Shown here: positions 1-64,000 of the stretch, piece by piece
Position numbering within the stretch: the stretch's first letter is position 1
Layout of the letters: every line of letters begins with the position of its first letter
Notes under the pieces: model-generated
The model's input: the letters and a program-made list of their open reading frames with translations, nothing else
Told to the model about the DNA's origin: nothing
Database searches by the model: none
Position numbers and translations under genes: made by a program
Assembly: GCF_018156225.1 (NCBI RefSeq)
Contig: NZ_JAGTAR010000010.1
Coordinates: forward strand, 62,001 to 126,000
From: Carboxylicivirga sediminis
GTDB taxonomy: Bacteria > Bacteroidota > Bacteroidia > Bacteroidales > Marinilabiliaceae
DNA: 64,000 nt
Reading direction: 5' to 3'

Positions 1-949
1 CATGGAAGGTCTCTTCCGATTTGTTAAACCAGGAGAAATCGTTATAGAGTTTTAGGTAATCAATGTGTTGGCTCTTGCAGGGGATTGTGTATGAAAGGGA
101 TGAGCTAACTACCTGCCCCTTGGCGGCTACTTTGTAAATGGCGCCATAGGCTCCCATTTCAATGGTATTTTTATATTGTGCCGAGTCCTTTGGGTTTTTA
201 CTGAAAGTTAGAGCTTGCAGCTTTAATTCCCAGTTATTCATTTTGTGCCGAAAGCCAAGGGCCAGGGCTGAGTGATTACCCATCTTATTGGATACAAGGT
301 TGTAAAGTCCACCGTACATGGCAGAAAATTCAATGCTGGTGTTGAAATCGCCATCGGGGCTGTAGGCAAGCTTAATGTTTCCCTGGTTCACTTCTTTGTT
401 TCTGCCGGCTACGTCGTAGGAATAGCGATTAGGTGAAATGGCTGAGGTATTGCCAAAGTTTAGTTCTTCGGCGTTTTTAAAGAAAGCTGCTTGTACCAGT
501 AAATGCTCATAATGTTTTATCCATTTGATACCCATGTCATGGTCATCTTCAAGGCCAATGTAGTAGGGTAAGCTGAAAAACCAATTATTAGAATTGTAGG
601 GCTGCAGGCCAAAAGGCACCTGACACAAGCCCAGTTGAATTGAGCTAAAGTCATTAATGTAATATTCGATCCATCCTTGTTTCAGCATGCCGCCACCAAA
701 ACTGTTGGAGTAGAAACGATACTCGGCATTGAAGCCAAGCTGCTTGTATGTACCGGTGGCATTTAGTCTGAAAACATCGTAGCCAAAATCACCGCCTCTT
801 TTCACTTGTTCTGCTTTCCAGTCGGATAGATTGTAGTTGAAGCGGATGGCACCTCCAATTTTTACTTTTGGAAGTTGTTCTTTCTGGGCGTATCCGGCAA
901 AACAAATCGTTACCAATATAAGCAGTGTGTATACCTTTCTGTTTTTCAT
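1..949 (-). CDS. Porin-like outer-membrane beta-barrel protein (C-terminus beyond window)
   Basis: The frame is open from an ATG at 949 to the left edge of the window, giving 316 visible codons and no stop. Residues 1-21 form a signal peptide (KNRK, a hydrophobic stretch, cleavage after GYA). The mature part alternates polar and aromatic residues (EYRFYSNSFGGG, GWIEYYINDF, NNWFFSLPYYIG), as expected for transmembrane beta strands. The segment GLCQVPFGLQPYNSNNWFF resembles Bacteroidota porins of the OprO/OprP-like type. The likely role is diffusion of small solutes through the outer membrane; the substrate is unknown. It lies downstream of the MarC/racemase cluster with a 211-bp gap that could hold its own promoter. 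The family call is moderate because the C-terminal half is missing. Confidence 0.7.
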   Translation of the reverse strand, partial: MKNRKVYTLLILVTICFAGYAQKEQLPKVKIGGAIRFNYNLSDWKAEQVKRGGDFGYDVFRLNATGTYKQLGFNAEYRFYSNSFGGGMLKQGWIEYYINDFSSIQLGLCQVPFGLQPYNSNNWFFSLPYYIGLEDDHDMGIKWIKHYEHLLVQAAFFKNAEELNFGNTSAISPNRYSYDVAGRNKEVNQGNIKLAYSPDGDFNTSIEFSAMYGGLYNLVSNKMGNHSALALGFRHKMNNWELKLQALTFSKNPKDSAQYKNTIEMGAYGAIYKVAAKGQVVSSSLSYTIPCKSQHIDYLKLYNDFSWFNKSEETFH

Positions 950-1160
950 TCAGCTAAATGAGTTTTAATTATACCTGTTATAAGTAAATGTATCCTGTAC
1001 GAAATAGCATTCTTATAAACTTTAGTAGTGCTATCAGAGTAAGTTAACAGGCTTAAAAATATCGACTTGGTAAGTTTTTGAGGGTGCAAAAATAGCCACA
1101 ATATTTTAAACCACCAAAAAGGTTCTATGCGAACATAAATGGCAGTTTGAATCACATTGG

Positions 1161-1772
1161 CTAAGAGTTCTTCATCCAGAATGTTAGACCGGACATAATA
1201 AGTTCAATTGATACAGTGCCTAATAAGAGCGCAATAACACGTCCGGCAATATCGATGTACTGTTCAATTAGTTCTTCCTTTTTGGCATGAATATGATCGT
1301 GAACGAACTTTAGCAGGATAATTATGGTAATGCACAAAAGTATAGCTGTGGCTATGGCGCCTAAGGCCATCGGCTTATCTAGCCGTTCGCCAATAAGTAC
1401 GCTGTAACTAATGGTGCCAGGACCAATAAAGATGGGCATGGCTATGGCACCGGCAATGTGTTTTGATTCGCCCCTGAGAGACTCTATAGAGGCATTGCCT
1501 TTAAAAACAAACTGTATACCGGTGAGCAAAAATATGATGCCGCCAAATATTTGAAAGGAAGCCATGCGGGCATTAAATACGCTGCTAAAGATGCTGTCGC
1601 CCATAATGGCAAAGCAGGAGAAAACAACAAAACTGATTATTCCGGCTCTTAGGAGGATTCTCGCAAAGAGGTCCTTTGGCTTTTTCTTGACAATGTCAAT
1701 GAGGTAAACAATTAACAGAAAGGGATTAAGCAGAACCAGGAGAAGCAAAACTGATTTTCCAAATTCTTCCAT
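1161..1772 (-). CDS. MarC family (UPF0056) integral membrane protein
   Basis: This 203-residue protein has about six hydrophobic segments (roughly residues 7-27, 41-61, 71-91, 107-130, 137-160 and 177-198). The N-terminal NPFLLIVYLID segment, the FGGIIFLLTGIQFVF helix and AMPIFIGPGTISYSVLIGE match the MarC pattern, and the length is normal for the family. Despite the name, a role in multiple antibiotic resistance has not held up for E. coli MarC, and the true function is unknown. The racemase-like gene ends five bases upstream (stop at 1778), so the two are very probably co-transcribed as the last members of the cluster. The start is the ATG at 1772. Confidence 0.85.
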   Translation of the reverse strand: MEEFGKSVLLLLVLLNPFLLIVYLIDIVKKKPKDLFARILLRAGIISFVVFSCFAIMGDSIFSSVFNARMASFQIFGGIIFLLTGIQFVFKGNASIESLRGESKHIAGAIAMPIFIGPGTISYSVLIGERLDKPMALGAIATAILLCITIIILLKFVHDHIHAKKEELIEQYIDIAGRVIALLLGTVSIELIMSGLTFWMKNS

Positions 1773-1777
1773 GATGA

Positions 1778-2851
1778 TTAATTTTTAATTCGTTTGTCGA
1801 TGTATTTAGAATTAATAATGCGCAGAACACCCATGTAGTCCATTTTAAACTCGATTAGGTCACCAACTTTGTAATTCTGCTTGTTTTCTTTCAGGTCGAT
1901 AACTAGCATATCGGAACTGGCGCCAACAAAGCTGATTTGTTCATCAACAGGGGTGATGTGTTGCTCATCTACGTCCAGCAGGCCAAGGTCTAATATGGCC
2001 CGAAATGATGTCTGCCCTATTTGATTATCATCAAATTCCACCTCGTGTCCTTCCACATTTACGCCCATTTCACCCATTGGTACGGCTGGTTTCTCGCTTA
2101 ATTCTATAATCTCAGAATAGAGCTTAAATACATCTGAATGCATTTTTTTGTAGGGTGTATTGTTGTATACATCGGTGCCCAAAAACAAAGTTTCTCCCAC
2201 GCGAAAGTGATTAATTCCTTTAGGAAGCAGGTTTTGAAAGATGAGGGGAATGGTTACTGATGAGCCACCCGAAACAAACTGTATTTGCTTATTGAAGCGG
2301 GCCTCAATTAATTGTTCGTACAGGCAAAGTTGTATGAGTTTATCATGATTAGGTAATACACCATACAGGCATGAGAGATTGGTGCCAATGCCTACCACCT
2401 CAATATTTTTAAGGTTAAAAACCTGCTTGTAAAAACTCATAAAATGATCGCCCATCACACCTTCTCGCAACTCGCCCAGTTCAATCATGATGATGATTTT
2501 ATGGGTTATATTTTGCTTAATCGCTTCTTCAGATAACAGGCGGATGGTGTTTATCTCTGTATTAAGGCTGATGTTGGCATATTTAATAACATTGGCAATG
2601 GAGCGCTTGGCTGGTGGTTTAATGTAAATAGTTTCAACTTCAGGATTCAGCTGTTTAATCATTTTTAAATTTGAGATGCGTGAGTCGCAAAAGCTGGTAA
2701 TGCCCATGTCGAGCAGTACCTTCAAATAATCGCGATTGCCACAAAGTAATTTCGACACAACCGACCATTGGATGTTGTTGCCTCTGAATATTTTATTGAG
2801 ATAGTTAAAGTTCCTTTTTAGTTTGTCTGTTTCTAAAGTAATAAATGCCAT
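1778..2851 (-). CDS. Alanine/ornithine racemase-like PLP-dependent enzyme
   Basis: A 357-residue fold-III PLP enzyme of the alanine racemase N-terminal type. The N-terminal TIM barrel carries the expected Schiff-base lysine near residue 34 in VVSKLLCGN. IIMIELGELREGV and QFVSGGSSVTIPL (phosphate-binding glycine/serine loop) follow the order seen in the alanine/ornithine racemase group. A C-terminal beta domain (from about residue 250) completes it. Known relatives racemise ornithine, alanine or lysine, and the substrate here cannot be read from sequence. The neighbourhood of ablA/ablB and an amino-acid-type symporter suggests a basic amino acid. It sits 8 bp after the GNAT gene and 5 bp before the marC-like gene, so they form one transcription unit. 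Confidence 0.75.
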   Translation of the reverse strand: MAFITLETDKLKRNFNYLNKIFRGNNIQWSVVSKLLCGNRDYLKVLLDMGITSFCDSRISNLKMIKQLNPEVETIYIKPPAKRSIANVIKYANISLNTEINTIRLLSEEAIKQNITHKIIIMIELGELREGVMGDHFMSFYKQVFNLKNIEVVGIGTNLSCLYGVLPNHDKLIQLCLYEQLIEARFNKQIQFVSGGSSVTIPLIFQNLLPKGINHFRVGETLFLGTDVYNNTPYKKMHSDVFKLYSEIIELSEKPAVPMGEMGVNVEGHEVEFDDNQIGQTSFRAILDLGLLDVDEQHITPVDEQISFVGASSDMLVIDLKENKQNYKVGDLIEFKMDYMGVLRIINSKYIDKRIKN

Positions 2852-2859
2852 ATCTGATC

Positions 2860-3318
2860 TTAATTGTTGGACTTATGTGTATATCTCATTTCTGCATATT
2901 TTGACTGAAAGCCTATTCGCTCATATAGTCGTTTGGCTGGGTTGTCATATTCCACATGTAGTTTGATATCGCCTTTGCAAAGAGAGAATGCTTTTTCAAT
3001 TATTTGCTGTCCGAAACCTTTGCCGCGGTAGCTGGCATCCACAGTTACGTACACCAATATATTGTCTGGTATATAGCCGCTCATGCCGGTATGGTTCATA
3101 ACCAGCGCACCCACTAATTGTCCCTGGTAGAAAGCTGCCAGGCCAAAGCCGCCCTCGCCCTTTTCTGTTGAAAAGGCGTAGTCAAGGCATTTGTTTATGT
3201 CGGCTTTAGGATCGCCATATTGGCCTAGGTGCGTGTGCAGGAAATCGACATATTCTTCCCGGCTAATGGCATTAAAATCAGTGTTGGAAGTGTATTTTTC
3301 AAACTCTAACATAATCAT
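2860..3318 (-). CDS. GNAT family N-acetyltransferase
   Basis: A 152-residue single-domain acetyltransferase. The acetyl-CoA pyrophosphate loop is RGKGFG at residues 98-103, preceded by the VYVTVDASY strand. The C-terminal DNPAKRLYERIGF is the classic motif B region. Translation could begin at M1 or M3. The gene lies 8 bp upstream of the racemase-like gene on the same strand, so co-transcription is likely. The acceptor substrate is unknown; an amino acid or diamine would fit the cluster, but that is inference. It is a different protein from the AblB-type acetyltransferase at 5592-6449. Confidence 0.8.
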   Translation of the reverse strand: MIMLEFEKYTSNTDFNAISREEYVDFLHTHLGQYGDPKADINKCLDYAFSTEKGEGGFGLAAFYQGQLVGALVMNHTGMSGYIPDNILVYVTVDASYRGKGFGQQIIEKAFSLCKGDIKLHVEYDNPAKRLYERIGFQSKYAEMRYTHKSNN

Positions 3319-3552
3319 GAGGTTTATATTGTTGTTATTGGGTAATATGTACCTTAAATTGTTTATAGCTCCTTTGAAAGGAATAGTTGTAACTGGTCAA
3401 TCAAGTGTCTGAGCCGACTCGTTTGCTTTCGATTATCAATTGAATCGGGCGGATTTTTCTGCTTTTTAAAATTTCTGTTTTTTTGTCGTGTATAATACCT
3501 CACCAGATTAAATCTATCATTCATTTTCTTTATGGTATTTGACGTTGTCTAC

Positions 3553-4986
3553 TTAATTGTTCGGTATGATTGAATCGTTCTTCTGCAGTCTGGAAATGAA
3601 GTTTTCTATTAGATAGGTAATGCCTGAAGCTGCAATGCCTGCAATGTTAGCATCCAATCCAAATGCCAGCTTAATGTCGAATATTATTAAGATTAAGGTG
3701 GTGCCACCGCCAATAAGCATGGCAGCCAGAGCTGCTTCGGGATTGGGTTTTCTGGCAGATAACGCGGCTACTACCGGAATAAACATGCCTGATACCATAA
3801 AGGAATACGAGTGCAACATTAGATCGAGTACACTGGTGACTTTTAGTGCGATGAACAGAGCCAGAATACCTATAAGCAGTGTGATGAGCTGCGAGTAACG
3901 TAGGTTATGACGTTTGTTGTGTAGCTTGAACACATCTGTAAGGATATTACCCGATGCTGCCATTAAACAACTATCTGCGGTAGACATTATGGCTGAAAAG
4001 TATGCCGATAATACTATGCCCATAAGACCTGCAGGCAGTATGGTGCGCAATAAAATCGGCAACCCCATTTCGGCATCTATGTCTGCAATCGCATAGTTGG
4101 TAATAATGCCACTTTCGAAAGCTACTCGGGCAAACATCCCCAGTGTAACGCCTAGAAAAGCCATTAGCGGGTATTCAAATAAGCCGGCAATCAGCCAGCC
4201 TCGCTGCGCTGTTTTTGTGTCTTTTGCTGCATAGATGCGTTGGTATAGTGTCATGCCAATGAACCAGATGGGAACAATTGTAAATAGCCAGTTGACAATT
4301 TGTGACCATGATATGGCTGTCAGGCTTAAAAAATCGGGCTTTAAGGTGGAGGTAATGATTTCTATACCACCTATTTTAAAGTAGGCAAAAGGCAAGGCCA
4401 CAAACAGTAAGCCACCCATTAATACAATCCACTGCACGGTATCGGTGTAAATAACGGCTTTGAGACCGCCTATTGCGGTGTAAACGATGGCTATAGTGCC
4501 CATCACTAGCAAAGCGGTATCCATTGATAAAGCCGGGAAAGTGGATGATGCCAGTTTGGCTCCGGCTAATATCTGAGACGAGGTAAAGCCAATATAACCA
4601 ATGGCCGTAATGATGCCGGCAAACAATGCCACCTTCTTATTAAAAGCATGTTCCAGAAATTGGGGGAAAGTTAAGAAGTTGCGTTCACGAGCCAGGCGTG
4701 ATACTTTGGGGATTAAGATAACGGCGCTCAGCCAGGCACCTACTAGTCCCGAAAATAGTAGCCAACTACCCGACAAACCCATCAAAAAGCCAAGGCCGCC
4801 AAGTCCAATGGAAAAGCCGCCACCCACATCTGTTGCAACCACTGAAAGGCCTATGTGTCCGGCCTTTAGTTTTCTTCCGCCTACATAGTAATCATCTGGT
4901 GTTTTGTTGCGTCGCATAAAGAAAAAACCGACGCCTAACATGGCAATGAGGTAAACAAAGAAAATTATCAAATCAATTGTATGCAT
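3553..4986 (-). CDS. Sodium:solute symporter (SSS family)
   Basis: A 477-residue polytopic membrane protein with about 13 hydrophobic segments, starting directly in a helix (HTIDLIIFFVYLIAMLGVG). Family hallmarks are NKTPDDYYVGGRKL after the first helix, the glycine-rich DVGGGFSIGLGGLGF segment, IWFIGMTLYQRIYAAKDTKTAQRGW, and AIMSTADSCLMAASGN, which lies in the sodium-site region of SSS proteins. It would couple solute uptake to sodium entry, as PutP and SGLT do. The substrate cannot be told from sequence. Its position between ablA/ablB and a racemase suggests an amino acid such as lysine or an osmolyte precursor. Gaps of about 200-230 bp on both sides leave room for separate promoters. Confidence 0.88.
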   Translation of the reverse strand: MHTIDLIIFFVYLIAMLGVGFFFMRRNKTPDDYYVGGRKLKAGHIGLSVVATDVGGGFSIGLGGLGFLMGLSGSWLLFSGLVGAWLSAVILIPKVSRLARERNFLTFPQFLEHAFNKKVALFAGIITAIGYIGFTSSQILAGAKLASSTFPALSMDTALLVMGTIAIVYTAIGGLKAVIYTDTVQWIVLMGGLLFVALPFAYFKIGGIEIITSTLKPDFLSLTAISWSQIVNWLFTIVPIWFIGMTLYQRIYAAKDTKTAQRGWLIAGLFEYPLMAFLGVTLGMFARVAFESGIITNYAIADIDAEMGLPILLRTILPAGLMGIVLSAYFSAIMSTADSCLMAASGNILTDVFKLHNKRHNLRYSQLITLLIGILALFIALKVTSVLDLMLHSYSFMVSGMFIPVVAALSARKPNPEAALAAMLIGGGTTLILIIFDIKLAFGLDANIAGIAASGITYLIENFISRLQKNDSIIPNN

Positions 4987-5189
4987 ACAATAAGAGGTTT
5001 AATACAAGCATAGGTTTTATAACGGCACAGATTGCACCGGACATTTTTATTCGCATCTGATTTTCAGATATGCATAATAGAAACTAACATGCAATGCCTG
5101 TTGTAGTAGCTAGACTGGGTTATTCAGTCTTGCTATAATAAGAACAGTGTGCTAAAAATGTTAAGAGTATGGTCAGATCACTTCAATGG

Positions 5190-5399
5190 CTAGCTGAGCT
5201 TTGTTGTGCGGCCTATGTACTGAATGTAACCCTTGGATATGAGCGAGAAAATGAGCTCTTTCCCTTTGCTGTATGAAAGGTTAGTACGTTTTATTATTTC
5301 ACCGTATATGCACTCTTCATCTTCTTTCAGGAGTGCCAAAATCTCTTTCTCTTTTGGATCATCAATGCTTTCAAGTTGGATGCTTTGTGCTTTGTTCAT
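5190..5399 (-). CDS. Small winged-helix-like protein
   Basis: A 69-residue protein with composition like the neighbouring genes. Residues 17-65 (KEKEILALLKEDE..IYGEIIKRTNLSYSK..ELIFSLISKGYIQYIGRT) read as helix, helix, recognition helix and beta-hairpin wing, as in small winged-helix DNA-binding domains. There is no second domain. It stands alone between the symporter and ablB with about 200 bp on each side. It could be a local transcription factor or a protein-protein adaptor. The winged-helix reading is a pattern judgement, not a firm homology. Confidence 0.55.
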   Translation of the reverse strand: MNKAQSIQLESIDDPKEKEILALLKEDEECIYGEIIKRTNLSYSKGKELIFSLISKGYIQYIGRTTKLS

Positions 5400-5591
5400 G
5401 GGGATAAGTGTTATTGGGTTGACTTTTTAGTTTTCTGGTAATGCTCACAATTACTCCAGCCTTTCAGTCCTCTTCGGCAAAATACGTTTTGGTAGATTTG
5501 AAGATGTGGCTAGAGTTTTGGTGTCAGGCCTTTAAATATCTTACAATCTGAAGCGAATGGACATAGTAGTTGGGGCATGTTATAATTGGGA

Positions 5592-6449
5592 TTAGATGTG
5601 TTTATAAAGGATATTCATACTTTCTATATTACCAGCTATATTGGTATTTTTGATTAAAGTGCCAGCGTATTGGTAGTTGGCTCTTAAAAAGGTCTTGTTC
5701 ATAGGGATGGAGTTTAGGCGCGCGATAGTATATAATGAATCGATACCCTGCTTTTTCATTTCCCATTCCATTGTCTGAAGTATCAAGCTGGCCAGGCGGT
5801 TGCCTTGATGAGCTTTTAAGGTTGCAAAATCAGTCATTTCGGCATTGCCACCCTTGCGGTCTATCTCGGCCGATGCTACAGCTACTATCTTTCCATTGTA
5901 TTCAGCACCAAAATAGAAGGTGTCGTTTTCCATGGCTTCCATCAGAAATTCTTCATCTTGTATTGGAAACGGATAGGTGGCAAAGGTTCGTTCGTAGATA
6001 TCAGCTATTGTGCCGGCATCTTTGATGTTGAGCGGACGTATGGTATATTGCGAAGTGGCTGAAGGTTTGCCATTCCTTTTGATATACAGTAATTCGCCTA
6101 AATCTTTAAGTTTTTCTGTTTCAAGATTGAGAAGCCTGTCGGAGCTTAAAAATTTTGAGACAAAGAATACATCCTCTTCATTGTTGTAGAACTGAGGTAT
6201 GGAGGCTTCCATTATAAAGCCATTCGAATAGAAAAGCGGAGCTGCCCATTTGGGTATTTTGCAAAATACCTTTGTGTATCCTTCCTTCCTGGCCATTTTA
6301 GTTAATGTTTCCGGAAGTGAGATTGCATCCCGTTTATCCATTTTCATCAGGTAGATACGATCATTGTGCTTACCATGTTGAATCAAAGAACCGTTGCCAA
6401 TTTCTTCTACCACATCACTTACTATTACTTCTTCTTTGTACGCGTTCAT
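5592..6449 (-). CDS. ablB: Beta-lysine N6-acetyltransferase (AblB type)
   Basis: A 285-residue enzyme with a family-specific N-terminal domain (residues 1-130) and a C-terminal GNAT domain (about 135-285). The segment [19 protein letters not shown] (residues 202-220) carries the acetyl-CoA loop, and [19 protein letters not shown] at the C-terminus is characteristic of AblB. Known AblB proteins acetylate L-beta-lysine made by AblA to give N-epsilon-acetyl-beta-lysine, a compatible solute of methanogens and some bacteria. The start codon lies inside the end of ablA (35-bp overlap). No later in-frame methionine gives a complete N-terminus, so the overlap appears real and implies translational coupling. 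Confidence 0.88.
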
Positions 6450-7728
6450 TGTTTTCTGGTATTAAGGATATTACACTTGATGAATCAGAGAGAAGTTTCT
6501 CAATGCCAATGGCTTCTGATTCATCTTTTTTATTTAAACTCAATTCAAGATTGCAATTATCACATGCCTGATTGCATGTTTTTTGCTCGTAGTTGTCGGG
6601 TTCTTTATAGGTGGTTATAACGCCTTCGTAATTGCGCAGGATAACCTTGTTGGTTGACCACGATATTATGTAATTCGGCATCACCGGTATTTTACCGCCT
6701 CCGCCTGGCGCATCAATCACATAGGTTGGGCGGGCAAAGCCGCTGGTGTGACCTATTAGGCTTTCCATTATTTCGATGCCTTTACCAATTGGTGTTCTGA
6801 AGTGTGATAGTCCTTCCGATAAATCGCATTGGTACAGGTAGTAAGGTCTAACTCTGTTTTGAACCAGCTGATGAAGTAGTGTTCGCATAATTTTAGGGCA
6901 ATCATTAACACCTGCGAGTAAAACAGATTGATTGCCTAAGGGAAATCCGCCATCAGCCAGCTTAGTCAATGCCTCCATAGCAGAGGTAGTTATTTCATTG
7001 GGATGATTGAAATGGGTATTTATCCACAGAGGTTGGTACTTTTTTAACGTTTTTACCAGATTATCGGTGATGCGATAGGGCAGCACCACAGGCATTCTTG
7101 TTCCTATACGAATAACTTCAATGTGTGGAATTCTTTTAAGTTCACTCAATAGCCAATCTATTTTGTCATCTGGTAGCATAAATGGATCGCCCCCTGAAAG
7201 AAGAACATCTCTGACTTGCTTATTTTGGGCAATATATTCTATACCTTTTTTTAGTTGACTGGTTGATGGGATGTGATCTTTGTCACCCACTTTGCGTTTG
7301 CGCGTACAATGGCGGCAGTACATGGCACAAATGTTACTGACATGAAACAGTACTCTGTCGGGGTAGCGGTGAGTTATGCCTTCTACAGGACTGTCTTTGT
7401 CTTCTGAAAGTGGGTCTGACATGTCTGTATTTAGAACAGATAGTTCTTCGATGCCGCCAAATGCCTGCTTGAATACCGGATTGTTTTTGTAATCGGTTTT
7501 ATCTATTAATGATAAATAATAAGGCGTTATTGAAAGGGGGAATTTTTCAAAGGTCTTTTTCAGATCTGTTCGCTCTGCAGCATTGAACTGTATGCCGGTT
7601 AAGCGCTCGAATTGCTCTAGATTTTTAATCGTGTTTCGGAGTTGCCACCTCCAGTCCTTCCAGTTGTTAGCCTGGCTGGTTGTTTCAATTTTGTTTGCGA
7701 TTTCTTGTTGTGTGTCATTATAAATCAT
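6415..7728 (-). CDS. ablA: Lysine 2,3-aminomutase (AblA/KamA type, radical SAM)
   Basis: A 437-residue radical SAM enzyme. The cluster cysteines are C134, C138 and C141 in CAMYCRHC, followed by LLSGGDP for SAM binding. The PLP lysine lies in the glycine-rich [14 protein letters not shown]. Substrate-binding aspartates are expected in LYQCDLSEG and YVIDAPG. A C-terminal CNQACDNC motif matches the zinc site of clostridial lysine 2,3-aminomutase. It converts L-lysine to L-beta-lysine. Pairing with an overlapping ablB points to osmolyte synthesis rather than lysine fermentation, since no kamDE or other fermentation genes are present. A possible -7 element (TAnnTTTG type) lies at 7756-7763 upstream of the ATG. 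Confidence 0.9.
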
Positions 7729-7840
7729 TCAACTTGCAGATTGTTTCTATGCGAACAAAAATAGAAAAAAAACATGAAGTGGCCTAATCGCAGAAAAAGC
7801 TTAGTGCGATTATAGTGATAGGATAAAAATGAAAAAGTTG

Positions 7841-8344
7841 TTATTCGAAGTGGGTGTCTTGGTCTATTTGTTGTTCATTATCAATCTTTAGCATGATTAT
7901 CGGGGAGGCATCTACTTGTTCAATATCCAGAATGGATACAAGCGTGTCTAAACCTTTCTCGAGAACGATTAGTTCATCACTGTCCAGGCATTTTAATTGC
8001 TTTGATAATTGTTCGTGTAGCAAAGGAGGGATGCGCTTAAGAAGTTCGTCGCCCGCTGATGTTAGCACTATATTGGCCACGCGTTTGTCTCCAGCTTTTG
8101 GCAGGCGGGCAAGATAACCTCTTTTTTCCAGACGATTAATGATTCCGCTAACCGTGCTGGAGTTGAGGTTTACAAATTTGCGAATCTCACTTTGAGTAGC
8201 TTGGTAGTTGGGGGCGTCTTTAAGGTAGTTAAGACAAAGCGCCTGCGGAATGCTAACGCCATATTCCTTTTGTATTTTCTTCGATTCAATGTCGATTGAA
8301 CGAACTATCTTTCTGATTTTAATTAAGATTTCTTGCGTATCCAT
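7841..8344 (-). CDS. MarR family transcriptional regulator
   Basis: A 167-residue protein with the MarR winged-helix layout: N-terminal dimerisation helix, QATQSEIRKFVNLNSSTVSGIINRLEKRGYLAR (helix-turn-helix and wing start), and the conserved DKRVANIVLTSAGDELL wing. A C-terminal tail of about 25 residues follows the last dimerisation helix. It lies 112 bp upstream of ablA on the same strand and is the natural candidate for control of the abl cluster. Family members are usually dimers that bind palindromes and respond to small ligands or oxidation; the ligand here is unknown. The ATG at 8344 is clear. Confidence 0.88.
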   Translation of the reverse strand: MDTQEILIKIRKIVRSIDIESKKIQKEYGVSIPQALCLNYLKDAPNYQATQSEIRKFVNLNSSTVSGIINRLEKRGYLARLPKAGDKRVANIVLTSAGDELLKRIPPLLHEQLSKQLKCLDSDELIVLEKGLDTLVSILDIEQVDASPIIMLKIDNEQQIDQDTHFE

Positions 8345-8502
8345 TGCGCTATTGCATAAGGTTGATGAAGATTTAAAGGTAATGTTTTTGTGCCAAAGTT
8401 AACTATTAGAAGGTTAAACTCGGATATTGTTTGTGTAGAAAGCATTCATGGAGTCAGCTGCCTGTATAGTTTCTTATTGATGCAGGGGTTTCTGATAGCT
8501 GT

Positions 8503-10167
8503 TTACCTTGATGTATTTAATCCATTTAATAGTTCTTTGTCCAATCCATATATGTCGTTGTAAAAGATGGCTTGTCTGTTTTTCAGGTTTTCATTGCAGG
8601 TCATATAGATAATCAGTGTGGGCATGCCTTTGTTAAGCACTACTGTTTTTGGCTTTTTACTGTCAATAATTTCCTGAATAGCTGCCAGGTCATAACCCTG
8701 CTCTTGCAATAGCAGTTCGGCTAGTTGAAAAGGTTTTTCTAATCGGATGCATCCATGACTAAAAGCTCTGTCGATTCGTTTAAAGAGAGATTTCGAAGGT
8801 GTATCGTGCAGGTAAACTGAGTATTTATTAGGCATGATAAACTTAACCTTGCCCAGTGCATTGCTGGCACTGGCCTCCTGAATAATGGAATAGGGGAAGT
8901 TAGTATTTGTGTATTTAGTAAAGTCAATGCTCATAGGGTTGACTTCTGAGGAACCTCTCATCAGTAGCATGTTGCGGTTTTGGAGGTAATGCTTATCGGT
9001 TTTAAGTTTTGGCAGTATTTCTTCTGAAGCTATGGAGTAGGGGATGTGCCAGCTGGGATTGAAAACGATGTAGCGGATGTAGGAAAAGAAAACAGGTGTT
9101 TGCGTGTGCTCTTTGCCAACAACAACGCGGCACTCGAACTTCACCTCATTGCCTTTTATCATTTGTAGTTGATAGCTGGCTATATTGATCAATATAAACT
9201 CATCTGGATAATCATAGTTGATCCAGCGTACACGTTCCATATTTGCCCGTAATATATTCAAACGTTCACTCAATGATAGGTTTAAAGCTTGGTAGGTTTT
9301 TCGGCCGGCAATGCCGTCGGGTGGCAGACCATTTAATGATTGGAAGCTCATAAGTGCAGACTCTAGTTCTTTATCGAATACCTCATTAATTGAATCAATT
9401 GTGTAGGCATCTGCTTTAAGGCGTTGTTTTAATAGTGATACAGAGGGTATGGTATCGCCTGGTTTGAGAGATCTACCGGGATATTTAATCTCAGGTAGTT
9501 GACCACCAGCTTTTTGAATGGAGTCGTATTCAATAAACAGGTGTTTGAGTTTATCGTAAAATGGCAAATGCGAGCGAGCACTGTCAACGAATTGGTGAAG
9601 AGCATTTTGTTTAAGGGCTTTGGGAAGGTCAAACTTTTTCCTGGCATCGGTGGGTTGCATGCTGTAGTCCCAATTGGGGCTTAAATCTTTCTGGTCCACC
9701 TTTCCGTGAATAAGGTGATGGGTGTAGCTCAATATGGCATCGGTCATTAAAAGGTCGGCCATGGCTGCGTGCACAGCTTTACGGTTTTTATAAACCCTCG
9801 ACAGTGAGTTGTAGTTAGTGATGACTTCCAAATGGTAATCCTTGGGATTTAACCCTTCATAGTAGGCACTTTCCAGTATATTCTCTAAGTCCATTCGATT
9901 GCGTTCGAGTTGCCATAGAGGGGCATAACCGGCTTCTTCGTATATAGATGCGATAACCGCATTACTATAGACTTTTTCACCAGCTAGTTTAAGAACTTCT
10001 TTGGTGGCCATCTCATTTACAAACCTGGCAATAAAGGTATCGACAGGAAAGATGTCGGATAAATTGTCGTCAATGGGCACTGATGAATAACCAATGGCTG
10101 CATTGTGAATGCTGTGGAGCGTGCCAGAGAGTAGCATCGTTAATATGCCCAATGAAACCCATTTCAT
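8503..10167 (-). CDS. L,D-transpeptidase with peptidoglycan-binding domain (YcbB/LdtD-like)
   Basis: A 554-residue exported enzyme. An N-terminal hydrophobic segment (about residues 5-20) is a signal peptide or anchor. Next come a scaffold domain, a peptidoglycan-binding helical domain (about 245-300, with ALMSFQSLNGLPPDGIAGRKTYQAL), and a YkuD catalytic domain (about 320-490). The catalytic motif is SHGCIRL at 470-476 with Cys473, preceded by YLHDTPSKSLF. YcbB-type enzymes form 3-3 meso-diaminopimelate cross-links in the periplasm. A second YkuD protein is encoded upstream on the same strand, so the two may act together in wall remodelling. The length matches the YcbB class. Confidence 0.9.
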   Translation of the reverse strand: MKWVSLGILTMLLSGTLHSIHNAAIGYSSVPIDDNLSDIFPVDTFIARFVNEMATKEVLKLAGEKVYSNAVIASIYEEAGYAPLWQLERNRMDLENILESAYYEGLNPKDYHLEVITNYNSLSRVYKNRKAVHAAMADLLMTDAILSYTHHLIHGKVDQKDLSPNWDYSMQPTDARKKFDLPKALKQNALHQFVDSARSHLPFYDKLKHLFIEYDSIQKAGGQLPEIKYPGRSLKPGDTIPSVSLLKQRLKADAYTIDSINEVFDKELESALMSFQSLNGLPPDGIAGRKTYQALNLSLSERLNILRANMERVRWINYDYPDEFILINIASYQLQMIKGNEVKFECRVVVGKEHTQTPVFFSYIRYIVFNPSWHIPYSIASEEILPKLKTDKHYLQNRNMLLMRGSSEVNPMSIDFTKYTNTNFPYSIIQEASASNALGKVKFIMPNKYSVYLHDTPSKSLFKRIDRAFSHGCIRLEKPFQLAELLLQEQGYDLAAIQEIIDSKKPKTVVLNKGMPTLIIYMTCNENLKNRQAIFYNDIYGLDKELLNGLNTSR

Positions 10168-10208
10168 ACCTCACTATTATTTGGTTGAGGTATTAATTTA
10201 CCAAAAAA

Positions 10209-10883
10209 TCAGTTCAATATCGACGACGTTTTGATGTATGTCTCTTTCGGATGATAAATAAAAAGCATTGTGCCTTCTTTAATATTATCAATCACAAACT
10301 GATAGTTGGCTGAAGGAATTGCCGGACAACCAAAGCTTCTGCCAAGACGGCCATATTTTTTGATGAACGACTCTTCGGCATAGTCGGCCTTATGTATCAC
10401 AATGTGTCTTTCGCGTGCCTTGTCGTTAATGCCTTTCTCAAGGCCATCCAGTTTTAACGATAAACCGTGCTTGCCATAGTAGGTTTCGCCGGTTTTGTAA
10501 AAACCAAGGCTGCTCTGATTGCTATTGGCAATGTTCGAAAATTTTTCGGCATTGAGCATGCCACTATTCTTGCCATGTGCCACATAGTTTTGATAGATAA
10601 CTGATTTAGAATCAACATCAATAAGAAAAAAACGTTTGTGGGTGGATGGTTGACTGAAATCAACCAGCGTTATAATATTTTTTTCAAAATGAACGGAGTC
10701 TTTAAGTTTCAGCCACCCGTTGTAGGCTATTTCAAAAGCCTCAAAAGGGAGGTTGTTATTGTTTAGCTCCTGGTAAATCAATTGTGCACCACTAAGTGTT
10801 TCACTTGTCTCATTTACTGCCTTTTCTGGCAGATTGTCGGGTGCGCTAAATGTTAAAAATACAATTAGGAAAGTAAAGATCAT
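10209..10883 (-). CDS. Murein L,D-transpeptidase catalytic domain protein (YkuD_2 type)
   Basis: A 224-residue protein with a short N-terminal hydrophobic export segment (FTFLIVFLTFSA). The rest is a single L,D-transpeptidase-like domain with RHIVIHKADYAEE and FGRSFGCPAIPSANY-type motifs; the presumed catalytic cysteine is Cys186 in FGCPAIP. This matches the YkuD_2 group common in Bacteroidota rather than the longer YcbB type next door. It probably acts on peptidoglycan stem peptides in the periplasm. It ends 41 bp upstream of the YcbB-like gene on the same strand, so one transcript is likely. Confidence 0.85.
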   Translation of the reverse strand: MIFTFLIVFLTFSAPDNLPEKAVNETSETLSGAQLIYQELNNNNLPFEAFEIAYNGWLKLKDSVHFEKNIITLVDFSQPSTHKRFFLIDVDSKSVIYQNYVAHGKNSGMLNAEKFSNIANSNQSSLGFYKTGETYYGKHGLSLKLDGLEKGINDKARERHIVIHKADYAEESFIKKYGRLGRSFGCPAIPSANYQFVIDNIKEGTMLFIYHPKETYIKTSSILN

Positions 10884-11106
10884 TCTTACAACTCTTCAAA
10901 TCAACAACTTAATAATCTAAATCCTTATAATAAAGCATCAAAGCGCCCAAAGGTATAAAAATAGAGGTAACTGCCTCAGCATTTAACCTTTTGTAGCATA
11001 CTTTAATCTAAAAGTGATTTTGGTCCCATACAGTGTTGAATACGGCGACTTGCTAAAAATGTTGTGTTTAGCTGAATATTTTTTTGATTATAGGAGGTAA
11101 TGTTGA

Positions 11107-11592
11107 TTAGAAACCAAGCGTTTTCATTGTTTTATCGAGTTCTCGCCAGCTCTTGCCTTTGCTGTAATTGGCCGCTTCGCTGGCGCTGAAGTCCTGAAAA
11201 AACAGTTGGTAAAGTCCCAGGCGCTTGATGCGTTTCTTGAGGATGGCTTTTTCTTTGTTTTCTTCAGCTACCATGGCTGCATAAAGCACCGTTAGCAACT
11301 GCTCAATAATGCTTGCATCGTTCCATTTATAGCTGAGACATATCTGGTCAATGAGCCGTATAACCTTGCTTTCGATGTGCCGGGATGTTAATGCATATAT
11401 TTTCAGGAAATCATTGTAAATTTTACCCTGAGGATAACGATAGCTCAATAATTTCAATTGACTGAAATAGTCAATGTCGGTAGGTGCTTCTTTACGTTTT
11501 TCACTGGCGATGTAAACGCACCAATGGTCAAATTTGCCCTTGTCAAATACTACTTGCGACTTATTGTCGAGATGTTTAATCAGTGTTGTCAT
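11107..11592 (-). CDS. Uncharacterised protein
   Basis: A 161-residue soluble protein I do not recognise with confidence. It has no signal peptide and no membrane segment. It is rich in Lys, Glu and aromatic residues and appears mainly helical. A beta-rich N-terminus (KSQVVFDKGKFDHWCVYIASE) is followed by helices and a basic KKRIKRLG segment near residue 122. It ends with WRELDKTMKTLGF. Codon use resembles the neighbours. It lies 18 bp downstream of the DUF1289 gene, so the two probably share a transcript. No function is assigned. Confidence 0.65.
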   Translation of the reverse strand: MTTLIKHLDNKSQVVFDKGKFDHWCVYIASEKRKEAPTDIDYFSQLKLLSYRYPQGKIYNDFLKIYALTSRHIESKVIRLIDQICLSYKWNDASIIEQLLTVLYAAMVAEENKEKAILKKRIKRLGLYQLFFQDFSASEAANYSKGKSWRELDKTMKTLGF

Positions 11593-11610
11593 CTAATAGT
11601 CAGGTGTATG

Positions 11611-11805
11611 TCAACGCAAAAATATGGTAGGCTCTTCGCCATCTACATTGCGCCTGAGCGAAAGCTCTTTTACGATAGCTTCTTTTTCTTCATTGGTAAA
11701 CTTCGACCAATTGCCAGCTTCGTCAATGGTTCGTCGGCATCCAAAACAAACGCCCTGGCTATCATATTGGCATACACTAATGCAAGGAGAGGGAACTTCT
11801 TTCAT
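11611..11805 (-). CDS. DUF1289 domain protein
   Basis: A 64-residue protein with four conserved cysteines (C8, C12, C20, C23) in PCISVC and VCFGCRRT, followed by IDEAGNWSKFTNEEKEAIV. This cysteine spacing and the RTxDEIxxW-like segment define DUF1289, short bacterial proteins that probably bind a metal, most likely zinc. Function is unknown for the family. It is the first gene of a two-gene unit with the uncharacterised protein downstream, and is divergent from the UPF0104 gene. Confidence 0.85.
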   Translation of the reverse strand: MKEVPSPCISVCQYDSQGVCFGCRRTIDEAGNWSKFTNEEKEAIVKELSLRRNVDGEEPTIFLR

Positions 11806-11957
11806 GTTTATAATTCTTTACATCAATAACACAAAGGCCAGGCTTAAGTTTATTTTAACTGATGAAATCTTTAAAAAATCATAAAATTAATTGCCTTAGG
11901 AATTTTAATTAACTGAGTATTTCATTGGCTGCATGGATTACCATAACTTTACAAACT

Positions 11958-13028
11958 ATGGCTGATAATTCAGGCAAAATATTAAAAAGCATTCAACCCG
12001 GCAGAATAACCTTTCCCATACTGATTGGCTTAGGTGTAACAGGCTATTTTTTATATCAGGAGTTCGATCCGGCTGTATTAGATTATTTTTCGTTTACCCT
12101 GCAATCGTTATTTTGGTTTTTTGTATCATTTTTAATGATGGCTATTCGCGATTTGGGCTACATCATTCGGATACGCTTACTGACAAATAATTTATTGAGC
12201 TGGCGAAAGGCGTTTAATACAATAATGTTGTGGGAATTCACTTCGGCCATAACACCATCGGCCATCGGAGGTACCAGTGTGGCTATCTTCTTTATTAATA
12301 AAGAAGGGGTTAAGCTGGGGCGTAGTACAGCTGTTGTTATGGTTACTTCATTTCTTGATGAGTTGTATTTCATACTCACCTTTCCACTGATACTGCTATT
12401 TATTGGTCGAACCGATATTTTTGCCTTTGGAGATAGCATGATGGAAGGATTGCCCTGGTATAAGAATCAGTTCTTTATGTTTGCACTAACGGGTTATTTT
12501 TTAAAGCTGGCTTATACCGTCATCATTAGTTACGGGTTATTTTTTAATCCGCGTGGGCTGAAATGGTTGCTGTTATGGATTTTTAAACTGCCCATTATCA
12601 AGCGCTGGCGTCCACAGGCCAATGAGTCAGGCTCCGACTTAATAGCTACCTCGGAAGAATTTCGGCGCTGGCCATTATCCAGCTGGTTAAAAGCTTTTGC
12701 TGCCACCGCATTAAGCTGGACTGCCCGATATTGGATAGTTAACACTTTAATACTGGCATTTTTCGGGTTTCAGCTCCTGGGTTGGAACGATCATATTCTC
12801 ATCTTTGGCAAGCAACTGGTGATGTGGATAATGATGTTGGTGAGCCCTACACCTGGTGGCAGTGGCTTTGCAGAGTGGGTGTTTAAAGAATTTTTATCTA
12901 ATATGATACCATTGGGAACCGGCATGGCAATGGCCTTTATGTGGAGACTGGTGAGTTACTACCCATATTTGGTTATTGGCGCGTTTGTGGTGCCCAAATG
13001 GATCCGGAAACACTTCATTAATGCCTGA
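11958..13028 (+). CDS. UPF0104 / lysylphosphatidylglycerol synthase transmembrane-region family protein
   Basis: An integral membrane protein of about 356 residues with roughly eight hydrophobic helices. Family signatures are WEFTSAITPSAIGGTSVAIFF in the middle and MLVSPTPGGSGFAEWVF near the end, both typical of the UPF0104 flippase-like domain shared with MprF. There is no aminoacyl-transferase domain, so it is the stand-alone membrane form, possibly handling lipid-linked substrates. The frame stays open upstream to a TTG at 11925. I prefer the ATG at 11958, giving MADNSGKILKSI, because it leaves a normal cytoplasmic N-terminus. Confidence 0.82.
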   Translation: MADNSGKILKSIQPGRITFPILIGLGVTGYFLYQEFDPAVLDYFSFTLQSLFWFFVSFLMMAIRDLGYIIRIRLLTNNLLSWRKAFNTIMLWEFTSAITPSAIGGTSVAIFFINKEGVKLGRSTAVVMVTSFLDELYFILTFPLILLFIGRTDIFAFGDSMMEGLPWYKNQFFMFALTGYFLKLAYTVIISYGLFFNPRGLKWLLLWIFKLPIIKRWRPQANESGSDLIATSEEFRRWPLSSWLKAFAATALSWTARYWIVNTLILAFFGFQLLGWNDHILIFGKQLVMWIMMLVSPTPGGSGFAEWVFKEFLSNMIPLGTGMAMAFMWRLVSYYPYLVIGAFVVPKWIRKHFINA

Positions 13029-13118
13029 TTCTATTTGATAAACAGGTCTTTTTTGGTGATAAATGACTGTATTGGGATAGTGCTATTCACTAACTTGCTT
13101 AGCATTAAATGAATAACT

Positions 13119-13940
13119 ATGCCTCTAACCAAATATATTCTCACTCTAACAATTGGGTTATTCTTCTTCATGGGAAGTTGTCATCGGCAGCAGCCTAAAA
13201 AAGGTAAGAAAATAAGAATACCACCTAAGGAGCTTATTATTTATTGCGAAAATTCGATGCTGAATATGGTACTTGACCTGAAGTATCAATTCGAACAGCA
13301 GCATAACTGTAAGGTGATTATCCAGAATGATTGTTCTAAAAACCTGATGGGAATAATAAATTATGCGGCTAAAGGTGATATCTATATACCGTCTTCATCT
13401 TCGTCGTTTAAACATTTTAAAAGAAATACAGGCTATCAGTTGACCGATTCATTGTTCTTAGGGTATAATCATTTGGTTTATATGGTTAAAAAAGGTAATC
13501 CTAAAAAGTTTAATGGGAGTACAAATCCACTAAAACGTAAAGGACGATACGCCATTATCATAGCTAATCCTGAAACGAGTTCTCTTGGATACGAAACTAA
13601 ACAGTTTTTACAACGGCAGAATGCCTATGACGATGTACTTGAAAGTGTAGTATCTCTAACCTCTGATTCAAAAGGTTTGGTTAAGGGCTTGATTGGGAAT
13701 CAGGCCGATGTGGCCGTCAATTGGCAGAGTGATATTCATGTGAATGGAAATAGTGATCATATTGAAATTGTCAATCCACAGTCGCCATACAATAACGCTA
13801 TTCCTATGTATGCCGCTGTTATTTCTTGTTCTACAGAACCACTATTAGCCAGAGCTTTTCTTCATCTGGCTTCTCAAGAGCTCAGTGAATCCGCATTAAG
13901 TCGTTATGGATTTACGAAAAGACCAACCATTATTTTTTAA
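13119..13940 (+). CDS. ModA-like extracellular solute-binding lipoprotein
   Basis: A 273-residue protein with a lipoprotein signal (hydrophobic residues 5-18, lipobox MGSC with Cys21). The mature part is a periplasmic binding fold: [23 protein letters not shown] at the start resembles ModA-type oxyanion-binding proteins, and [19 protein letters not shown] matches their conserved middle segment. No ABC permease or ATPase genes follow. Instead the reading frame of a hybrid histidine kinase begins before this gene ends (up to 35 bp overlap), which suggests a ligand-sensing partner of that kinase rather than a transporter component. The ligand is unknown; an oxyanion is a guess from fold only. 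Confidence 0.78.
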
Positions 13941-16900
13941 ATTACTTCTAAAAACTCTATTTTTAGGAAAATTCATATTTGTGAGTAAGAGCAATAAACA
14001 ATCCAAGCTAGCATATTTTAAAGAGCCAATAATCAATAAATTATACTTGTTATTGGCTATCTTTCTGTTGACCATTGCCACCATTCTAACCATTGAAAAC
14101 TATTTTGACCAGTCGTATAGTTCGAAATACAGAAGTGCGATTGAGAATCAGGAAAAGCTGCTGAAGCTGGAAAACATGCTCAACCACAGCTTGCTCAAGC
14201 TCAATTTGGCCTTTAAATCCTATGCTTCTATTAACCTTGTAAAAGCACTTGAGAATAATAATGTCGAAATAGAAGAACTTACTAGGAAAAGTAAGGCGAT
14301 ATTGAATGTTATTGATCAGGGAGGTGTTATTGAAGATGTCCGGCCTGTAAAGGATTATTCGAAAGACTCCATTACTGTGCGAATACACTACCTTGAAGAT
14401 GAGTTTACCGGTAGTATATCTGAAGTCAGCGATTTAATCCCCATCATAGATGATTTATATAACCAGGCGGCACGTATATCGGACCAGGTGCTGAAAAATA
14501 TTACGGTTCATGGTGGACAGAATGAGCATCTGAAAGGCAATGTGGAACAACTTATAAAAGGTGCAGATCCTGAGTTTGGCCGTATGCTCGAGATTGAAAA
14601 CACCATTGCCTACGAAATCAATAAGCGTTTGGTGAAGTTGAATAACAGAGCCATAAATGTATTAAGCAGATACAATAAGCTGAAGTATGCCTCACTCATC
14701 CTATTCTCCTTATTTGTTATTTTTCTTTCATACTTTCTGTTTTCTCAGATACGTAGTGTTATTCTGTATCGTAAAAAAGCCGAAGAAAACAATAAGAAGC
14801 TGATACAGGCGGTTGAACAGAGTCCTATTTCTATAATGATTACCGATACTCAAGGAAACGTAGAGTATGTCAATAAGGGCTTTAAGTCGCTGGATGGTTT
14901 CTCAAAAAGTGAGTTGGAAAGTGGAAATGCTAACTTCTTTCAGATTCAGAATAAGAAAAATGAGCTGGCCGATATGTTGTGGCAAACCATACAAGAAGGC
15001 CAGGTGTGGCAGGGAGAGATATCCAGTGCTAAAGATGATGGTAACGTATACTGGGAGAAGGTGTTAATCTCGCCAGTATTGAGTAAGGATAAGACCATAT
15101 CTAATTATGTGGCTATCAAGGAGGATACAACAGAGAAAAGGCTGTTGACTGAGTCGTTGAAAGAATCAAATAAAGCCTTATCTACCATTACCGATAATCT
15201 GCCCGTAGGTGTAATGATTGTAGATAAAGACAAGCAAATTATCCAGATTAATAAAACGGCCGCTAAAATAATGGGTTTTGCCAACGGTGAGGAAGCCTTG
15301 CAACACCTGATTAATAGCTCATACGATGAACTTTTCTTTACGGCCAAAAAGGAGGAGTATAAGGATGAACAAACAGGAGTTATTGTGGCGTCCTTGGAAG
15401 AGCGTTTGGAAATAAAAGAGAATAATATTTCACGCGAGATATTGAAGAACATTATTCCGATTTCGCTGGATCAAAAAGAAGTGTTCCTTGAGGCCTTTAT
15501 GGATATTAGTGCGCAAAAAGAGATTCAGAAAAAAGAAGCAGAGTCGAATAAAGCGAAGTCGGAGTTCTTGGCCAATATGAGTCATGAGATACGTACGCCA
15601 ATGAATGGTATCATAGGGGCCACTGAATTACTTGGCAAAACACGTTTAAGTAAAGAGCAGAAAAATGTGGTGTCAATTATTGGCCGTTCGTGTGATAACT
15701 TACTCAATATTATTAACGACATACTCGACTTCTCGAAAATTGAAGCCGGTAAAATGAAGATTGAATCTTACGCATTTAATCTACGCTCTACGGTTGATTA
15801 CCTGATGGACCAAATGTCATTCCGATCGCTCGAGAAAGGCATTGAGATATTAAATGATGTAGAGGAAACCATTCCGCCTGTACTGATCGGTGATGAGAGT
15901 CGTCTGATACAGGTGTTGGTTAATCTGATGGGTAATGCGGTTAAGTTTACCTCTGAGGGTGAGGTAGTGCTAAAAGTGGAAATTGAACAGCAGAAAGGTA
16001 CTAATCTGACTTTGCACTTCTCGGTGGAAGATTCTGGTATTGGCATCCCTAAGAATAAGCTGGAAAAGATATTTGAATCATTTACACAGGCGGACGGTTC
16101 AACCACACGCAAGTTTGGCGGCACCGGCCTTGGTACCAGCATCTCTAAAATGTTGGTGGAGCTCATGGGAGGTAAAATTTGGGTGGAGAGTCCAAATCCA
16201 AATTTCATGTGGTCGAAGGAAAATCCAGGATCGGTTTTCCATTTTACGCTGCCATTTGTGATCGATAAAAACCATAAGACGCTTGAGCTCAATACGGAGC
16301 AGTTTGCACATGTCAACACCTTGATTGTTGATAATCATAAAACCAACTTATTACTGCTTAAGAAAACCCTTAATAACTGGCAGATTAAATCTGATACAGT
16401 GAACGATGAGAAATCGGCCTTGTCGATGTTGGAGGAGCATTCTGAGTTCAACCTGATGATTATTGATAGCCATGTGTTTAGTAAGGCAGACGATAACTTC
16501 CTTAAAACCGTAAAGCGCAAGCAAAAAGGAATTAAGATCATCTTATTCTCATCTGAAAACAGATGGAAAAATCCGGAGGAATTCAAAGGGGTGGATACCG
16601 TGTTGCAAAAGCCGGTTAAACATGCTGATTTATTCAGTGCGATTGAGAAGCTGCTGGTGGAAGGAAAGAATGATGTGAGTACTGCTGAAGCACAGGTAGC
16701 TGAGCTAAAGGAGCGGATTAAAGACAAAAAGATTCTGTTGGTTGAAGATAATATCATTAACCAGAAGATTGCCGAGAAGATGCTGTCCCGTTTAGGGCTT
16801 CAGACTAATATTGCCAATAACGGACAGGAAGCGGTTGATATGCTAACGGGTGAAGAACAGGACCAGATAGATTTGGTATTTATGGACGTACAGATGCCTG

Positions 16901-17085
16901 TGCTTAATGGACTTGATGCAACTCGTAAGTTGCGCGAAGAGAAAGTTGATTTACCCATCATAGCCATGACTGCCAATGCGCTTAAAGGTGACCGGGAAGT
17001 GTGTATAGAAGCCGGGATGAATGATTACATAGGCAAACCGGTGAAGATGGATGACTTGGAAAATATAATTGATAAATGGTTATAA
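13906..17085 (+). CDS. Hybrid sensor histidine kinase (TM-sensor-TM-PAS-PAS-HisKA-HATPase-REC-REC)
   Basis: A protein of up to 1059 residues. TM1 is about 45-64, TM2 about 261-281, with a helical periplasmic sensor between them. Two PAS domains (about 296-410 and 425-540) precede HisKA with His560 in [12 protein letters not shown]. The ATPase domain carries [18 protein letters not shown] and [11 protein letters not shown] first receiver-like domain (about 802-925) has IVDN and LMIIDS but lacks the usual acidic pair, so it may be degenerate. The last receiver (about 940-1059) has ILLVEDN, FMDVQMP and IGKPVK. There is no Hpt or DNA-binding domain. A GTG at 13981 is an alternative start. Its overlap with the ModA-like lipoprotein suggests joint sensing. 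It overlaps the convergent carbamoyltransferase by 6 bp. Confidence 0.9.
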
Positions 17086-18729
17086 ATCCTGGTATTTACC
17101 ATTTAATACCAGACCGTCCAGCTGCATGTTCTTAGCTGATTTTACCGCACCTTCCTTGGAATGAACGATTGGTTCGCCACGCACATTAAAGGATGTATTA
17201 ATCAGTGCTCTAATGCCATATTTTTCATCCAACAGGCTCAATAAAGCATAAATGTAGGCATTGTCTGTCTCACTGATGGTTTGAATACGTGAAGTGCCAT
17301 CTACATGCACAACGCCTTCGATTTCTGCTCGCTTATCTTCTGCTATCTCAAAGTCAAGTAGCATGTATTTCGCCAGGTGATTTATAGAATTGCGATTAGT
17401 AAAATACCTGGCATTCTTTTCCAGCATAATTGGTGCTACCGGTCTGTACCATTCGCGTTTTTTATGTGTCATGCTGACCTTATCGGCTAGGGTTTTTGAG
17501 TTAGCCAGTGCCAGTATAGAACGATTCCCAAGTGCGCGTGGTCCAATTTCGCCAGCATTGTTGCATACAGCCACTACCTTTTGTTGGAGTAAGGCCTGTG
17601 CACAAGCCTCTATATCGGCAGCGCCAAATTCGCAGTTTACTTCATCAGGCAGCCAGTTGTTAAGGTAGGGTGAATGGAGTGATACCTCATGGCCTTTATT
17701 CCATTCAAAAAGTGCAGCAGCTCCAAGTGACAGGCCACTATCCTCCGTGCAAGGAGGTATGTACACATCGTCAAATAAGTTAGCATCCACAATCTGTGTA
17801 TTCGCCACAATGTTAAGTGCTGAGCCTCCCGAATAGTAGAGCTGTTTGTAGTCACCATCCTCTTTTAAAGCACTGAGCTTGCTGAATAGTTCGCGCTGAA
17901 AAATACCTTGCATGGTGGCTACTATGTCCTGTAGAAAGGTGTTATCCAGGTTAAGGTGTTGGATATCAATATTAAAGTCAGATTTAACAGCTTCAAAAAA
18001 TACCTTCTTAGAACCCCAAATGTCTGAAAAGTAATTATTAGCGACTAGCCATTCTTCCAGTTCTTTGCGGTAAGTACCATAAGCCGCTAGTCCCATCATC
18101 TTTCCGGGTACACTGTTCTGCTCTTTAAACTTTGCCCCTATAATACCAAAAACAAGCGCATTGGCATTAAACAAGCCTGACAGGTATTTAAAATCCCAGT
18201 GGTGTTCCAATGCTGTTAGTTGCTTATTTGAATAACCAAAAGCCGAGAAGTTGCTCAGACTCCCTCCACCATCAAAATGAACAAGAAGACTGTCGTTTTT
18301 AAACGCGCCATAAAATGGCAGACAGGCACCTATATGAGCCAGTTCGTGGTTGAGGGCATAAGCTTCTTTTTCTTTATCTAACCACCAGCACCGACCTTTC
18401 TCAGGTTTAACAGCTAATGAATCGTGCAAGGGGGCTTCGAAGCGAAAGCGGCCGCAAGTAGAAATAAAGCTTCGGCCAACCACATTATCTATAAAAACCA
18501 GGTCGTAGTCGGTATCGTTTAATAATCCGGCTTGTTTCAGTAGTTCATAAATCTGTTCATGCAGTGTGTTATCATGCTTTTTACGGGTTAGCCGCTCCAG
18601 TGTGAGGTGTTTAATCACTTTGCCCTGATCCATTAATGTCAAGGCATGGTCGTGTACATAAAAAGGCGTATCACTATTTATACGATCCTGAATACCGTAT
18701 ATGGCTAATGTAGGCTTTGAACGATGCAT
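17080..18729 (-). CDS. Carbamoyltransferase (NodU/CmcH family)
   Basis: About 549 residues. The N-terminal domain shows the ASKHA-like NodU pattern: [33 protein letters not shown] (metal-binding histidines) and [25 protein letters not shown] and [16 protein letters not shown] follow. The C-terminal YrdC-like part carries [15 protein letters not shown] and [15 protein letters not shown]. Family members transfer a carbamoyl group from carbamoyl phosphate to a sugar or other hydroxyl. The start is taken at the ATG at 18729, four bases after the upstream gene's stop; an ATG at 18756 would overlap it. Co-transcription with the DUF6427 gene is very likely. The substrate is unknown, plausibly an envelope glycan. 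Confidence 0.87.
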
Positions 18730-18733
18730 GTGA

Positions 18734-19714
18734 TTAGATAAGAAACTGGCCGGCAATAGTGATTGCCACTATAATAAATAAGATCAACTCCTGGATAAAC
18801 CGGCGCCTGATAAGCGACAGAAACCTTCCTAAAACGATTGATGTGCCAATGGCCCAAATGGGCATCACTTCCAGCGAATAGTAGGGGGTAATAGCGGCCA
18901 CAACACACAATACAATTAGCCAAATAAATATCCGGTAGTGCTTTCGCGTGATAATTTTAATGGCTGGCAGTATTCTGACTACCGAAAGAATTGAAACGAA
19001 TACCAGGAAAATGATGAAACCATTGTATATCTGCGAGTAAATAGTATGATTGAAAAAGGCAATGGGTGAAATAAAGTTTTCTACCACAGTTTCTAAAAAC
19101 ACATCTGCCTGATCGAACCAAAAATAATAGGCAAATGAAAACAAATATGGAAGCGCCAGACCAATGATGGATGCCATGAAACTGCGAATCGTTAGGAGGC
19201 GTAGGATAAACATGATCATCCATAAGAAGGCCATAAAATAGATACCTTTGGCATAAAACAGCGTACCAAGTGATAGCGCGAATGACGCCTCAAAGCACCA
19301 GGTCATCGCTTTGCGCTGTCCGGCAGCCGAAAAGAGGCGTTCAATGGCTAAAATAAGGAGTGGCGTGAAAAACCATACCGGGTGCAGCTTCTGGGCCATC
19401 AGGTAGGCGCTGACCAAAAGCATATATATAAAGCCGGGCAGATTGGTTTGTCCGTTAAACAGGTTATACCTGTTGACCACCCTATTGACACTGAACATCA
19501 TTATCAGCGCAATAAGCAGGCTGATAACTGATGCCAGTAAATGATTACTTTTCAGAACACCGATCACCAAGTCCCAAAGAGGCATTGGATTATGATCGTA
19601 TGGGAAACTGGGCGATTGATCAAACAAAAGGGTATTGATCCAAAACCCTATCAGTAGCAAAGGCATGAGGGCCAATGCGACAATGTCGTTTCTGTTGAGT
19701 GTTCTAAAAAGCAT
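18734..19714 (-). CDS. DUF6427-type polytopic membrane protein
   Basis: A 326-residue protein made almost entirely of hydrophobic helices, about ten of them, with short loops. The N-terminus MLFRTLNRNDIVALALMP and the QTNLPGFIYMLL, FYAKGIYFMAFLWMIMFILR and ALPYLFSFAYYFW segments match Bacteroidota proteins named for DUF6427, whose function is unknown. It lies 5 bp after purD and 4 bp before the carbamoyltransferase start. Its neighbours suggest the cell envelope, but no catalytic motif is visible. Confidence 0.72.
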   Translation of the reverse strand: MLFRTLNRNDIVALALMPLLLIGFWINTLLFDQSPSFPYDHNPMPLWDLVIGVLKSNHLLASVISLLIALIMMFSVNRVVNRYNLFNGQTNLPGFIYMLLVSAYLMAQKLHPVWFFTPLLILAIERLFSAAGQRKAMTWCFEASFALSLGTLFYAKGIYFMAFLWMIMFILRLLTIRSFMASIIGLALPYLFSFAYYFWFDQADVFLETVVENFISPIAFFNHTIYSQIYNGFIIFLVFVSILSVVRILPAIKIITRKHYRIFIWLIVLCVVAAITPYYSLEVMPIWAIGTSIVLGRFLSLIRRRFIQELILFIIVAITIAGQFLI

Positions 19715-19719
19715 AAGTA

Positions 19720-20988
19720 CTATAAATCAAATCCGATATCTGAACGGAAATATTTTCCTTCGTAAGTGACTGTTTGCGCGTTGGCAAAAGATTGCTTTAA
19801 GGCCTCTTCTTTGGTATTTCCATAGGCTGTCATGGCAATAACACGACCGCCAGAGGTCACTACCTGCCCGTCCTTATCGGCTGTTCCGGCATGGAAAACC
19901 AGGCCTTCGCTTATCTTCTCGAGTCCGCTTATTTCTTTGTCTTTTTCATAGGCTTCAGGGTAACCTCCTGAAACGCACATCACCGTAGTAGCAAATCGCT
20001 CGTCAACCTCAATGGTTTTCTTGCGCAATTCGCCGGCAGCAACCGCCTCAAACAAGTCAACTAAATCTGTTTTAATACGTGGGATCACCACCTCTGTTTC
20101 CGGGTCGCCCATGCGTACATTGTATTCAATCACATAAGGTTCGCCTTCAACGCTCATTAAGCCGATAAACACAAAACCTTTATATGGGATGTTGTCATTA
20201 GCTAAACCATCTATCGTTGGCTTAACAATGCGATCGTGAACTTTCTTCATGAATACGTCATCGGCAAATGGTACCGGAGAGATTGCACCCATGCCGCCAG
20301 TGTTAAGGCCTGTGTCGCCTTCTCCAATACGTTTATAATCTTTGGCCTCGGGCAAAACCACATAGCCATGGCCATCGGTTAATACAAATACCGATAGCTC
20401 GATACCACTTAGGAATTCTTCAATCACCACGGTGCTGGAAGCATCACCAAACTTACCACTGAGCATTTCTTTCAACTCAGCTTCTGCTTCGGTTATTTCA
20501 TCTAATATAAGCACCCCTTTACCGGCTGCCAGGCCATCGGCTTTCAGCACATAAGGTGCTTTTAGTGTTTTCAGGAAAGCAAGCCCTTCTTCCAGGTTAG
20601 CTTGTGTGACTGACAGATAGGCTGCAGTTGGGATGTCATGGCGCATCATAAATGCTTTGGCAAATTCTTTACTGCCTTCCAGTTTAGCACCTTCTTTACC
20701 TGGACCTATTACCGGTACATGTGCAATTTGAGGATCGTTTAATACGAAATCCTTCACACCTCTTACTAAAGGTTCCTCGGGACCTACAACAATCAGGTTG
20801 ATGTTGTTGTCAATAACAAAAGCTTTGATGGCTTCAAAGTCATTAGGATTGATGTTGACATTGGTGCCTACTTCTTTGGTGCCTGCATTACCAGGGGCAA
20901 TAAACAATTGTGTTAGTTTTTCACTTTGTGCCATTTTCCAAGCCAATGCGTGCTCACGTCCTCCCGAGCCTAATAGTAAAATATTCAT
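19720..20988 (-). CDS. purD: Phosphoribosylamine-glycine ligase
   Basis: A 422-residue ATP-grasp enzyme of purine synthesis that joins phosphoribosylamine and glycine to give GAR. The N-terminal MNILLLGSGGREHALAWK is diagnostic. So are ADGLAAGKGVLI (ATP-grasp lysine region), VVIEEFLSGIELSVFVLTDG, GGMGAISPVPF and EYNVRMGDPETEVVIPR, which holds the metal ligands. The C-terminal small domain ends normally. Length and motifs indicate an intact gene. It leads a three-gene unit with the DUF6427 and carbamoyltransferase genes. Confidence 0.97.
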   Translation of the reverse strand: MNILLLGSGGREHALAWKMAQSEKLTQLFIAPGNAGTKEVGTNVNINPNDFEAIKAFVIDNNINLIVVGPEEPLVRGVKDFVLNDPQIAHVPVIGPGKEGAKLEGSKEFAKAFMMRHDIPTAAYLSVTQANLEEGLAFLKTLKAPYVLKADGLAAGKGVLILDEITEAEAELKEMLSGKFGDASSTVVIEEFLSGIELSVFVLTDGHGYVVLPEAKDYKRIGEGDTGLNTGGMGAISPVPFADDVFMKKVHDRIVKPTIDGLANDNIPYKGFVFIGLMSVEGEPYVIEYNVRMGDPETEVVIPRIKTDLVDLFEAVAAGELRKKTIEVDERFATTVMCVSGGYPEAYEKDKEISGLEKISEGLVFHAGTADKDGQVVTSGGRVIAMTAYGNTKEEALKQSFANAQTVTYEGKYFRSDIGFDL

Positions 20989-21085
20989 GTTCTAGGTATT
21001 AATATCAGCCTACCGAAACAAGATGGTTTCAATAATCTGGTTATTGTATTAATGTTTTATCAATTCAATAAATGCGTGTTCAACG

Positions 21086-21706
21086 TCACATTTCCAGTGG
21101 TTTAAACTGGTAGCCCTGTTCCAACAATTTTTCCAAAGCAGCAGGAAGCGCATAATTCATCCGTTTCCAGGCTTTTTTCGAATCATGAAAAAGCAGTATA
21201 GAGCCATCACGTGTATGGTCCATAACATTGGCCAGTACTTCATGCTGACTCAGGCGATTGTCATAGTCCATGGATAGAACATCCCACATGACGATGTGCT
21301 TAAACTGGTCATTGAGTGCTCGCATATACCAAGGATACAATTGTCCGTGCGGAGGCCGAAACAACCCGCCAGGTATATATGGTTTTGCTTTTTCAATATT
21401 GTCAAAATAGGCCTCGCGTGAACATTTCCACGCAGGCAAATGGTTATAGGCATGGTTCCCCACGCTATGACCTTTCTTTACGAGTTCAGCCAGTAACCCT
21501 TGGTTTTTATGGGCATTTTCGCCGACGCAAAAAAACGTGGCCTTGAGCTGATATTGCTCCAGTAACTGCATCACCCAAGTCGTTTCCTTTTCAACCGGAC
21601 CGTCATCAAAGGTGAGGTAAAGTGTTTTACCTACACCTTTCTGTCGCCACAGTGTGTGGGGGAACAAGGCCCTGAGTGCAGCTGGTGGCTGAACTTTCCA
21701 ACTCAT
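21086..21706 (-). CDS. Polysaccharide deacetylase (NodB homology, CE4)
   Basis: A 206-residue single NodB domain. Motif 1 is TFDDGP with Asp34 and Asp35, motif 2 is NHAYNH with His85 and His89 as metal ligands, motif 3 is FRPPHG, and the C-terminal LLFHDS supplies the last histidine. All catalytic positions are present. There is no signal peptide, so it may act in the cytoplasm or at its membrane. Relatives deacetylate chitin oligomers, peptidoglycan or lipid-linked GlcNAc. The gene lies 3 bp after the GT117 gene on the same strand, so a role in glycan or lipid-linked sugar processing fits. Confidence 0.9.
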   Translation of the reverse strand: MSWKVQPPAALRALFPHTLWRQKGVGKTLYLTFDDGPVEKETTWVMQLLEQYQLKATFFCVGENAHKNQGLLAELVKKGHSVGNHAYNHLPAWKCSREAYFDNIEKAKPYIPGGLFRPPHGQLYPWYMRALNDQFKHIVMWDVLSMDYDNRLSQHEVLANVMDHTRDGSILLFHDSKKAWKRMNYALPAALEKLLEQGYQFKPLEM

Positions 21707-21709
21707 GTT

Positions 21710-24700
21710 TTACTCGTTGAAGAAGCCCATGCGTTGCATGTTTTTCTCATAATCTTTCTCCAGGAACTTCATTAAGTCCTCTCGGTTATATCGTTGAGCC
21801 ATCTTCACTACTTCCATATAAATAGCCATGGCTGTTTCTGGTTCTCTTCCGGCTGTTGCACGTTTGAAAGATGGCAATGAGTTGAAGTATTCCAACTCTT
21901 TCAGGCGTTCATTGGCCAGTGCTGTTAGTATCTCATCACCTTTCTCAAATTCACCAATGCGGAAGTAACCTTCAGCCAAAAAGATGCTGAAATAGTTGTG
22001 AGGCACACGCTCGGCACTTAATACTTCCATGCTTTTATCCAGAATGTTTCTGGCCTTGTCGTTCTGGCCCTCATCAATAAGCGACGTAGCCAGGCGTGAC
22101 AGGTTATTACGGATATTGGTTGCCATCCGCAGATGGTTTTCATCCAGGTATACATTTGGATTTTCAAAACCACCCCACTTGAAGTCTTCCATTACATGTT
22201 GATACATACGCTCGGTCTCAACGCGGCCATATTGTCCGTCGTTATTAAGCGTTTTGATAGGTACCACCTGGTAGGCAAAACCTTCTAGCTGGAAATAATC
22301 CTGCAGGCTAACGTAGTTATCTGAACCTACTGTAACAGCAAAGTAGATGGGGCGTTCCCAATCGTTATTGGCCAGCATATCCAGTATCATTAATTCATTC
22401 TTCAGAATCATGTCTTTCTGAAGGTTGATGTCTAACTCTGAAGTGATTAAGTGAGCAGCATCTTCGGATACGATGCCTCTTTGCAGCACCTTTAAACTGT
22501 CAGCAGGTAGCTTAAACTGTTTAGAAGGCAGGTACTCCAGGTATCCTGCATATTCTGGCACTTGCTTGGTTTTAGGATTGTCGCTGGCCACAAACTTAAT
22601 GGCTTCTTTCAAATCCACTGCACCCTTGATGCGATCCAAGAGGTACACCACATCACGACTACCGGTGACATATTGATCGTGCTCCAATGAGAATGGCAGC
22701 GGATCCGATTCATACGCTTTGCGCTTCATCTGGTCGATGTACCATTCGGTTTGCAGGTAACTCAGGTTACAAACGCGCACATCCGTTCTGATACCTTCCA
22801 CTTCCTGGGCATACCAAAGAGGGAAGGTGTCATTATCACCATTGGTAAATATGATGGAGTTGGGCGCACAACTGTTAAGGTAGTTATAGGCCAAATCGCG
22901 GGCAACATACCTTTCTGAACGGTTGTGATCATCCCAGTTTTCGTTAGCCATAATGCCTGGTACCAACACCAATGACAAACCGGTTGCCAAACTGGCAGCT
23001 ACCGAACCCGGCATAAATCGTTTAATGCCATTGACAATAGTCAATACTCCCAAGCCAATCCAGATGGCAAATGCATAGAAAGAGCCGGCATAGGCGTAAT
23101 CACGTTCACGTGGCTGCAATGGTGTCTGGTTCAGGTATAGTACAATCGCCAATCCGGTTAAGAAGAATAGCAGCATCACTATCCAAAAACCTTGCTTGCC
23201 GTTTTTGCCAGCGTTATACTGGAAGAATAACCCAGCTAAACCAAGGATAAGCGGTAGCATGTAATATTTGTTACGTGCCGGGTTATTTTTGTAGGTGTCT
23301 GGCAGAAGTTCTTCATCCCCAAGACGAGATTCATCAAGGAATTTAATGCCTGTTATCCAGTTCCCTTTATGTATTTCGCCATTACCCTGAATATCGTTTT
23401 GACGGCCAGAGAAGTTCCACATAAAGTAGCGGAAATACATGTGATTGACCTGGTAATTGACAAAGAACTTAAAGTTTTCCCACATGGTAGGCACCATCAA
23501 GGTGCTTGGGCGACCTGTTTCGTCCTCAATCGTTACACGCTTACCCTTCAGGTTAGTCCATTTTTGATATTCATTTATATGACGGCCTTCGCGACTATAC
23601 ATACGTGGAAACAGGGTTGTGGTGCGATCATCAAATTCATATTTAGGACGGTGATCCACTGTTTTGTATTCGCCGTCTTTTTTAATGCGAACAGGGGCTC
23701 CCTTTTGATTACGCATTGCTTCGCGGTCGAGTGGTGAGTTGTAGTTCTGTCCGAAAAATAACGGGCGATCGCCATATTGCTCACGGTTCAGGTACGACAT
23801 CAACGAGAATACATCTTCAGGTGAGTTCTGATCCATTGGTGGATTGGCGAATGAGCGAATCACAATCATGGCAAATGATGAGTAGCCAATCATGATAACA
23901 GTTACGGCCAGTATTATTGTGTTGGCAATCACCATTTTCTTTTTGTAGGTGATTAGAATACCAGCTATGAGTGCAATTACTAAAAGAATCATGTAAAAGA
24001 TGGCTCCGGTGTTAAACGGTAGTCCGAATCCGTTAACAAAAGCCAGCTCAAACCAGCTCGCTACTTTTACAACACCTGGTATAATACCATATAAAATGCC
24101 GCCAAGGATAACCGCTGACAGTGCCAGAGCTTTGATGGTATTGTTTCGGTTGACTTCAAACATTTTGAAGTAATACACCATAACTATAGCAGGAATAGCC
24201 AACAGGTTCAAAAGGTGAACGCCAATGGAAAGCCCCATCAGGTAGGCAATTAAAATCAACCAACGGTTTGAATAGGGCTGCCCGGCCACATTTTCCCATT
24301 TAAGAATAGCCCAGAATACCACGGCCGTAAACAGTGATGACATGGCGTAAACTTCGCCTTCAACAGCTGAGAACCAGAAGGTATCCGAAAAAGTATAGGC
24401 CAAAGCACCTACCAAACCGGCACCCATTACTGACCAGGTGCGCCAGATAGGCGGCTCTTCTTCAGTGATAAATATTTTTTTGGCTAAATGGGTAATGGTC
24501 CAGAACAGGAACATGATGGTTAATGCACTGGCCAGGGCCGACATCATGTTAATCATAAAAGCAACAGAACCTGTATCAGGTGCGAATAAAGAGAAGAAAC
24601 GACCCACTATCATAAAAAATGGTGCCCCGGGAGGGTGTCCCACCAATAGCTTATAGGATGTTGAAATGAATTCGCCACAGTCCCAAAAAGAGGCTGTGGG

Positions 24701-24784
24701 TTCAATGGTCATGGTATAAACGGTGGCGGAAATGAAAAAAGTGAGCCAGCCGAGTATCAGATTTAAACGCGTATATTGCTTCAT
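21710..24784 (-). CDS. GT117 (DUF2723) family membrane glycosyltransferase, copy 1
   Basis: A 1024-residue membrane protein. The N-terminal half has roughly a dozen helices, starting with a segment followed by TMTIEPTASFWDCGEFI, the DUF2723 signature whose Asp-Cys-Gly-Glu lies in the first large loop as in GT-C enzymes. HPPGAPFFMIVGRFFSLF and WFSAVEGEVYAMSSLF are further signatures. A central loop (about 350-480) and a soluble C-terminal part follow, including QTPLQPRERDYAYAGSFY, NGDNDTFPLWYAQEVEGIRTDVRV and helical repeats near the end. The family is thought to use lipid-linked sugars, but donors and acceptors are not established. A paralogue lies at 27644-30586. It is followed 3 bp later by a deacetylase. 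Confidence 0.88.
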   Translation of the reverse strand: MKQYTRLNLILGWLTFFISATVYTMTIEPTASFWDCGEFISTSYKLLVGHPPGAPFFMIVGRFFSLFAPDTGSVAFMINMMSALASALTIMFLFWTITHLAKKIFITEEEPPIWRTWSVMGAGLVGALAYTFSDTFWFSAVEGEVYAMSSLFTAVVFWAILKWENVAGQPYSNRWLILIAYLMGLSIGVHLLNLLAIPAIVMVYYFKMFEVNRNNTIKALALSAVILGGILYGIIPGVVKVASWFELAFVNGFGLPFNTGAIFYMILLVIALIAGILITYKKKMVIANTIILAVTVIMIGYSSFAMIVIRSFANPPMDQNSPEDVFSLMSYLNREQYGDRPLFFGQNYNSPLDREAMRNQKGAPVRIKKDGEYKTVDHRPKYEFDDRTTTLFPRMYSREGRHINEYQKWTNLKGKRVTIEDETGRPSTLMVPTMWENFKFFVNYQVNHMYFRYFMWNFSGRQNDIQGNGEIHKGNWITGIKFLDESRLGDEELLPDTYKNNPARNKYYMLPLILGLAGLFFQYNAGKNGKQGFWIVMLLFFLTGLAIVLYLNQTPLQPRERDYAYAGSFYAFAIWIGLGVLTIVNGIKRFMPGSVAASLATGLSLVLVPGIMANENWDDHNRSERYVARDLAYNYLNSCAPNSIIFTNGDNDTFPLWYAQEVEGIRTDVRVCNLSYLQTEWYIDQMKRKAYESDPLPFSLEHDQYVTGSRDVVYLLDRIKGAVDLKEAIKFVASDNPKTKQVPEYAGYLEYLPSKQFKLPADSLKVLQRGIVSEDAAHLITSELDINLQKDMILKNELMILDMLANNDWERPIYFAVTVGSDNYVSLQDYFQLEGFAYQVVPIKTLNNDGQYGRVETERMYQHVMEDFKWGGFENPNVYLDENHLRMATNIRNNLSRLATSLIDEGQNDKARNILDKSMEVLSAERVPHNYFSIFLAEGYFRIGEFEKGDEILTALANERLKELEYFNSLPSFKRATAGREPETAMAIYMEVVKMAQRYNREDLMKFLEKDYEKNMQRMGFFNE

Positions 24785-24957
24785 AATTACTTAATTTCAG
24801 TACAATAGAGTCTGTTGATAGAAGACTGTGCGAGCCTTTCCTTTAGACAAGTTCCAAAAATACAATTTTTTGTTTGTTTGACCTTTACATTATTTGCAAT
24901 ATTGGTAGCTGACAATGCTTTAATAAAATCTTTTAACTTTATACAAAATCATTTCCA

Positions 24958-25473
24958 ATGAAGCTGAAATATTGTTTAATGTTGTTAATCATGACTCTAT
25001 TGTGTGCTAACGCCATTGATGCACAAAATAATGAAGTGAAAAAGCAACTGAAATTGTATAGGGCAAGTGGCGTAGAGCAAAAGATAGATGTTAGTGGGGC
25101 GGAGCTTGAAGAGGTGTTGACCTCAGCGCGCTATTATTTGGGTGTAAAGCACCGGATGGGCGGAACTGATCATAAAGGATTGGATTGCTCCGGACTCGTT
25201 TATGTTAGTTTCATGAAGCATGGGGTAAAATTACCTCGCTCTTCAGAAGAACAAGGTCGGTATGGTAAACAGGTGCATGCAGTGAACCGCCTGAGAAGAG
25301 GCGATTTAGTGTTTTTTCATATGGATTGGAGTAAAAAACTGGTCAACCATGTGGGTATTTACCTGGGAGATGATGAGTTTATCCATGTTTCGTCTTCGAA
25401 CGGATGTATTATATCCAACCTGCGCGATAAGCATTGGAAGAAGGGCTTTTTGTTTGGGACCAGATTGTGGTGA
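24958..25473 (+). CDS. NlpC/P60 family (C40) cell-wall peptidase
   Basis: A 171-residue secreted protein with a signal peptide (residues 1-22, ending NAIDAQ). The NlpC/P60 domain covers about 50-171. The catalytic Cys77 lies in LDCSGLVYVSF, the histidine is His131 in VNHVGIYLGD, and a third polar residue is His143 in FIHVSSS. Such enzymes cut between D-glutamate and diaminopimelate in peptidoglycan stem peptides. It is transcribed away from the GT117 gene, with 173 bp between them. It has no SH3 or LysM targeting domain. Confidence 0.9.
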   Translation: MKLKYCLMLLIMTLLCANAIDAQNNEVKKQLKLYRASGVEQKIDVSGAELEEVLTSARYYLGVKHRMGGTDHKGLDCSGLVYVSFMKHGVKLPRSSEEQGRYGKQVHAVNRLRRGDLVFFHMDWSKKLVNHVGIYLGDDEFIHVSSSNGCIISNLRDKHWKKGFLFGTRLW

Positions 25474-25534
25474 AAAAAAAGGGGGGTCCGAAAATCAAAA
25501 AATCATAATAATAAACTTATAATTTATAAGAAAA

Positions 25535-25690
25535 CACCTCTCCTCAATCCTCTCCTTCAAGGAGAGGAAGCTACTACTAAATGAATATAACATCTTGTAT
25601 TAGAGATGGATGTCTTTTAAAATAATGTCACCTTCTCCTTGAGGAGGATTTATTCCGCCAGAGCGGAAAGGCTGGGATGAGGTGATGAAG
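25535..25690. repeat. Head-to-head pair of CACCTC...CAAGGAGA intergenic repeats
   Basis: In the 289-bp gap after the NlpC/P60 gene two related sequences face each other. The left copy (25535-25569) runs from CACCTC to TTCAAGGAGAGG. The right copy (25628-25690), read on the minus strand, runs from CACCTC, through a GC-rich hairpin around CCGCTCTGGCGG, to CTCAAGGAGAAGGTG. The paired arms could form a large hairpin in RNA. Such palindromic intergenic repeats are common in Bacteroidota genomes; here the family relation is inferred from the two copies only. A perfect 7-bp-arm palindrome (CTTATAATTTATAAG) lies just to the left. No coding potential is seen. Confidence 0.6.
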
Positions 25691-25762
25691 TTATAGATTA
25701 TTAGTATAAAAATGTCTCTCTTAATTTCCGTACATCCTCCTTTAAAATCCAGATAAATAAGA

Positions 25763-26206
25763 TTAAAAGTGACTAGTATGTCCATGAAGGATAACCCATC
25801 CACCTTTTTTGTTTTCCATCAGCAGGGTTGAAATCCATTTCGATTCAAATGGTTCTTGCTCCTTCATTTTTACCTTTTCGGTGCCAGTCCAGATGCACAG
25901 TGCTTTGTATTTCCCAATTTCTTTAACAGTCAGTTTGTTTTCGGTGACTTCTTGCGATTCCACCTTGTTCAGAAAATCGGTATACATGTCTTTAAAGGCC
26001 ATAAAATCATATTGATGGCCATCGGCAATGAAGGTAAATGAAGGCGATTGATCCCAGTATGATAAGGTCTTGTCGACATCTTTGTCCAGACCAGCCTGAA
26101 TCATGTCTTCAATGGTTTGTTTAATTTCTTGCTCGGCACTTTGTGCATATGCCACATGGATGCCCCAGCCAATAAGCAGGGTGCTAATTAATAAAATACG
26201 TTTCAT
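25763..26206 (-). CDS. Secreted NTF2-like / DUF4440-type protein
   Basis: About 147 residues from the ATG at 26206. An upstream in-frame start would add 13 residues before the signal peptide and is less likely. Residues 1-21 are a signal peptide (KRILLISTLLIGWGIHVAYA). The mature part has the SnoaL/NTF2 pattern: EQEIKQTIEDMIQAGLDKDVDKTLSYWDQSPSFTFIADG, then strands with WTGTEKVKM and a final WVILHGHTSHF. Such small cone-shaped domains bind or convert hydrophobic ligands, but no catalytic residues are assignable. The palindrome array at 26275-26639 lies directly upstream, in its promoter region. Confidence 0.75.
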   Translation of the reverse strand: MKRILLISTLLIGWGIHVAYAQSAEQEIKQTIEDMIQAGLDKDVDKTLSYWDQSPSFTFIADGHQYDFMAFKDMYTDFLNKVESQEVTENKLTVKEIGKYKALCIWTGTEKVKMKEQEPFESKWISTLLMENKKGGWVILHGHTSHF

Positions 26207-26274
26207 AGTATCATTTTTTAGGGTGTGAAAAGGCAAAGGTAGCAAGGTTTAAAACCTAAAGTCAAGTGTGGATA

Positions 26275-26639
26275 ATACAAAATGTATCGTTGGCGGGAGA
26301 TTAAAATAGTCGATACACCGTGTATTTTACCATTTTACTATCTGGTGGACCCGATACACCGTGTATTTGCGTGTTTTAGTATCAAAATGGCCGGATACAA
26401 CTTGTATCGGGCCCGCTGAGTGTCAAAAAGTCAAAATACACCGTGTATTTGCTTCGCCAAGTCCAAAAATGCAAAGTACACCGTGTATTTGGCTCAACAA
26501 GCTCCAAGTAGCAAAAATACACCGTGTATCGACGTTTTTTTAATTTTGGCTCGATACATCGTGTATCGGAAAAAAAATAAAAAGTTGGTGGATATACGGT
26601 GTATCGATATGGATGGTATTTTATAATGAATACATGTAT
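26275..26639. repeat. Regular array of about ten 13-bp palindromes (consensus ATACACCGTGTAT)
   Basis: Copies start at 26275, 26313, 26354, 26395, 26436, 26476, 26517, 26554, 26592 and 26630. Five are exact ATACACCGTGTAT (26313, 26354, 26436, 26517, and 26476 apart from its first base). The others differ mostly in the centre (26275 AAAA, 26395 AACTT, 26554 ATC). Start-to-start distances are 38, 41, 41, 41, 40, 41, 37, 38 and 38 bp. Several copies extend to CG on one or both sides, so the full palindrome may be 17 bp. The 24-28-bp spacers of the middle units resemble each other weakly, so this is a decayed tandem repeat rather than a CRISPR array. It sits upstream of the NTF2-like gene and beside the MITE-like element. 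Confidence 0.85.
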
Positions 26640-26673
26640 TGATGACTAAAGGCTAATGGGAGCTGCACTATTA

Positions 26674-26935
26674 ACCTGAGTTCGACATAAAATTACTGGC
26701 TCAAATCGCTTATAAATGTTTAGTTTCAAGGAATATTTGTGAAAGAATAGCGAGCTATGGTGAACAGATATGACGATGAAAATGAATATTTATAAGTGAA
26801 ACTCTAAGCTTTTCCTTGAATAATTGATTTACTGCTTTAAATTTCATCACCGTAGCTCGCTACGCTTCTGAAACTCGCATTGTAAATCAGTTATTTAAGA
26901 AATTTTGAGCTCTGTAATTTTAATCGAACTCAGGT
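26674..26935. mobile_element. MITE-like element with terminal inverted repeats and 5-bp target duplication
   Basis: A 262-bp non-coding element. Its ends are inverted repeats starting ACCTGAGTTCGA, with pairing that continues with one or two mismatches for about 23 bp (ATAAAATTAC on the left, TTAAAATTAC on the right). It is flanked by identical TATTA at 26669-26673 and 26936-26940, as expected of a target-site duplication. The interior is also partly self-complementary: AGCGAGCTATGGTGA on the left pairs with the complement of TCACCGTAGCTCGCT on the right, so a transcript could fold as one long hairpin. It holds no transposase. It inserted one base beyond the end of the XRE gene. Confidence 0.78.
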
Positions 26936-26941
26936 TATTAC

Positions 26942-27520
26942 TTAAACAATAGCCTTCTGTGGCGTTTTACAGCACCTGATACTGCGTATGACAATGATGC
27001 AAGCGTTTAGCAGGTACATAATGGCCACCCATCCAATTATAAACCATTCTGATGCCATCACTCTTGTGGCCGTAATAGCACCATTTTGTTGATACATTAG
27101 GCTGTCGATATAACGAATAAAGAAGAAGCCAATAACCAATAGACCACACCAAAAGGTTTGAATCAGCAGTGTGGTTTTGGCACTCTTATTAAATCGGTCA
27201 TCTTTTTCCGGCGTGGCCACCCAAATAAGGGCCGGCAGAATGATGTTTATTATTGGAAACAACAGATAACTCAGGGCAGACAGATTCAGGATGGTTAGTA
27301 GGCGATTGTTCTTATATTCATCTTTAAACGGCGCCTCAGTATTGGGAAACAGTACTTGTTTAATTTGTAACAGCGTATTTCCTTTTGGTTGTGTTTGTCC
27401 CTGTTCAATGCGTTGAATGGTTCTTACACTGAGTTTAGTTTGATCGGCCAAAACTTCTTGTGACCATCCTTTAGCTTCTCGTGCCTGTTTAATTTTAAGA
27501 CCTGAATGCAGTGTGCTCAT
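26942..27520 (-). CDS. Membrane-anchored XRE-family HTH protein
   Basis: About 192 residues from the ATG at 27520; an in-frame start at 27574 would add 18 residues without a recognisable domain. Residues 8-62 are an XRE helix-turn-helix (LKIKQAREAKGWSQEVLADQTKLSVRTIQRIEQGQTQPKGNTL split over two helices and turn). The rest has three or four hydrophobic segments with the DUF4870-like pattern (YLLFPIINIILPALIWVATPEKDDRFNKSAKTTL). It is a DNA-binding domain tied to the membrane, common in Bacteroidota, with unknown signal. The MITE-like element begins just downstream of its stop. Confidence 0.8.
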   Translation of the reverse strand: MSTLHSGLKIKQAREAKGWSQEVLADQTKLSVRTIQRIEQGQTQPKGNTLLQIKQVLFPNTEAPFKDEYKNNRLLTILNLSALSYLLFPIINIILPALIWVATPEKDDRFNKSAKTTLLIQTFWCGLLVIGFFFIRYIDSLMYQQNGAITATRVMASEWFIIGWVAIMYLLNACIIVIRSIRCCKTPQKAIV

Positions 27521-27643
27521 AGTAGATTGTGTGATTGATTCAAGGGCTAATTTAGTTGAATGCCCTATCGACAATTACTTTTTGATGGTGTCATTTTCAT
27601 GACAATTTCACGACATAGTTCGTTAATTGGCAAATAATTAGAT

Positions 27644-30586
27644 TTATAGCTCTATGCCTAGTTGCTTATAAACGTTGGTTAATTGTTGGTTTAGTACCGG
27701 ATCATTGATGGTATCCAAAACCATTTTCACCAATTGGCCTTTTTCAAGCTCCTGCTGAAAGGTGTTGGCTGCAAATTGTTGCTTACGCTGGGGCAAAGCA
27801 GCATACCATAGGAGGTTGTTCAGGTGTCGGCCTAACAGGTAACTGGCATATTGCAGCGCTTTTTCTTCGAGTCCGCACTCAAAGGCTAAATGAACAAGCG
27901 GCAGGTTGCCGGCCACATCAGGGCCAGCCTCAATGGGCAATTCCTTCAGGCTTTTTAAGACGACTGCCTGTGCTTCCTCCATTCTTTTCTGCTCCAGTAA
28001 ATCGGCAGCAAGCAGGTTGCCAATCTGACGGTATTTGATAACATCAAATGTACGACGGCAATAGTGATCGTAATAAGCTAGTGAGCCATCTCCCAGATCA
28101 ATTTTATTTATGAAGGTGTTGAGCAGTTGATCAGTATCGTAAAAGATAGGGGTGTTGTCTTGCTGCCTTTGGGGCACAAGTTTGTAAACCAATCCGTCGT
28201 ACCTTAAATGCTTCTCCAGGCCGTTGAATATTTCCGGGTCGGCACCAATGGTAAAGTAAATGGGGCGTTCCCAATTGTTACTGGCGATTATATCAAGCAG
28301 GGCAATGTCATTTTTATACAACACACGCTTGGGACATTGCCATTTAAGGGTGTCCTTATCATCGTATGGTAGTGTGAAGCGATTAACCGGCGAAAAGTCC
28401 ACCTTCATGCCATTTTGCATGGGTAGTTTCGAAGTTTCCTTGTTGCTTCCAATGAATTGCACAACACTCTGCAAGGGTGCATACTCCGGACTTTGTTCCA
28501 GCAATAATGCGTAGTCAAGGTTGCCTGTTTTGTAGCGTTCCTGTGCGATGCTTAGCGAAGTAGGGGGTGTTTGATTAATGGCACCCGCCAGCTGCTGTAT
28601 GCACCAATCGGCACCCATTAAGCCGTAGTTAATTACTCTAATATCGGTTCTGTAGTCTTCCACTTCCTGCGCATACCAGAGGGGGTAGGTGTCGTTGTCG
28701 CCATAGGTGAACAGAATAGCATTGGGTTCGCAAGAGTTGAGATAGCTTTTGGCCTGCATCAGTGCAAATTCTCTTCCCGAGCGATCATGATCATGGTAAT
28801 TTTGTGTCACCATCAAAAGCGGCACAGCTACAAGCACCAAAATACTTCCCAGTCCCGCCGACAAATAGCTTTTTGTTTTTAAGTAGATGAAATTGATAAC
28901 CGCGAAAGCTCCAAACGCAATGAAAAGGCCAAATGCAAAAAATGAGCCGACAAATGCGTAATCGCGCTCGCGGGGTTCAAATGGTGTTTGATTGAGGTAA
29001 AGGATAATTACCGGTCCGGTCATCAGCATAAGTAAGCCCGTTACGGCCAGGTACTTCTTGCTGTTTTTGCCTTTGTTTATCAGCGACACAATGCCTATTA
29101 AACCCAAAATGAGGGGCAGCATAAAATAGACATTGCGCGATGGATTGCTGACGGACAAGCTGTGTAACTGGCTGCCTTCTATGCTATGGTCAATAAACGG
29201 AATGCCTGTAATCCAGTTGCCTTTCTGAATATCGCCGTGGCTTTGTTCGTCATTCTGGCGCCCGGAAAAATTCCACATGAAATAGCGAATGTACATGTGG
29301 TTGACCTGGTAATTAAAGAAGAAGCGCAGGTTAGTAACGAATGAAGGTTTCTCAGTACTATTAGGATTGGCCCCGGCCCATTGCTGATAGCCGTATTTAT
29401 GAGCAGGGTTGTTGCTATGCATCCTTGGGAAGATGCCACAGCCCTTATCGTCATAATCATAGCTGTCTGATTTTTTATACGATTCGTAGCCTTGACCGCT
29501 TTTGCGATAAGCATCTTTGTATTGCAAATCGCCTGCAGCTGTGTTGTAGTAATGGCCGTATAAAAGTGGATTCTGTGCATACTGTTCGCGGTTCAGAAAA
29601 CTGTCCAGCGAAAAAACGCTTGAAGGATCATTCAGGTTGATAGGTGTATTGGCATCGGCCCGAATAATAATCATGGCATAAGAAGAGTAGCCAATCATAA
29701 ATACCAAGGTACATACCGCCAGCATGTGTTGCCAGTTGTTCTTTTTTAGCGTGGCAAAAACCGCATAAAACAAGCCACCAAACACTATTACAGCAAAGGT
29801 TAATAAGCCCGCGTTAATGGGTAACCCCCAGCTGCTGACCATCAAAATTTCCATTTTACCTGCCAGCCAAAGCCCGTTTTGTATGATGCCAAAAAGTAAA
29901 AGTCCTAATATAGCGCCACCAATGGCCATTGCTTTGGCCAGTAATGCCCACGAGAATGCTTTTTGACGTAATAATATCAGCAATACCAACACCGGAATGA
30001 TAAGCAGGTTTAGCAAGTGAACACCTACGGAAATGCCCATCAGATAGGCAATCAGTACCAGCCAGCGAGTACCCGAGCCTGTTTGGCTATTGGCATCTTC
30101 CCATTTGAGGAATAGCCAGAAACAAAGAGCTGTAAAAAATACAGATAGGGCATATACCTCTGCTTCAACAGCTGAAAACCAGAAGGTGTCAGATACTGCA
30201 AAGGCAAGCGCCCCAATGGCAGCTGAACCAGCAAGTAGTAAATAGCCTTTAAGTGTCTGGGTATGTTGACTAAATAGCTTACGAAGCATGTGCTCAGCCG
30301 AAAAATACAAAAGCATAACCGTTGCACCTGATGCAAAAACCGATAAGATATTGGCTGTATATGCTATTTGAGATGGTTCAAAAGCGAATAGGTTAAAGGC
30401 TTTGCCAAGAATCAGGTAAAAGGGTGCCCCTGGTGGGTGACCGACCTCCATTTTGGCCATGCAGGCGATGAATTCGCCACAGTCCCACAAGCTAACTGTG
30501 GGTGCCATGGTGCTCCAGTACAGGATTGATGATATAATAAAGAGGCTCCAGCCCAATACGAGGTTAAGCTTTTTGGTTGAAATCAT
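27644..30586 (-). CDS. GT117 (DUF2723) family membrane glycosyltransferase, copy 2
   Basis: A 980-residue paralogue of the protein at 21710-24784, with the same layout. It has the TMAPTVSLWDCGEFIACM signature after the first helix, HPPGAPFYLILGKAFNLF, WFSAVEAEVYALSVFF and repeated N-terminal helices. YQVNHMYIRYFMWNFSGRQND follows in the central loop, then QTPFEPRERDYAFVGSFF and YGDNDTYPLWYAQEVEDYRTDIRV in the soluble part. The two proteins share these motifs closely but differ in the C-terminal helical region, suggesting different acceptors. It is preceded by 236 bp that also carry the tRNA promoter on the other strand, so it probably has its own promoter. Substrate unknown. Confidence 0.88.
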   Translation of the reverse strand: MISTKKLNLVLGWSLFIISSILYWSTMAPTVSLWDCGEFIACMAKMEVGHPPGAPFYLILGKAFNLFAFEPSQIAYTANILSVFASGATVMLLYFSAEHMLRKLFSQHTQTLKGYLLLAGSAAIGALAFAVSDTFWFSAVEAEVYALSVFFTALCFWLFLKWEDANSQTGSGTRWLVLIAYLMGISVGVHLLNLLIIPVLVLLILLRQKAFSWALLAKAMAIGGAILGLLLFGIIQNGLWLAGKMEILMVSSWGLPINAGLLTFAVIVFGGLFYAVFATLKKNNWQHMLAVCTLVFMIGYSSYAMIIIRADANTPINLNDPSSVFSLDSFLNREQYAQNPLLYGHYYNTAAGDLQYKDAYRKSGQGYESYKKSDSYDYDDKGCGIFPRMHSNNPAHKYGYQQWAGANPNSTEKPSFVTNLRFFFNYQVNHMYIRYFMWNFSGRQNDEQSHGDIQKGNWITGIPFIDHSIEGSQLHSLSVSNPSRNVYFMLPLILGLIGIVSLINKGKNSKKYLAVTGLLMLMTGPVIILYLNQTPFEPRERDYAFVGSFFAFGLFIAFGAFAVINFIYLKTKSYLSAGLGSILVLVAVPLLMVTQNYHDHDRSGREFALMQAKSYLNSCEPNAILFTYGDNDTYPLWYAQEVEDYRTDIRVINYGLMGADWCIQQLAGAINQTPPTSLSIAQERYKTGNLDYALLLEQSPEYAPLQSVVQFIGSNKETSKLPMQNGMKVDFSPVNRFTLPYDDKDTLKWQCPKRVLYKNDIALLDIIASNNWERPIYFTIGADPEIFNGLEKHLRYDGLVYKLVPQRQQDNTPIFYDTDQLLNTFINKIDLGDGSLAYYDHYCRRTFDVIKYRQIGNLLAADLLEQKRMEEAQAVVLKSLKELPIEAGPDVAGNLPLVHLAFECGLEEKALQYASYLLGRHLNNLLWYAALPQRKQQFAANTFQQELEKGQLVKMVLDTINDPVLNQQLTNVYKQLGIEL

Positions 30587-30763
30587 GATTTCGTGCTATT
30601 TTGTTCTTAAAGATAGTTTTTATCACTGATACTCACTTACTACATCCGGGTGATTGTTTTTATGTATGTAACATCAGTTAAGACTCTATTGGTTGTTGGT
30701 GTCATAAAACTCTCTGAGTCATACAGGCTAACGAATTCAAGCCAATATTTTTGAAAAAATTTC

Positions 30764-30793
30764 TTGCATTGAAAGAAAAACTCTCTATCTTTG
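30764..30793 (+). promoter_or_regulatory. Bacteroidota-type promoter for the tRNA-Gln genes
   Basis: TATCTTTG at 30786-30793 matches the TAnnTTTG -7 element of the Bacteroidota primary sigma factor. A TTG at 30764-30766 lies 19 bases upstream, the right distance for the -33 element. Transcription would start near 30800, about 23 bases before the first tRNA. Confidence 0.72.
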
Positions 30794-30822
30794 CATCGCT
30801 TTTAAAACAAAAGCATGGGAAT

Positions 30823-30893
30823 TGTCTCATGGTGTAATGGTAGCACAACTGGTTTTGGTCCAGTTAGTCAGGGTTCGAATCCTTGTGAGACAA
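30823..30893 (+). tRNA. tRNA-Gln (anticodon TTG), copy 1
   Basis: A 71-nt cloverleaf. The acceptor stem TGTCTCA pairs with TGAGACA, with A as discriminator base. The D arm is GGTGTAATGGTAGCAC. The anticodon stem ACTGG/CCAGT encloses the loop TTTTGGT, with anticodon TTG read from positions 34-36. The T arm has the GGTTCGAATCC loop. CCA is not encoded. The sequence is identical to copy 2. Confidence 0.96.
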
Positions 30894-30899
30894 CAACTT

Positions 30900-30927
30900 A
30901 ACCTCCTGAAAAAGGAGGTTTATTTTT
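30900..30927 (+). terminator. Hairpin between the two tRNA-Gln genes
   Basis: AACCTCCT and AGGAGGTT form a perfect 8-bp stem with a five-base GAAAA loop, followed by TATTTTT. It has the form of an intrinsic terminator. It may instead mark a processing site, since the next tRNA starts only nine bases later and no separate promoter is visible. Confidence 0.7.
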
Positions 30928-30935
30928 GATAAGTT

Positions 30936-31006
30936 TGTCTCATGGTGTAATGGTAGCACAACTGGTTTTGGTCCAGTTAGTCAGGGTTCGAATCCTTGTG
31001 AGACAA
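30936..31006 (+). tRNA. tRNA-Gln (anticodon TTG), copy 2
   Basis: It is identical over all 71 nt to copy 1, with the same acceptor, D, anticodon (TTG) and T arms, and no encoded CCA. The 42-nt spacer has no TAnnTTTG element, so it is probably transcribed from the promoter upstream of copy 1 by read-through of the intervening hairpin. Confidence 0.96.
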
Positions 31007-31013
31007 CGTCCGA

Positions 31014-31047
31014 AACGCTTCTCAATAGATTGGGAGGCGTTTTTTTA
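31014..31047 (+). terminator. Terminator after the tRNA-Gln pair
   Basis: AACGC and GCGTT close a long imperfect stem (through TTCTCAAT and ATTGGGAG) with a short AG loop, followed immediately by a run of seven T residues. This is a normal intrinsic terminator for the tRNA transcript. Confidence 0.8.
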
Positions 31048-31209
31048 TTACTACCATTCTGTTTGTATCTTTTTCTAATAACCTAACTAGAACTCCCAGT
31101 TTTTGCCCTCTTTTATGAACGATTTGTAGAGCGAAGTAATTCGCACGGGGTTCTCTCTAAATTGCCTTCTTTCATCTAAAGTTTTAGCTTAGGCTATTTG
31201 AATTTCTCT

Positions 31210-31296
31210 TTAATAATTGGCAAATTTCAGGTACTCTAAGGGATTGAGCCAATTAATAATGGAATGAGGTAAGGGCTTTAAATGATGGGTTTGGTA
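31210..31296 (-). pseudogene. Possible C-terminal remnant of an integrase-core transposase
   Basis: Read on the minus strand, 31296 to 31210 gives about 28 codons ending in TAA, with LPHSIINWLNPLEYLKF. This resembles the RPHSxLNxxTPxEYL ending of rve-type transposases (IS3/IS481 groups). Nothing upstream continues the frame, because the EF-Ts terminator overlaps it. No inverted repeats were found. The match is short and may be chance. The remainder of the gap from 31048 to 31306 shows no other feature. Confidence 0.3.
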
Positions 31297-31306
31297 TATA
31301 GCAAAA

Positions 31307-31334
31307 AAAAGGGAGCTATTTGCTCCCTTTTATA
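31307..31334 (-). terminator. Terminator of the rplM-rpsI-rpsB-tsf operon
   Basis: Read on the minus strand, AAAAGGGAGC and GCTCCCTTTT form a 10-bp stem around a short AAATA loop and run on into T residues. It lies 20 bp past the tsf stop codon and is the natural 3' end of the ribosomal operon. Confidence 0.88.
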
Positions 31335-31354
31335 TAAAGTAGAATGATTAACTA

Positions 31355-32182
31355 CTAGTTGTTCAAAGTGTAACGTTTGAAGTCAACAGCTTTTAAGCCT
31401 TTGCTTGTATTGTCAAGGTATTGCTTAATAGTTACTTTGTTGTCTTTAACAAACGCTTGCTCCATTAAAGTGTTTTCTTTGAAGAACTTGTTCAGACGAC
31501 CCATTGCAATCTTTTCCAACATTGCTTCTGGTTTACCCTCGTTACGGGCCATGTCTTTACCAATCTCCAATTCTTTCTCTTTAACATCAGCAGGTACACT
31601 GTCGGCGTCAACAGCTACAGGAGCCATTGCGGCAGCCTGCATAGCAACGTCTTTACCAACTTGCTCGTCAATGTCAGCCTGGTTGAAAGCAACCAAAGTA
31701 GCCAACTTGTTACCAGCGTGGATGTAGGCAGTAACTGATTCGGCGCTGATTACTTCGTAAGCAGCTAAATCAAGTTTCTCGCCGATTACACCACTTTGCT
31801 CAGAAACTAACTCAGCAACTGGACGGCCGTTCAATTCTAACGCTTTTAAAGCTTCTAAGTCAGCTGGATTTTCAGCAATTGCCAAATCAAGAATTGTCAT
31901 TGCGAAATCAACATAGCTTTCGTTTTTAGCAACGAAGTCAGTTTCGCAGTTTAATACGATTAACGCACCTCTTTTCTTGTCAGCGGTAACTTTTGCCAAA
32001 ACAACTCCTTCAGTAGCTTCGCGGTCGGCACGCTTGTTAGCGATAGCCTGTCCTTTTTTACGGATGATTTCAACAGCTTTGTCGAAATCGCCTTCAGCTT
32101 CTGTTAGAGCTTTTTTACAATCCATCATACCGGCACCGGTACTTTTTCTTAGTTTGCTTACGTCAGCAGCAGTAATAGCCAT
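31355..32182 (-). CDS. tsf: Elongation factor Ts
   Basis: A 275-residue protein. The N-terminal UBA-like helices contain the family signature SKLRKSTGAGMMDCKKAL (about residues 9-26). It is followed by FDKAVEIIRKKG and, in the core, VLNCETDFVAKNESYVDFA, which includes the TDFV motif that contacts EF-Tu. The C-terminal QAFVKDNKVTIKQYL is also typical. It acts as the guanine nucleotide exchange factor for EF-Tu. It follows rpsB by 39 bp, the usual gene order, and ends just before a strong terminator. Intact. Confidence 0.97.
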   Translation of the reverse strand: MAITAADVSKLRKSTGAGMMDCKKALTEAEGDFDKAVEIIRKKGQAIANKRADREATEGVVLAKVTADKKRGALIVLNCETDFVAKNESYVDFAMTILDLAIAENPADLEALKALELNGRPVAELVSEQSGVIGEKLDLAAYEVISAESVTAYIHAGNKLATLVAFNQADIDEQVGKDVAMQAAAMAPVAVDADSVPADVKEKELEIGKDMARNEGKPEAMLEKIAMGRLNKFFKENTLMEQAFVKDNKVTIKQYLDNTSKGLKAVDFKRYTLNN

Positions 32183-32221
32183 GATATAATTTTTTAAAGT
32201 TGTTAGACAAAAATAATCGAA

Positions 32222-33043
32222 TTACTCGCCTGCAGTTTCTTCTGATGAAGATTCTTTAGCAGGAGCTTCTTCTTTTTTAGCTGCTTCCTTTGCAGGTTCA
32301 GCTTTTTTAGCACGAGCTTTCTTTTCTTTCGATCCTTCGTTGTCTTTCTCTACTTTGCGCTCGCTTAATCCTTCCTGAATAGCCTTAGTCATCACCTCAG
32401 TAATCAGCTCGATAGACTTAGTGGCGTCATCGTTAGCAGGGATTACGAAATCGATTGGTGCTGGATCTGAGTTAGTATCAACGATACCAAATACAGGAAT
32501 ATTCAAACGAATAGCTTCTTTTACAGCAATGTGCTCTTTCATTACGTCAACAACAAACATTGCAGCAGGAAGACGTGTTAAGTCAGCGATAGAACCTAAA
32601 GTTTTATCAAGTTTGGCACGCTGACGGGTAATTTGAAGCCTTTCTCTCTTCGACAAGTTTTTCCACTGACTTGGGTCAGCCATCATTTTGTCGATAGAAG
32701 TCATTTTCTTCACCGCTTTACGAATAGTGGGGAAGTTGGTTAACATACCACCTGGCCAACGCTCAGTAACATAAGGCATGTTTACACCACCAACTTTATC
32801 AGCGATGATTTCTTTAGCTTGCTTTTTAGTAGCTACAAAAAGCACTTTCCGACCCGATTTTGCAATCTGTTTAAGTGCATCAGCAGCTTCGTCGATCTTC
32901 ACAGCAGTTTTGTGAAGGTCTAAAATGTGGATTCCATTGCGCTCCATGAAAATGTAAGGCGCCATGGCTGGGTTCCACTTTCTTTTCAGGTGACCAAAGT
33001 GTACACCTGCTTCCAATAATTCCTCGAAATTAACTCTTGGCAT
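32222..33043 (-). CDS. rpsB: 30S ribosomal protein S2
   Basis: A 273-residue protein beginning MPRVNFEELLEAGVHFGHLKRKWNP (S2 signature split over the start). It continues with YIFMERNGIHILDLHKT, ERWPGGMLTNFPTI and PVFGIVDTNSDP, and is complete to about residue 228. The last 40 residues are a low-complexity Lys/Glu/Ala/Ser tail, as in many Bacteroidota S2 proteins. It binds the 30S head-body junction. It lies 111 bp after rpsI and 39 bp before tsf. Confidence 0.97.
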   Translation of the reverse strand: MPRVNFEELLEAGVHFGHLKRKWNPAMAPYIFMERNGIHILDLHKTAVKIDEAADALKQIAKSGRKVLFVATKKQAKEIIADKVGGVNMPYVTERWPGGMLTNFPTIRKAVKKMTSIDKMMADPSQWKNLSKRERLQITRQRAKLDKTLGSIADLTRLPAAMFVVDVMKEHIAVKEAIRLNIPVFGIVDTNSDPAPIDFVIPANDDATKSIELITEVMTKAIQEGLSERKVEKDNEGSKEKKARAKKAEPAKEAAKKEEAPAKESSSEETAGE

Positions 33044-33154
33044 TGTAATTTTTTTAAAGTTGTTTACTTTCTGTTTAAATCAATCTTCAAGTAGTTCCCC
33101 AATAATACGTTGAGAAGTCTTAAAGATTTAGATACTAAACACACCTGATAAATA

Positions 33155-33541
33155 TTAACGTTTAGAGAACTGGAATCTCTTACGTGCTTTAGGACGACCT
33201 GGCTTCTTACGTTCAACAACACGTGAATCACGAGTCATGAAACCTTCCGCCTTAAGAGCCGGCTTGCTTTCAGCATCAATTTTTACAAGTGCACGGGCAA
33301 TAGCTAAGCGAACTGCTTCAGCCTGTCCCTTGAAACCACCACCATAAAGGTTAACTTTAATGTCGTAGTTGTCAGCAACACCAACGGTGTTTAATGGTTG
33401 TTTTACAATATATTGTAATGTTGCAGCTGGGAAATATTGCGCTAATTCACGCTTATTGATAGTGATATTACCACTTCCCTGGCTCACATAAATACGAGCA
33501 ACAGCCGCTTTTCTTCTACCAATCGCATTAATTACTTCCAT
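33155..33541 (-). CDS. rpsI: 30S ribosomal protein S9
   Basis: A 128-residue protein. VINAIGRRKAAVARIYV at the N-terminus, the middle GGGFKGQAEAVRLAIARALV, and the C-terminal RDSRVVERKKPGRPKARKRFQFSKR with its arginine/lysine tail define S9. The C-terminal tail reaches the P-site tRNA in the ribosome. It follows rplM by 5 bp, as in most bacteria. Intact. Confidence 0.98.
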   Translation of the reverse strand: MEVINAIGRRKAAVARIYVSQGSGNITINKRELAQYFPAATLQYIVKQPLNTVGVADNYDIKVNLYGGGFKGQAEAVRLAIARALVKIDAESKPALKAEGFMTRDSRVVERKKPGRPKARKRFQFSKR

Positions 33542-33546
33542 AGTAC

Positions 33547-34002
33547 TTATTTAATGGCGTTAATATCAATTACTTTAGGTTGTTGAGCTTCGTGCTTGTG
33601 TTCAGTTCCAGTATAAACATATAAGTTTCTGAAAAGCTGACGTCCAAGACGGTTCTTAGGTAGCATACCTTTGATAGCTCTTTCAACTAATCTTTCCGGC
33701 TTTTTAGCGAACATTTCCGCAGGCGTCACGTCGCGACGTCCTCCTGGGTAACCACTATGGTAGAAAAATAAACGCTGGTCCCACTTGTTACCGGTCATTT
33801 TGATTTTGTCTGCGTTTAAGATAATTACATTATCTCCGCAATCTACGTGAGGTGTATAATTTGGCTTATACTTTCCTCTAAGTAGTTTAGCAACTTTTGT
33901 AGCTAAACGACCTAATACCATATCAGCAGCATCTACCACAACCCACTCTTTGTTGGCAGTCGCTTTGTTGGCTGAAATCGTTTTGTAACTTAACGTATCC
34001 AC
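33547..34002 (-). CDS. rplM: 50S ribosomal protein L13 (GTG start)
   Basis: About 151 residues beginning VDTLSYKTISANKAT, the usual N-terminus of Bacteroidota L13. The frame is open upstream to 34071, but that part resembles no L13 protein. GTG at 34000-34002 is therefore chosen, preceded at good distance by AGGAAG. Internal signatures are WVVVDAADMVLGRLATKVAKLL, YTPHVDCGDNVIILNADKI and GMLPKNRLGRQLFRNL. It is an early 23S rRNA-binding protein. It is the first gene of the rplM-rpsI-rpsB-tsf operon. Confidence 0.95.
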   Translation of the reverse strand: MDTLSYKTISANKATANKEWVVVDAADMVLGRLATKVAKLLRGKYKPNYTPHVDCGDNVIILNADKIKMTGNKWDQRLFFYHSGYPGGRRDVTPAEMFAKKPERLVERAIKGMLPKNRLGRQLFRNLYVYTGTEHKHEAQQPKVIDINAIK

Positions 34003-34036
34003 AGTCTTCCTTTTTAAAATTCGACTTATTAATAAA

Positions 34037-34073
34037 CAGTTTGCAAAGGTAGCGCGTTCGAATCGCAACAATC
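34037..34073 (-). promoter_or_regulatory. Promoter of the rplM operon
   Basis: On the minus strand TACCTTTG (34051-34044) matches the TAnnTTTG -7 element of Bacteroidota. TTG triplets at 34071-34069 and 34068-34066 lie 14-17 bases upstream and can serve as the -33 element. Transcription would start near 34037, about 35 bases before the L13 GTG. The rest of the 34074-34272 gap shows no other clear signal. Confidence 0.7.
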
Positions 34074-34272
34074 AGGTCCCACCCCAACTGCCTTGAAACT
34101 GAAGGCCATACCTTTCGGCTCGGATAATAATCGGCCGCAAAATTACTGCTTTTATTTTTATTGTGCTAATTATTTGATTAAAAAAGCACTAATGTTTGCT
34201 GAAATCATTATTAAGGGACAACTTCGTTATTAAATGGTTCATATGTAGTTGGCAGGGATTGATATTTAAACT

Positions 34273-34791
34273 ATGAGGTTAGATGTAGATTTTTTTCGCC
34301 AGGATGTTTTGGTGGTGGCCAGTTCTCTACTGGGTAAGGTGCTGGTTCGACGTTTTAATGACGGCCGGGAAGAACGATTTGTGATTGTTGAAACTGAAGC
34401 GTACCGTGGTGAGGAAGATGGTGCCTGCCATGCCAGTAAAGGAAGAACAAGTCGCACCGAAGTCATGTATCACGAAGGTGGTGTGGTTTATGTCTATTTA
34501 ATTTATGGGATGTATTGGATGTTGAATATTGTTACCGGCCAAAATGATGAACCACAAGCGGTATTAATTCGTGCAGTTAAAAATATAGACGGACCGGGCC
34601 GGGTGGGGAAGGTTCTGCATCTTGACAAAAGCTTTTATGGCGAATCAATTGTCATCTCTTCACGTTTGTGGATCGAAGACTCGAAAGAAATAGTAGCAGG
34701 TACAGTTCGCCGGACCGAGCGAATCGGAATTGATTATGCTCCTGAAGAGTGGCGAAATAAGAAGTGGCGTTTTGAATGGCTGATGCCTTAA
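34273..34791 (+). CDS. DNA-3-methyladenine glycosylase (AAG/MPG family)
   Basis: A 172-residue protein. FFRQDVLVVASSLLGKVLVRRF at the N-terminus, IVETEAYRGEEDGACHAS with the catalytic Glu, RTEVMYHEGGVVYVYLIYGMYWMLNIVTG, and AVLIRAVK..DGPGRVGKVL are all AAG family motifs in order. These enzymes remove alkylated purines in base excision repair. The length is slightly shorter than the usual 190-200 residues because the region before the C-terminal strand is compact, but no motif is missing. Its last four bases overlap the convergent outer-membrane protein gene. Confidence 0.93.
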   Translation: MRLDVDFFRQDVLVVASSLLGKVLVRRFNDGREERFVIVETEAYRGEEDGACHASKGRTSRTEVMYHEGGVVYVYLIYGMYWMLNIVTGQNDEPQAVLIRAVKNIDGPGRVGKVLHLDKSFYGESIVISSRLWIEDSKEIVAGTVRRTERIGIDYAPEEWRNKKWRFEWLMP

Positions 34792-35918
34792 TCAAACTTA
34801 ACTTTCGAAATAAAAAAGTTAGGTGTAAATACCAGGTTAATGCCATAAGAATAGTCAAACTGACTGGCTGGCACATCATAGTATGTTTCTACCATAGCGC
34901 TAAACTTTATCTGCTTCATAAACGTTTTGGTAAAGCTCAATTTTGAAGTAATTAAGTTGCGGTATTCGGTGTAATACCCTGGCTGGTAGTTGGATGTTGA
35001 CTGAAATATAGAATTTCCTTTAGGTGCCAGAAAATTGTGCGCTCGCCAGAAGCCGGTCATTAATGTGCCGTATTTGTAGTTGACCTCTGCTACCGGATAT
35101 ATGGCATTACCATTGGTGAAATCCCAGCCAGATTGAGCAGTGAGATCATGATAAGTAGCAAAATAGGTGGCAATGCCAATGTCTCGGATAAATCCCTCTC
35201 CAATATCGTAGCTCATTTTTAGTCCGGTTGCCAGGTTGGCTAATGATTGCATACGTTCACTATAGTTACTTATCTGTCCTCCTAGATGAGTGGCCACAAG
35301 TTGCCCGGGAATGCTCAAACTGAAATCGCTTTCTGGTTTTGTAAGTGTAAATTCGGTACTCAAACCAGCGGTAAATTTTTCAGGTTTATCATCGCCTAAA
35401 AAGATAAACTGCTCCCAGTCTACCCAGGTGTCCAACCATAGTTTATCAGAGGTATATACAAACTGAAATCCGTTTTCTATGGGGCGTGTATATTGATTTT
35501 CAGGATCGAATAAAGGCTCTATTAATCGGTGGTGTATATCGCCTTTAAGTCCCCCCATTATTAAATCAAGTTTGTCGGTAAGTTTTGTGTGTATAGAAAA
35601 TGTTGGTAGTACTTCTGTGAATTCGTTCATGCCACTGAACTGGATGACATGCACACCTGCCTTTATTCGTAAACGGGAACCTGCATAATAAACCAATGAG
35701 GGTTGGGCTGTGTAACCCATTAGGGTATATCCTTCAATGTAGTTGCCGAAGTATTCGTTGTTTTTAACGAAGTTGTTGTTTTCAAGTCTGAAATACAGGT
35801 TGTTGCCTGCGTTTTCTTTGAATTCAGGATAGTAATATCGCCAGGTTTGGTCAACCTGTGCAAGACTCATACTGCACCAAAATACCACACAACAAAGTAC
35901 ACCAATCCCACGAAACAT
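34788..35918 (-). CDS. Uncharacterised outer-membrane beta-barrel protein
   Basis: A 376-residue protein with a signal peptide (residues 1-20, ending SMSLA). The mature part consists of repeated short amphipathic strands rich in aromatic residues (NLYFRLENNNF, LVYYAGSRLRIKAGVHVIQF, SYGINLVFTPNFFISKVKFD) and ends in Phe-Asp. A phenylalanine near the C-terminus is a normal outer-membrane insertion signal. I do not recognise the family. It stands alone, convergent with the glycosylase (4-bp overlap) and downstream of the LytTR regulator, with no operon partner. Confidence 0.72.
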   Translation of the reverse strand: MFRGIGVLCCVVFWCSMSLAQVDQTWRYYYPEFKENAGNNLYFRLENNNFVKNNEYFGNYIEGYTLMGYTAQPSLVYYAGSRLRIKAGVHVIQFSGMNEFTEVLPTFSIHTKLTDKLDLIMGGLKGDIHHRLIEPLFDPENQYTRPIENGFQFVYTSDKLWLDTWVDWEQFIFLGDDKPEKFTAGLSTEFTLTKPESDFSLSIPGQLVATHLGGQISNYSERMQSLANLATGLKMSYDIGEGFIRDIGIATYFATYHDLTAQSGWDFTNGNAIYPVAEVNYKYGTLMTGFWRAHNFLAPKGNSIFQSTSNYQPGYYTEYRNLITSKLSFTKTFMKQIKFSAMVETYYDVPASQFDYSYGINLVFTPNFFISKVKFD

Positions 35919-36036
35919 TTGCTTAATTAGTTAGATGATTTCCCAATTTTTAAACACTCACCTACTAATACTTTATTGCGATAAAAAAGTTATAAAAAAA
36001 GATAAATTTTTTTAATCGATTTGTTATTTGGAATAA

Positions 36037-36792
36037 TTACGCATACATCTTACTTAGCTCCAGTAGTTCAATTAACTGGTCGTAACGCCTATCTTCATAC
36101 ATTACTTCATCGCCAGTGTTCATTTTTATGCGCTGTAATTCGGGTTTAACTTCTTTAACCTGATTGAGGTTGATTAAATAATGTGGATGACATCTGAAAA
36201 AAGAATGATCAGTCAGCATGGCTTCATAGCGCCTCAAAGGTTTAGCTGCAAAGTAGTAACTGTTGTCAGTCATGTAGAAATTAGCTCCTCCCTGAATCGC
36301 TTTGCCCCAAGCAATTTCGTTGACATTGAACACTCTGAAGTTGGTTTTACCCTGTAAGATTATTTGATGCTCATTGTGTTCGATGTTATTGAAAAGGGTT
36401 TGTATTTTGAGTCTGTAATTCTGGTCAAGCAGTTCGTCAATGGCTTTGTCAATGGCAATTACCAATTCGTTAATATCGAATGGTTTGAATACAAATTCAA
36501 CTGCAGCATGCTGCAAGGCTTTAACCGCGTACTCATGATAGGCCGACATAAATACGATCTTAAAGTCCATGTTTTTACAAAGTTTGATAACGTCAAATGA
36601 GGTTCCATCAATTAAGTGAATGTCCATTAATAAAAGCTCTGGTTGAAGGCTGTTTATTTTGTCAACTGCCTCATTCACTCGTTCAGCCTTGCCAACGATG
36701 TTGATCTCAGGGAAGTGCTTTTCAATAACCCTGCATACAGCTAATGCATTGAGCGGATCGTCTTCTATTATTAATGTTTTTATTCGTTTCAT
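36037..36792 (-). CDS. LytTR-family response regulator
   Basis: A 251-residue protein. The receiver domain (1-120) has the acidic pair in IIEDDPLNA, phospho-acceptor Asp57 in LLMDIHLIDG, the threonine/serine position in VFMSAYHEYA, and Lys in EFVFKPFD. The LytTR DNA-binding domain (about 150-251) has ILQGKTNFRVFNVNEIAWGKA and FFRCHPHYLINLNQV. It starts one base after the kinase gene ends, so the two form a tight operon and a cognate pair. Targets are unknown. Confidence 0.92.
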   Translation of the reverse strand: MKRIKTLIIEDDPLNALAVCRVIEKHFPEINIVGKAERVNEAVDKINSLQPELLLMDIHLIDGTSFDVIKLCKNMDFKIVFMSAYHEYAVKALQHAAVEFVFKPFDINELVIAIDKAIDELLDQNYRLKIQTLFNNIEHNEHQIILQGKTNFRVFNVNEIAWGKAIQGGANFYMTDNSYYFAAKPLRRYEAMLTDHSFFRCHPHYLINLNQVKEVKPELQRIKMNTGDEVMYEDRRYDQLIELLELSKMYA

Positions 36793-36793
36793 T

Positions 36794-38749
36794 TCAGGTT
36801 TTTAAGGTTGTTTCCTGGGTGATTAAAGGTATTGATATGCGGGCTATTGTGCCTCTTTCAAACGGGTCTTTCTTCTTTTTGTCGAAGATTTCAAATGTTG
36901 TTTTCTGTTTTGTGTCTTTCTCTAATATGCTAAGTCTTTCCTGGGTAATCTTTATAGCCATCGATTCGTGCTGTTTTTCGCTTTTGCTTAATCGATCCTG
37001 ATAATCAATGCCCAGGCCGTTATCATCTACTTCCAGAATCATTTGATTCCCGTTTTTGAGAATGCGAACAATAAGCTTGCCAGTTTCACCCAGTGGCTTA
37101 AGGCCGTGTTCTATTGCGTTTTCTACAAATGGTTGAATCAGCATAGGCGGGATAACTACCTTGTTGTTCTTTATTTCGTCGCTGATGATAATATCAAATG
37201 TAAAGGGCGGGGAGAAGCGAAGTTGCTGTATTTTCAAGTAGTATTGCAACATTTCGGTTTCTTCCTGGATGGGGATAAACTCATAGTTGCTACTGCGTAA
37301 TACATGTCGCATCAACTTGGAAAAGTCAGATAAAAAGCGGCTGGACTTCTCCATGTTGTTTTCCAATATAAATACCTGTATGGCGCTTAGAGCATTAAAA
37401 ATAAAATGCGGATTCATTTGGGAGCGCAGCAGGCGCTGCTGAAAGCGCAGGTTTTTATAACGACTGCGCAGTCTTCCCTGGAATATTATGAGCATGGCAA
37501 CTACCACCAGTACAATTACTACAACTACTGTTGCCACAAGCACCGAGCGCTGCTTGGATAGCAATGTTTTTTGCAACAATGCTTCTTTGTTCAATTCATC
37601 TATTTGCAGTTGCTGCAGGGTATTGTTGTATTTGGCTTCAATGGAAGCCATATGAAACAGATTTTTCTCATTAAGTATACTATCCTTAAAACTTGTTGCC
37701 AGCTTGTAGTATTCAAGGGAGCGATTGTATAGCTGGTTTTGCTCATAGGCTTTTGAGAGCAGTGATGCTGCTTCTTCGGCTGTGTATTTCGAGCCAATTT
37801 CCATGGCCATGTTTAAGCCTTGCTCCAGGTAGGTGATGGCCCGGTTTGGCAGATTGTCATTCAGGTATGTTTTACCTATTTGTGTGTAGCTAACCGAGGT
37901 AAGCATACGATCTTCCAACTCCTGATTGATCTCTAATGCTTTTAAAAGGTAGTCGAGTGCCAATCTGTTTTGCTGCTTGGCTATATAGGCACTGCCTATG
38001 CTGTTGTAGCAGATGGATTGGCCCACCCGGCTGTTGATTTGCGTATTGTAATCAAGTGATTTAAAATAATAATACATGGCCGAATCCAGCTGGTTCAGCT
38101 TCATGTAAGCTTCACCAATATTATTGGTATTAATGGCCATACCCAGCATATTATTCATCCGTTCGGATATGTGTAACCCGCGTCTGAAATATTCAATGGC
38201 CGAATGATACCTTTCCATGGCTATACTTACATTACCCATTCCGTTAATGGCCTTGCTAAGGCTAAGTGAGTCATTGCATTGTTCGGCTAGTTGGAGCGCT
38301 TTCATATGCATATCCAGCGCCTGTGGGTTTTCATCTATTCGTCGAAATATAACGCCTATTTGGTTATAAGCTCTTGTTTGAAACTGCAGGTTGTTTGAGG
38401 CTTCGGCTATGTTAAGTGCCTTTTGCAGCATCTTCATAGCATCAGAATAGTAGGATTTGTTGCGGAGCCTTTGACCTACAAGTGTATAAATATTGAAAAG
38501 GTAGTTGTTGAAATCACCTTTTATCGCCATATCTTCAGCCTCCTTCAGGTAGTTGTCAAAAGCGGGTAAGTTGCCCGAGCTGGCATCATACGTTTCATTC
38601 GATTGTAAAATAAGCTGTTCAATCATCAATGAATCCTGTGCAGATACAGATGTTTCTATCAGTTCATCAGAAACTTCCGCCTTTTGAAAGTCGCAACTGA
38701 ATAATACGAACGAGGTAATTAATATGATGAGTGTGTTTCTCAGATCCAA
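36794..38749 (-). CDS. TPR-containing LytS-type sensor histidine kinase (TTG start)
   Basis: A 651-residue protein. Residues 1-18 plus Cys19 (VLFSC) form a lipoprotein-like signal. About six tetratricopeptide repeats (90-360) follow, then one membrane helix (403-424). The His_kinase domain has His448 in QMNPHFIFNAL, and the ATPase domain has VIPPMLIQPFVENAIEHG and DNGLGID. No ATG lies near the start; TTG at 38749 is preceded by an in-frame stop a few codons upstream, so TTG is the likely initiator. It phosphorylates the LytTR regulator encoded one base later. The periplasmic TPR part is the probable sensor. Confidence 0.9.
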   Translation of the reverse strand: MDLRNTLIILITSFVLFSCDFQKAEVSDELIETSVSAQDSLMIEQLILQSNETYDASSGNLPAFDNYLKEAEDMAIKGDFNNYLFNIYTLVGQRLRNKSYYSDAMKMLQKALNIAEASNNLQFQTRAYNQIGVIFRRIDENPQALDMHMKALQLAEQCNDSLSLSKAINGMGNVSIAMERYHSAIEYFRRGLHISERMNNMLGMAINTNNIGEAYMKLNQLDSAMYYYFKSLDYNTQINSRVGQSICYNSIGSAYIAKQQNRLALDYLLKALEINQELEDRMLTSVSYTQIGKTYLNDNLPNRAITYLEQGLNMAMEIGSKYTAEEAASLLSKAYEQNQLYNRSLEYYKLATSFKDSILNEKNLFHMASIEAKYNNTLQQLQIDELNKEALLQKTLLSKQRSVLVATVVVVIVLVVVAMLIIFQGRLRSRYKNLRFQQRLLRSQMNPHFIFNALSAIQVFILENNMEKSSRFLSDFSKLMRHVLRSSNYEFIPIQEETEMLQYYLKIQQLRFSPPFTFDIIISDEIKNNKVVIPPMLIQPFVENAIEHGLKPLGETGKLIVRILKNGNQMILEVDDNGLGIDYQDRLSKSEKQHESMAIKITQERLSILEKDTKQKTTFEIFDKKKKDPFERGTIARISIPLITQETTLKT

Positions 38750-38906
38750 AATTCTTCGACTTTAGTGAACGGCTAATTTACACTTTAGTACAAATTATAA
38801 AAATTTAAGCGTGAATGTTTTTATTTGAACAGAAAGTTATTAACCAAGTTATAAACACTACCAAGGCGGGAATAAATATATATTTGCACGAAAATTATAG
38901 AAGGCT

Positions 38907-39905
38907 GTGAAGATAGGAAAGCTTGAATTAGGGGATAAACCATTGTTTTTGGCACCAATGGAAGATGTGACTGATCCGTCATTCCGGGTGTTTTGCAAAG
39001 AGCAGGGAGTAGATATGATGTATACCGAGTTTGTGTCGGCCGATGCATTGGTGCGCAATGTTAATCGTTCGTTGCGCAAGCTGGAGTTGATGGATGCGGA
39101 GAGACCTGTTGGGATACAGATTTATGGAAATGATATAGAGAAGATGGTGGTGGCAGCCAAAATGGCTGAAGCGGCTAATCCTGACGTGATTGATTTGAAT
39201 TTTGGCTGTCCGGTTAAAAAAATTGCCGGTAAAGGAAGTGGTTCAGGTCTTTTGCTGGATATCCCAAAGATGCTGGCGATTACCGATGCTGTTGTAAAGG
39301 CTGTAAATATACCTGTTACTGCCAAAACCCGATTGGGTTGGGATAGTGAATCGCTGGTGATTGAGCAGGTGGCAGAGCAATTACAGGATGTTGGCGTAAA
39401 GGCCTTGTGTATTCATGGGCGCACCAAAGAGCAAATGTACAATGGAATAGCCGACTGGACCCTGATTGGGAAAGTGAAGGAAAATCCGCGCATCAACATA
39501 CCAATTATTGGTAACGGCGATGTTGACAGCCCGCAGAAGGCCAAGCAGTTTTTTGATGATTATAATGTGGATGGTTTGATGATTGGCAGGGCGTCCATTG
39601 GAAGACCATGGATATTTAAAGAGATAAAGCACTTTCTGGATACAGGTGAATTGCTTCCGCCTTTGACTATTAAAGAGCAGGCTCAATTGATGGATGAGAT
39701 TGTACAAAAATCCTGCGCAATGATTGGAGAGCGTCGTGGAATACTGCATGCCCGCCGCCATCTGGCCATTCCGTTTAAAAATCTACCTGATATCAGGCCA
39801 TTGCGTATCCAGCTGTTAAGAGAAAAGACAGTTGCCGGGATATCAGAAGTGCTTATGCAAATTGGCGATAAGTATGCTGATTATTCAGAGGCTGACTCGG
39901 CGTAA
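38907..39905 (+). CDS. dusB: tRNA-dihydrouridine synthase B (GTG start)
   Basis: A 332-residue FMN enzyme. LFLAPMEDVTDPSFRVFCKEQG at the N-terminus, VDMMYTEFVSADAL, PVGIQIYGND, and IDLNFGCPVKKIAGKGSGSGLL with the catalytic cysteine in FGCP follow the DusB pattern. ARTRLGWD-like and CIHGRTKEQMYNG segments, and GNGDVDSP plus GLMIGRASIGRPWIF, complete the barrel. It reduces uridine in the tRNA D-loop. The GTG at 38907 follows a TATATTTG -7 element at 38879-38886, with no ATG alternative. Its 3' end overlaps the convergent permease gene by 25 bp. Confidence 0.93.
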   Translation: MKIGKLELGDKPLFLAPMEDVTDPSFRVFCKEQGVDMMYTEFVSADALVRNVNRSLRKLELMDAERPVGIQIYGNDIEKMVVAAKMAEAANPDVIDLNFGCPVKKIAGKGSGSGLLLDIPKMLAITDAVVKAVNIPVTAKTRLGWDSESLVIEQVAEQLQDVGVKALCIHGRTKEQMYNGIADWTLIGKVKENPRINIPIIGNGDVDSPQKAKQFFDDYNVDGLMIGRASIGRPWIFKEIKHFLDTGELLPPLTIKEQAQLMDEIVQKSCAMIGERRGILHARRHLAIPFKNLPDIRPLRIQLLREKTVAGISEVLMQIGDKYADYSEADSA

Positions 39906-41119
39906 TACCTGCCAACAATCACTCTTACCGGATACCAGGCTGCCAGGGCGCTGATAATGGAAACGGTAATAATGACCAGGACCACATCTGTCCATTGCAG
40001 CACCACGGGGTAGGCATCGGTTATATAATTGCCACTGCCACTAAATTTGATGATGCCGAAATGTTCTTGCACTAAAACGATGACAATTCCCAGCAATGAG
40101 CCTATGATAATGCCAGCAACTGAAATTAACCAGCCTTCAGTCATGAAAATGCGGGTGATTAAACGCTTATTAGCACCCATGCTTTTAAGCGTAAAAATGC
40201 TTTCCTTCTTTTCGTAAATAAGCATGGCCAGATTGGCCACAATATTAAAGGCTGCAATGGCTATAATAAAGCTAAGTATGATGTAGGCCATGAGCTTTTC
40301 CACCTTCATCACTTTATAAAACGCCTCGTGTTGTTCCTGTTGGTTCAATACATTCATTTGCTCACCAGCCAATGCCTGAATGGCTTTTTCTACTTTCGCT
40401 ATGTCGGCATTGTCATCTACCTTAATGGCCAGCGACGAGATGGTTTTGTCATCGTATTGTAATAATCTTCGGGCTTGTTCAATGTCAACAATCAGGTATT
40501 GTCCGTCATACTCTTCCTGATTGACGGCAAAGAAACCTGATGGGCTTAAGTATTCTTGCCTGAAAGCATTTTGTGGTGCCATCATGTTAACATTGCCCAG
40601 GCGCTTGGGAACATACATGGTAAGCGGTGTCACAAAATTGAGCCGAATAGCCAGCTGATCGGCCAGACGTTTACCAATAACCCCTCTGAACTCCGATTTG
40701 TATTTTAGCTCATACTTGCCATCAATCATTATTGAATCGATGCTGCTCACCTTATTAAACATGGTATCAACACCCATAATCATGCCGGGTATTTTGCGCT
40801 GGCGGAATCGAAGTAGTGCCTGATGTTCCAGTACCTCTGAGATGCTTAGCACACCTTCGGTTTGCTTAATATCTTCATAAGGTATTGAGTCGGTAGATAT
40901 TACTTTCCCCGTTAAGGGTACAACTTTTAAATCAGGATCGAAAGCTGTGTACAGATCGCCCATTAGACCATGCACCCCGTTGAAGACAGATAGCACGATT
41001 ACCAAAGCCATACTGCCTGTTAATACGCCGAAAACCGAAATCATCGAGATGATGTTAATAATGTTCTGCGATTTCTTGGCGTATAAATACCGGCGCGCTA
41101 TGTCAAAGGCTAACTTCAT
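39881..41119 (-). CDS. FtsX-like ABC permease (LolC/LolE type)
   Basis: A 412-residue membrane protein. N-terminal helix 1 follows FDIARRYLYAKKSQNIINIISMISVFGV, a Lol-family start. A large periplasmic MacB-like domain (about 45-265) follows, then three C-terminal helices in the FtsX domain (AYIILSFIIAIAAFNIVANLAMLIYEKK..IFTLKSMGANK). The likely role is extraction of lipoproteins from the inner membrane with a LolD ATPase, which is not encoded here. It lies 6 bp after a methyltransferase gene and near rbfA, a gene order seen in Bacteroidota. It overlaps the end of dusB by 25 bp. Confidence 0.85.
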   Translation of the reverse strand: MKLAFDIARRYLYAKKSQNIINIISMISVFGVLTGSMALVIVLSVFNGVHGLMGDLYTAFDPDLKVVPLTGKVISTDSIPYEDIKQTEGVLSISEVLEHQALLRFRQRKIPGMIMGVDTMFNKVSSIDSIMIDGKYELKYKSEFRGVIGKRLADQLAIRLNFVTPLTMYVPKRLGNVNMMAPQNAFRQEYLSPSGFFAVNQEEYDGQYLIVDIEQARRLLQYDDKTISSLAIKVDDNADIAKVEKAIQALAGEQMNVLNQQEQHEAFYKVMKVEKLMAYIILSFIIAIAAFNIVANLAMLIYEKKESIFTLKSMGANKRLITRIFMTEGWLISVAGIIIGSLLGIVIVLVQEHFGIIKFSGSGNYITDAYPVVLQWTDVVLVIITVSIISALAAWYPVRVIVGRYYAESASE

Positions 41120-41125
41120 GCGTTA

Positions 41126-41947
41126 TTACTTTTGGGCTACTACCATTAAACCGGTTCCTTTGCTGTGACGTGTGCTAATATCTATCCAGTTGAGTACGAA
41201 GGCAATTGGATAAGTAACCAGGTAATAGAATGGCAATGCAATGAAGAATAACTTGGTGGTATTGAGTGCTTTAATAGGAAATTTCATTGAAAGGCGCCAT
41301 GAAATATTACCGGCTTTCCCATATGTATAGGATGTTCGAATGTTTCTGAACCCTGCCTTTGTCAGTTTCTTTCTGATATCTTCGGCGTTATAGCCATCTC
41401 GCACGTGTTCATCAATAAAACCATGCACGCCTTCGTCTTCGTGGTGGTGATGTGTATCTGAGCCTCCCATATCCGATGGTGTAGAGATAATAAGCGTTGC
41501 ATCTTTTTTCATCGACTGGTAGAAATTGGCAAAAACCAATTCGTCTTCAAGGATATGCTCCATCACATCTACTGAAAGAATTAGATCATAGGCTTCTGTA
41601 TTAACAAATTTTGTGAGGTCGGCATATTCAAAGACCACCCGGTTGTGGCGTTTAATTTTCTCAAAAAACTGGTTGCAGTCAGCAATTTGTTCTTCCTTAA
41701 CATCAACGCCTTTAATGGTCCACTGCTTGCCAAGCGACGACATATAATACACATATTGACCAAATCCGCTTCCGGCATCCAGCACTTGCATCTCTTTTTG
41801 ATTCTGGCGCGCTACCCGGCGTAACTCGCGTCGTATATACCAGGCCCTGAGTAAGAGAAGATCGAGTAAGCGGTAAAAAAAGATGCGTAATGCAGGCGTT
41901 TGATTAAATACTTTTCCTAATGAACGTTTAATTGGATCGTACTGCAT
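41126..41947 (-). CDS. Class I SAM-dependent methyltransferase
   Basis: A 273-residue protein with a Rossmann methyltransferase core: EMQVLDAGSGFGQYVYYMSS (SAM motif I, about 50-70), TIKGVDVKEEQIADCNQF (motif II region), YDLILSVDVMEHILEDELVFANFYQSMKKDATLIISTP (motifs IV-V). The C-terminus carries two hydrophobic stretches (LFFIALPFYYLVTYPIAFVLN), so it may sit at the membrane. The methyl acceptor is unknown. It is 2 bp after rbfA and 6 bp before the permease gene, so all three are in one unit. Confidence 0.87.
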   Translation of the reverse strand: MQYDPIKRSLGKVFNQTPALRIFFYRLLDLLLLRAWYIRRELRRVARQNQKEMQVLDAGSGFGQYVYYMSSLGKQWTIKGVDVKEEQIADCNQFFEKIKRHNRVVFEYADLTKFVNTEAYDLILSVDVMEHILEDELVFANFYQSMKKDATLIISTPSDMGGSDTHHHHEDEGVHGFIDEHVRDGYNAEDIRKKLTKAGFRNIRTSYTYGKAGNISWRLSMKFPIKALNTTKLFFIALPFYYLVTYPIAFVLNWIDISTRHSKGTGLMVVAQK

Positions 41948-41949
41948 GC

Positions 41950-42288
41950 TTAATCTTTTAATAGACGATCAATGTTATCCAGGTAATCGAGGCTGTCATC
42001 AACAAAGAAGCGTAGTTCCGGGATGATGCGCATTTGTTTACCAACCCGTTTACCTAGGGCAAATCTGATTTGAGAACTTTGTTCATTAATTCCTTTCATC
42101 ACCTCGTCAATATTTCCTGTTGGGAAGATGCTTAAATATGCTTTGGCTTGCCCCAGATCTGGTGATATTCTTACAACCGTCACTGTAACCATAGTGCCAA
42201 GGCATACAGCCCGCATTTCGCGCTGAAAGATTTCGCTTATTTCTTTTTGCAGAAGGCGGGATATTTTCTTTTGTCTCGTTGAATCCAT
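41950..42288 (-). CDS. rbfA: Ribosome-binding factor A
   Basis: A 112-residue KH-fold protein: TRQKKISRLLQKEISEIFQ at the N-terminus, VTVTVVRISPDLGQAKAYLSIFP in the middle, and MRIIPELRFFVDDSLDYLDNIDRLL at the end are the three conserved parts of RbfA. It binds the 30S subunit and helps 16S rRNA 5'-end maturation and cold adaptation. It is the first gene of the rbfA-methyltransferase-permease unit, with a 2-bp gap to the next gene. Confidence 0.95.
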   Translation of the reverse strand: MDSTRQKKISRLLQKEISEIFQREMRAVCLGTMVTVTVVRISPDLGQAKAYLSIFPTGNIDEVMKGINEQSSQIRFALGKRVGKQMRIIPELRFFVDDSLDYLDNIDRLLKD

Positions 42289-42504
42289 GTAACTAGTTTC
42301 CTATATAATATGCTTGTCAAACAATGCACATATTTATTGCATTGGTTTAAAAGCACGAAATTACGCTTTTTCGGTGGAAATATTGTTCTTACAACAGGCT
42401 CATATCAATGAATGACCAATAATATGGTCGAAAAAAAACCTGCAACTCCTTTGAATCACAGGTCTCTCAAACCAAAACTTTTACCAATTATGAAAAAATA
42501 TGGG

Positions 42505-42894
42505 CTATCTATCGCCTCTTTCACCTCTGTGCCCATTTCTCATTTCTTTCGCCCGTTCTTCTTCGAGCACTATATATTTTTCAAACTGCTCAGTACTGAG
42601 CACTGCTTCTAATTCTTTGTATTTGGCGTCACGTAAATCATCTCTCAATATACGCATTTTTTCTCTATCTCCTTGAGTATTGTCCCTCAGTTTTTTGAAT
42701 TGGTCTGCAAACTTAAGGTTAATACGCTCAATCTTGCTCCTTTGCTCTTCAGTTAATTGCAGAGCCTCCTGCATCATAATTGTTTGCCTCTTGGCCATAT
42801 CTTCGGCACTCCAATTTTGCCTCTGACTACTTTTAAGGTTGCAAGCGCCTGCAACTATTAAAATAACTGTAAATACAACTAATTTATTGCTCAT
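42505..42894 (-). CDS. Spy/CpxP-like periplasmic lipoprotein
   Basis: A 129-residue protein with a lipoprotein signal (hydrophobic residues 5-17, Cys18 in AGAC). The mature part is helical and strongly charged, with MQEALQLTEEQRSKIERINLKFADQFKKLRD, which contains the LTxxQ motif of Spy/CpxP-type proteins, and a second KYKELEAVLSTEQFEKY repeat of the same kind. The C-terminus is rich in Arg, Gly and Glu. It probably acts as a periplasmic chaperone or stress sensor; this is inferred from the motif only. It stands alone. Confidence 0.78.
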   Translation of the reverse strand: MSNKLVVFTVILIVAGACNLKSSQRQNWSAEDMAKRQTIMMQEALQLTEEQRSKIERINLKFADQFKKLRDNTQGDREKMRILRDDLRDAKYKELEAVLSTEQFEKYIVLEEERAKEMRNGHRGERGDR

Positions 42895-43138
42895 TTTGTT
42901 CGGTTTTTATTCAATATTAATCCTTGGACGCCAAGTTGATATTATTCCTGCGCGTTTGGTCGAAAATTAAACTTGTCGTTTTATGTGGATTAAGATTCAG
43001 GTATTCAGGAGTATAGTGGATTTGCATTTCGGCGATAAAAGACCTGGTAAACATTTGTTAACATTTTTTTGTTTGATAGATAAGTATTTACGGAAATTTG
43101 ACTTATTTTGCGATGAATATGTAGTTCGGGATAACTAT

Positions 43139-45091
43139 ATGATAATTTTTAGGACTAAACTAATTCTGTTGGCAGTTGTGTTATTGATTGGCAATTGGTC
43201 AGTAGCACAGCAAAAGAAGAATGTTCGCCAGGAACAAAAGGCATTTTTTAAAGCATTAAATTATGCTGAATCAGATGACTATGAAAAGGCCATTAGTGCG
43301 TTTTCAAATCTGGTGAAGACTTCTCCCACCTTTACAGAGGCCTACTTGCATTTGGGTTTATGTTATTTAAATACCAACAAAGGAGCTGAATCAGCTATTC
43401 CTGCATTACAAACTGGTTTAAGTCAGCTAAGTGCCGATGACCAGGCAACACCTCTGGGGCACGATTTTATGATGGCATTAGGAGAAGCCTATCAGGTTTC
43501 GCTTAAGCCAGATTCCGCCATATTGGTATATAATGTTCTGCTAACCAAAGTTGATAATGCTGACCTTGATTTTAAGGCACAGATTGAGCAGGAAATCAAT
43601 AATTGTAGGAATGCCAAAGTGTTTTTAGCTAATCCTGTACAGTTAACTATTACTAACCTGGGGGAAGCTGTGAATAGCAGGTATGATGATCATAGTCCGT
43701 TAGTTAATGTATATGAAGATGTATTGTTGTTCACATCACGTCGTCCTGAAGCCAAGCTGCCGGAATTAGCCGATGGTCAGTTTCCAGAAAAGGTATATGT
43801 ATCGGCCAATGAAAAGGCACATTGGGAAAAGGCCAAACTCCTGAATGTTTTTTTTAAGAACCCGGTGCATGAGTCGGGAGTATCCTTGTCGCCCGATGGT
43901 AATAGCCTGTTTATTTATCGTAGCGATAATGATGGTAAAAGTATATATGTAAGTTATCTGGAAAAAGGAGAGTGGACTGAGCCTGTGAAATTACCATACC
44001 CTATCAATACGCCAGCTGATGAAACGCATGCCTCGTTGTCGGGTGACCGGAGTACTTTGTTTTTTACAAGTGACCGTGAGGGGGGCTATGGCGGCCTGGA
44101 TATTTACATGTGTAAAAAAGATGCCTATGGACGATGGGGAGAGGCTCGTAACCTGGGGTCATCCATCAACACAAGGTTTGATGAAGAAACTTCCATGATA
44201 CATGCTGATGGCCGTACTTTGTATTTTGCCTCGGAGGGACATAACTCTATGGGGCGACTGGATGTGTTTTATGCCCAAATGAATTCTGATAGCACATGGT
44301 CATTGCCAGTTAACCTGGGATACCCGATAAACACCCCTGACGATGATTTCTTTTTCCTGCCCAGTCTTGATAAGAGCCATGCTTATTACGCATCGTCACG
44401 CTTTGATGATAATTATGGTGGTTCAGATATTTATAAGGTGGAGTTTGATGCGGCCTTTGAAGGTGAACTGGCGGTTATTGAAGGGCAGGTGAGTAGTGCC
44501 GATATGAAACGTGGACCCATTCGATTAATGGTAACCCGCATGACCGACCGTCAGTTGGTTGGTGATTACCGCCCTGATGAACAAAGCGGGAAATACACAA
44601 TGTTTCTAGAAACAGGTCATGAATATTCCATTGAGCAGATGGCCATCAACCAGCCAATGGGCGAATCAGTAATTACAGTCGAGCCGGAGATGGCCTATCA
44701 AAAGGAACCCAAAGTATATTCTTTTAGTGAGATACAAATGACACCGCCTCTAAAAAGAGTGATTGTTGCCAAAACACTCTCTGAGCAGAATATTGCAGCC
44801 GTGGCAGCTATTGAGGCAGACATCAAACACATAGAATACACGCCTTATTTCACGCTTCAGGTGTTGGCTTTGAAAAGACGTCCTCTATTTGCATCGCTCT
44901 ATCTGAAAGGTCTTGATGTGGATGATATCCGTACGATCAAGTGTAAAGATGGTTATACCCGCTATTTATACGGAGCATATATTGATTATCCAACAGCCAA
45001 ACGCACACAAAAGAGAATTCAACAATCGGGTAAGTTTGATGATTCGTTTGTGAGGCGATTGAGTGAGGTGGAGGCTTTACAACTCAAGTAA
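43139..45091 (+). CDS. TPR and PD40 (WD40-like propeller) envelope protein with SPOR-like C-terminus
   Basis: About 650 residues from ATG 43139. The frame is open to 42983, but the upstream 52 residues precede a normal signal peptide (FRTKLILLAVVLLIGNWSVAQ) and look untranslated. A TPR-like segment (AFFKALNYAESDDYEKAISAFSNLV) follows. Next come PD40 blades (SGVSLSPDGNSLFIYRSDNDG, HASLSGDRSTLFFTSDREGGYGGLDIYM, MIHADGRTLYFASEGHNSMG). A C-terminal domain (about 575-650) with FTLQVLALKRRPLFASLYLKG and DGYTRYLYGAY resembles SPOR. It is related to the OmpA/PD40 proteins of Bacteroidota but has no OmpA domain. SPOR suggests binding to denuded peptidoglycan. Confidence 0.78.
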   Translation: MIIFRTKLILLAVVLLIGNWSVAQQKKNVRQEQKAFFKALNYAESDDYEKAISAFSNLVKTSPTFTEAYLHLGLCYLNTNKGAESAIPALQTGLSQLSADDQATPLGHDFMMALGEAYQVSLKPDSAILVYNVLLTKVDNADLDFKAQIEQEINNCRNAKVFLANPVQLTITNLGEAVNSRYDDHSPLVNVYEDVLLFTSRRPEAKLPELADGQFPEKVYVSANEKAHWEKAKLLNVFFKNPVHESGVSLSPDGNSLFIYRSDNDGKSIYVSYLEKGEWTEPVKLPYPINTPADETHASLSGDRSTLFFTSDREGGYGGLDIYMCKKDAYGRWGEARNLGSSINTRFDEETSMIHADGRTLYFASEGHNSMGRLDVFYAQMNSDSTWSLPVNLGYPINTPDDDFFFLPSLDKSHAYYASSRFDDNYGGSDIYKVEFDAAFEGELAVIEGQVSSADMKRGPIRLMVTRMTDRQLVGDYRPDEQSGKYTMFLETGHEYSIEQMAINQPMGESVITVEPEMAYQKEPKVYSFSEIQMTPPLKRVIVAKTLSEQNIAAVAAIEADIKHIEYTPYFTLQVLALKRRPLFASLYLKGLDVDDIRTIKCKDGYTRYLYGAYIDYPTAKRTQKRIQQSGKFDDSFVRRLSEVEALQLK

Positions 45092-45128
45092 TTTTCTTGT
45101 TGATATATAGTGTAGATTGGGTTAGTCT

Positions 45129-47930
45129 CTAAAAGATTTGTAAATAATGATTTAGGCCTTGTTCACGACTTAGTCCCAATTTCTTTTTCAGTCGGTACTT
45201 TTTAAGATCTACACTTCGGGTTGTAATCTGAAATATTGGAGCCAACTCTTTTGATGACATATTCACTTTTAGGTAAGCACACAGCTTTAAGTCCTCATCC
45301 GTCAGAATAGGGTGTTTTTCCCGGAGCTTTTTAAAAAAGTGATTGTTTGCTTCGGAAAAGGCTGCCTCAAACATCAGCCAATCCTTTTGCTCATTAAAAT
45401 TACTTTTTATCATGCGAGTCAGTCTATCTATATGTCTTGAGCTAACATACTTCTCATTTTGCCTTATTTGTTGAAGCTCTTGCTGAATGCTATCTATTAT
45501 TTCCTTCTTCTTACTATTTTGCAGCAGCAAGTTCGAGAGCTTATCATTTTTGAGTGTGACTTCACTTTGTAGTTCTTTTACTTCTTCATCCAGCTGTTTT
45601 TGCTTTAGTTCCATGTTTTGTTCATGCAACTTTTTTCGTTTAGCAATTAGTTGTTTATAGGTCTGTTTTCTGATAAAATGGCGGTACAAAGAAATACTGA
45701 TTATATACAAACTAACAATCAGCAAGCCATATACAAAATACGCATAGATGGTTCGATAATACGGCGGAGCTATTTTAAAGGTATGTTTGGCATACAGCGA
45801 ACTTCCTTTTTGTTTCACTTTAAAGGTGTATTGGCCTTCTCGCAGATCCTGAAATACGACCTCATTGCTGCTTGTTATTCGTTGCCAATTCTGACTATAT
45901 CCATCCAGGTAAAATTCATAAATCGCATCTGATTCATAATTAAGTGCTGTAAACGTGAATTTCACCGTATTGTATATGTGCGGAACAGCCGATTGGATGG
46001 TATCATGCTGGCCCACTTCTCCGGTTCGGTTGTTGCTGTATTCAATATTGGTGATGAGTGTGGGTTTCTGTTTGTATTTGGCTGTTGTTAAGTTTTCGAT
46101 ATTGGTATAGGCAATCCCTTCAGACAGGCAAAAGAAACACTCATGCTCCTTAATTTTTGTAATGTTTTCATATTTATAAACCAGCTCATTCTCAATGTGT
46201 GTTAAATTGTAAGGGATTTCAACCAACTCATTCTTTTTAAAATTAAATAACTCCAGGGCCCCTTTTTTTCTTATAAAGCAATAGTTGCCTATTGCTTCGG
46301 AGATGTAACTTATTTTATCCAAAGCCTTATGAGCAGGAATGAGCTGTCCTTCTTTAAATTGAAGTGTGGTGTCGCTGGCCACCAGGTAGGTTTGATGATC
46401 TAAGTTGAAGGCACGTATCCAGTTAGAACTATTAAAAGCAGCATGCTTGCTGATGTCTTCAATCTGTACTTTCTTACTGTTATGGTCAATGGTAATATGA
46501 TAAGCCTCTTTTAACGAACCCGTGACTATGAGGGAGCCATCGTTCTGTTCTATAACATCATGGGTTAGTCCCTCCATATTATTAATGTTAAAATCAAACT
46601 GCCATTTACCTTGTTGTCTGGTGTAAACTGCTAATCCATAATACGATGTTTCATACATTATGCTGCTATCTATATCACTTTGTAAAAAGTGATAGCCACC
46701 AGCAACATCGGCTATCTTAGTTAATTGCTCATCTACCAGCTGAAATGTGCCGTTGTTATGGCCAACAAACAGTTCCTTGTCTATGACATCCAGATTCCAG
46801 GCCTGTCCTTCTGAATTTTTAACCAATTCAATATCAAATATATTTGTATGAAAGGTATCTGGCCTGGCTACATACACGCCTTTATTAGTGGCGATATAAT
46901 AGTTACCGTTGTATGAAAGGGCATCATAATAAGTGCCTAAAGGATTGTTCTTATAGTTAAAGTATAGAAAAGGGCTTTTTAAATCAACGAATGCTATGCC
47001 ATTGTCGCTTGCTATCCATAATTGACCATCATTCTGATGGTGTAGGCCATGAATTCGGTTACTGCTTAAACCATTACTGTTATCAAAGATGTATTTAATT
47101 TCCCCCTCTAAATTGCCGATAATAACACCACCATTCATGCTTGCAAAAGCATAGTATCCGTCATACAGGTATATGGCCTTGTTAAGTTGGTATTTTATTA
47201 AAAAATCATTGAGTGCCGATGGAAGGCGAGTTAATCGCCCGTCTTTTAGTTGGAAAAGGCCATTATTAAGGGTTCCCAGCAAATACTCATTATGAACTGT
47301 TTTGCTAATGTACTTTATCATGTACTTATTAAGAGCGGGACTATTTAATAGGGTTCGTTCTTTAGCGTTGGGCGTAAGTGCTATCAGCTTGCCATGACTA
47401 AGCTGATAAAAAATCTCGTTATCAATGGGATAGGCAAAGGTGGTGTTGCCTTCTTCAATGCGTTCAATGCCTATATGGCCATGCTCATTAAGGTGATACA
47501 TGCGGTTAAATGCCTGGAATATGACGTATTTATCCGATGCGAATATTTTCCAGATATCATTATAAATAGTAGCCAGGGCATGATAGCCGGCATTCAGGTT
47601 ACTTTCTAAGAAATAGCCCATAATGCCATTTCCTCCAACATAAATGGTGTCGCCGCTGCAGTAAACGGCTCTTAAAACATTGGGTGTTTCATATAGGTTC
47701 CAGTTTTCGCCATCAAAGCGCAACAGGCCCATTGAATTAGCAAAATAAACGGCGCCAATTTCCGAACTGCAAACGCTCCAGTTCTGGTTCTCGGCGTTAT
47801 AATCATGCTTTGTAAAACTGGATATTCTGGGAGTTATTATAAACCTTTGTGTAGAAGGTTTAATAATGTCTGTGGCAATGGAATTAATAGAGTAGAGTAA
47901 GTACAGGAATATGATAACAATCCTAGTCAT
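45129..47930 (-). CDS. Transmembrane propeller/Y_Y_Y one-component regulator with LuxR-type HTH
   Basis: A 933-residue protein. After a signal sequence (IVIIFLYLLYSINSIA) come propeller repeats of the two-component-regulator type (WSVCSSEIGAVYFANSMGLLRFDGENW, LWIASDNGIAFVDL). A Y_Y_Y domain (about 650-725, FYLDGYSQNWQRI) and a membrane helix (about 735-760, YAYFVYGLLIVSLYIISISLY) follow. A long coiled coil (about 770-835) and a LuxR-type HTH (LTDEDLKLCAYLKVNMSSKELAPIF and TTRSVDLKKYRLKKKLGL) finish the protein. There is no kinase or receiver domain, so DNA binding is coupled directly to a periplasmic sensor. It is divergent from the PUL and probably controls it. Confidence 0.88.
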   Translation of the reverse strand: MTRIVIIFLYLLYSINSIATDIIKPSTQRFIITPRISSFTKHDYNAENQNWSVCSSEIGAVYFANSMGLLRFDGENWNLYETPNVLRAVYCSGDTIYVGGNGIMGYFLESNLNAGYHALATIYNDIWKIFASDKYVIFQAFNRMYHLNEHGHIGIERIEEGNTTFAYPIDNEIFYQLSHGKLIALTPNAKERTLLNSPALNKYMIKYISKTVHNEYLLGTLNNGLFQLKDGRLTRLPSALNDFLIKYQLNKAIYLYDGYYAFASMNGGVIIGNLEGEIKYIFDNSNGLSSNRIHGLHHQNDGQLWIASDNGIAFVDLKSPFLYFNYKNNPLGTYYDALSYNGNYYIATNKGVYVARPDTFHTNIFDIELVKNSEGQAWNLDVIDKELFVGHNNGTFQLVDEQLTKIADVAGGYHFLQSDIDSSIMYETSYYGLAVYTRQQGKWQFDFNINNMEGLTHDVIEQNDGSLIVTGSLKEAYHITIDHNSKKVQIEDISKHAAFNSSNWIRAFNLDHQTYLVASDTTLQFKEGQLIPAHKALDKISYISEAIGNYCFIRKKGALELFNFKKNELVEIPYNLTHIENELVYKYENITKIKEHECFFCLSEGIAYTNIENLTTAKYKQKPTLITNIEYSNNRTGEVGQHDTIQSAVPHIYNTVKFTFTALNYESDAIYEFYLDGYSQNWQRITSSNEVVFQDLREGQYTFKVKQKGSSLYAKHTFKIAPPYYRTIYAYFVYGLLIVSLYIISISLYRHFIRKQTYKQLIAKRKKLHEQNMELKQKQLDEEVKELQSEVTLKNDKLSNLLLQNSKKKEIIDSIQQELQQIRQNEKYVSSRHIDRLTRMIKSNFNEQKDWLMFEAAFSEANNHFFKKLREKHPILTDEDLKLCAYLKVNMSSKELAPIFQITTRSVDLKKYRLKKKLGLSREQGLNHYLQIF

Positions 47931-48011
47931 TAAGTCGATGTTAATTTGGCTAATTGGTCACTAAATAAATTGTTTCAATATTATTCAAATTTTGTTTTAA
48001 TCACAATTTTG

Positions 48012-48147
48012 TGATGCAATCAATGATGTATTTGATGCAATCAATACGTCTCTGTAAGACTTTTTAACAAAGGTAATGTGGTTTATAAGTGTCATTAAAA
48101 CAGGGGGGTGTGGGTATTTGAGAATAAATGATGTATATATGATGTAT
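48012..48147. promoter_or_regulatory. Repeated motifs in the regulator-PUL intergenic region
   Basis: The 286-bp gap between the divergent regulator and the PUL contains two exact copies of TGATGCAATCAAT, at 48012-48024 and 48033-48045, spaced 21 bp apart, that is two helical turns. ATGATGTAT occurs at 48023-48031, 48128-48136 and 48139-48147, the last two 11 bp apart. The gap is otherwise AT-rich. Phased short repeats upstream of the genes of the regulated locus are what a dimeric HTH regulator would need. Binding by the regulator at 45129-47930 is inferred. Confidence 0.55.
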
Positions 48148-48216
48148 CAATAAATCAGGCAAATCATACCCTTTTCAAAATATTTGTGAAGCTAAAAATC
48201 CATTAATTCCAGGCAA

Positions 48217-48738
48217 ATGAAAAATGCTTTATTATTACTTCTGATCTCATTCTTTGGGCAGGGATTGAGTAATGCCCAATTGCAAAAAATATCCTTTCAC
48301 AAAGGATGGAACTTTAGTTTATCAGGTATTAATAAAAAGGCGGATTAGGTGGTTTTACCTTATCATTGGAATAACGGCACCTACACAACTCATGAATACT
48401 GCCGAGGTCAAGCAATCTATCAAAAGGAGTTCCATTTAAGTTCGGATGATGAAATGGTTGAGCACTTTCTTTTTTTTGAAGGTGTCAACTCAAAAGCAAC
48501 TGTCATTTTAAATGGAAAGATGCTGCGCATGTGCACCAGTAGTTATAATGACCTATCATCAAATCCATATGAGAAGATAGATATCTGGCAAAATGGTACG
48601 CTTCTTGAAAGTGGGCTGCCACCAGTAGAAATAGTTGATGGACAACACCGTCTTACGATGCCATATGTAGTTGATGTGGATACAAATAGGATTGAACAAC
48701 AATTTGCAGGCAAGGAATTGCCTTTCTCAAAGGATTAA
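48217..48738 (+). pseudogene. Broken GH2-type glycosidase remnant
   Basis: An ATG at 48217 begins a signal peptide (residues 1-20) and a jelly-roll start (QKISFHKGWNFSLSG). An in-frame TAG at 48346-48348 (codon 44) then interrupts it. The same frame continues after the stop with VVLPYHWNN, QAIYQKEFHL and FFEGVNSKATVILNGK, the sugar-binding domain order of GH2 beta-galactosidases. In relatives the position before the VxLPHxWN segment is often Trp, so TGG to TAG is the simplest lesion. From about SSYNDLSSNPYEKIDIW on, the sequence no longer looks like GH2 and ends at 48738 after a total of about 173 codons. The gene therefore also seems to have lost its catalytic core by deletion. Confidence 0.72.
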
Positions 48739-48767
48739 CAGTAATAACTAAATAAATTTCAATTATT

Positions 48768-51700
48768 ATGATTAAACGATTGTTAATAGCATTTTGGCTA
48801 ATTGGTCATATTGCCCTAGCCCAAGATGCAAAAACAGTAACAGGCGTGATACGCGATGACGCCGGCTTTGAACTGCCAGGCGCCAGTGTGCTTGTTAAAG
48901 GAACACTCACCGGTACTGCAACTAACTTTGAAGGACAATTTGTTCTGGAAGGAGTTTCGCCCGATGATGTTTTAGTGATCTCATACATTGGTATGGTTAG
49001 TCAGGAAATATTAGTTGGCGATAAAGATTATTTTGAAGTGACCTTGGGAGCCGATGCCAGTGATTTGGAAGAGGTTGTGGTGATTGGCTATGGTACCAGT
49101 AAATCTAAAGATTTGACTTCGCCAATTGCCACCATATCGGCCGAAGAGATTACCTCGATGAGTGCATCATCAGCTATGGGAGCCGTTCAGGGTAAGGTAG
49201 CTGGTGTAACCATTGTTAACTCAGGTGTGCCGGGTGAAGGCCCGCAGGTAAGCATTCGTGGGGTTGGATCGATTCAAAACTCCAATCCTTTGTATGTGGT
49301 AGATGGCATGTTCTTAGATGATATTAACTTCTTAAGTCCCAACGATATTGAAACAATGTCGGTGTTGAAAGATGCATCGGCAGCTGCTATCTATGGTGTT
49401 CGTGCAGCAAATGGGGTGGTACTCATCACCACCAAAGGAGGTTCTAAAAACCGTGACATGCAGGTAGCGTATGATGGCTACTATGGGGTGCAATCGGTAA
49501 CACAGCGCTTGGATATGGCCAACTCTGAGCAGTATGCTACTTTAATGCGTGCAGCCGGCAATGAACAATATGTTGATGCGGCCATCGCTCGGTGGGGTGG
49601 TACTAATGGTATTCCTGCAGTGTCAACCGATTGGTACGATGAATTGATACGAAGCTCTGCGCCTATTCAAAATCACAACCTTTCTCTGAATGGAGGAAAT
49701 GAGAAGTCAGCCTATGCGTTTAGTTTAGGGTATTTCGGCCAGGATGGAATAATGAATTCAACCGGGTATTATGACCGTTTGAACCTGCGTGGTAAAGTAG
49801 ATTACGATGTATCATCAAAGTTAAAAGTGGGGTTTAGCACCATCTTAACCAAAGAAAAACGCATGACAGACGATGGTTCGGCGTGGTTTCAGGCCTATGT
49901 CAATAATCCAATGTACGCCGTTTATGATGATAATCTAGCCGATGGAGAATCATTTCCTAGGCCATATGGTAATCCTCATAACCTGGGTTACGACACGTAT
50001 TACACCAATCCTGTAGCACGTGCTTACTACCATAGCGACAATCAGTCAGATATTACGCGTTTTATGCCTAATATTTATGCTGAGCTACGTCCTTTTGATA
50101 GTCAGGATATTGTATTTCGTTCAGCCATGAATATGGATTTTCGCTATGGAGCTGTAACTGCCTATGTTCCCGAATATAAAGTGGGGAATACTCAGCAAGT
50201 GCTTAATTCTTTGAGTAAGACAAATAATTGGAATTACGATTATGTGTGGGATAATACCGTTACATGGCGTAATAGTTGGGGAGATCATAACCTAACCTCA
50301 ATGGGTGGTTTATCTGTACGCGAAGAAAATTTCCGTTGGTTAAATGGTACAGCTCAAGGAGTCACTAACAAAGACTATTTGAACTCGGGTATTGCCGATA
50401 CAAGAACATCTGACGATGGAGGTACGCGTTTTAGAGGTATGTCTGTTTTTGCTCGTTTCTCATACGACTACCAGCACAAGTATCTGTTATCTCTTACAAT
50501 GCGTGCCGATGGCTCATCGAAATACCAGCAAAAGTGGGGTTACTTCCCTTCTTTAGGAGCTGGTTGGGTTGTTTCGCAGGAAGATTTTGCATCTGGTTTG
50601 ACAAGTGCTAAGATTGATCACTTAAAAGTACGTGCATCGTGGGGATTGTTAGGTAACGACCGCGTACCAGCTAATAGTGCTTTTGGTTCAATTGCCGGTG
50701 GCGATTTAGGTAGCTCAGGTATTTTCGGAGGTTCCTTAGTGCCGGGGATGATTAACAACCGTATTTTCACTGATTTGGAGTGGGAATTGGTGGATGAGAA
50801 GAACATTGGTATTGAGACCAAAATGTTTGACTATCGACTAAATGTTGAGGCTGATTATTATAATCGCGAAACACGCAATATGGTAATTTTAACCACTTTG
50901 CCAATGGGTAATGGTAATCTGTTGCAAAATGCCGGTTCGGTTCGTAACTCTGGTGTTGAGGTGATGGTAAACTGGTCTGACAAGATTGGTAAGGATTTTC
51001 ACTATTCAATTGGCGGTAATATCACCACCATCAAAAACCGTGTAACCGACCTGTCAGGTGAACCTTACCTACAAACCGGGTCTGCTGAATTTCCTCAGCG
51101 TTCATACGTGGGTGGAGCTCTTTACTCTTTCTATGGTTGGAAAACTGATGGCGTGTATCAGACCCAGGCTGAAATTGATGCCGATCCGATTGCGCGTGCC
51201 AATGGCTTAAAACCTGGTGATTTCAGATATGTTGACACCAATGGCGATGGAGTAATTGATGACAATGACCGTGTTTTATTAGGAGATCCAAATCCTGATT
51301 TTACTTATGGTATCAACATGGCTGTTGGTTACAAAGGCTTTACACTGGCAGCTACTTTTCAGGGCGTACATGGTGTTACTATTTTTAACCGCCGCAGAGC
51401 CGATATTAATAAGCACGGTGCCAATAACGTTGATGCTAATCTGGCCAACAGTGTTTGGACAGGTCCTGGCTCAACTAACAGTACCCCTTCGGCCGAAGGG
51501 TTATACAACCCTTGGAATACAGGTCGTTTAAATGATTTCTTCCTGGAGGATGGTTCCTATTTCCGTATTCAGAATGTACGTTTATCGTATGATATTCCAA
51601 CTTCTGTAATGAATAAATTCGGATTAGGAGCTTCGCAGGTGTATCTGAATGCCGACAGACCATACACTTTCTTTTCATCAAACGGTTTTACGCCTGAAGT

Positions 51701-51773
51701 ACCAGGAGGTATTGATGAATCAGTTTACCCTATTCCTGCCATCTTCTCATTAGGGTTACGTCTTAATTTTTAA
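48768..51773 (+). CDS. SusC/RagA-family TonB-dependent transporter
   Basis: A 1001-residue outer-membrane receptor. It has a signal peptide (residues 1-18), a carboxypeptidase-D-like domain (VTGVIRDDAGFELPGASVLVK to VISYIGM, about 22-80) and the SusC linker LEEVVVIGYGTSKSKDL. The plug domain follows (GKVAGVTIVNSGVPGEGPQVSIRGVGSI, PLYVVDGMFLDD, LKDASAAAIYGVRAANGVVLITTK). The barrel ends in AIFSLGLRLNF with the terminal Phe. It imports glycan fragments with the SusD lipoprotein encoded immediately after. The substrate is not decided by sequence; the linked sulfatase suggests a sulfated polysaccharide. Confidence 0.95.
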   Translation: MIKRLLIAFWLIGHIALAQDAKTVTGVIRDDAGFELPGASVLVKGTLTGTATNFEGQFVLEGVSPDDVLVISYIGMVSQEILVGDKDYFEVTLGADASDLEEVVVIGYGTSKSKDLTSPIATISAEEITSMSASSAMGAVQGKVAGVTIVNSGVPGEGPQVSIRGVGSIQNSNPLYVVDGMFLDDINFLSPNDIETMSVLKDASAAAIYGVRAANGVVLITTKGGSKNRDMQVAYDGYYGVQSVTQRLDMANSEQYATLMRAAGNEQYVDAAIARWGGTNGIPAVSTDWYDELIRSSAPIQNHNLSLNGGNEKSAYAFSLGYFGQDGIMNSTGYYDRLNLRGKVDYDVSSKLKVGFSTILTKEKRMTDDGSAWFQAYVNNPMYAVYDDNLADGESFPRPYGNPHNLGYDTYYTNPVARAYYHSDNQSDITRFMPNIYAELRPFDSQDIVFRSAMNMDFRYGAVTAYVPEYKVGNTQQVLNSLSKTNNWNYDYVWDNTVTWRNSWGDHNLTSMGGLSVREENFRWLNGTAQGVTNKDYLNSGIADTRTSDDGGTRFRGMSVFARFSYDYQHKYLLSLTMRADGSSKYQQKWGYFPSLGAGWVVSQEDFASGLTSAKIDHLKVRASWGLLGNDRVPANSAFGSIAGGDLGSSGIFGGSLVPGMINNRIFTDLEWELVDEKNIGIETKMFDYRLNVEADYYNRETRNMVILTTLPMGNGNLLQNAGSVRNSGVEVMVNWSDKIGKDFHYSIGGNITTIKNRVTDLSGEPYLQTGSAEFPQRSYVGGALYSFYGWKTDGVYQTQAEIDADPIARANGLKPGDFRYVDTNGDGVIDDNDRVLLGDPNPDFTYGINMAVGYKGFTLAATFQGVHGVTIFNRRRADINKHGANNVDANLANSVWTGPGSTNSTPSAEGLYNPWNTGRLNDFFLEDGSYFRIQNVRLSYDIPTSVMNKFGLGASQVYLNADRPYTFFSSNGFTPEVPGGIDESVYPIPAIFSLGLRLNF

Positions 51774-51793
51774 TGAAGCTAAACATAGATATT

Positions 51794-53281
51794 ATGAAAC
51801 CGATAACGAAATATATTGCTCTGTTCATGGGACTTATTCTATTAAGCTCATGTAACGATTGGCTGGATATTGTCCAGGAAGGTGAAGTGCCAAGCGACGA
51901 GATAGATTACACTGATAGCAGCCTGATGTATGGGCCTGTCTCAGGTGTATACGCCACAACACGCGAACGATTGGCTCAATGGGAAATGTGGCCACTTTTA
52001 AACATACGCGGTGACGAAGTAACTAAAGGAGGAGGCTCAGAAAGTGATCAGGGCGAATATTTATACCTTGAGGAATTTAACTACAACCAGGCAAAAGGTT
52101 TTTGGGCCTTAAACAATACCTGGGTGTCCTTGTACAAGATTGTGTTTGCAACACATGATAACCAGGAACTGATTGAAAACTTTAGAGAGCATTTGGTATC
52201 TGAAGAACAGTTGGCCTTGGCTGACCAATACGATGCCGAGATTATATTCCATCGTGCATTAGCTTACTATTTTATAAGCAACTTGTGGGGGAATGCTCCT
52301 ATTATTAATCCTGATGATATTACCTATGGTATCCCTTATCAACCATATCGCAATAGTGTAGAATCGTTGAGAGCATATATCTATGAGGAGTTGGATTTCT
52401 GCATAGAGCATTTACCTGAGACACAAAACGACAGAAAAGGGGCAGTTACGAAATACGCAGCTATGGCTCTAAAGGCTAAAGTAGCCTTAATGGAAAGCGA
52501 TTATAATATGGTGGCATCATTAACGGATGATATCATTGAGAAGGCTGGCCTGTACCTGTATGATGATTACTACAACCTGTTTAAAGTGCCAGGTAAATTA
52601 GCGCCGGAATCGCTTTATGAACTACAGTTTACTGATTTTGATACAGGTGACGGACAGCAGGTATATGGTGGTGCATGGTTTCAGCACCAGGGACCACGAA
52701 ACAATCCCGCACCTATTAGTGGTTGGGGATTCATGTTATTGCGTCCCGAGTTTCTTGACTTCATGAAAGGGCGTAATGAGGAAGTTCGTTGGGATGTAGC
52801 TGTTTTAGAGTCGGGGGCAACTACGCCTGCCGGTGATGCAATAGAGATATTTGAACCAAACTATATGGATATTAAAGCCCACTATAATGGGAAAGCTTAT
52901 TTGCCCAAAGACCAGATGACGCCTGGTCGTAACGATTATGGTTCAAACAATAATATCAGAGTCTTGAGATACGCTGATGTTTTACTGATGAATGCCGAAG
53001 CGAAATTGCAAATTGGCGGTGATGTGTCAACTCCATTTAATGAGGTAAGGCGAAGAGCCGGCATGGATCCAATTTCTGGTATCACCCTTGATGATATCCT
53101 TGATGAGCGTCGCGCAGAGCTTTCAGTTGAGTGGGGTAACCGCTTCTTCGATCTGGTACGAACAGGTAAAGCAGCCAGTGTTTTGGATGGTTTCGAAACG
53201 GGTAAGCACGAATATTTGCCGATTCCTTTGTTTCAGGAGGATCTGAATCCAAATTTGGCCGGGCCAATTAAGGACGAATAA
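51794..53281 (+). CDS. SusD/RagB-family glycan-binding lipoprotein
   Basis: About 495 residues from the ATG at 51794. An in-frame ATG at 51773 would overlap the SusC stop and add seven residues before the signal. It has a lipobox LLSSC (Cys20 from ATG 51794). SusD hallmarks are DEIDYTDSSLMYGPVSGVYA, the TPR-like helices (AEIIFHRALAYYFISNLWGN), and YADVLLMNAEAKLQIGGD..FNEVRRRAGM. The C-terminal LDDILDERRAELSVEWGNRFFDLVRTGKA is also typical. It caps the SusC barrel on the cell surface and binds the glycan. It is encoded immediately after SusC in a tight operon. Confidence 0.95.
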   Translation: MKPITKYIALFMGLILLSSCNDWLDIVQEGEVPSDEIDYTDSSLMYGPVSGVYATTRERLAQWEMWPLLNIRGDEVTKGGGSESDQGEYLYLEEFNYNQAKGFWALNNTWVSLYKIVFATHDNQELIENFREHLVSEEQLALADQYDAEIIFHRALAYYFISNLWGNAPIINPDDITYGIPYQPYRNSVESLRAYIYEELDFCIEHLPETQNDRKGAVTKYAAMALKAKVALMESDYNMVASLTDDIIEKAGLYLYDDYYNLFKVPGKLAPESLYELQFTDFDTGDGQQVYGGAWFQHQGPRNNPAPISGWGFMLLRPEFLDFMKGRNEEVRWDVAVLESGATTPAGDAIEIFEPNYMDIKAHYNGKAYLPKDQMTPGRNDYGSNNNIRVLRYADVLLMNAEAKLQIGGDVSTPFNEVRRRAGMDPISGITLDDILDERRAELSVEWGNRFFDLVRTGKAASVLDGFETGKHEYLPIPLFQEDLNPNLAGPIKDE

Positions 53282-53370
53282 CGATAGTGGATGGGAGGAG
53301 TTATCCTCCTCCTGTTTCCAAACTTAATATGCAATAAATAAAAACGTTACCACATTAAAATATAGAGTTG

Positions 53371-55704
53371 ATGGGAAAGGTGAATAAAAATATAATGAAA
53401 TTAGGAGCAATTGCCATGTTTGTTGGGACATTGGCTGCCTGCTCTGATACAGGTGGTACCAAGGTGGCCGGTTGGAAAAGCTTCAGTGGTGATCCGGTTA
53501 TTGAAGCTAAGGTAGACTCCGTGTTGTCGTTAATGACACTGGAAGAGAAAATAGGTCAGATGAATCAATATTCAGCCAATTTTGCCCCAACGGGTGAAGT
53601 GGCAGATAATCAATCAGGCGAGTACCTTAAGAGAGGGATGATTGGGAGTACATTTAACGCTTTTGGTGCTGCGAATGTACGTATGCTACAGGAGCAAAAC
53701 CTGAAATATTCACGCCTGAAAATTCCAATGTTGTTTGCTGCGGATGTGATTCACGGTTTGGAAACAACGTTTCCAATTCCATTGGCGGAGGCCTGCTCAT
53801 GGGATTTGAATTTGATGGAGCGAACTGCCAGAGCAGCAGCCGACGAAGCAACTGCATCGGGTGTAGCCTGGAATTTTGCACCAATGATTGATATGTCAAC
53901 CGACCCGCGCTGGGGGCGTGTTATGGAGGGTGCCGGTGAAGATGTGTACCTGGCCTCATTGGTTGCCAGAGCTCGTGTGAAAGGTTTTCAGGGTATTAGC
54001 GATTATTCTGACCTAAACAAGAACAATACACTCATAGCCACTGCTAAACACTTTGTAGGCTATGGTGCAGCGCAGGCCGGGCGCGATTACCATACGGTTG
54101 ATATCTCGGAGCGTAGTTTGAATGAAACATATTTCCCTCCGTTCCAGGCTGCCATCGACGAAGGTGTTGGGTCATTTATGACCGCTTTTAACGACCTCAA
54201 TGGTATTCCTTGCACCGGCAATAAACATTTATACACCGATATTTTGCGCAATGCATGGGGTTTTAACGGGTTGGTGGTGACCGACTACACGGCCATTTTG
54301 GAACTGATTGCCCATGGCTATGCTGAAGATTTGAAGCATGGAGCACAGTTAAGTCTGGATGCAGGCATTGATATGGACATGATTAGTGAGGCTTTTGTTA
54401 CGCACCTCCAGGAGTTGGTTGAAGAAGGGAGCATATCCGAAAACCAGGTTGATGTGGCAGTAGCACGCATCCTGGAGATGAAGTTCCTGCTAGGACTGTT
54501 CGACGATCCATTCCGCTATTGCGACGTTGAGCGCGAAAAGGAAGTGGTAATGAACGATGAGTACATTCAATTGGCGCATGAGGCAGCGCAAGGTTCAATT
54601 GTACTGCTGAAAAATGAGAATAATGTGTTGCCACTTAAGAAAGAAGACAAGAAGCGTGTAGCTCTTATCGGACCTTTTGTTAATGAGCGTAAGAGTTTAA
54701 ATGGTGAGTGGGCCATCAAAGGCGATCGCAGTAAATCTGTAACACTGAAAGAAGGTTTGGATGCCAAATATGCTGATTCAAACGTAAAATTCTCCTATGC
54801 CAAAGGCACTGATTTACCTTTAATTGACCGTCAAACAGAAAAGGTCTCAACTGGGAATGTGCCGGATAGAAGCGGATTTGCCAAGGCTGTAAATGTTGCG
54901 CGTAATAGCGATGTCATTGTGGTGGCAATGGGCGAAAACTACCATTGGTCGGGCGAAGCGGCATCCCGTACTGATATAACCTTGCCGGGTAATCAGCGCG
55001 ATTTGCTCAAAGAACTGAAGAAGACTGGTAAGCCAATCGTTTTGGTGGTGTTTAATGGTCGTCCCCTTGATTTGTCATGGGAGGCCGAGAATGTAGATGC
55101 CATTGTGGAGGCATGGTATCCGGGCTTAATGGCCGGTCATGCGGTGGCTGATGTTCTTTCAGGTGATTACAATCCATCTGCCAAGCTGGTAATGACCTTC
55201 CCTCGTAATGTGGGTCAGGTACCCATCCATTACAATGTGAAAAACACAGGGCGTCCGTTTAACGATGATACACCTGCCGATTATCGTTCAAACTATATCG
55301 ATGTAGCCAATTCACCATTGTATCCGTTTGGCCACGGATTATCCTATACAACTTTCGATTACAGTAACCTGAAGTTGGATAACAAGGCCTTCTCTAAAGG
55401 TGGTGCTATTAAGGCAACAATCGACATTACCAACACCGGTAACTACGACGGTGAAGAAATTGTACAGCTATATATTCAGGATATTACAGCATCGGTAACA
55501 CGACCCGTGAAAGAGCTGAAAGGTTTTGAAAAAATAGCGCTTAAAAAGGGTGAATCAACAACTGTGGAATTTACAATTGATGAAAAAGCAATTGAGTTCT
55601 TAGGTGTTGATATGCAGCCAATAGCTGAAGTTGGTGACTTTAATCTATGGATTGCAACCAGCTCCGATGATGAAAGTAACCATACAAGGTTCACCTATAA
55701 CTAA
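53371..55704 (+). CDS. GH3 family beta-glycosidase (BglX-like lipoprotein)
   Basis: About 777 residues with a lipoprotein signal (AMFVGTLAAC); ATG 53371 or ATG 53395 may start it. The N-terminal barrel has LMTLEEKIGQMNQYS, TFPIPLAEACSWDLNLMERTARAAADEATASGVAWNFAPMIDMSTDPRWGR, TAKHFVGYGAAQAGRDY, and the nucleophile Asp in GFNGLVVTDYTAIL. The second domain (QGSIVLLKNENNVLPL) and a C-terminal Fn3-like domain (PLYPFGHGLSYTTFDYS) are complete. It would release terminal beta-linked sugars from oligosaccharides in the periplasm. It follows SusD by about 90 bp, with a GGAGGA/TCCTCC hairpin at 53295-53312 between them. Confidence 0.93.
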   Translation: MGKVNKNIMKLGAIAMFVGTLAACSDTGGTKVAGWKSFSGDPVIEAKVDSVLSLMTLEEKIGQMNQYSANFAPTGEVADNQSGEYLKRGMIGSTFNAFGAANVRMLQEQNLKYSRLKIPMLFAADVIHGLETTFPIPLAEACSWDLNLMERTARAAADEATASGVAWNFAPMIDMSTDPRWGRVMEGAGEDVYLASLVARARVKGFQGISDYSDLNKNNTLIATAKHFVGYGAAQAGRDYHTVDISERSLNETYFPPFQAAIDEGVGSFMTAFNDLNGIPCTGNKHLYTDILRNAWGFNGLVVTDYTAILELIAHGYAEDLKHGAQLSLDAGIDMDMISEAFVTHLQELVEEGSISENQVDVAVARILEMKFLLGLFDDPFRYCDVEREKEVVMNDEYIQLAHEAAQGSIVLLKNENNVLPLKKEDKKRVALIGPFVNERKSLNGEWAIKGDRSKSVTLKEGLDAKYADSNVKFSYAKGTDLPLIDRQTEKVSTGNVPDRSGFAKAVNVARNSDVIVVAMGENYHWSGEAASRTDITLPGNQRDLLKELKKTGKPIVLVVFNGRPLDLSWEAENVDAIVEAWYPGLMAGHAVADVLSGDYNPSAKLVMTFPRNVGQVPIHYNVKNTGRPFNDDTPADYRSNYIDVANSPLYPFGHGLSYTTFDYSNLKLDNKAFSKGGAIKATIDITNTGNYDGEEIVQLYIQDITASVTRPVKELKGFEKIALKKGESTTVEFTIDEKAIEFLGVDMQPIAEVGDFNLWIATSSDDESNHTRFTYN

Positions 55705-55707
55705 TCA

Positions 55708-55735
55708 TGAAAGCACCTCTTCGGGGGTGCTTTCA
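55708..55735 (+). terminator. Hairpin between GH3 and sulfatase genes
   Basis: TGAAAGCACC and GGTGCTTTCA form a perfect 10-bp stem with a CTCTTCGG loop, three bases after the GH3 stop. There is only ATTCCC after it and no long T run, so it may be an RNA-stabilising or partly terminating element within the PUL transcript rather than a full terminator. Confidence 0.65.
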
Positions 55736-55788
55736 TTCCCTTTATTGCTTATCCGAAAACCCGTAATCAAGGCATAAACCATCACCTC

Positions 55789-57354
55789 ATGAGACTACTT
55801 TTTAAAATATTATTCCTTTTACTGGCCGGAAAGATTTTGACTTCGTGCAACAGCACAAATACCGGGGCTAATAATAAGCCAACCAATATCTTATTTATAA
55901 TGACCGATGACCATGCCATGCAGGCCCTCAGTGCCTATGGTCATCCTATCTCCAAACTGGCACCAACCCCTAACATCGATCGTTTGGCCGACGAAGGAAC
56001 CCTGTTTCTCGAAAACTATTGTGCCAATTCTATTTGCGGCCCGAGCCGGGCAACCGTTCTAACCGGAAAGCATTCGCATGCCAATGGTTTTATGAAAAAC
56101 GATGGAACCAGGTTTAATGGTCACCAGCTAACCATTCCTAATATTCTGCAAAAAAATGGTTATCAAACGGCAGTCATCGGCAAGTGGCACTTAAACACCG
56201 ATCCGGTTGGATTTGATTACTACAAAATATTAAACGATCAGGGGGAGTACAATAACCCTGACTTCGTTACCAGGGAGGGAGTAACTCAGGAAATGGGCTA
56301 TGTAACCGATCTAATTACCGAATCGACCATTGACTGGTTAGAAAAGCGCGACAAGAGTGAGCCCTTCTTCCTGATGATGCAGCATAAGGCACCCCATCGT
56401 AACTGGGTGCCAGCCGAAAAGTATTATCGTTTGTTTGAGCATGTCGAATTTCCGGTACCCGATAATTATTTCGATAATTACGACAAACGCATTGCTGCGG
56501 CCGGTCAGGAGATGAATATCTTTCAGCATGCCTACGAGGGGCACGACCTGAAAATGGTGACTGGTATTGATAGCGATACCTTGTTGTATGACCGCTGGCC
56601 ACAAGTGTTTTTCGGACGAATGACCGATGATGAACGTCAACGTTTTTTGGAGGCTTACCGCGAACGCAATAATGATTTTTATCTGACTGAAAGAACAGAC
56701 GAGGAAAAAGCAGTCTGGAAATTGCAACGCTATCTGCAGGATTACCTGGCCTGTGTGCGCTCGGTGGACGACAGCGTTGGTGAAATTTATGAGTACCTGA
56801 AGGAAAAAGGATTATTGGATAATACCATCATTGTTTACACCTCCGATCAGGGCTTCTTTTTAGGTGAGCATGGCTGGTTTGATAAGCGCTGGATGTACGA
56901 AGAATCATTCCGAATGCCGCTTGTTATCAGGCATCCGCAGGTAGGACATTCTCCAGAGCCCATCGCAGCGTTAACGCAAAACATCGATTTTGCACCTTCG
57001 TTTCTGGATATGCTCAATGTGGAGATACCCGATGAAATGCAGGGCGAATCGTTTTATCCGTTAATGAAAGGTGAGAAATTAGATGAACCATGGCGCCAGG
57101 CGCTCTATTATCATTACTATGAGTATCCTGGTTTTCACAGTGTCAAAGCACATAATGGCGTGAAAACAGAACGCTATAAGTTGATTCACTTTTATCAGGA
57201 TAATGAGTGGGAGCTGTACGATTTAGAGGAGGATCCGAGCGAAATGAATAATGTGTATGATGATGTGAAATATGATGATGTAAGAGCAACCTTGCACGCC
57301 CAGCTGGATAGCTTAATACTTAAATACCAGGTGCCGGATAAGTATTTGAAGTAG
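55789..57354 (+). CDS. Sulfatase (Cys-type, S1 family) lipoprotein
   Basis: A 521-residue protein with a lipobox ILTSC (Cys20). The metal-binding Asp pair is Asp40-Asp41 in MTDDHAMQ. The formylglycine motif is CGPSR at 83-87 (Cys83), followed by ATVLTGKHSHANG. VIGKWHLNTDP, FFLMMQHKAPHRNW and VYTSDQGFFLGEHGWFDKRWMYEESFRMPLVIRHP complete the S1 pattern. Cys83 would be converted to formylglycine by a maturase not seen in the window. It removes sulfate esters from a glycan. The overall length and loops recall GlcNAc-6-sulfatases of group S1_11, which is only a guess. Confidence 0.9.
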   Translation: MRLLFKILFLLLAGKILTSCNSTNTGANNKPTNILFIMTDDHAMQALSAYGHPISKLAPTPNIDRLADEGTLFLENYCANSICGPSRATVLTGKHSHANGFMKNDGTRFNGHQLTIPNILQKNGYQTAVIGKWHLNTDPVGFDYYKILNDQGEYNNPDFVTREGVTQEMGYVTDLITESTIDWLEKRDKSEPFFLMMQHKAPHRNWVPAEKYYRLFEHVEFPVPDNYFDNYDKRIAAAGQEMNIFQHAYEGHDLKMVTGIDSDTLLYDRWPQVFFGRMTDDERQRFLEAYRERNNDFYLTERTDEEKAVWKLQRYLQDYLACVRSVDDSVGEIYEYLKEKGLLDNTIIVYTSDQGFFLGEHGWFDKRWMYEESFRMPLVIRHPQVGHSPEPIAALTQNIDFAPSFLDMLNVEIPDEMQGESFYPLMKGEKLDEPWRQALYYHYYEYPGFHSVKAHNGVKTERYKLIHFYQDNEWELYDLEEDPSEMNNVYDDVKYDDVRATLHAQLDSLILKYQVPDKYLK

Positions 57355-57404
57355 GTATTAAAAAGTGAGCTTCTGTTATAACAATTAATTAACCAAGTTG
57401 AAAT

Positions 57405-59213
57405 ATGAAAAGATTAATAAAAATCAGTGCTGTATTAATGTTGTTACTCATTCATTACCAAGTAGCAGCTCAGGATGTGCAGCCTCAGACTTATTGTAAC
57501 CCTATCGATTTGGATTATACCTACATGGTGTATAATTCGGCTAAGAATATATCGTATCGCTCGGGAGCAGATCCGGCTGTCATTGAGTTCAGGGGCGAAT
57601 ATTACATGTTTGTAACGCGTTCGTTTGGCTACTGGCATTCAACAGATTTAGTCAACTGGGAGTTTATTAAACCGGCACAATGGTTCTTCGAAGGTTCCAA
57701 TGCACCAACAGCTTTTAATTATAAAGATTCTGTGGTTTATTTTGCCGGAAACCCGGCCGGCTACGGTAGTATATTGTATACCGATGATCCAAAATCAGGC
57801 AAGTGGACACCAACCGCTTCCATTACCAATAACATTCAGGATTCGGAATTATTTATCGATGATGACGGAAAAACCTATTTGTACTGGGGCTCATCCAACG
57901 TGTTCCCGTTGAAGGTGAAACAGCTTAATAAGGATGACCGCATGCTCGAAGTCGGTGAGCCCAAGGAACTGATTAACCTGAATGAAGAGGAGCATGGCTG
58001 GGAGCGATTTGGCGAAAACAACTTTCACCCAACTATTAAGGAGGGCTACATGGAAGGGGCATCGATGACCAAGCATAATGGTAAATACTACCTGCAATAT
58101 GCGGCGCCTGGTACACAATTTAATGTGTATGCCGATGGCGCTTATATTGGTGAATCGCCGGAAGGGCCGTTTGAATACATGGAAGGTAATCCGATCAGCT
58201 TTAAGCCGGGCGGCTTTGCCAATGGTGCGGGGCATGGGATGACTTTGAAGGCCACCAATGATGAGTATTGGCATTTTGCCACTATGGCCCTGGCCTCCAA
58301 CTCGCATTGGGAACGCCGCCTGTGTATGTTCCCTACCTATTTCGATCAGGAAGGTATCATGCACAGCAATACCCACTATGGCGATTATCCGCGTTTTGCA
58401 CCAAGTCACCCCACCAAGGCAGGTGAGCATAACGGCTGGATGTTGCTATCCTACAAAGGCAAAACGACTGTATCTACATCTGAGCTGCAGATTAAAAAGA
58501 GCACGGCCACCGATGGAGACTTTGATATTGAAGAGATGGCCAGGGAATATACCGCCGATGGTCGCATCTTATCAAGGGTGTTAACCGATGAAAGTCCAAA
58601 ATCGTACTGGGTGGCCAGTGCCAACGACAATAAGCAATGGGTGGAGATAGAGATGAAACACATGGGCACTATCCATGCCATACAACTCAATTTTCACGAT
58701 CATGAAGCGGGTGTCTACACACGAACCGAAGGATTACGTCATCGTTATACCATAGAGGCCTCTGTAGATGGTAAAAACTGGGAAACCATTGTTGATAGAA
58801 GCAACAGCTTTAAAGATACGCCAAATGCATACATCCCGCTAAACGTGCCGGTAAGAGCTAAATATGTTCGGTATAACAACATTGAGGTGCCCGGCAATAA
58901 TTTCGCGATGTCAGAGATTCGTGTTTTTGGCTTAGGAGATGGTAAAAAGCCGGCTAAGGTGAAGAACTTTAAGATCAGTCGGGAGAAAGATCGCCGTCAT
59001 GTGGAAATGAGTTGGGATAAAGTAAACGGGGGACAGGGATATAACATTCGCTGGGGAATTGCAGCTGATAAGCTGTATCACTCGTGGCTGGTATACGATA
59101 GTAACGTGCATAAAATTCCTTCGCTGGATAAAGGAACATCCTACTATTTCACCATTGAAGCATTCAACGAGAACGGTATCTCCCGGCAGAGTGCCCCCAT
59201 GCTGGTTAAGTAA
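57405..59213 (+). CDS. GH43-like glycoside hydrolase with F5/8 type C and Fn3 domains
   Basis: A 602-residue secreted enzyme (signal peptide 1-22). The five-bladed propeller has the expected triad: Asp56 in SGADPAVIEF, Asp146 in IQDSELFIDDDGKTYLYWGS, and Glu217 in GYMEGASMTKHNGKYYLQYA. A discoidin-like domain (about 395-515, LRHRYTIEASVDGKNWETI, RAKYVRYNNIEVPGNNFAMSEIRVFG) and a fibronectin type III domain (about 515-602) follow. GH43 enzymes act on arabinosides, xylosides or galactans; the subfamily is not assignable by eye. It lies 50 bp after the sulfatase gene. Confidence 0.9.
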   Translation: MKRLIKISAVLMLLLIHYQVAAQDVQPQTYCNPIDLDYTYMVYNSAKNISYRSGADPAVIEFRGEYYMFVTRSFGYWHSTDLVNWEFIKPAQWFFEGSNAPTAFNYKDSVVYFAGNPAGYGSILYTDDPKSGKWTPTASITNNIQDSELFIDDDGKTYLYWGSSNVFPLKVKQLNKDDRMLEVGEPKELINLNEEEHGWERFGENNFHPTIKEGYMEGASMTKHNGKYYLQYAAPGTQFNVYADGAYIGESPEGPFEYMEGNPISFKPGGFANGAGHGMTLKATNDEYWHFATMALASNSHWERRLCMFPTYFDQEGIMHSNTHYGDYPRFAPSHPTKAGEHNGWMLLSYKGKTTVSTSELQIKKSTATDGDFDIEEMAREYTADGRILSRVLTDESPKSYWVASANDNKQWVEIEMKHMGTIHAIQLNFHDHEAGVYTRTEGLRHRYTIEASVDGKNWETIVDRSNSFKDTPNAYIPLNVPVRAKYVRYNNIEVPGNNFAMSEIRVFGLGDGKKPAKVKNFKISREKDRRHVEMSWDKVNGGQGYNIRWGIAADKLYHSWLVYDSNVHKIPSLDKGTSYYFTIEAFNENGISRQSAPMLVK

Positions 59214-59225
59214 TTACATTAACAA

Positions 59226-60614
59226 ATGAGTTATATGAAGAAATTAATTGTATCACTGATTGCCTGTTTAGGTCTGCTAACGGGTAATGCACAAAAAACA
59301 GATCACCAAATTTTGGAAGAATTGTTGCACAATACGGTAAAGTTCTACCAAATGTTAAGAGCCGATAACGGCTTGTACCACGATTATGTCAGTACGCATG
59401 GTGAAACCAACCGTGGCTCGGCAGCTAATATTGGCATGGGACTGGTAGCGCAGTGTGTGGCCAGTGAAATGGGCTGGACTACTAAAGCAGAAGAGGAGAT
59501 CATCGAAACCTTACAATCGGTTTTGGGGCATAACGATCAGGGGATACGCCTCGATCGGACAGCACAAAACTGTTTCATCCATTTTTTTGATATCAATACC
59601 GGTAAAGCCATTGGTGAGGATTGGAGCCCTATTGACACCGATTTGATGATTTCCGGGGCCTTATTTGCCAAGCGCTATTTTAACCACAATGAGCAGCTTG
59701 GAGCCTATGTGGATGAGTTGTATAACTTAGTGGATCAGGCGCAGTTTATTGGTGACTGGACAAAAGGGCAAATTGCCTTAAAGATGACTGAGGAAGGGCC
59801 TGCTGTTAACAGCTATACATTGCCTTATAATGAATACATGGTAGTGGCCTGGCTGGCTAAAAATCAGGCGAAAAAGAAGAATGCACCGGCCAATAAGTTA
59901 TGGGATAAGTGGTATGGTAACCCAGATGGTTTGCCCACTGCTACTTACGCCTCGAAGTCGGGCGAAGCCTACCATGTGATGACTGACCATGCGGTTTCAA
60001 AAGAGTTTACCTCGAATTTCACGTTCATGTTCAACTATTTATTTGTGAACGAATTTACCACCAGTGAAAAGTACCAGGAGGCCATGAGGCAGGCAGCTTT
60101 GGCCGACCGTGCCTGGTGGAATGACCGTGATGACTTAAAGCCGATGGGTTTGCAGCCTTACGAATGGGGCACCACAGCCGGCATAGGCCTGCGCGAGCAT
60201 GATGGGGCATTGCACGAGGGCTATACCGTTGATCGTATCTGTCGTATGGAGCACATTGGTACTGACCGCGACCGGAATAAGGGCAAAAATGTGGCCTTGA
60301 GTGCCATGGCGGGCTACTCGCCGGTATTGCCCGATTTGGTTCGCAAGGATTTAATTGCGATGTATCGCGATCCACGTGGATTAGGTAAGATGGCCCTGCC
60401 GGCACGTGAAGGTATATCCGATGGTGGCGATTATATTTTGTGGAAATACAGTTACAGTGATTTAAACTGGCGGCCATCGAAAGTAGAAGGCGTTGATTAT
60501 GCCTGTATGCTGCTCGGACTGGCTGCCTTACCTGAGCTTTTAGGTGTTGAATTCTTTCAGGAGTATAACGACTTTTTTAATCCTGACAAGCCGCAATACA
60601 AACGGGCTCGTTAG
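59226..60614 (+). CDS. Probable (alpha/alpha)6-barrel glycoside hydrolase, family unclear
   Basis: A 462-residue secreted protein; the signal peptide ends about GNAQ, and ATG 59235 is an equally good start. It is helical and aromatic-rich. DWSPIDTDLMISGALFAKRYF and LPYNEYMVVAWLAKNQ recall the glucoamylase-like (PF10091/GH144-related) (alpha/alpha)6 proteins, where YxExMxxYxLA has a similar layout. LREHDGALHEGYTVDRICRMEHIGTDRDR and GISDGGDYILWKYSYSDLNW are other candidate active-site segments; acidic residues in these could be catalytic. I could not assign a known GH family. As the last gene of the PUL it probably completes the same pathway. Confidence 0.6.
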   Translation: MSYMKKLIVSLIACLGLLTGNAQKTDHQILEELLHNTVKFYQMLRADNGLYHDYVSTHGETNRGSAANIGMGLVAQCVASEMGWTTKAEEEIIETLQSVLGHNDQGIRLDRTAQNCFIHFFDINTGKAIGEDWSPIDTDLMISGALFAKRYFNHNEQLGAYVDELYNLVDQAQFIGDWTKGQIALKMTEEGPAVNSYTLPYNEYMVVAWLAKNQAKKKNAPANKLWDKWYGNPDGLPTATYASKSGEAYHVMTDHAVSKEFTSNFTFMFNYLFVNEFTTSEKYQEAMRQAALADRAWWNDRDDLKPMGLQPYEWGTTAGIGLREHDGALHEGYTVDRICRMEHIGTDRDRNKGKNVALSAMAGYSPVLPDLVRKDLIAMYRDPRGLGKMALPAREGISDGGDYILWKYSYSDLNWRPSKVEGVDYACMLLGLAALPELLGVEFFQEYNDFFNPDKPQYKRAR

Positions 60615-60636
60615 GACTGTAAAAGCACTAAAGATA

Positions 60637-60670
60637 AATCTGCATCCTTTATTTAGGGTGCAGATTTTTT
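60637..60670 (+). terminator. Terminator of the PUL transcript
   Basis: AATCTGCATCC and a matching GGGTGCAGATT form a stem with a short TTTATTTA loop, followed by a run of T. It begins 22 bp after the last PUL gene and is a good intrinsic terminator. Confidence 0.82.
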
Positions 60671-60714
60671 GGCATAAAGCAGATAGCTTATTATTGAATG
60701 ATTAATGCGAATCT

Positions 60715-60985
60715 ATAGTTGAACCCACTCCGGGGTTCTGTTAGTAATGTGATAATATACAATGGTTTGCGCCTTATAGATATTAAAATTAGATCCCTTC
60801 GGGATAAAAAAATGTCAGTACGACATTAACAATAATAGCCGCGTTCGAAGCGCGGGGTTATGAATATGGTGAGAAAACAACCCTGATATGGGTTGAAGGT
60901 TTATATGAAGCAAGTTTTAACCCGGATTATGTATTAGAACTTCGTCATGAGCGTTAAAAATGCAATAAAACAAGGCTTTACTGAA
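60715..60985. repeat. Hairpin-rich gene-free stretch
   Basis: Between the PUL terminator and the oxidoreductase lie about 460 bp without a gene. Short inverted pairs are dense: AACCC..GGGTT near 60724, ATCCC-TTC-GGGAT near 60799, AATGTC..GACATT near 60812, a CCGCG/CGCGG pair around TTCGAA near 60840, AACCC-TGATAT-GGGTT near 60880, and ACGATGCA-T-TGCATCGT near 60989. This looks like a decayed intergenic repeat element rather than a gene, since no frame of more than a few dozen codons is convincing. Its family cannot be named from one copy. Confidence 0.4.
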
Positions 60986-61135
60986 ACGATGCATTGCATC
61001 GTTCTGGTGAGTTGAGGTAAAGCTACGAAGTGTTTTGTTTTGAAGCAGTTTAAATGCGTAATAGATTTTCTAATGCATATTGCGGGTTGAACCATTAATT
61101 CACATGATTACAAAAGACATAAGGCGAATGAGCCT

Positions 61136-61711
61136 TTAAAAAATAGATTCAACTTTTTGTAAGAATTTCTTTCTTCTTTCAATTTTACCCGTTGTGGTAT
61201 ATTCACTATTCAACCACTTTATGTTTTTAAGTCCAACACCTTTCAACGTTTTGTTTATAAATATTCCTTTTATCGGATTGCCTGATAAGAATTTAAGATA
61301 CCAGGTTGGATATTCTGAGGTGGTTATTACTGTCGTTTTATTGATGTGAGTAAGCATTCCTTTCAAGCCGTACTTAGTTTCTACATACGAGAAGTTTTTG
61401 AGCATTACCTTATCAATAAAACCTTTTAATATTGCAGGTATATCATACCACCAAACGGGAAAGATAAATATTAGTTCAGATGTATCCTTAAGAGTCTCCT
61501 GATAGCTGAGAACTAATCTATCAGTGGTCTTACCTTTTGAATATTGAGCAAGGTCTTTTTCCTCAAGTACCGGATTAAAACTATCCTTGTTCAAGTCAAT
61601 AATCTGATAATTATTAGAGCTGGCATCAAGTTTTTTAGTGATTGTTTCTAATATAGCTTTGTTGAAACTACCGTGCCAAGGATGGGCAAATACTATTGTT
61701 GTCTTCATCAT
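61136..61711 (-). CDS. Flavodoxin-fold NAD(P)H oxidoreductase (MdaB/NQO-like)
   Basis: A 191-residue protein with the Flavodoxin_2 pattern: TIVFAHPWHGSFNKAIL (phosphate-binding start), LSYQETLKDTSELIFIFPVWWYDIPAILKGFIDKVM (core helix and strand), and GLKGMLTHINKTTVITTSEYPTWYL. It is expected to bind FMN or FAD and reduce quinones or other oxidants with NAD(P)H. It follows a Crp/Fnr-type regulator on the same strand with a 67-bp gap, so joint expression or regulation by that protein is likely. Substrate unknown. Confidence 0.87.
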   Translation of the reverse strand: MMKTTIVFAHPWHGSFNKAILETITKKLDASSNNYQIIDLNKDSFNPVLEEKDLAQYSKGKTTDRLVLSYQETLKDTSELIFIFPVWWYDIPAILKGFIDKVMLKNFSYVETKYGLKGMLTHINKTTVITTSEYPTWYLKFLSGNPIKGIFINKTLKGVGLKNIKWLNSEYTTTGKIERRKKFLQKVESIF

Positions 61712-61778
61712 TTAAATCTTGGAATATGAATAAAGCACAAAGGTATTGGCCGGCAGATGATTCAGAAAGGACAAATGT

Positions 61779-62354
61779 CTAAAAGGAGAGCTCTTTTCTT
61801 AAGCGGCTTAAATGCCTTTGTGTAATGCCAAGGTAGGATGCAAGATACTTTAGTGGTACTTTTTGCAAATATTCCGGATTAAACTTTAATAGGTCTTCAT
61901 AGCGTTTTTTTGCCGACTCCATTTGCAGTGCAAGTAATCGGTTTTCCATTTCAATATATGATTGTTCGGCGGCGAATCTTGAAAATTTCAGCCAGTTTAG
62001 GCTCGAATTCATCAATTCGTAATACTGACTGTATGGGATAACCAGAAGCTCTACATCAGTTAGTGCGTGGATGTTTTCGAAAGTCTCCTTTTGAGTGATA
62101 AAAGAAGAAAAGGCAGATATAAATTTATTTGGGAAAGTTAAGCAGTATGTTACCTCTTCATCTTTACTGGAGATGTAATAATTCCTCAAAACTCCCGAAT
62201 TGACATATCCCATCCAGGTACATACCTTTCCGGCTTCAATTAAAATATCTCCTTTTTTAAATGACTTAGTTTCGAAGTAGCCTAATCCGGTCGATATTTC
62301 GGAATCGGTCAGAATATTTACAGTTTTTAGTATGTTCTCCAAGTTTTCTTTCAT
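61779..62354 (-). CDS. Crp/Fnr-family transcriptional regulator
   Basis: About 191 residues from ATG 62354; the frame extends to 62402, but the extra residues precede the usual MKENLENIL start. A cyclic-nucleotide-binding-like barrel (KSFKKGDILIEAGKVCTWMGYVNSGVLRNYYIS) is followed by the long dimer helix and a C-terminal helix-turn-helix (FNPEYLQKVPLKYLASYLGITQRHLSRLRKELSF). The nucleotide pocket lacks the full cAMP signature, as in many Bacteroidota relatives, so the signal is unknown. It lies upstream of the oxidoreductase and probably controls it. Confidence 0.86.
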   Translation of the reverse strand: MKENLENILKTVNILTDSEISTGLGYFETKSFKKGDILIEAGKVCTWMGYVNSGVLRNYYISSKDEEVTYCLTFPNKFISAFSSFITQKETFENIHALTDVELLVIPYSQYYELMNSSLNWLKFSRFAAEQSYIEMENRLLALQMESAKKRYEDLLKFNPEYLQKVPLKYLASYLGITQRHLSRLRKELSF

Positions 62355-62485
62355 TTTATCAGCGGCTAATTTATATAGCTGGTATTTGTTCCATGTAAGC
62401 AAAGGCTGCGACTTTGTTAGGTGTTTTTTTCATTTATTTCGCAAGTTGGGGCGTCGCGCTTTATAGATCTAAATTTTTATAGTTG

Positions 62486-62932
62486 TCATACTAGATTAAC
62501 TCTTTCAGAAAGAAAAGCAATCAAGTCATTTAAGGCTCCACTTCTCTTAAATTCTATTAGAGGTATTTTATATCTTTTGTGATTAGTTTTTATCGAAATT
62601 ATGGGACTAGGCTTAGTTGCCAAATATGTCAATATTGAACCACCAATAAAAAGCAATATTGGAATAATAAATTTGAATACTAAATATCCTCTCGCATTCG
62701 GACCTGATAAAATCTGAATTTCAAAAGTCATAAATGAGCTTATTAACCACTTTAAAGAATAAGCAATTAACAACAAAGAAAGAATTAGTGACAAAATCCA
62801 GTTATTTATTAAATGTCCTTTTTTCAAATGGATTGTGATTATTTCGCAATAGTCAATGTGCATGTCAACCTGATAATTCTTAATAAAGTCAATCCCGTGT
62901 TCGTTAATTTTTATGTAAGGTGATTCAAACAT
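62486..62932 (-). CDS. Uncharacterised protein with two membrane helices
   Basis: A 148-residue protein. The N-terminal 45 residues are beta-like (PYIKINEHGIDFIKNYQVDMHIDYCEIITIHL). Two hydrophobic segments (about 45-65 and 87-107) follow, then a soluble tail (SIKTNHKRYKIPLIEFKRSGALNDLIAFLSERV). I do not recognise the family. It is on the same strand as the Crp-type regulator but separated by 83 bp. No function is assigned. Confidence 0.6.
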   Translation of the reverse strand: MFESPYIKINEHGIDFIKNYQVDMHIDYCEIITIHLKKGHLINNWILSLILSLLLIAYSLKWLISSFMTFEIQILSGPNARGYLVFKFIIPILLFIGGSILTYLATKPSPIISIKTNHKRYKIPLIEFKRSGALNDLIAFLSERVNLV

Positions 62933-63569
62933 TGTAGTTACTTTCGTTGCATGTGGTCAAGCTAATCAATATCCTGCTTATAATTCAGAGATATTCTATT
63001 ACCCAACTTCACCCTCTAAAACTAACAAAAATACCATATCATGCTCCTGTATGGCTAGGAAAATGGTAACATATAGAATATGTATACCAGCTTGATGAAG
63101 CAATCTTTACTTATTGCTGGTAATGGCCAGCAGGCAGCAGAAATCAATTCATCGTGCCTATATTGACAGGAGTGTTTGACCATTCCATTTTCATCGGTAT
63201 AGGCTTGCGTGTTTACGCACGCTAATATATGTTAAAATAAGGCCTTTGGGGATAATGTAATAGCCATAATTACAGGTTTTAACAATTAAGAGTAGTGCTA
63301 ATGTAGGTTGATTAAAGCCTGAGTGAGTGGTAAAATATTAGCTATGGTAGTTGAATAAAGTGGCAGAGTGCAGAGGGGGTGAAATTTTCATCCGCTATAC
63401 TTACACTAATAATACCATTTAAATATTAAAATGCGCTGGTATAAGATCCTTTAAAATATCAGATTATTGTGGTCCGGCAAAACAGAGCTATAACTGGATT
63501 AACGTATTGATAGCTCTTATAATTCTGGTTTTTTGCTCAAAATAACCACTGCTTCATAGAATAAAAACC
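62933..63569. other. Gene-free stretch before the TPR gene
   Basis: Nothing clearly coding is seen on either strand in these 637 bp, and the composition is AT-rich. One short hairpin is visible at 63207-63222 (GCGTG/CACGC with a TTTACG loop). It carries no T tract. Confidence 0.5.
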
Positions 63570-64000
63570 ATGTATCAAACTCTTTGGCTAATAATTTTTT
63601 TTCTTGTGATTCATTCAGTTAAGGGTCAGAATTCTGAACTGGACAGTCTAATTAATGTTCTTGCGCATGAGGATGATAACTTAAAGCGCGGTGAGCTTTA
63701 TTTGGATTTGGCGACTTACTACGAATATAGTGACTTGATAAGAAGTTACGACTATATCCTGAAAGTACGTGAGATTGCCGATAAATACAATATTGAGCAA
63801 CTACACTCCAAGACCAAATTATTTATATCTAACTTATTAATCAAACAAGGCAAGTATAATGAAGCCCTGACTCATCTTAATAAGGAGTTGAGTCAGCTAA
63901 AGGAGCAGGAGGCCGGCTTTAAATATGTTGGTTTACTTATTAATATTGGCGCCATATACTATCAAATCAAGCAATTCGATAAAGCACTAAAGCACTTTCA
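63570..64000 (+). CDS. TPR protein, N-terminal part (continues past window)
   Basis: From the ATG at 63570, 143 codons are open to the window edge. Residues 1-20 form a signal peptide (QTLWLIIFFLVIHSVKG). Tetratricopeptide-like helices follow: ELYLDLATYYEYSDL, KTKLFISNLLIKQGKYNEALTHL and GLLINIGAIYYQIKQFDKALKHF. Similar N-termini head TPR histidine kinases and TPR/HTH regulators of Bacteroidota. Whether a kinase or DNA-binding domain follows cannot be seen here. Confidence 0.75.
   Translation, partial: MYQTLWLIIFFLVIHSVKGQNSELDSLINVLAHEDDNLKRGELYLDLATYYEYSDLIRSYDYILKVREIADKYNIEQLHSKTKLFISNLLIKQGKYNEALTHLNKELSQLKEQEAGFKYVGLLINIGAIYYQIKQFDKALKHF

Follow-up and report, generated by a model that had tools for sequence, protein, structure and literature searches.

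A conserved orphan array of phased palindromes in Carboxylicivirga sediminis very probably belongs to a family linked to DUF6261 genes

The BIME/REP elements of E. coli are intergenic arrays of alternating palindromes, of which the REPs are present in high copy, and iteron and partition-site arrays are made up of helically phased repeats beside the gene of the protein that binds them. Type III toxin–antitoxin systems, such as ToxIN and CptIN, have a layout of tandem repeats upstream of one gene. In the passages of PMC4596501 that describe them, MITE464/PgRS and BrickBuilt of P. gingivalis, likewise in the Bacteroidales, are tandem direct repeats with dispersed copies (PgRS, 41 nt; BrickBuilt, 23 nt and always intergenic), defined by inverted-repeat ends and presented there with no gene partner. 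The excerpted text of PMC12045711 describes TIGR-Tas as an array beside a single protein gene, with two alternating motifs per unit, palindromic variants and a motif that varies by locus, composed of 8–12-nt repeats and 9-nt spacers, with 36-nt guides and a Nop-domain protein.

The window analysed here is a 64,000-nt stretch of contig C11 of the 5.8-Mb C. sediminis genome (G000), whose closest genome in the genus is that of a sister species, G011. It contains an array that very probably belongs to a family of phased palindromic arrays linked to genes of the Pfam family DUF6261 (PF19775), being made of intergenic palindromes at a pitch of 40–42 bp and being homologous to an array that adjoins a DUF6261 gene. 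The DUF6261-linked arrays, palindromic, of 41–42 bp pitch and for the most part a short way upstream of the gene, are apparently an undescribed family; no description of the pairing of array and DUF6261 was found in the openly licensed literature.

These arrays share with TIGR-Tas the place beside one protein gene, the two alternating motifs per unit, the palindromic variants and a motif that varies by locus, but have a pitch of 40–42 bp, no Nop match and no G–U wobble signature. Dyad symmetry is mentioned for BrickBuilt in the same passages of PMC4596501, as is seen here, whereas BrickBuilt repeats are given there without spacers, and both P. gingivalis elements are set apart by that description through their defining ends and lack of a reported partner. 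With type III toxin–antitoxin systems the arrays have in common tandem repeats upstream of one gene, and differ in their palindromic repeats, their orphan arrays and the absence of a toxin family by Pfam, NCBIfam and PADLOC. In contrast to REP/BIME elements they have a linked gene, and the TACA-type palindrome forms 1–4 arrays per genome; in contrast to iteron and partition sites they accompany many chromosomal paralogues with different palindromes, and no Rep or ParA match was found among ten neighbours and partners scanned.

Structure of the window array

The array spans positions 26275–26639 and is composed of nine 13-bp palindromes and a shortened tenth (Table 1). Start-to-start distances between copies 1–9 are 38, 41, 41, 41, 40, 41, 37 and 38 bp; the regular run that the original prediction had given as four consecutive intervals of 40–41 bp is real and comprises five. 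Four copies have the perfect sequence ATACACCGTGTAT. The earlier wording, ten near-perfect palindromes, is slightly generous, as the tenth is a 10-mer without its centre and three copies (1, 9 and 10) are weaker. The region is gene-free, as had been proposed, in that no ORF of at least 80 aa overlaps the array (two ORFs of 60–68 aa do), and its spacers are related, with 60–78% identity to each other. In the G011 spacer orthologous to the one holding the half-pitch dyad of Table 1, the best dyad is at mid-pitch. The short end unit, as judged by eye, resembles the gene-proximal unit in DUF6261-linked arrays of G011 (C55), G006 and G009.

Table 1. Features of the palindromic array, in window positions. 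Copies 1–9 are of the ATACA-N3-TGTAT type and begin at the first position given.
Positions	Feature	Basis or remark
26275–26287	Copy 1, ATACAAAATGTAT	Outlying; absent as a conserved copy in G011
26311–26567	Conserved core: copies 2–8 and spacers	Divergence from G011; homology to the C69 array
26313–26325	Copy 2, ATACACCGTGTAT	
26354–26366	Copy 3, ATACACCGTGTAT	
26374–26387	Example of a half-pitch (B) dyad within a spacer, TTTTAGTATCAAAA	Imperfect
26395–26407	Copy 4, ATACAACTTGTAT	A..T in place of the inner C..G pair on both sides
26436–26448	Copy 5, ATACACCGTGTAT	
26476–26488	Copy 6, GTACACCGTGTAT	
26517–26529	Copy 7, ATACACCGTGTAT	
26530–26553	Spacer of the short end unit, rich in A/T tracts, 37-bp pitch	Read by eye
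26554–26566	Copy 8, ATACATCGTGTAT	
26592–26604	Copy 9, ATATACGGTGTAT	Outlying; unconserved in G011
26630–26639	Copy 10, ATACATGTAT	10-mer without the central triplet

The genome-wide distribution of the palindrome bears out the claim that the spacing is too regular for chance. All nine exact copies of ATACACCGTGTAT in G000 lie within the window array or a second array on contig C69, so the 13-mer is not a frequent, unspaced sequence of this genome, and 14 of the 24 sites of the looser ATACA-N3-TGTAT are inside the same two arrays. A two-copy palindrome pattern gave 14 matches in G000 and none for its reversed control. The window array is confirmed as real, conserved and not a product of chance.

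A second array and conservation in the sister species

The second array (L009, 8887–9181) is inverted and 78% identical to window copies 2–8, the homology covering window positions 26311–26572 and stopping at the outer palindromes. It lies between a GH95 gene and a gene that we take to be aroC-like. Directly to its left is an intergenic element (L009, 8649–8862) with 87.5% identity to window positions 60705–60917, a segment in which many short inverted repeats are visible by eye.

Both arrays are found at the same places in G011, so the window array is not absent from all close relatives. The window core differs at 6 of 257 positions (2.3%), without gaps, as against 23 of 104 (22%) with two gap columns in the adjoining intergenic 104 bp and 27 of 444 (6%) in the NTF2-like coding sequence; the core is thus better conserved than the neighbouring coding sequence. 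Copies 1, 9 and 10 are not kept in G011. The C69 array differs at 12 of 295 positions (4.1%) and its flanks at 23 of 339 (6.8%) and 6 of 204 (2.9%), so that between these two genomes it is no better conserved than its surroundings.

Link to DUF6261 genes

The array of G011 that is homologous to the window array (C55; 79% identity) ends 57 bp before a DUF6261 gene, and an array of G276 (C1) lies 85 bp before another. DUF6261 is present in 12 of the 14 genomes of the genus, with 78 matches in all, and an array with a pitch of 40–42 bp, called at an 80-bp autocorrelation of at least 0.55, stands on one side of 55 of the 78 genes, mostly upstream. Counted by side, arrays are present upstream of 46 of 73 testable genes (45 at 40–42 bp and one best at 35), downstream of 8 of 75, and in one of the 78 gene bodies. 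A five-unit array of ATTACC-N2/3-GGTAAT-like palindromes, seen by eye within 420 bp upstream of a DUF6261 gene (L258, on C132 of G003), fell under the periodicity threshold, and the array counts are therefore lower bounds.

In the rest of the order, where the best-scoring DUF6261 gene of each further genome was taken and periods of 30–50 were searched, 21 of 28 genes have an upstream array, all of 41–42 bp, and none of the 27 testable genes has one downstream. In the rest of the phylum arrays are found at 12 of 16 DUF6261 genes, from 8 genomes, the loci of G163, G117 and G000 in this draw not having been re-measured. Two loci with no match to the DUF6261 profile, L350 in the order and L361 in the phylum, were left out of these counts. 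Among control genes 3 of 93 have an array: the window array itself, a 41-bp array (L015/G095) in a genome that also has DUF6261, and an array with a 50-bp period. This control set replaces one of 217 genes (23 passing) that included loci selected on the strength of their arrays.

Starting from 52 arrays selected by motif (pitch 40–44 bp), DUF6261 was found within 700 bp of 10, and any other family at no more than two; for the other 42, which include arrays from other phyla, no DUF6261 ORF lies that close. The match to DUF6261 was above the Pfam cut-off in all ten proteins tested. A DUF6261 gene whose upstream array is intact is that of Marinifilum breve JC075 (NZ_QFLI01000009.1, locus L139), with the gene at 2563–3324 on the minus strand and the array at 3598–3738. 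Carriers make up 32 of 295 genomes of the order and, of the 395 drawn from the phylum, 12, of which 11 exceed the cut-off, as against none of 14 control genomes; many carriers contain multiple DUF6261 genes, from several up to a dozen or more. Across 106 DUF6261 loci no other gene family recurs beside the gene more than four times, and the largest cluster of partner genes comes from four loci whose DUF6261 genes and palindromes are themselves related. None of the seven DUF6261 matches of G000 is on the window contig, and the window array is an orphan, a dispersed array without an adjacent DUF6261 gene.

Architecture of the units and diversity of the palindromes

The typical unit is 41–42 bp long and contains a main dyad, A, with arms at about ±2 to ±9 around an unconserved 2–3-bp centre. 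Some arrays have a second dyad, B, half a pitch from A, which places the centres of successive A dyads about four helical turns apart and those of A and B about two. In 46 non-redundant motif-selected arrays (pitch 40–44 bp), complementarity at ±6 to ±9 is 4–5.5 s.d. above shuffles, the dyad reaching ±9, and the best B centre is exactly at mid-pitch in 18. B dyads are weak in the genus (mean 1.86, compared with 1.72 shuffled; 7 of 9 arrays above), and exceed shuffled values in 49 of 59 arrays of a wider set; among 74 gene-linked arrays, only 14 have B at mid-pitch. In the 69 of these 74 that have at least three units, identity between units peaks at the A arms (0.60–0.71) and the B arms (0.50–0.57), with a minimum of 0.41–0.44 at d = 10–12.

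The palindromes vary from gene to gene, ranging from TTTCCAAACGTTTGGAAA to CCATGCACGTACGTGCATGG, and in 61 non-redundant arrays each half-site has the same outer G-C-(Y)-T and inner A framing a core that varies. Palindromes of genes whose products are at least 70% identical agree at 11.75 of 16 positions, those at 50–70% identity at 8.3, and those below at 6.3–7.0, near background; this correlation could be due to inheritance alone, because gene and array are linked. Two paralogues of G752 (L362 and L367) have one palindrome in common. Within the 69 arrays of at least three units, double changes that keep pairing are in excess (122, compared with 52 ± 6 shuffled), as are other double changes (72, compared with 50 ± 6); mutational repair of imperfect palindromes could also yield such compensation.

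Related arrays and orphan copies

Seven of the 14 genus genomes match a TACA-N3-TGTA pair and six have TACA-N3-TGTA arrays at a pitch of 40–41 bp, the single pair of G007, 43 bp apart, not being counted as an array. In the order, three copies at a pitch of 36–45 bp were found in 5 of 393 genomes, compared with 1 of 393 for the reversed control. In another family of the order (G276 and G356) the array palindrome is TCTACA-WWW-TGTAGA; all 22 units retain the C and G that flank the searched motif, and the spacer consensus, too, is a palindrome. In the seven arrays of this family (f3), some of which are homologous, 34 of 35 intervals are 41 bp and the remaining one is 82, and despite the constant pitch the spacers diverge by about half between units of different arrays. 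Because A served as the search motif, contrasts between A and spacer in the f3 arrays carry a bias.

A scan of named genomes gave at least 109 repeat stretches; among the 109 listed the median pitch is 41–43 bp in 50, 22–23 in 11 and 51 in 14, and a group at 46 bp is also present. The 51-bp arrays include a separate gammaproteobacterial family, mostly of TACAGGATGTA/TACATCCTGTA palindromes (L122, L132, L153, L161, L172, L174, L194, L203 and L209). TACA-N3-TGTA arrays at 22–23 bp, about half the usual pitch, are found in gut Bacteroidales and a spirochaete (L134, L146, L173, L179, L183, L201 and L208). Aerococcaceae DSM 111022 has three arrays of 41–43 bp (L126, L151 and L178) and a Treponema MAG four (L105, L116, L136 and L143), all with no DUF6261 ORF within 700 bp. 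At L230 an array (4773–5032) separates two adjacent paralogous 383-aa genes, presumably galactokinase-like, and the orphan array of G003 (L231, on C11) is preceded, at a distance of 88 bp, by an AbiH-type abortive-infection gene.

In G011, G006, G276 and G337, the palindrome found in orphan arrays is also that of a DUF6261-linked array elsewhere in the genome. No TACA-N3-TGTA was found within 700 bp of the 11 DUF6261 genes of G003, G009 and G010 (two of which have almost no upstream sequence); the array at L265 of G009 has the half-sites of the orphan but a 2-bp centre. An array copy in G276 and G356 retains only the first codons of a DUF6261 gene, suggesting that an array can persist after the loss of its gene. 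In G000 the orthologue of the DUF6261 gene that follows the matching G011 array (L311; C67:14871–15299) has a frame of 196 aa, with its 5′ part lost or replaced, and no array. The original prediction made no mention of the C69 array, the relation to arrays of other species, the DUF6261 partner or the half-pitch dyad.

Whole arrays have been duplicated to unrelated loci, as would be expected of a non-functional mobile minisatellite, MITE-like in the manner of MITE464/PgRS, which would spread with or beside DUF6261 and acquire its palindromes by slippage and palindrome correction. The window array resembles PgRS in consisting of 41-nt tandem repeats between genes, and the 41-nt and 23-nt repeats described in that part of PMC4596501 offer a precedent. 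We nevertheless consider such an origin improbable: the window orphan has diverged by 2.3% next to DNA that has diverged by 22%, pitch stays constant while spacers diverge, and the gene link is strong across many families. The homology between the C11 and C69 arrays ends at the outer palindromes.

The DUF6261 protein and the possible role of the arrays

The DUF6261 protein is predicted to be an all-helical bundle (pLDDT 82, pTM 0.57), with no recognised DNA-binding fold and no named relative. Foldseek (PDB and BFVD) and VIA gave helical-bundle matches only, which speak neither for nor against a Nop or TorS-like fold, and a sequence profile search of the PDB returned helical designs and the like, with no Tas or Nop chain. 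Among ten proteins scanned with Pfam, DUF6261 was the only match in nine and was joined by a sub-threshold SKA1 match in one. PHROGs, NCBIfam and PADLOC, with five proteins each, gave weak matches only, and tblastn of plasmids and phages with one query each gave none. Four DUF6261 proteins (L164, L192, L119 and L158) have an extra C-terminal domain (..NNVNAGNAKCTISGKGAYKGSKTVTFII in L158), which we take to be of a surface-protein repeat type.

The units are symmetric, helically spaced and indifferent to strand, and have no G–U signature, which favours duplex DNA bound by a symmetric protein on one face of the helix; the regular gene link makes DUF6261 the first candidate for that protein. We put at about even the chance that the arrays are docking or autoregulation sites, at the level of DNA, of a symmetric protein that is most likely the DUF6261 product. 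Such arrays would work as double-stranded DNA, with adjacent units occupied cooperatively by the protein along one face of the helix. Arrays in cis would be docking or autoregulation sites adjoining the DUF6261 gene, and orphan arrays would provide further sites in trans. That DUF6261 is the binder is something we infer, given a predicted helical bundle with no named relative. The original proposal of a dimeric protein able to bind all copies on one DNA face is in keeping with the phased dyads.

A broader reading, which we advance tentatively, treats DUF6261 together with its array as a self-contained addressing system. In this family of many paralogues per genome, members would read their own diversified palindromic address, as DNA or as array RNA, at arrays in cis and at orphan arrays in trans, the window array among them, which they would gather, silence or guard. 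The arrays offer a way into a functionally uncharacterised protein family, most tested copies of which come with ready candidate binding sites that differ between paralogues. If DUF6261 reads its array, the pairs would amount to a natural collection of protein–palindrome specificities; if the array acts as RNA, they would be a new protein–RNA array system.

An RNA role is the main rival to binding of duplex DNA, ahead of the minisatellite and, last, of structure-specific DNA hairpins. Tandem-hairpin RNA units would bind DUF6261, as in type III toxin–antitoxin systems or TIGR-Tas, with orphans as extra RNA genes. Tandem units of 40–42 nt directly upstream of one gene of about 240 aa have a similar layout, and the excess of pairing-preserving double changes would fit RNA stems. 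The last dyad is a median 124 bp from the DUF6261 start codon, and a CTTTGACA motif, possibly a promoter reading in, precedes the array in 5 of 68 loci (L249, L251, L252, L253 and L259; 148–388 bp away), promoter-like motifs around the arrays otherwise having no clear layout. RNA stems usually show an excess of G–T over A–C, and no such excess is seen among the mismatched pairs on the gene strand of 68 upstream arrays, which comprise 86 G–T and 106 A–C. Rfam gave three matches in the window region, all far below gathering scores, and Pfam found neither a Nop domain nor another toxin family in the ten DUF6261 proteins. TIGR stem-loop arrays also have units that are 'variable but consistently palindromic' in the excerpted text of PMC12045711. 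We regard the RNA reading as unlikely.

Less probable again is recognition of DNA hairpins or cruciforms by structure, as at recombination or transposition ends, with base sequence playing no part. The palindrome sequence is free while symmetry and a 2–3-nt unpaired centre are kept, and mismatches have no strand bias, as such recognition would allow. Yet the outer G-C-(Y)-T and inner A recur across the family, as for a protein reading the double helix, and hairpins need no fixed pitch of 41–42 bp; we regard this reading as quite improbable.

The earlier statement that the array fits no named element was upheld for those tried, CRISPR, REP/BIME and TIGR-Tas. CRISPR was rejected on the related spacers and their conservation in G011, and REP/BIME on the confinement of all exact palindrome copies to two arrays. 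TIGR-Tas membership was rejected with no Nop-domain (Tas) match by Pfam or PDB profile, and its repeat and spacer layout on a pitch of 40–42 bp and a short variable link seen only at d = 10–12 and at the centres. For a known toxin family, as in type III toxin–antitoxin systems, the matches were all sub-threshold.

Genes and elements beside the window array

The array had also been tied to its neighbours, an NTF2-like gene downstream and a gene for a membrane-tethered XRE protein with an HTH_3 domain, for either of which it could be a multi-operator. This part of the original prediction found no support, while its phased dyads stood. A clear NTF2-like homologue is present in 11 genomes of the genus; G000 and G011 alone have an array at that locus, and no chain of at least five palindromes was found there in the nine others. 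At the orthologous array of G011, the place of the XRE gene is taken by a 125-aa ORF with no Pfam match. Related arrays of other species have unrelated genes on either side, and the arrangement of these may be convergent, tandem or divergent. An operator of the NTF2-like or XRE gene was accordingly rejected as highly improbable, the neighbours being incidental to the array.

Between the array and the XRE gene is a young MITE of about 272 bp (26669–26940) with the ends CTGAGTTCGACATAAAAT and ATTTTAATCGAACTCAG, which is missing from the orthologous locus of G011. It has 50 matches in the genome, 21 of them, itself included, at 95% identity or more and many at contig ends. Its ends resemble those of P. 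gingivalis MITE239/ISPg3 as printed in the relevant part of PMC4596501.
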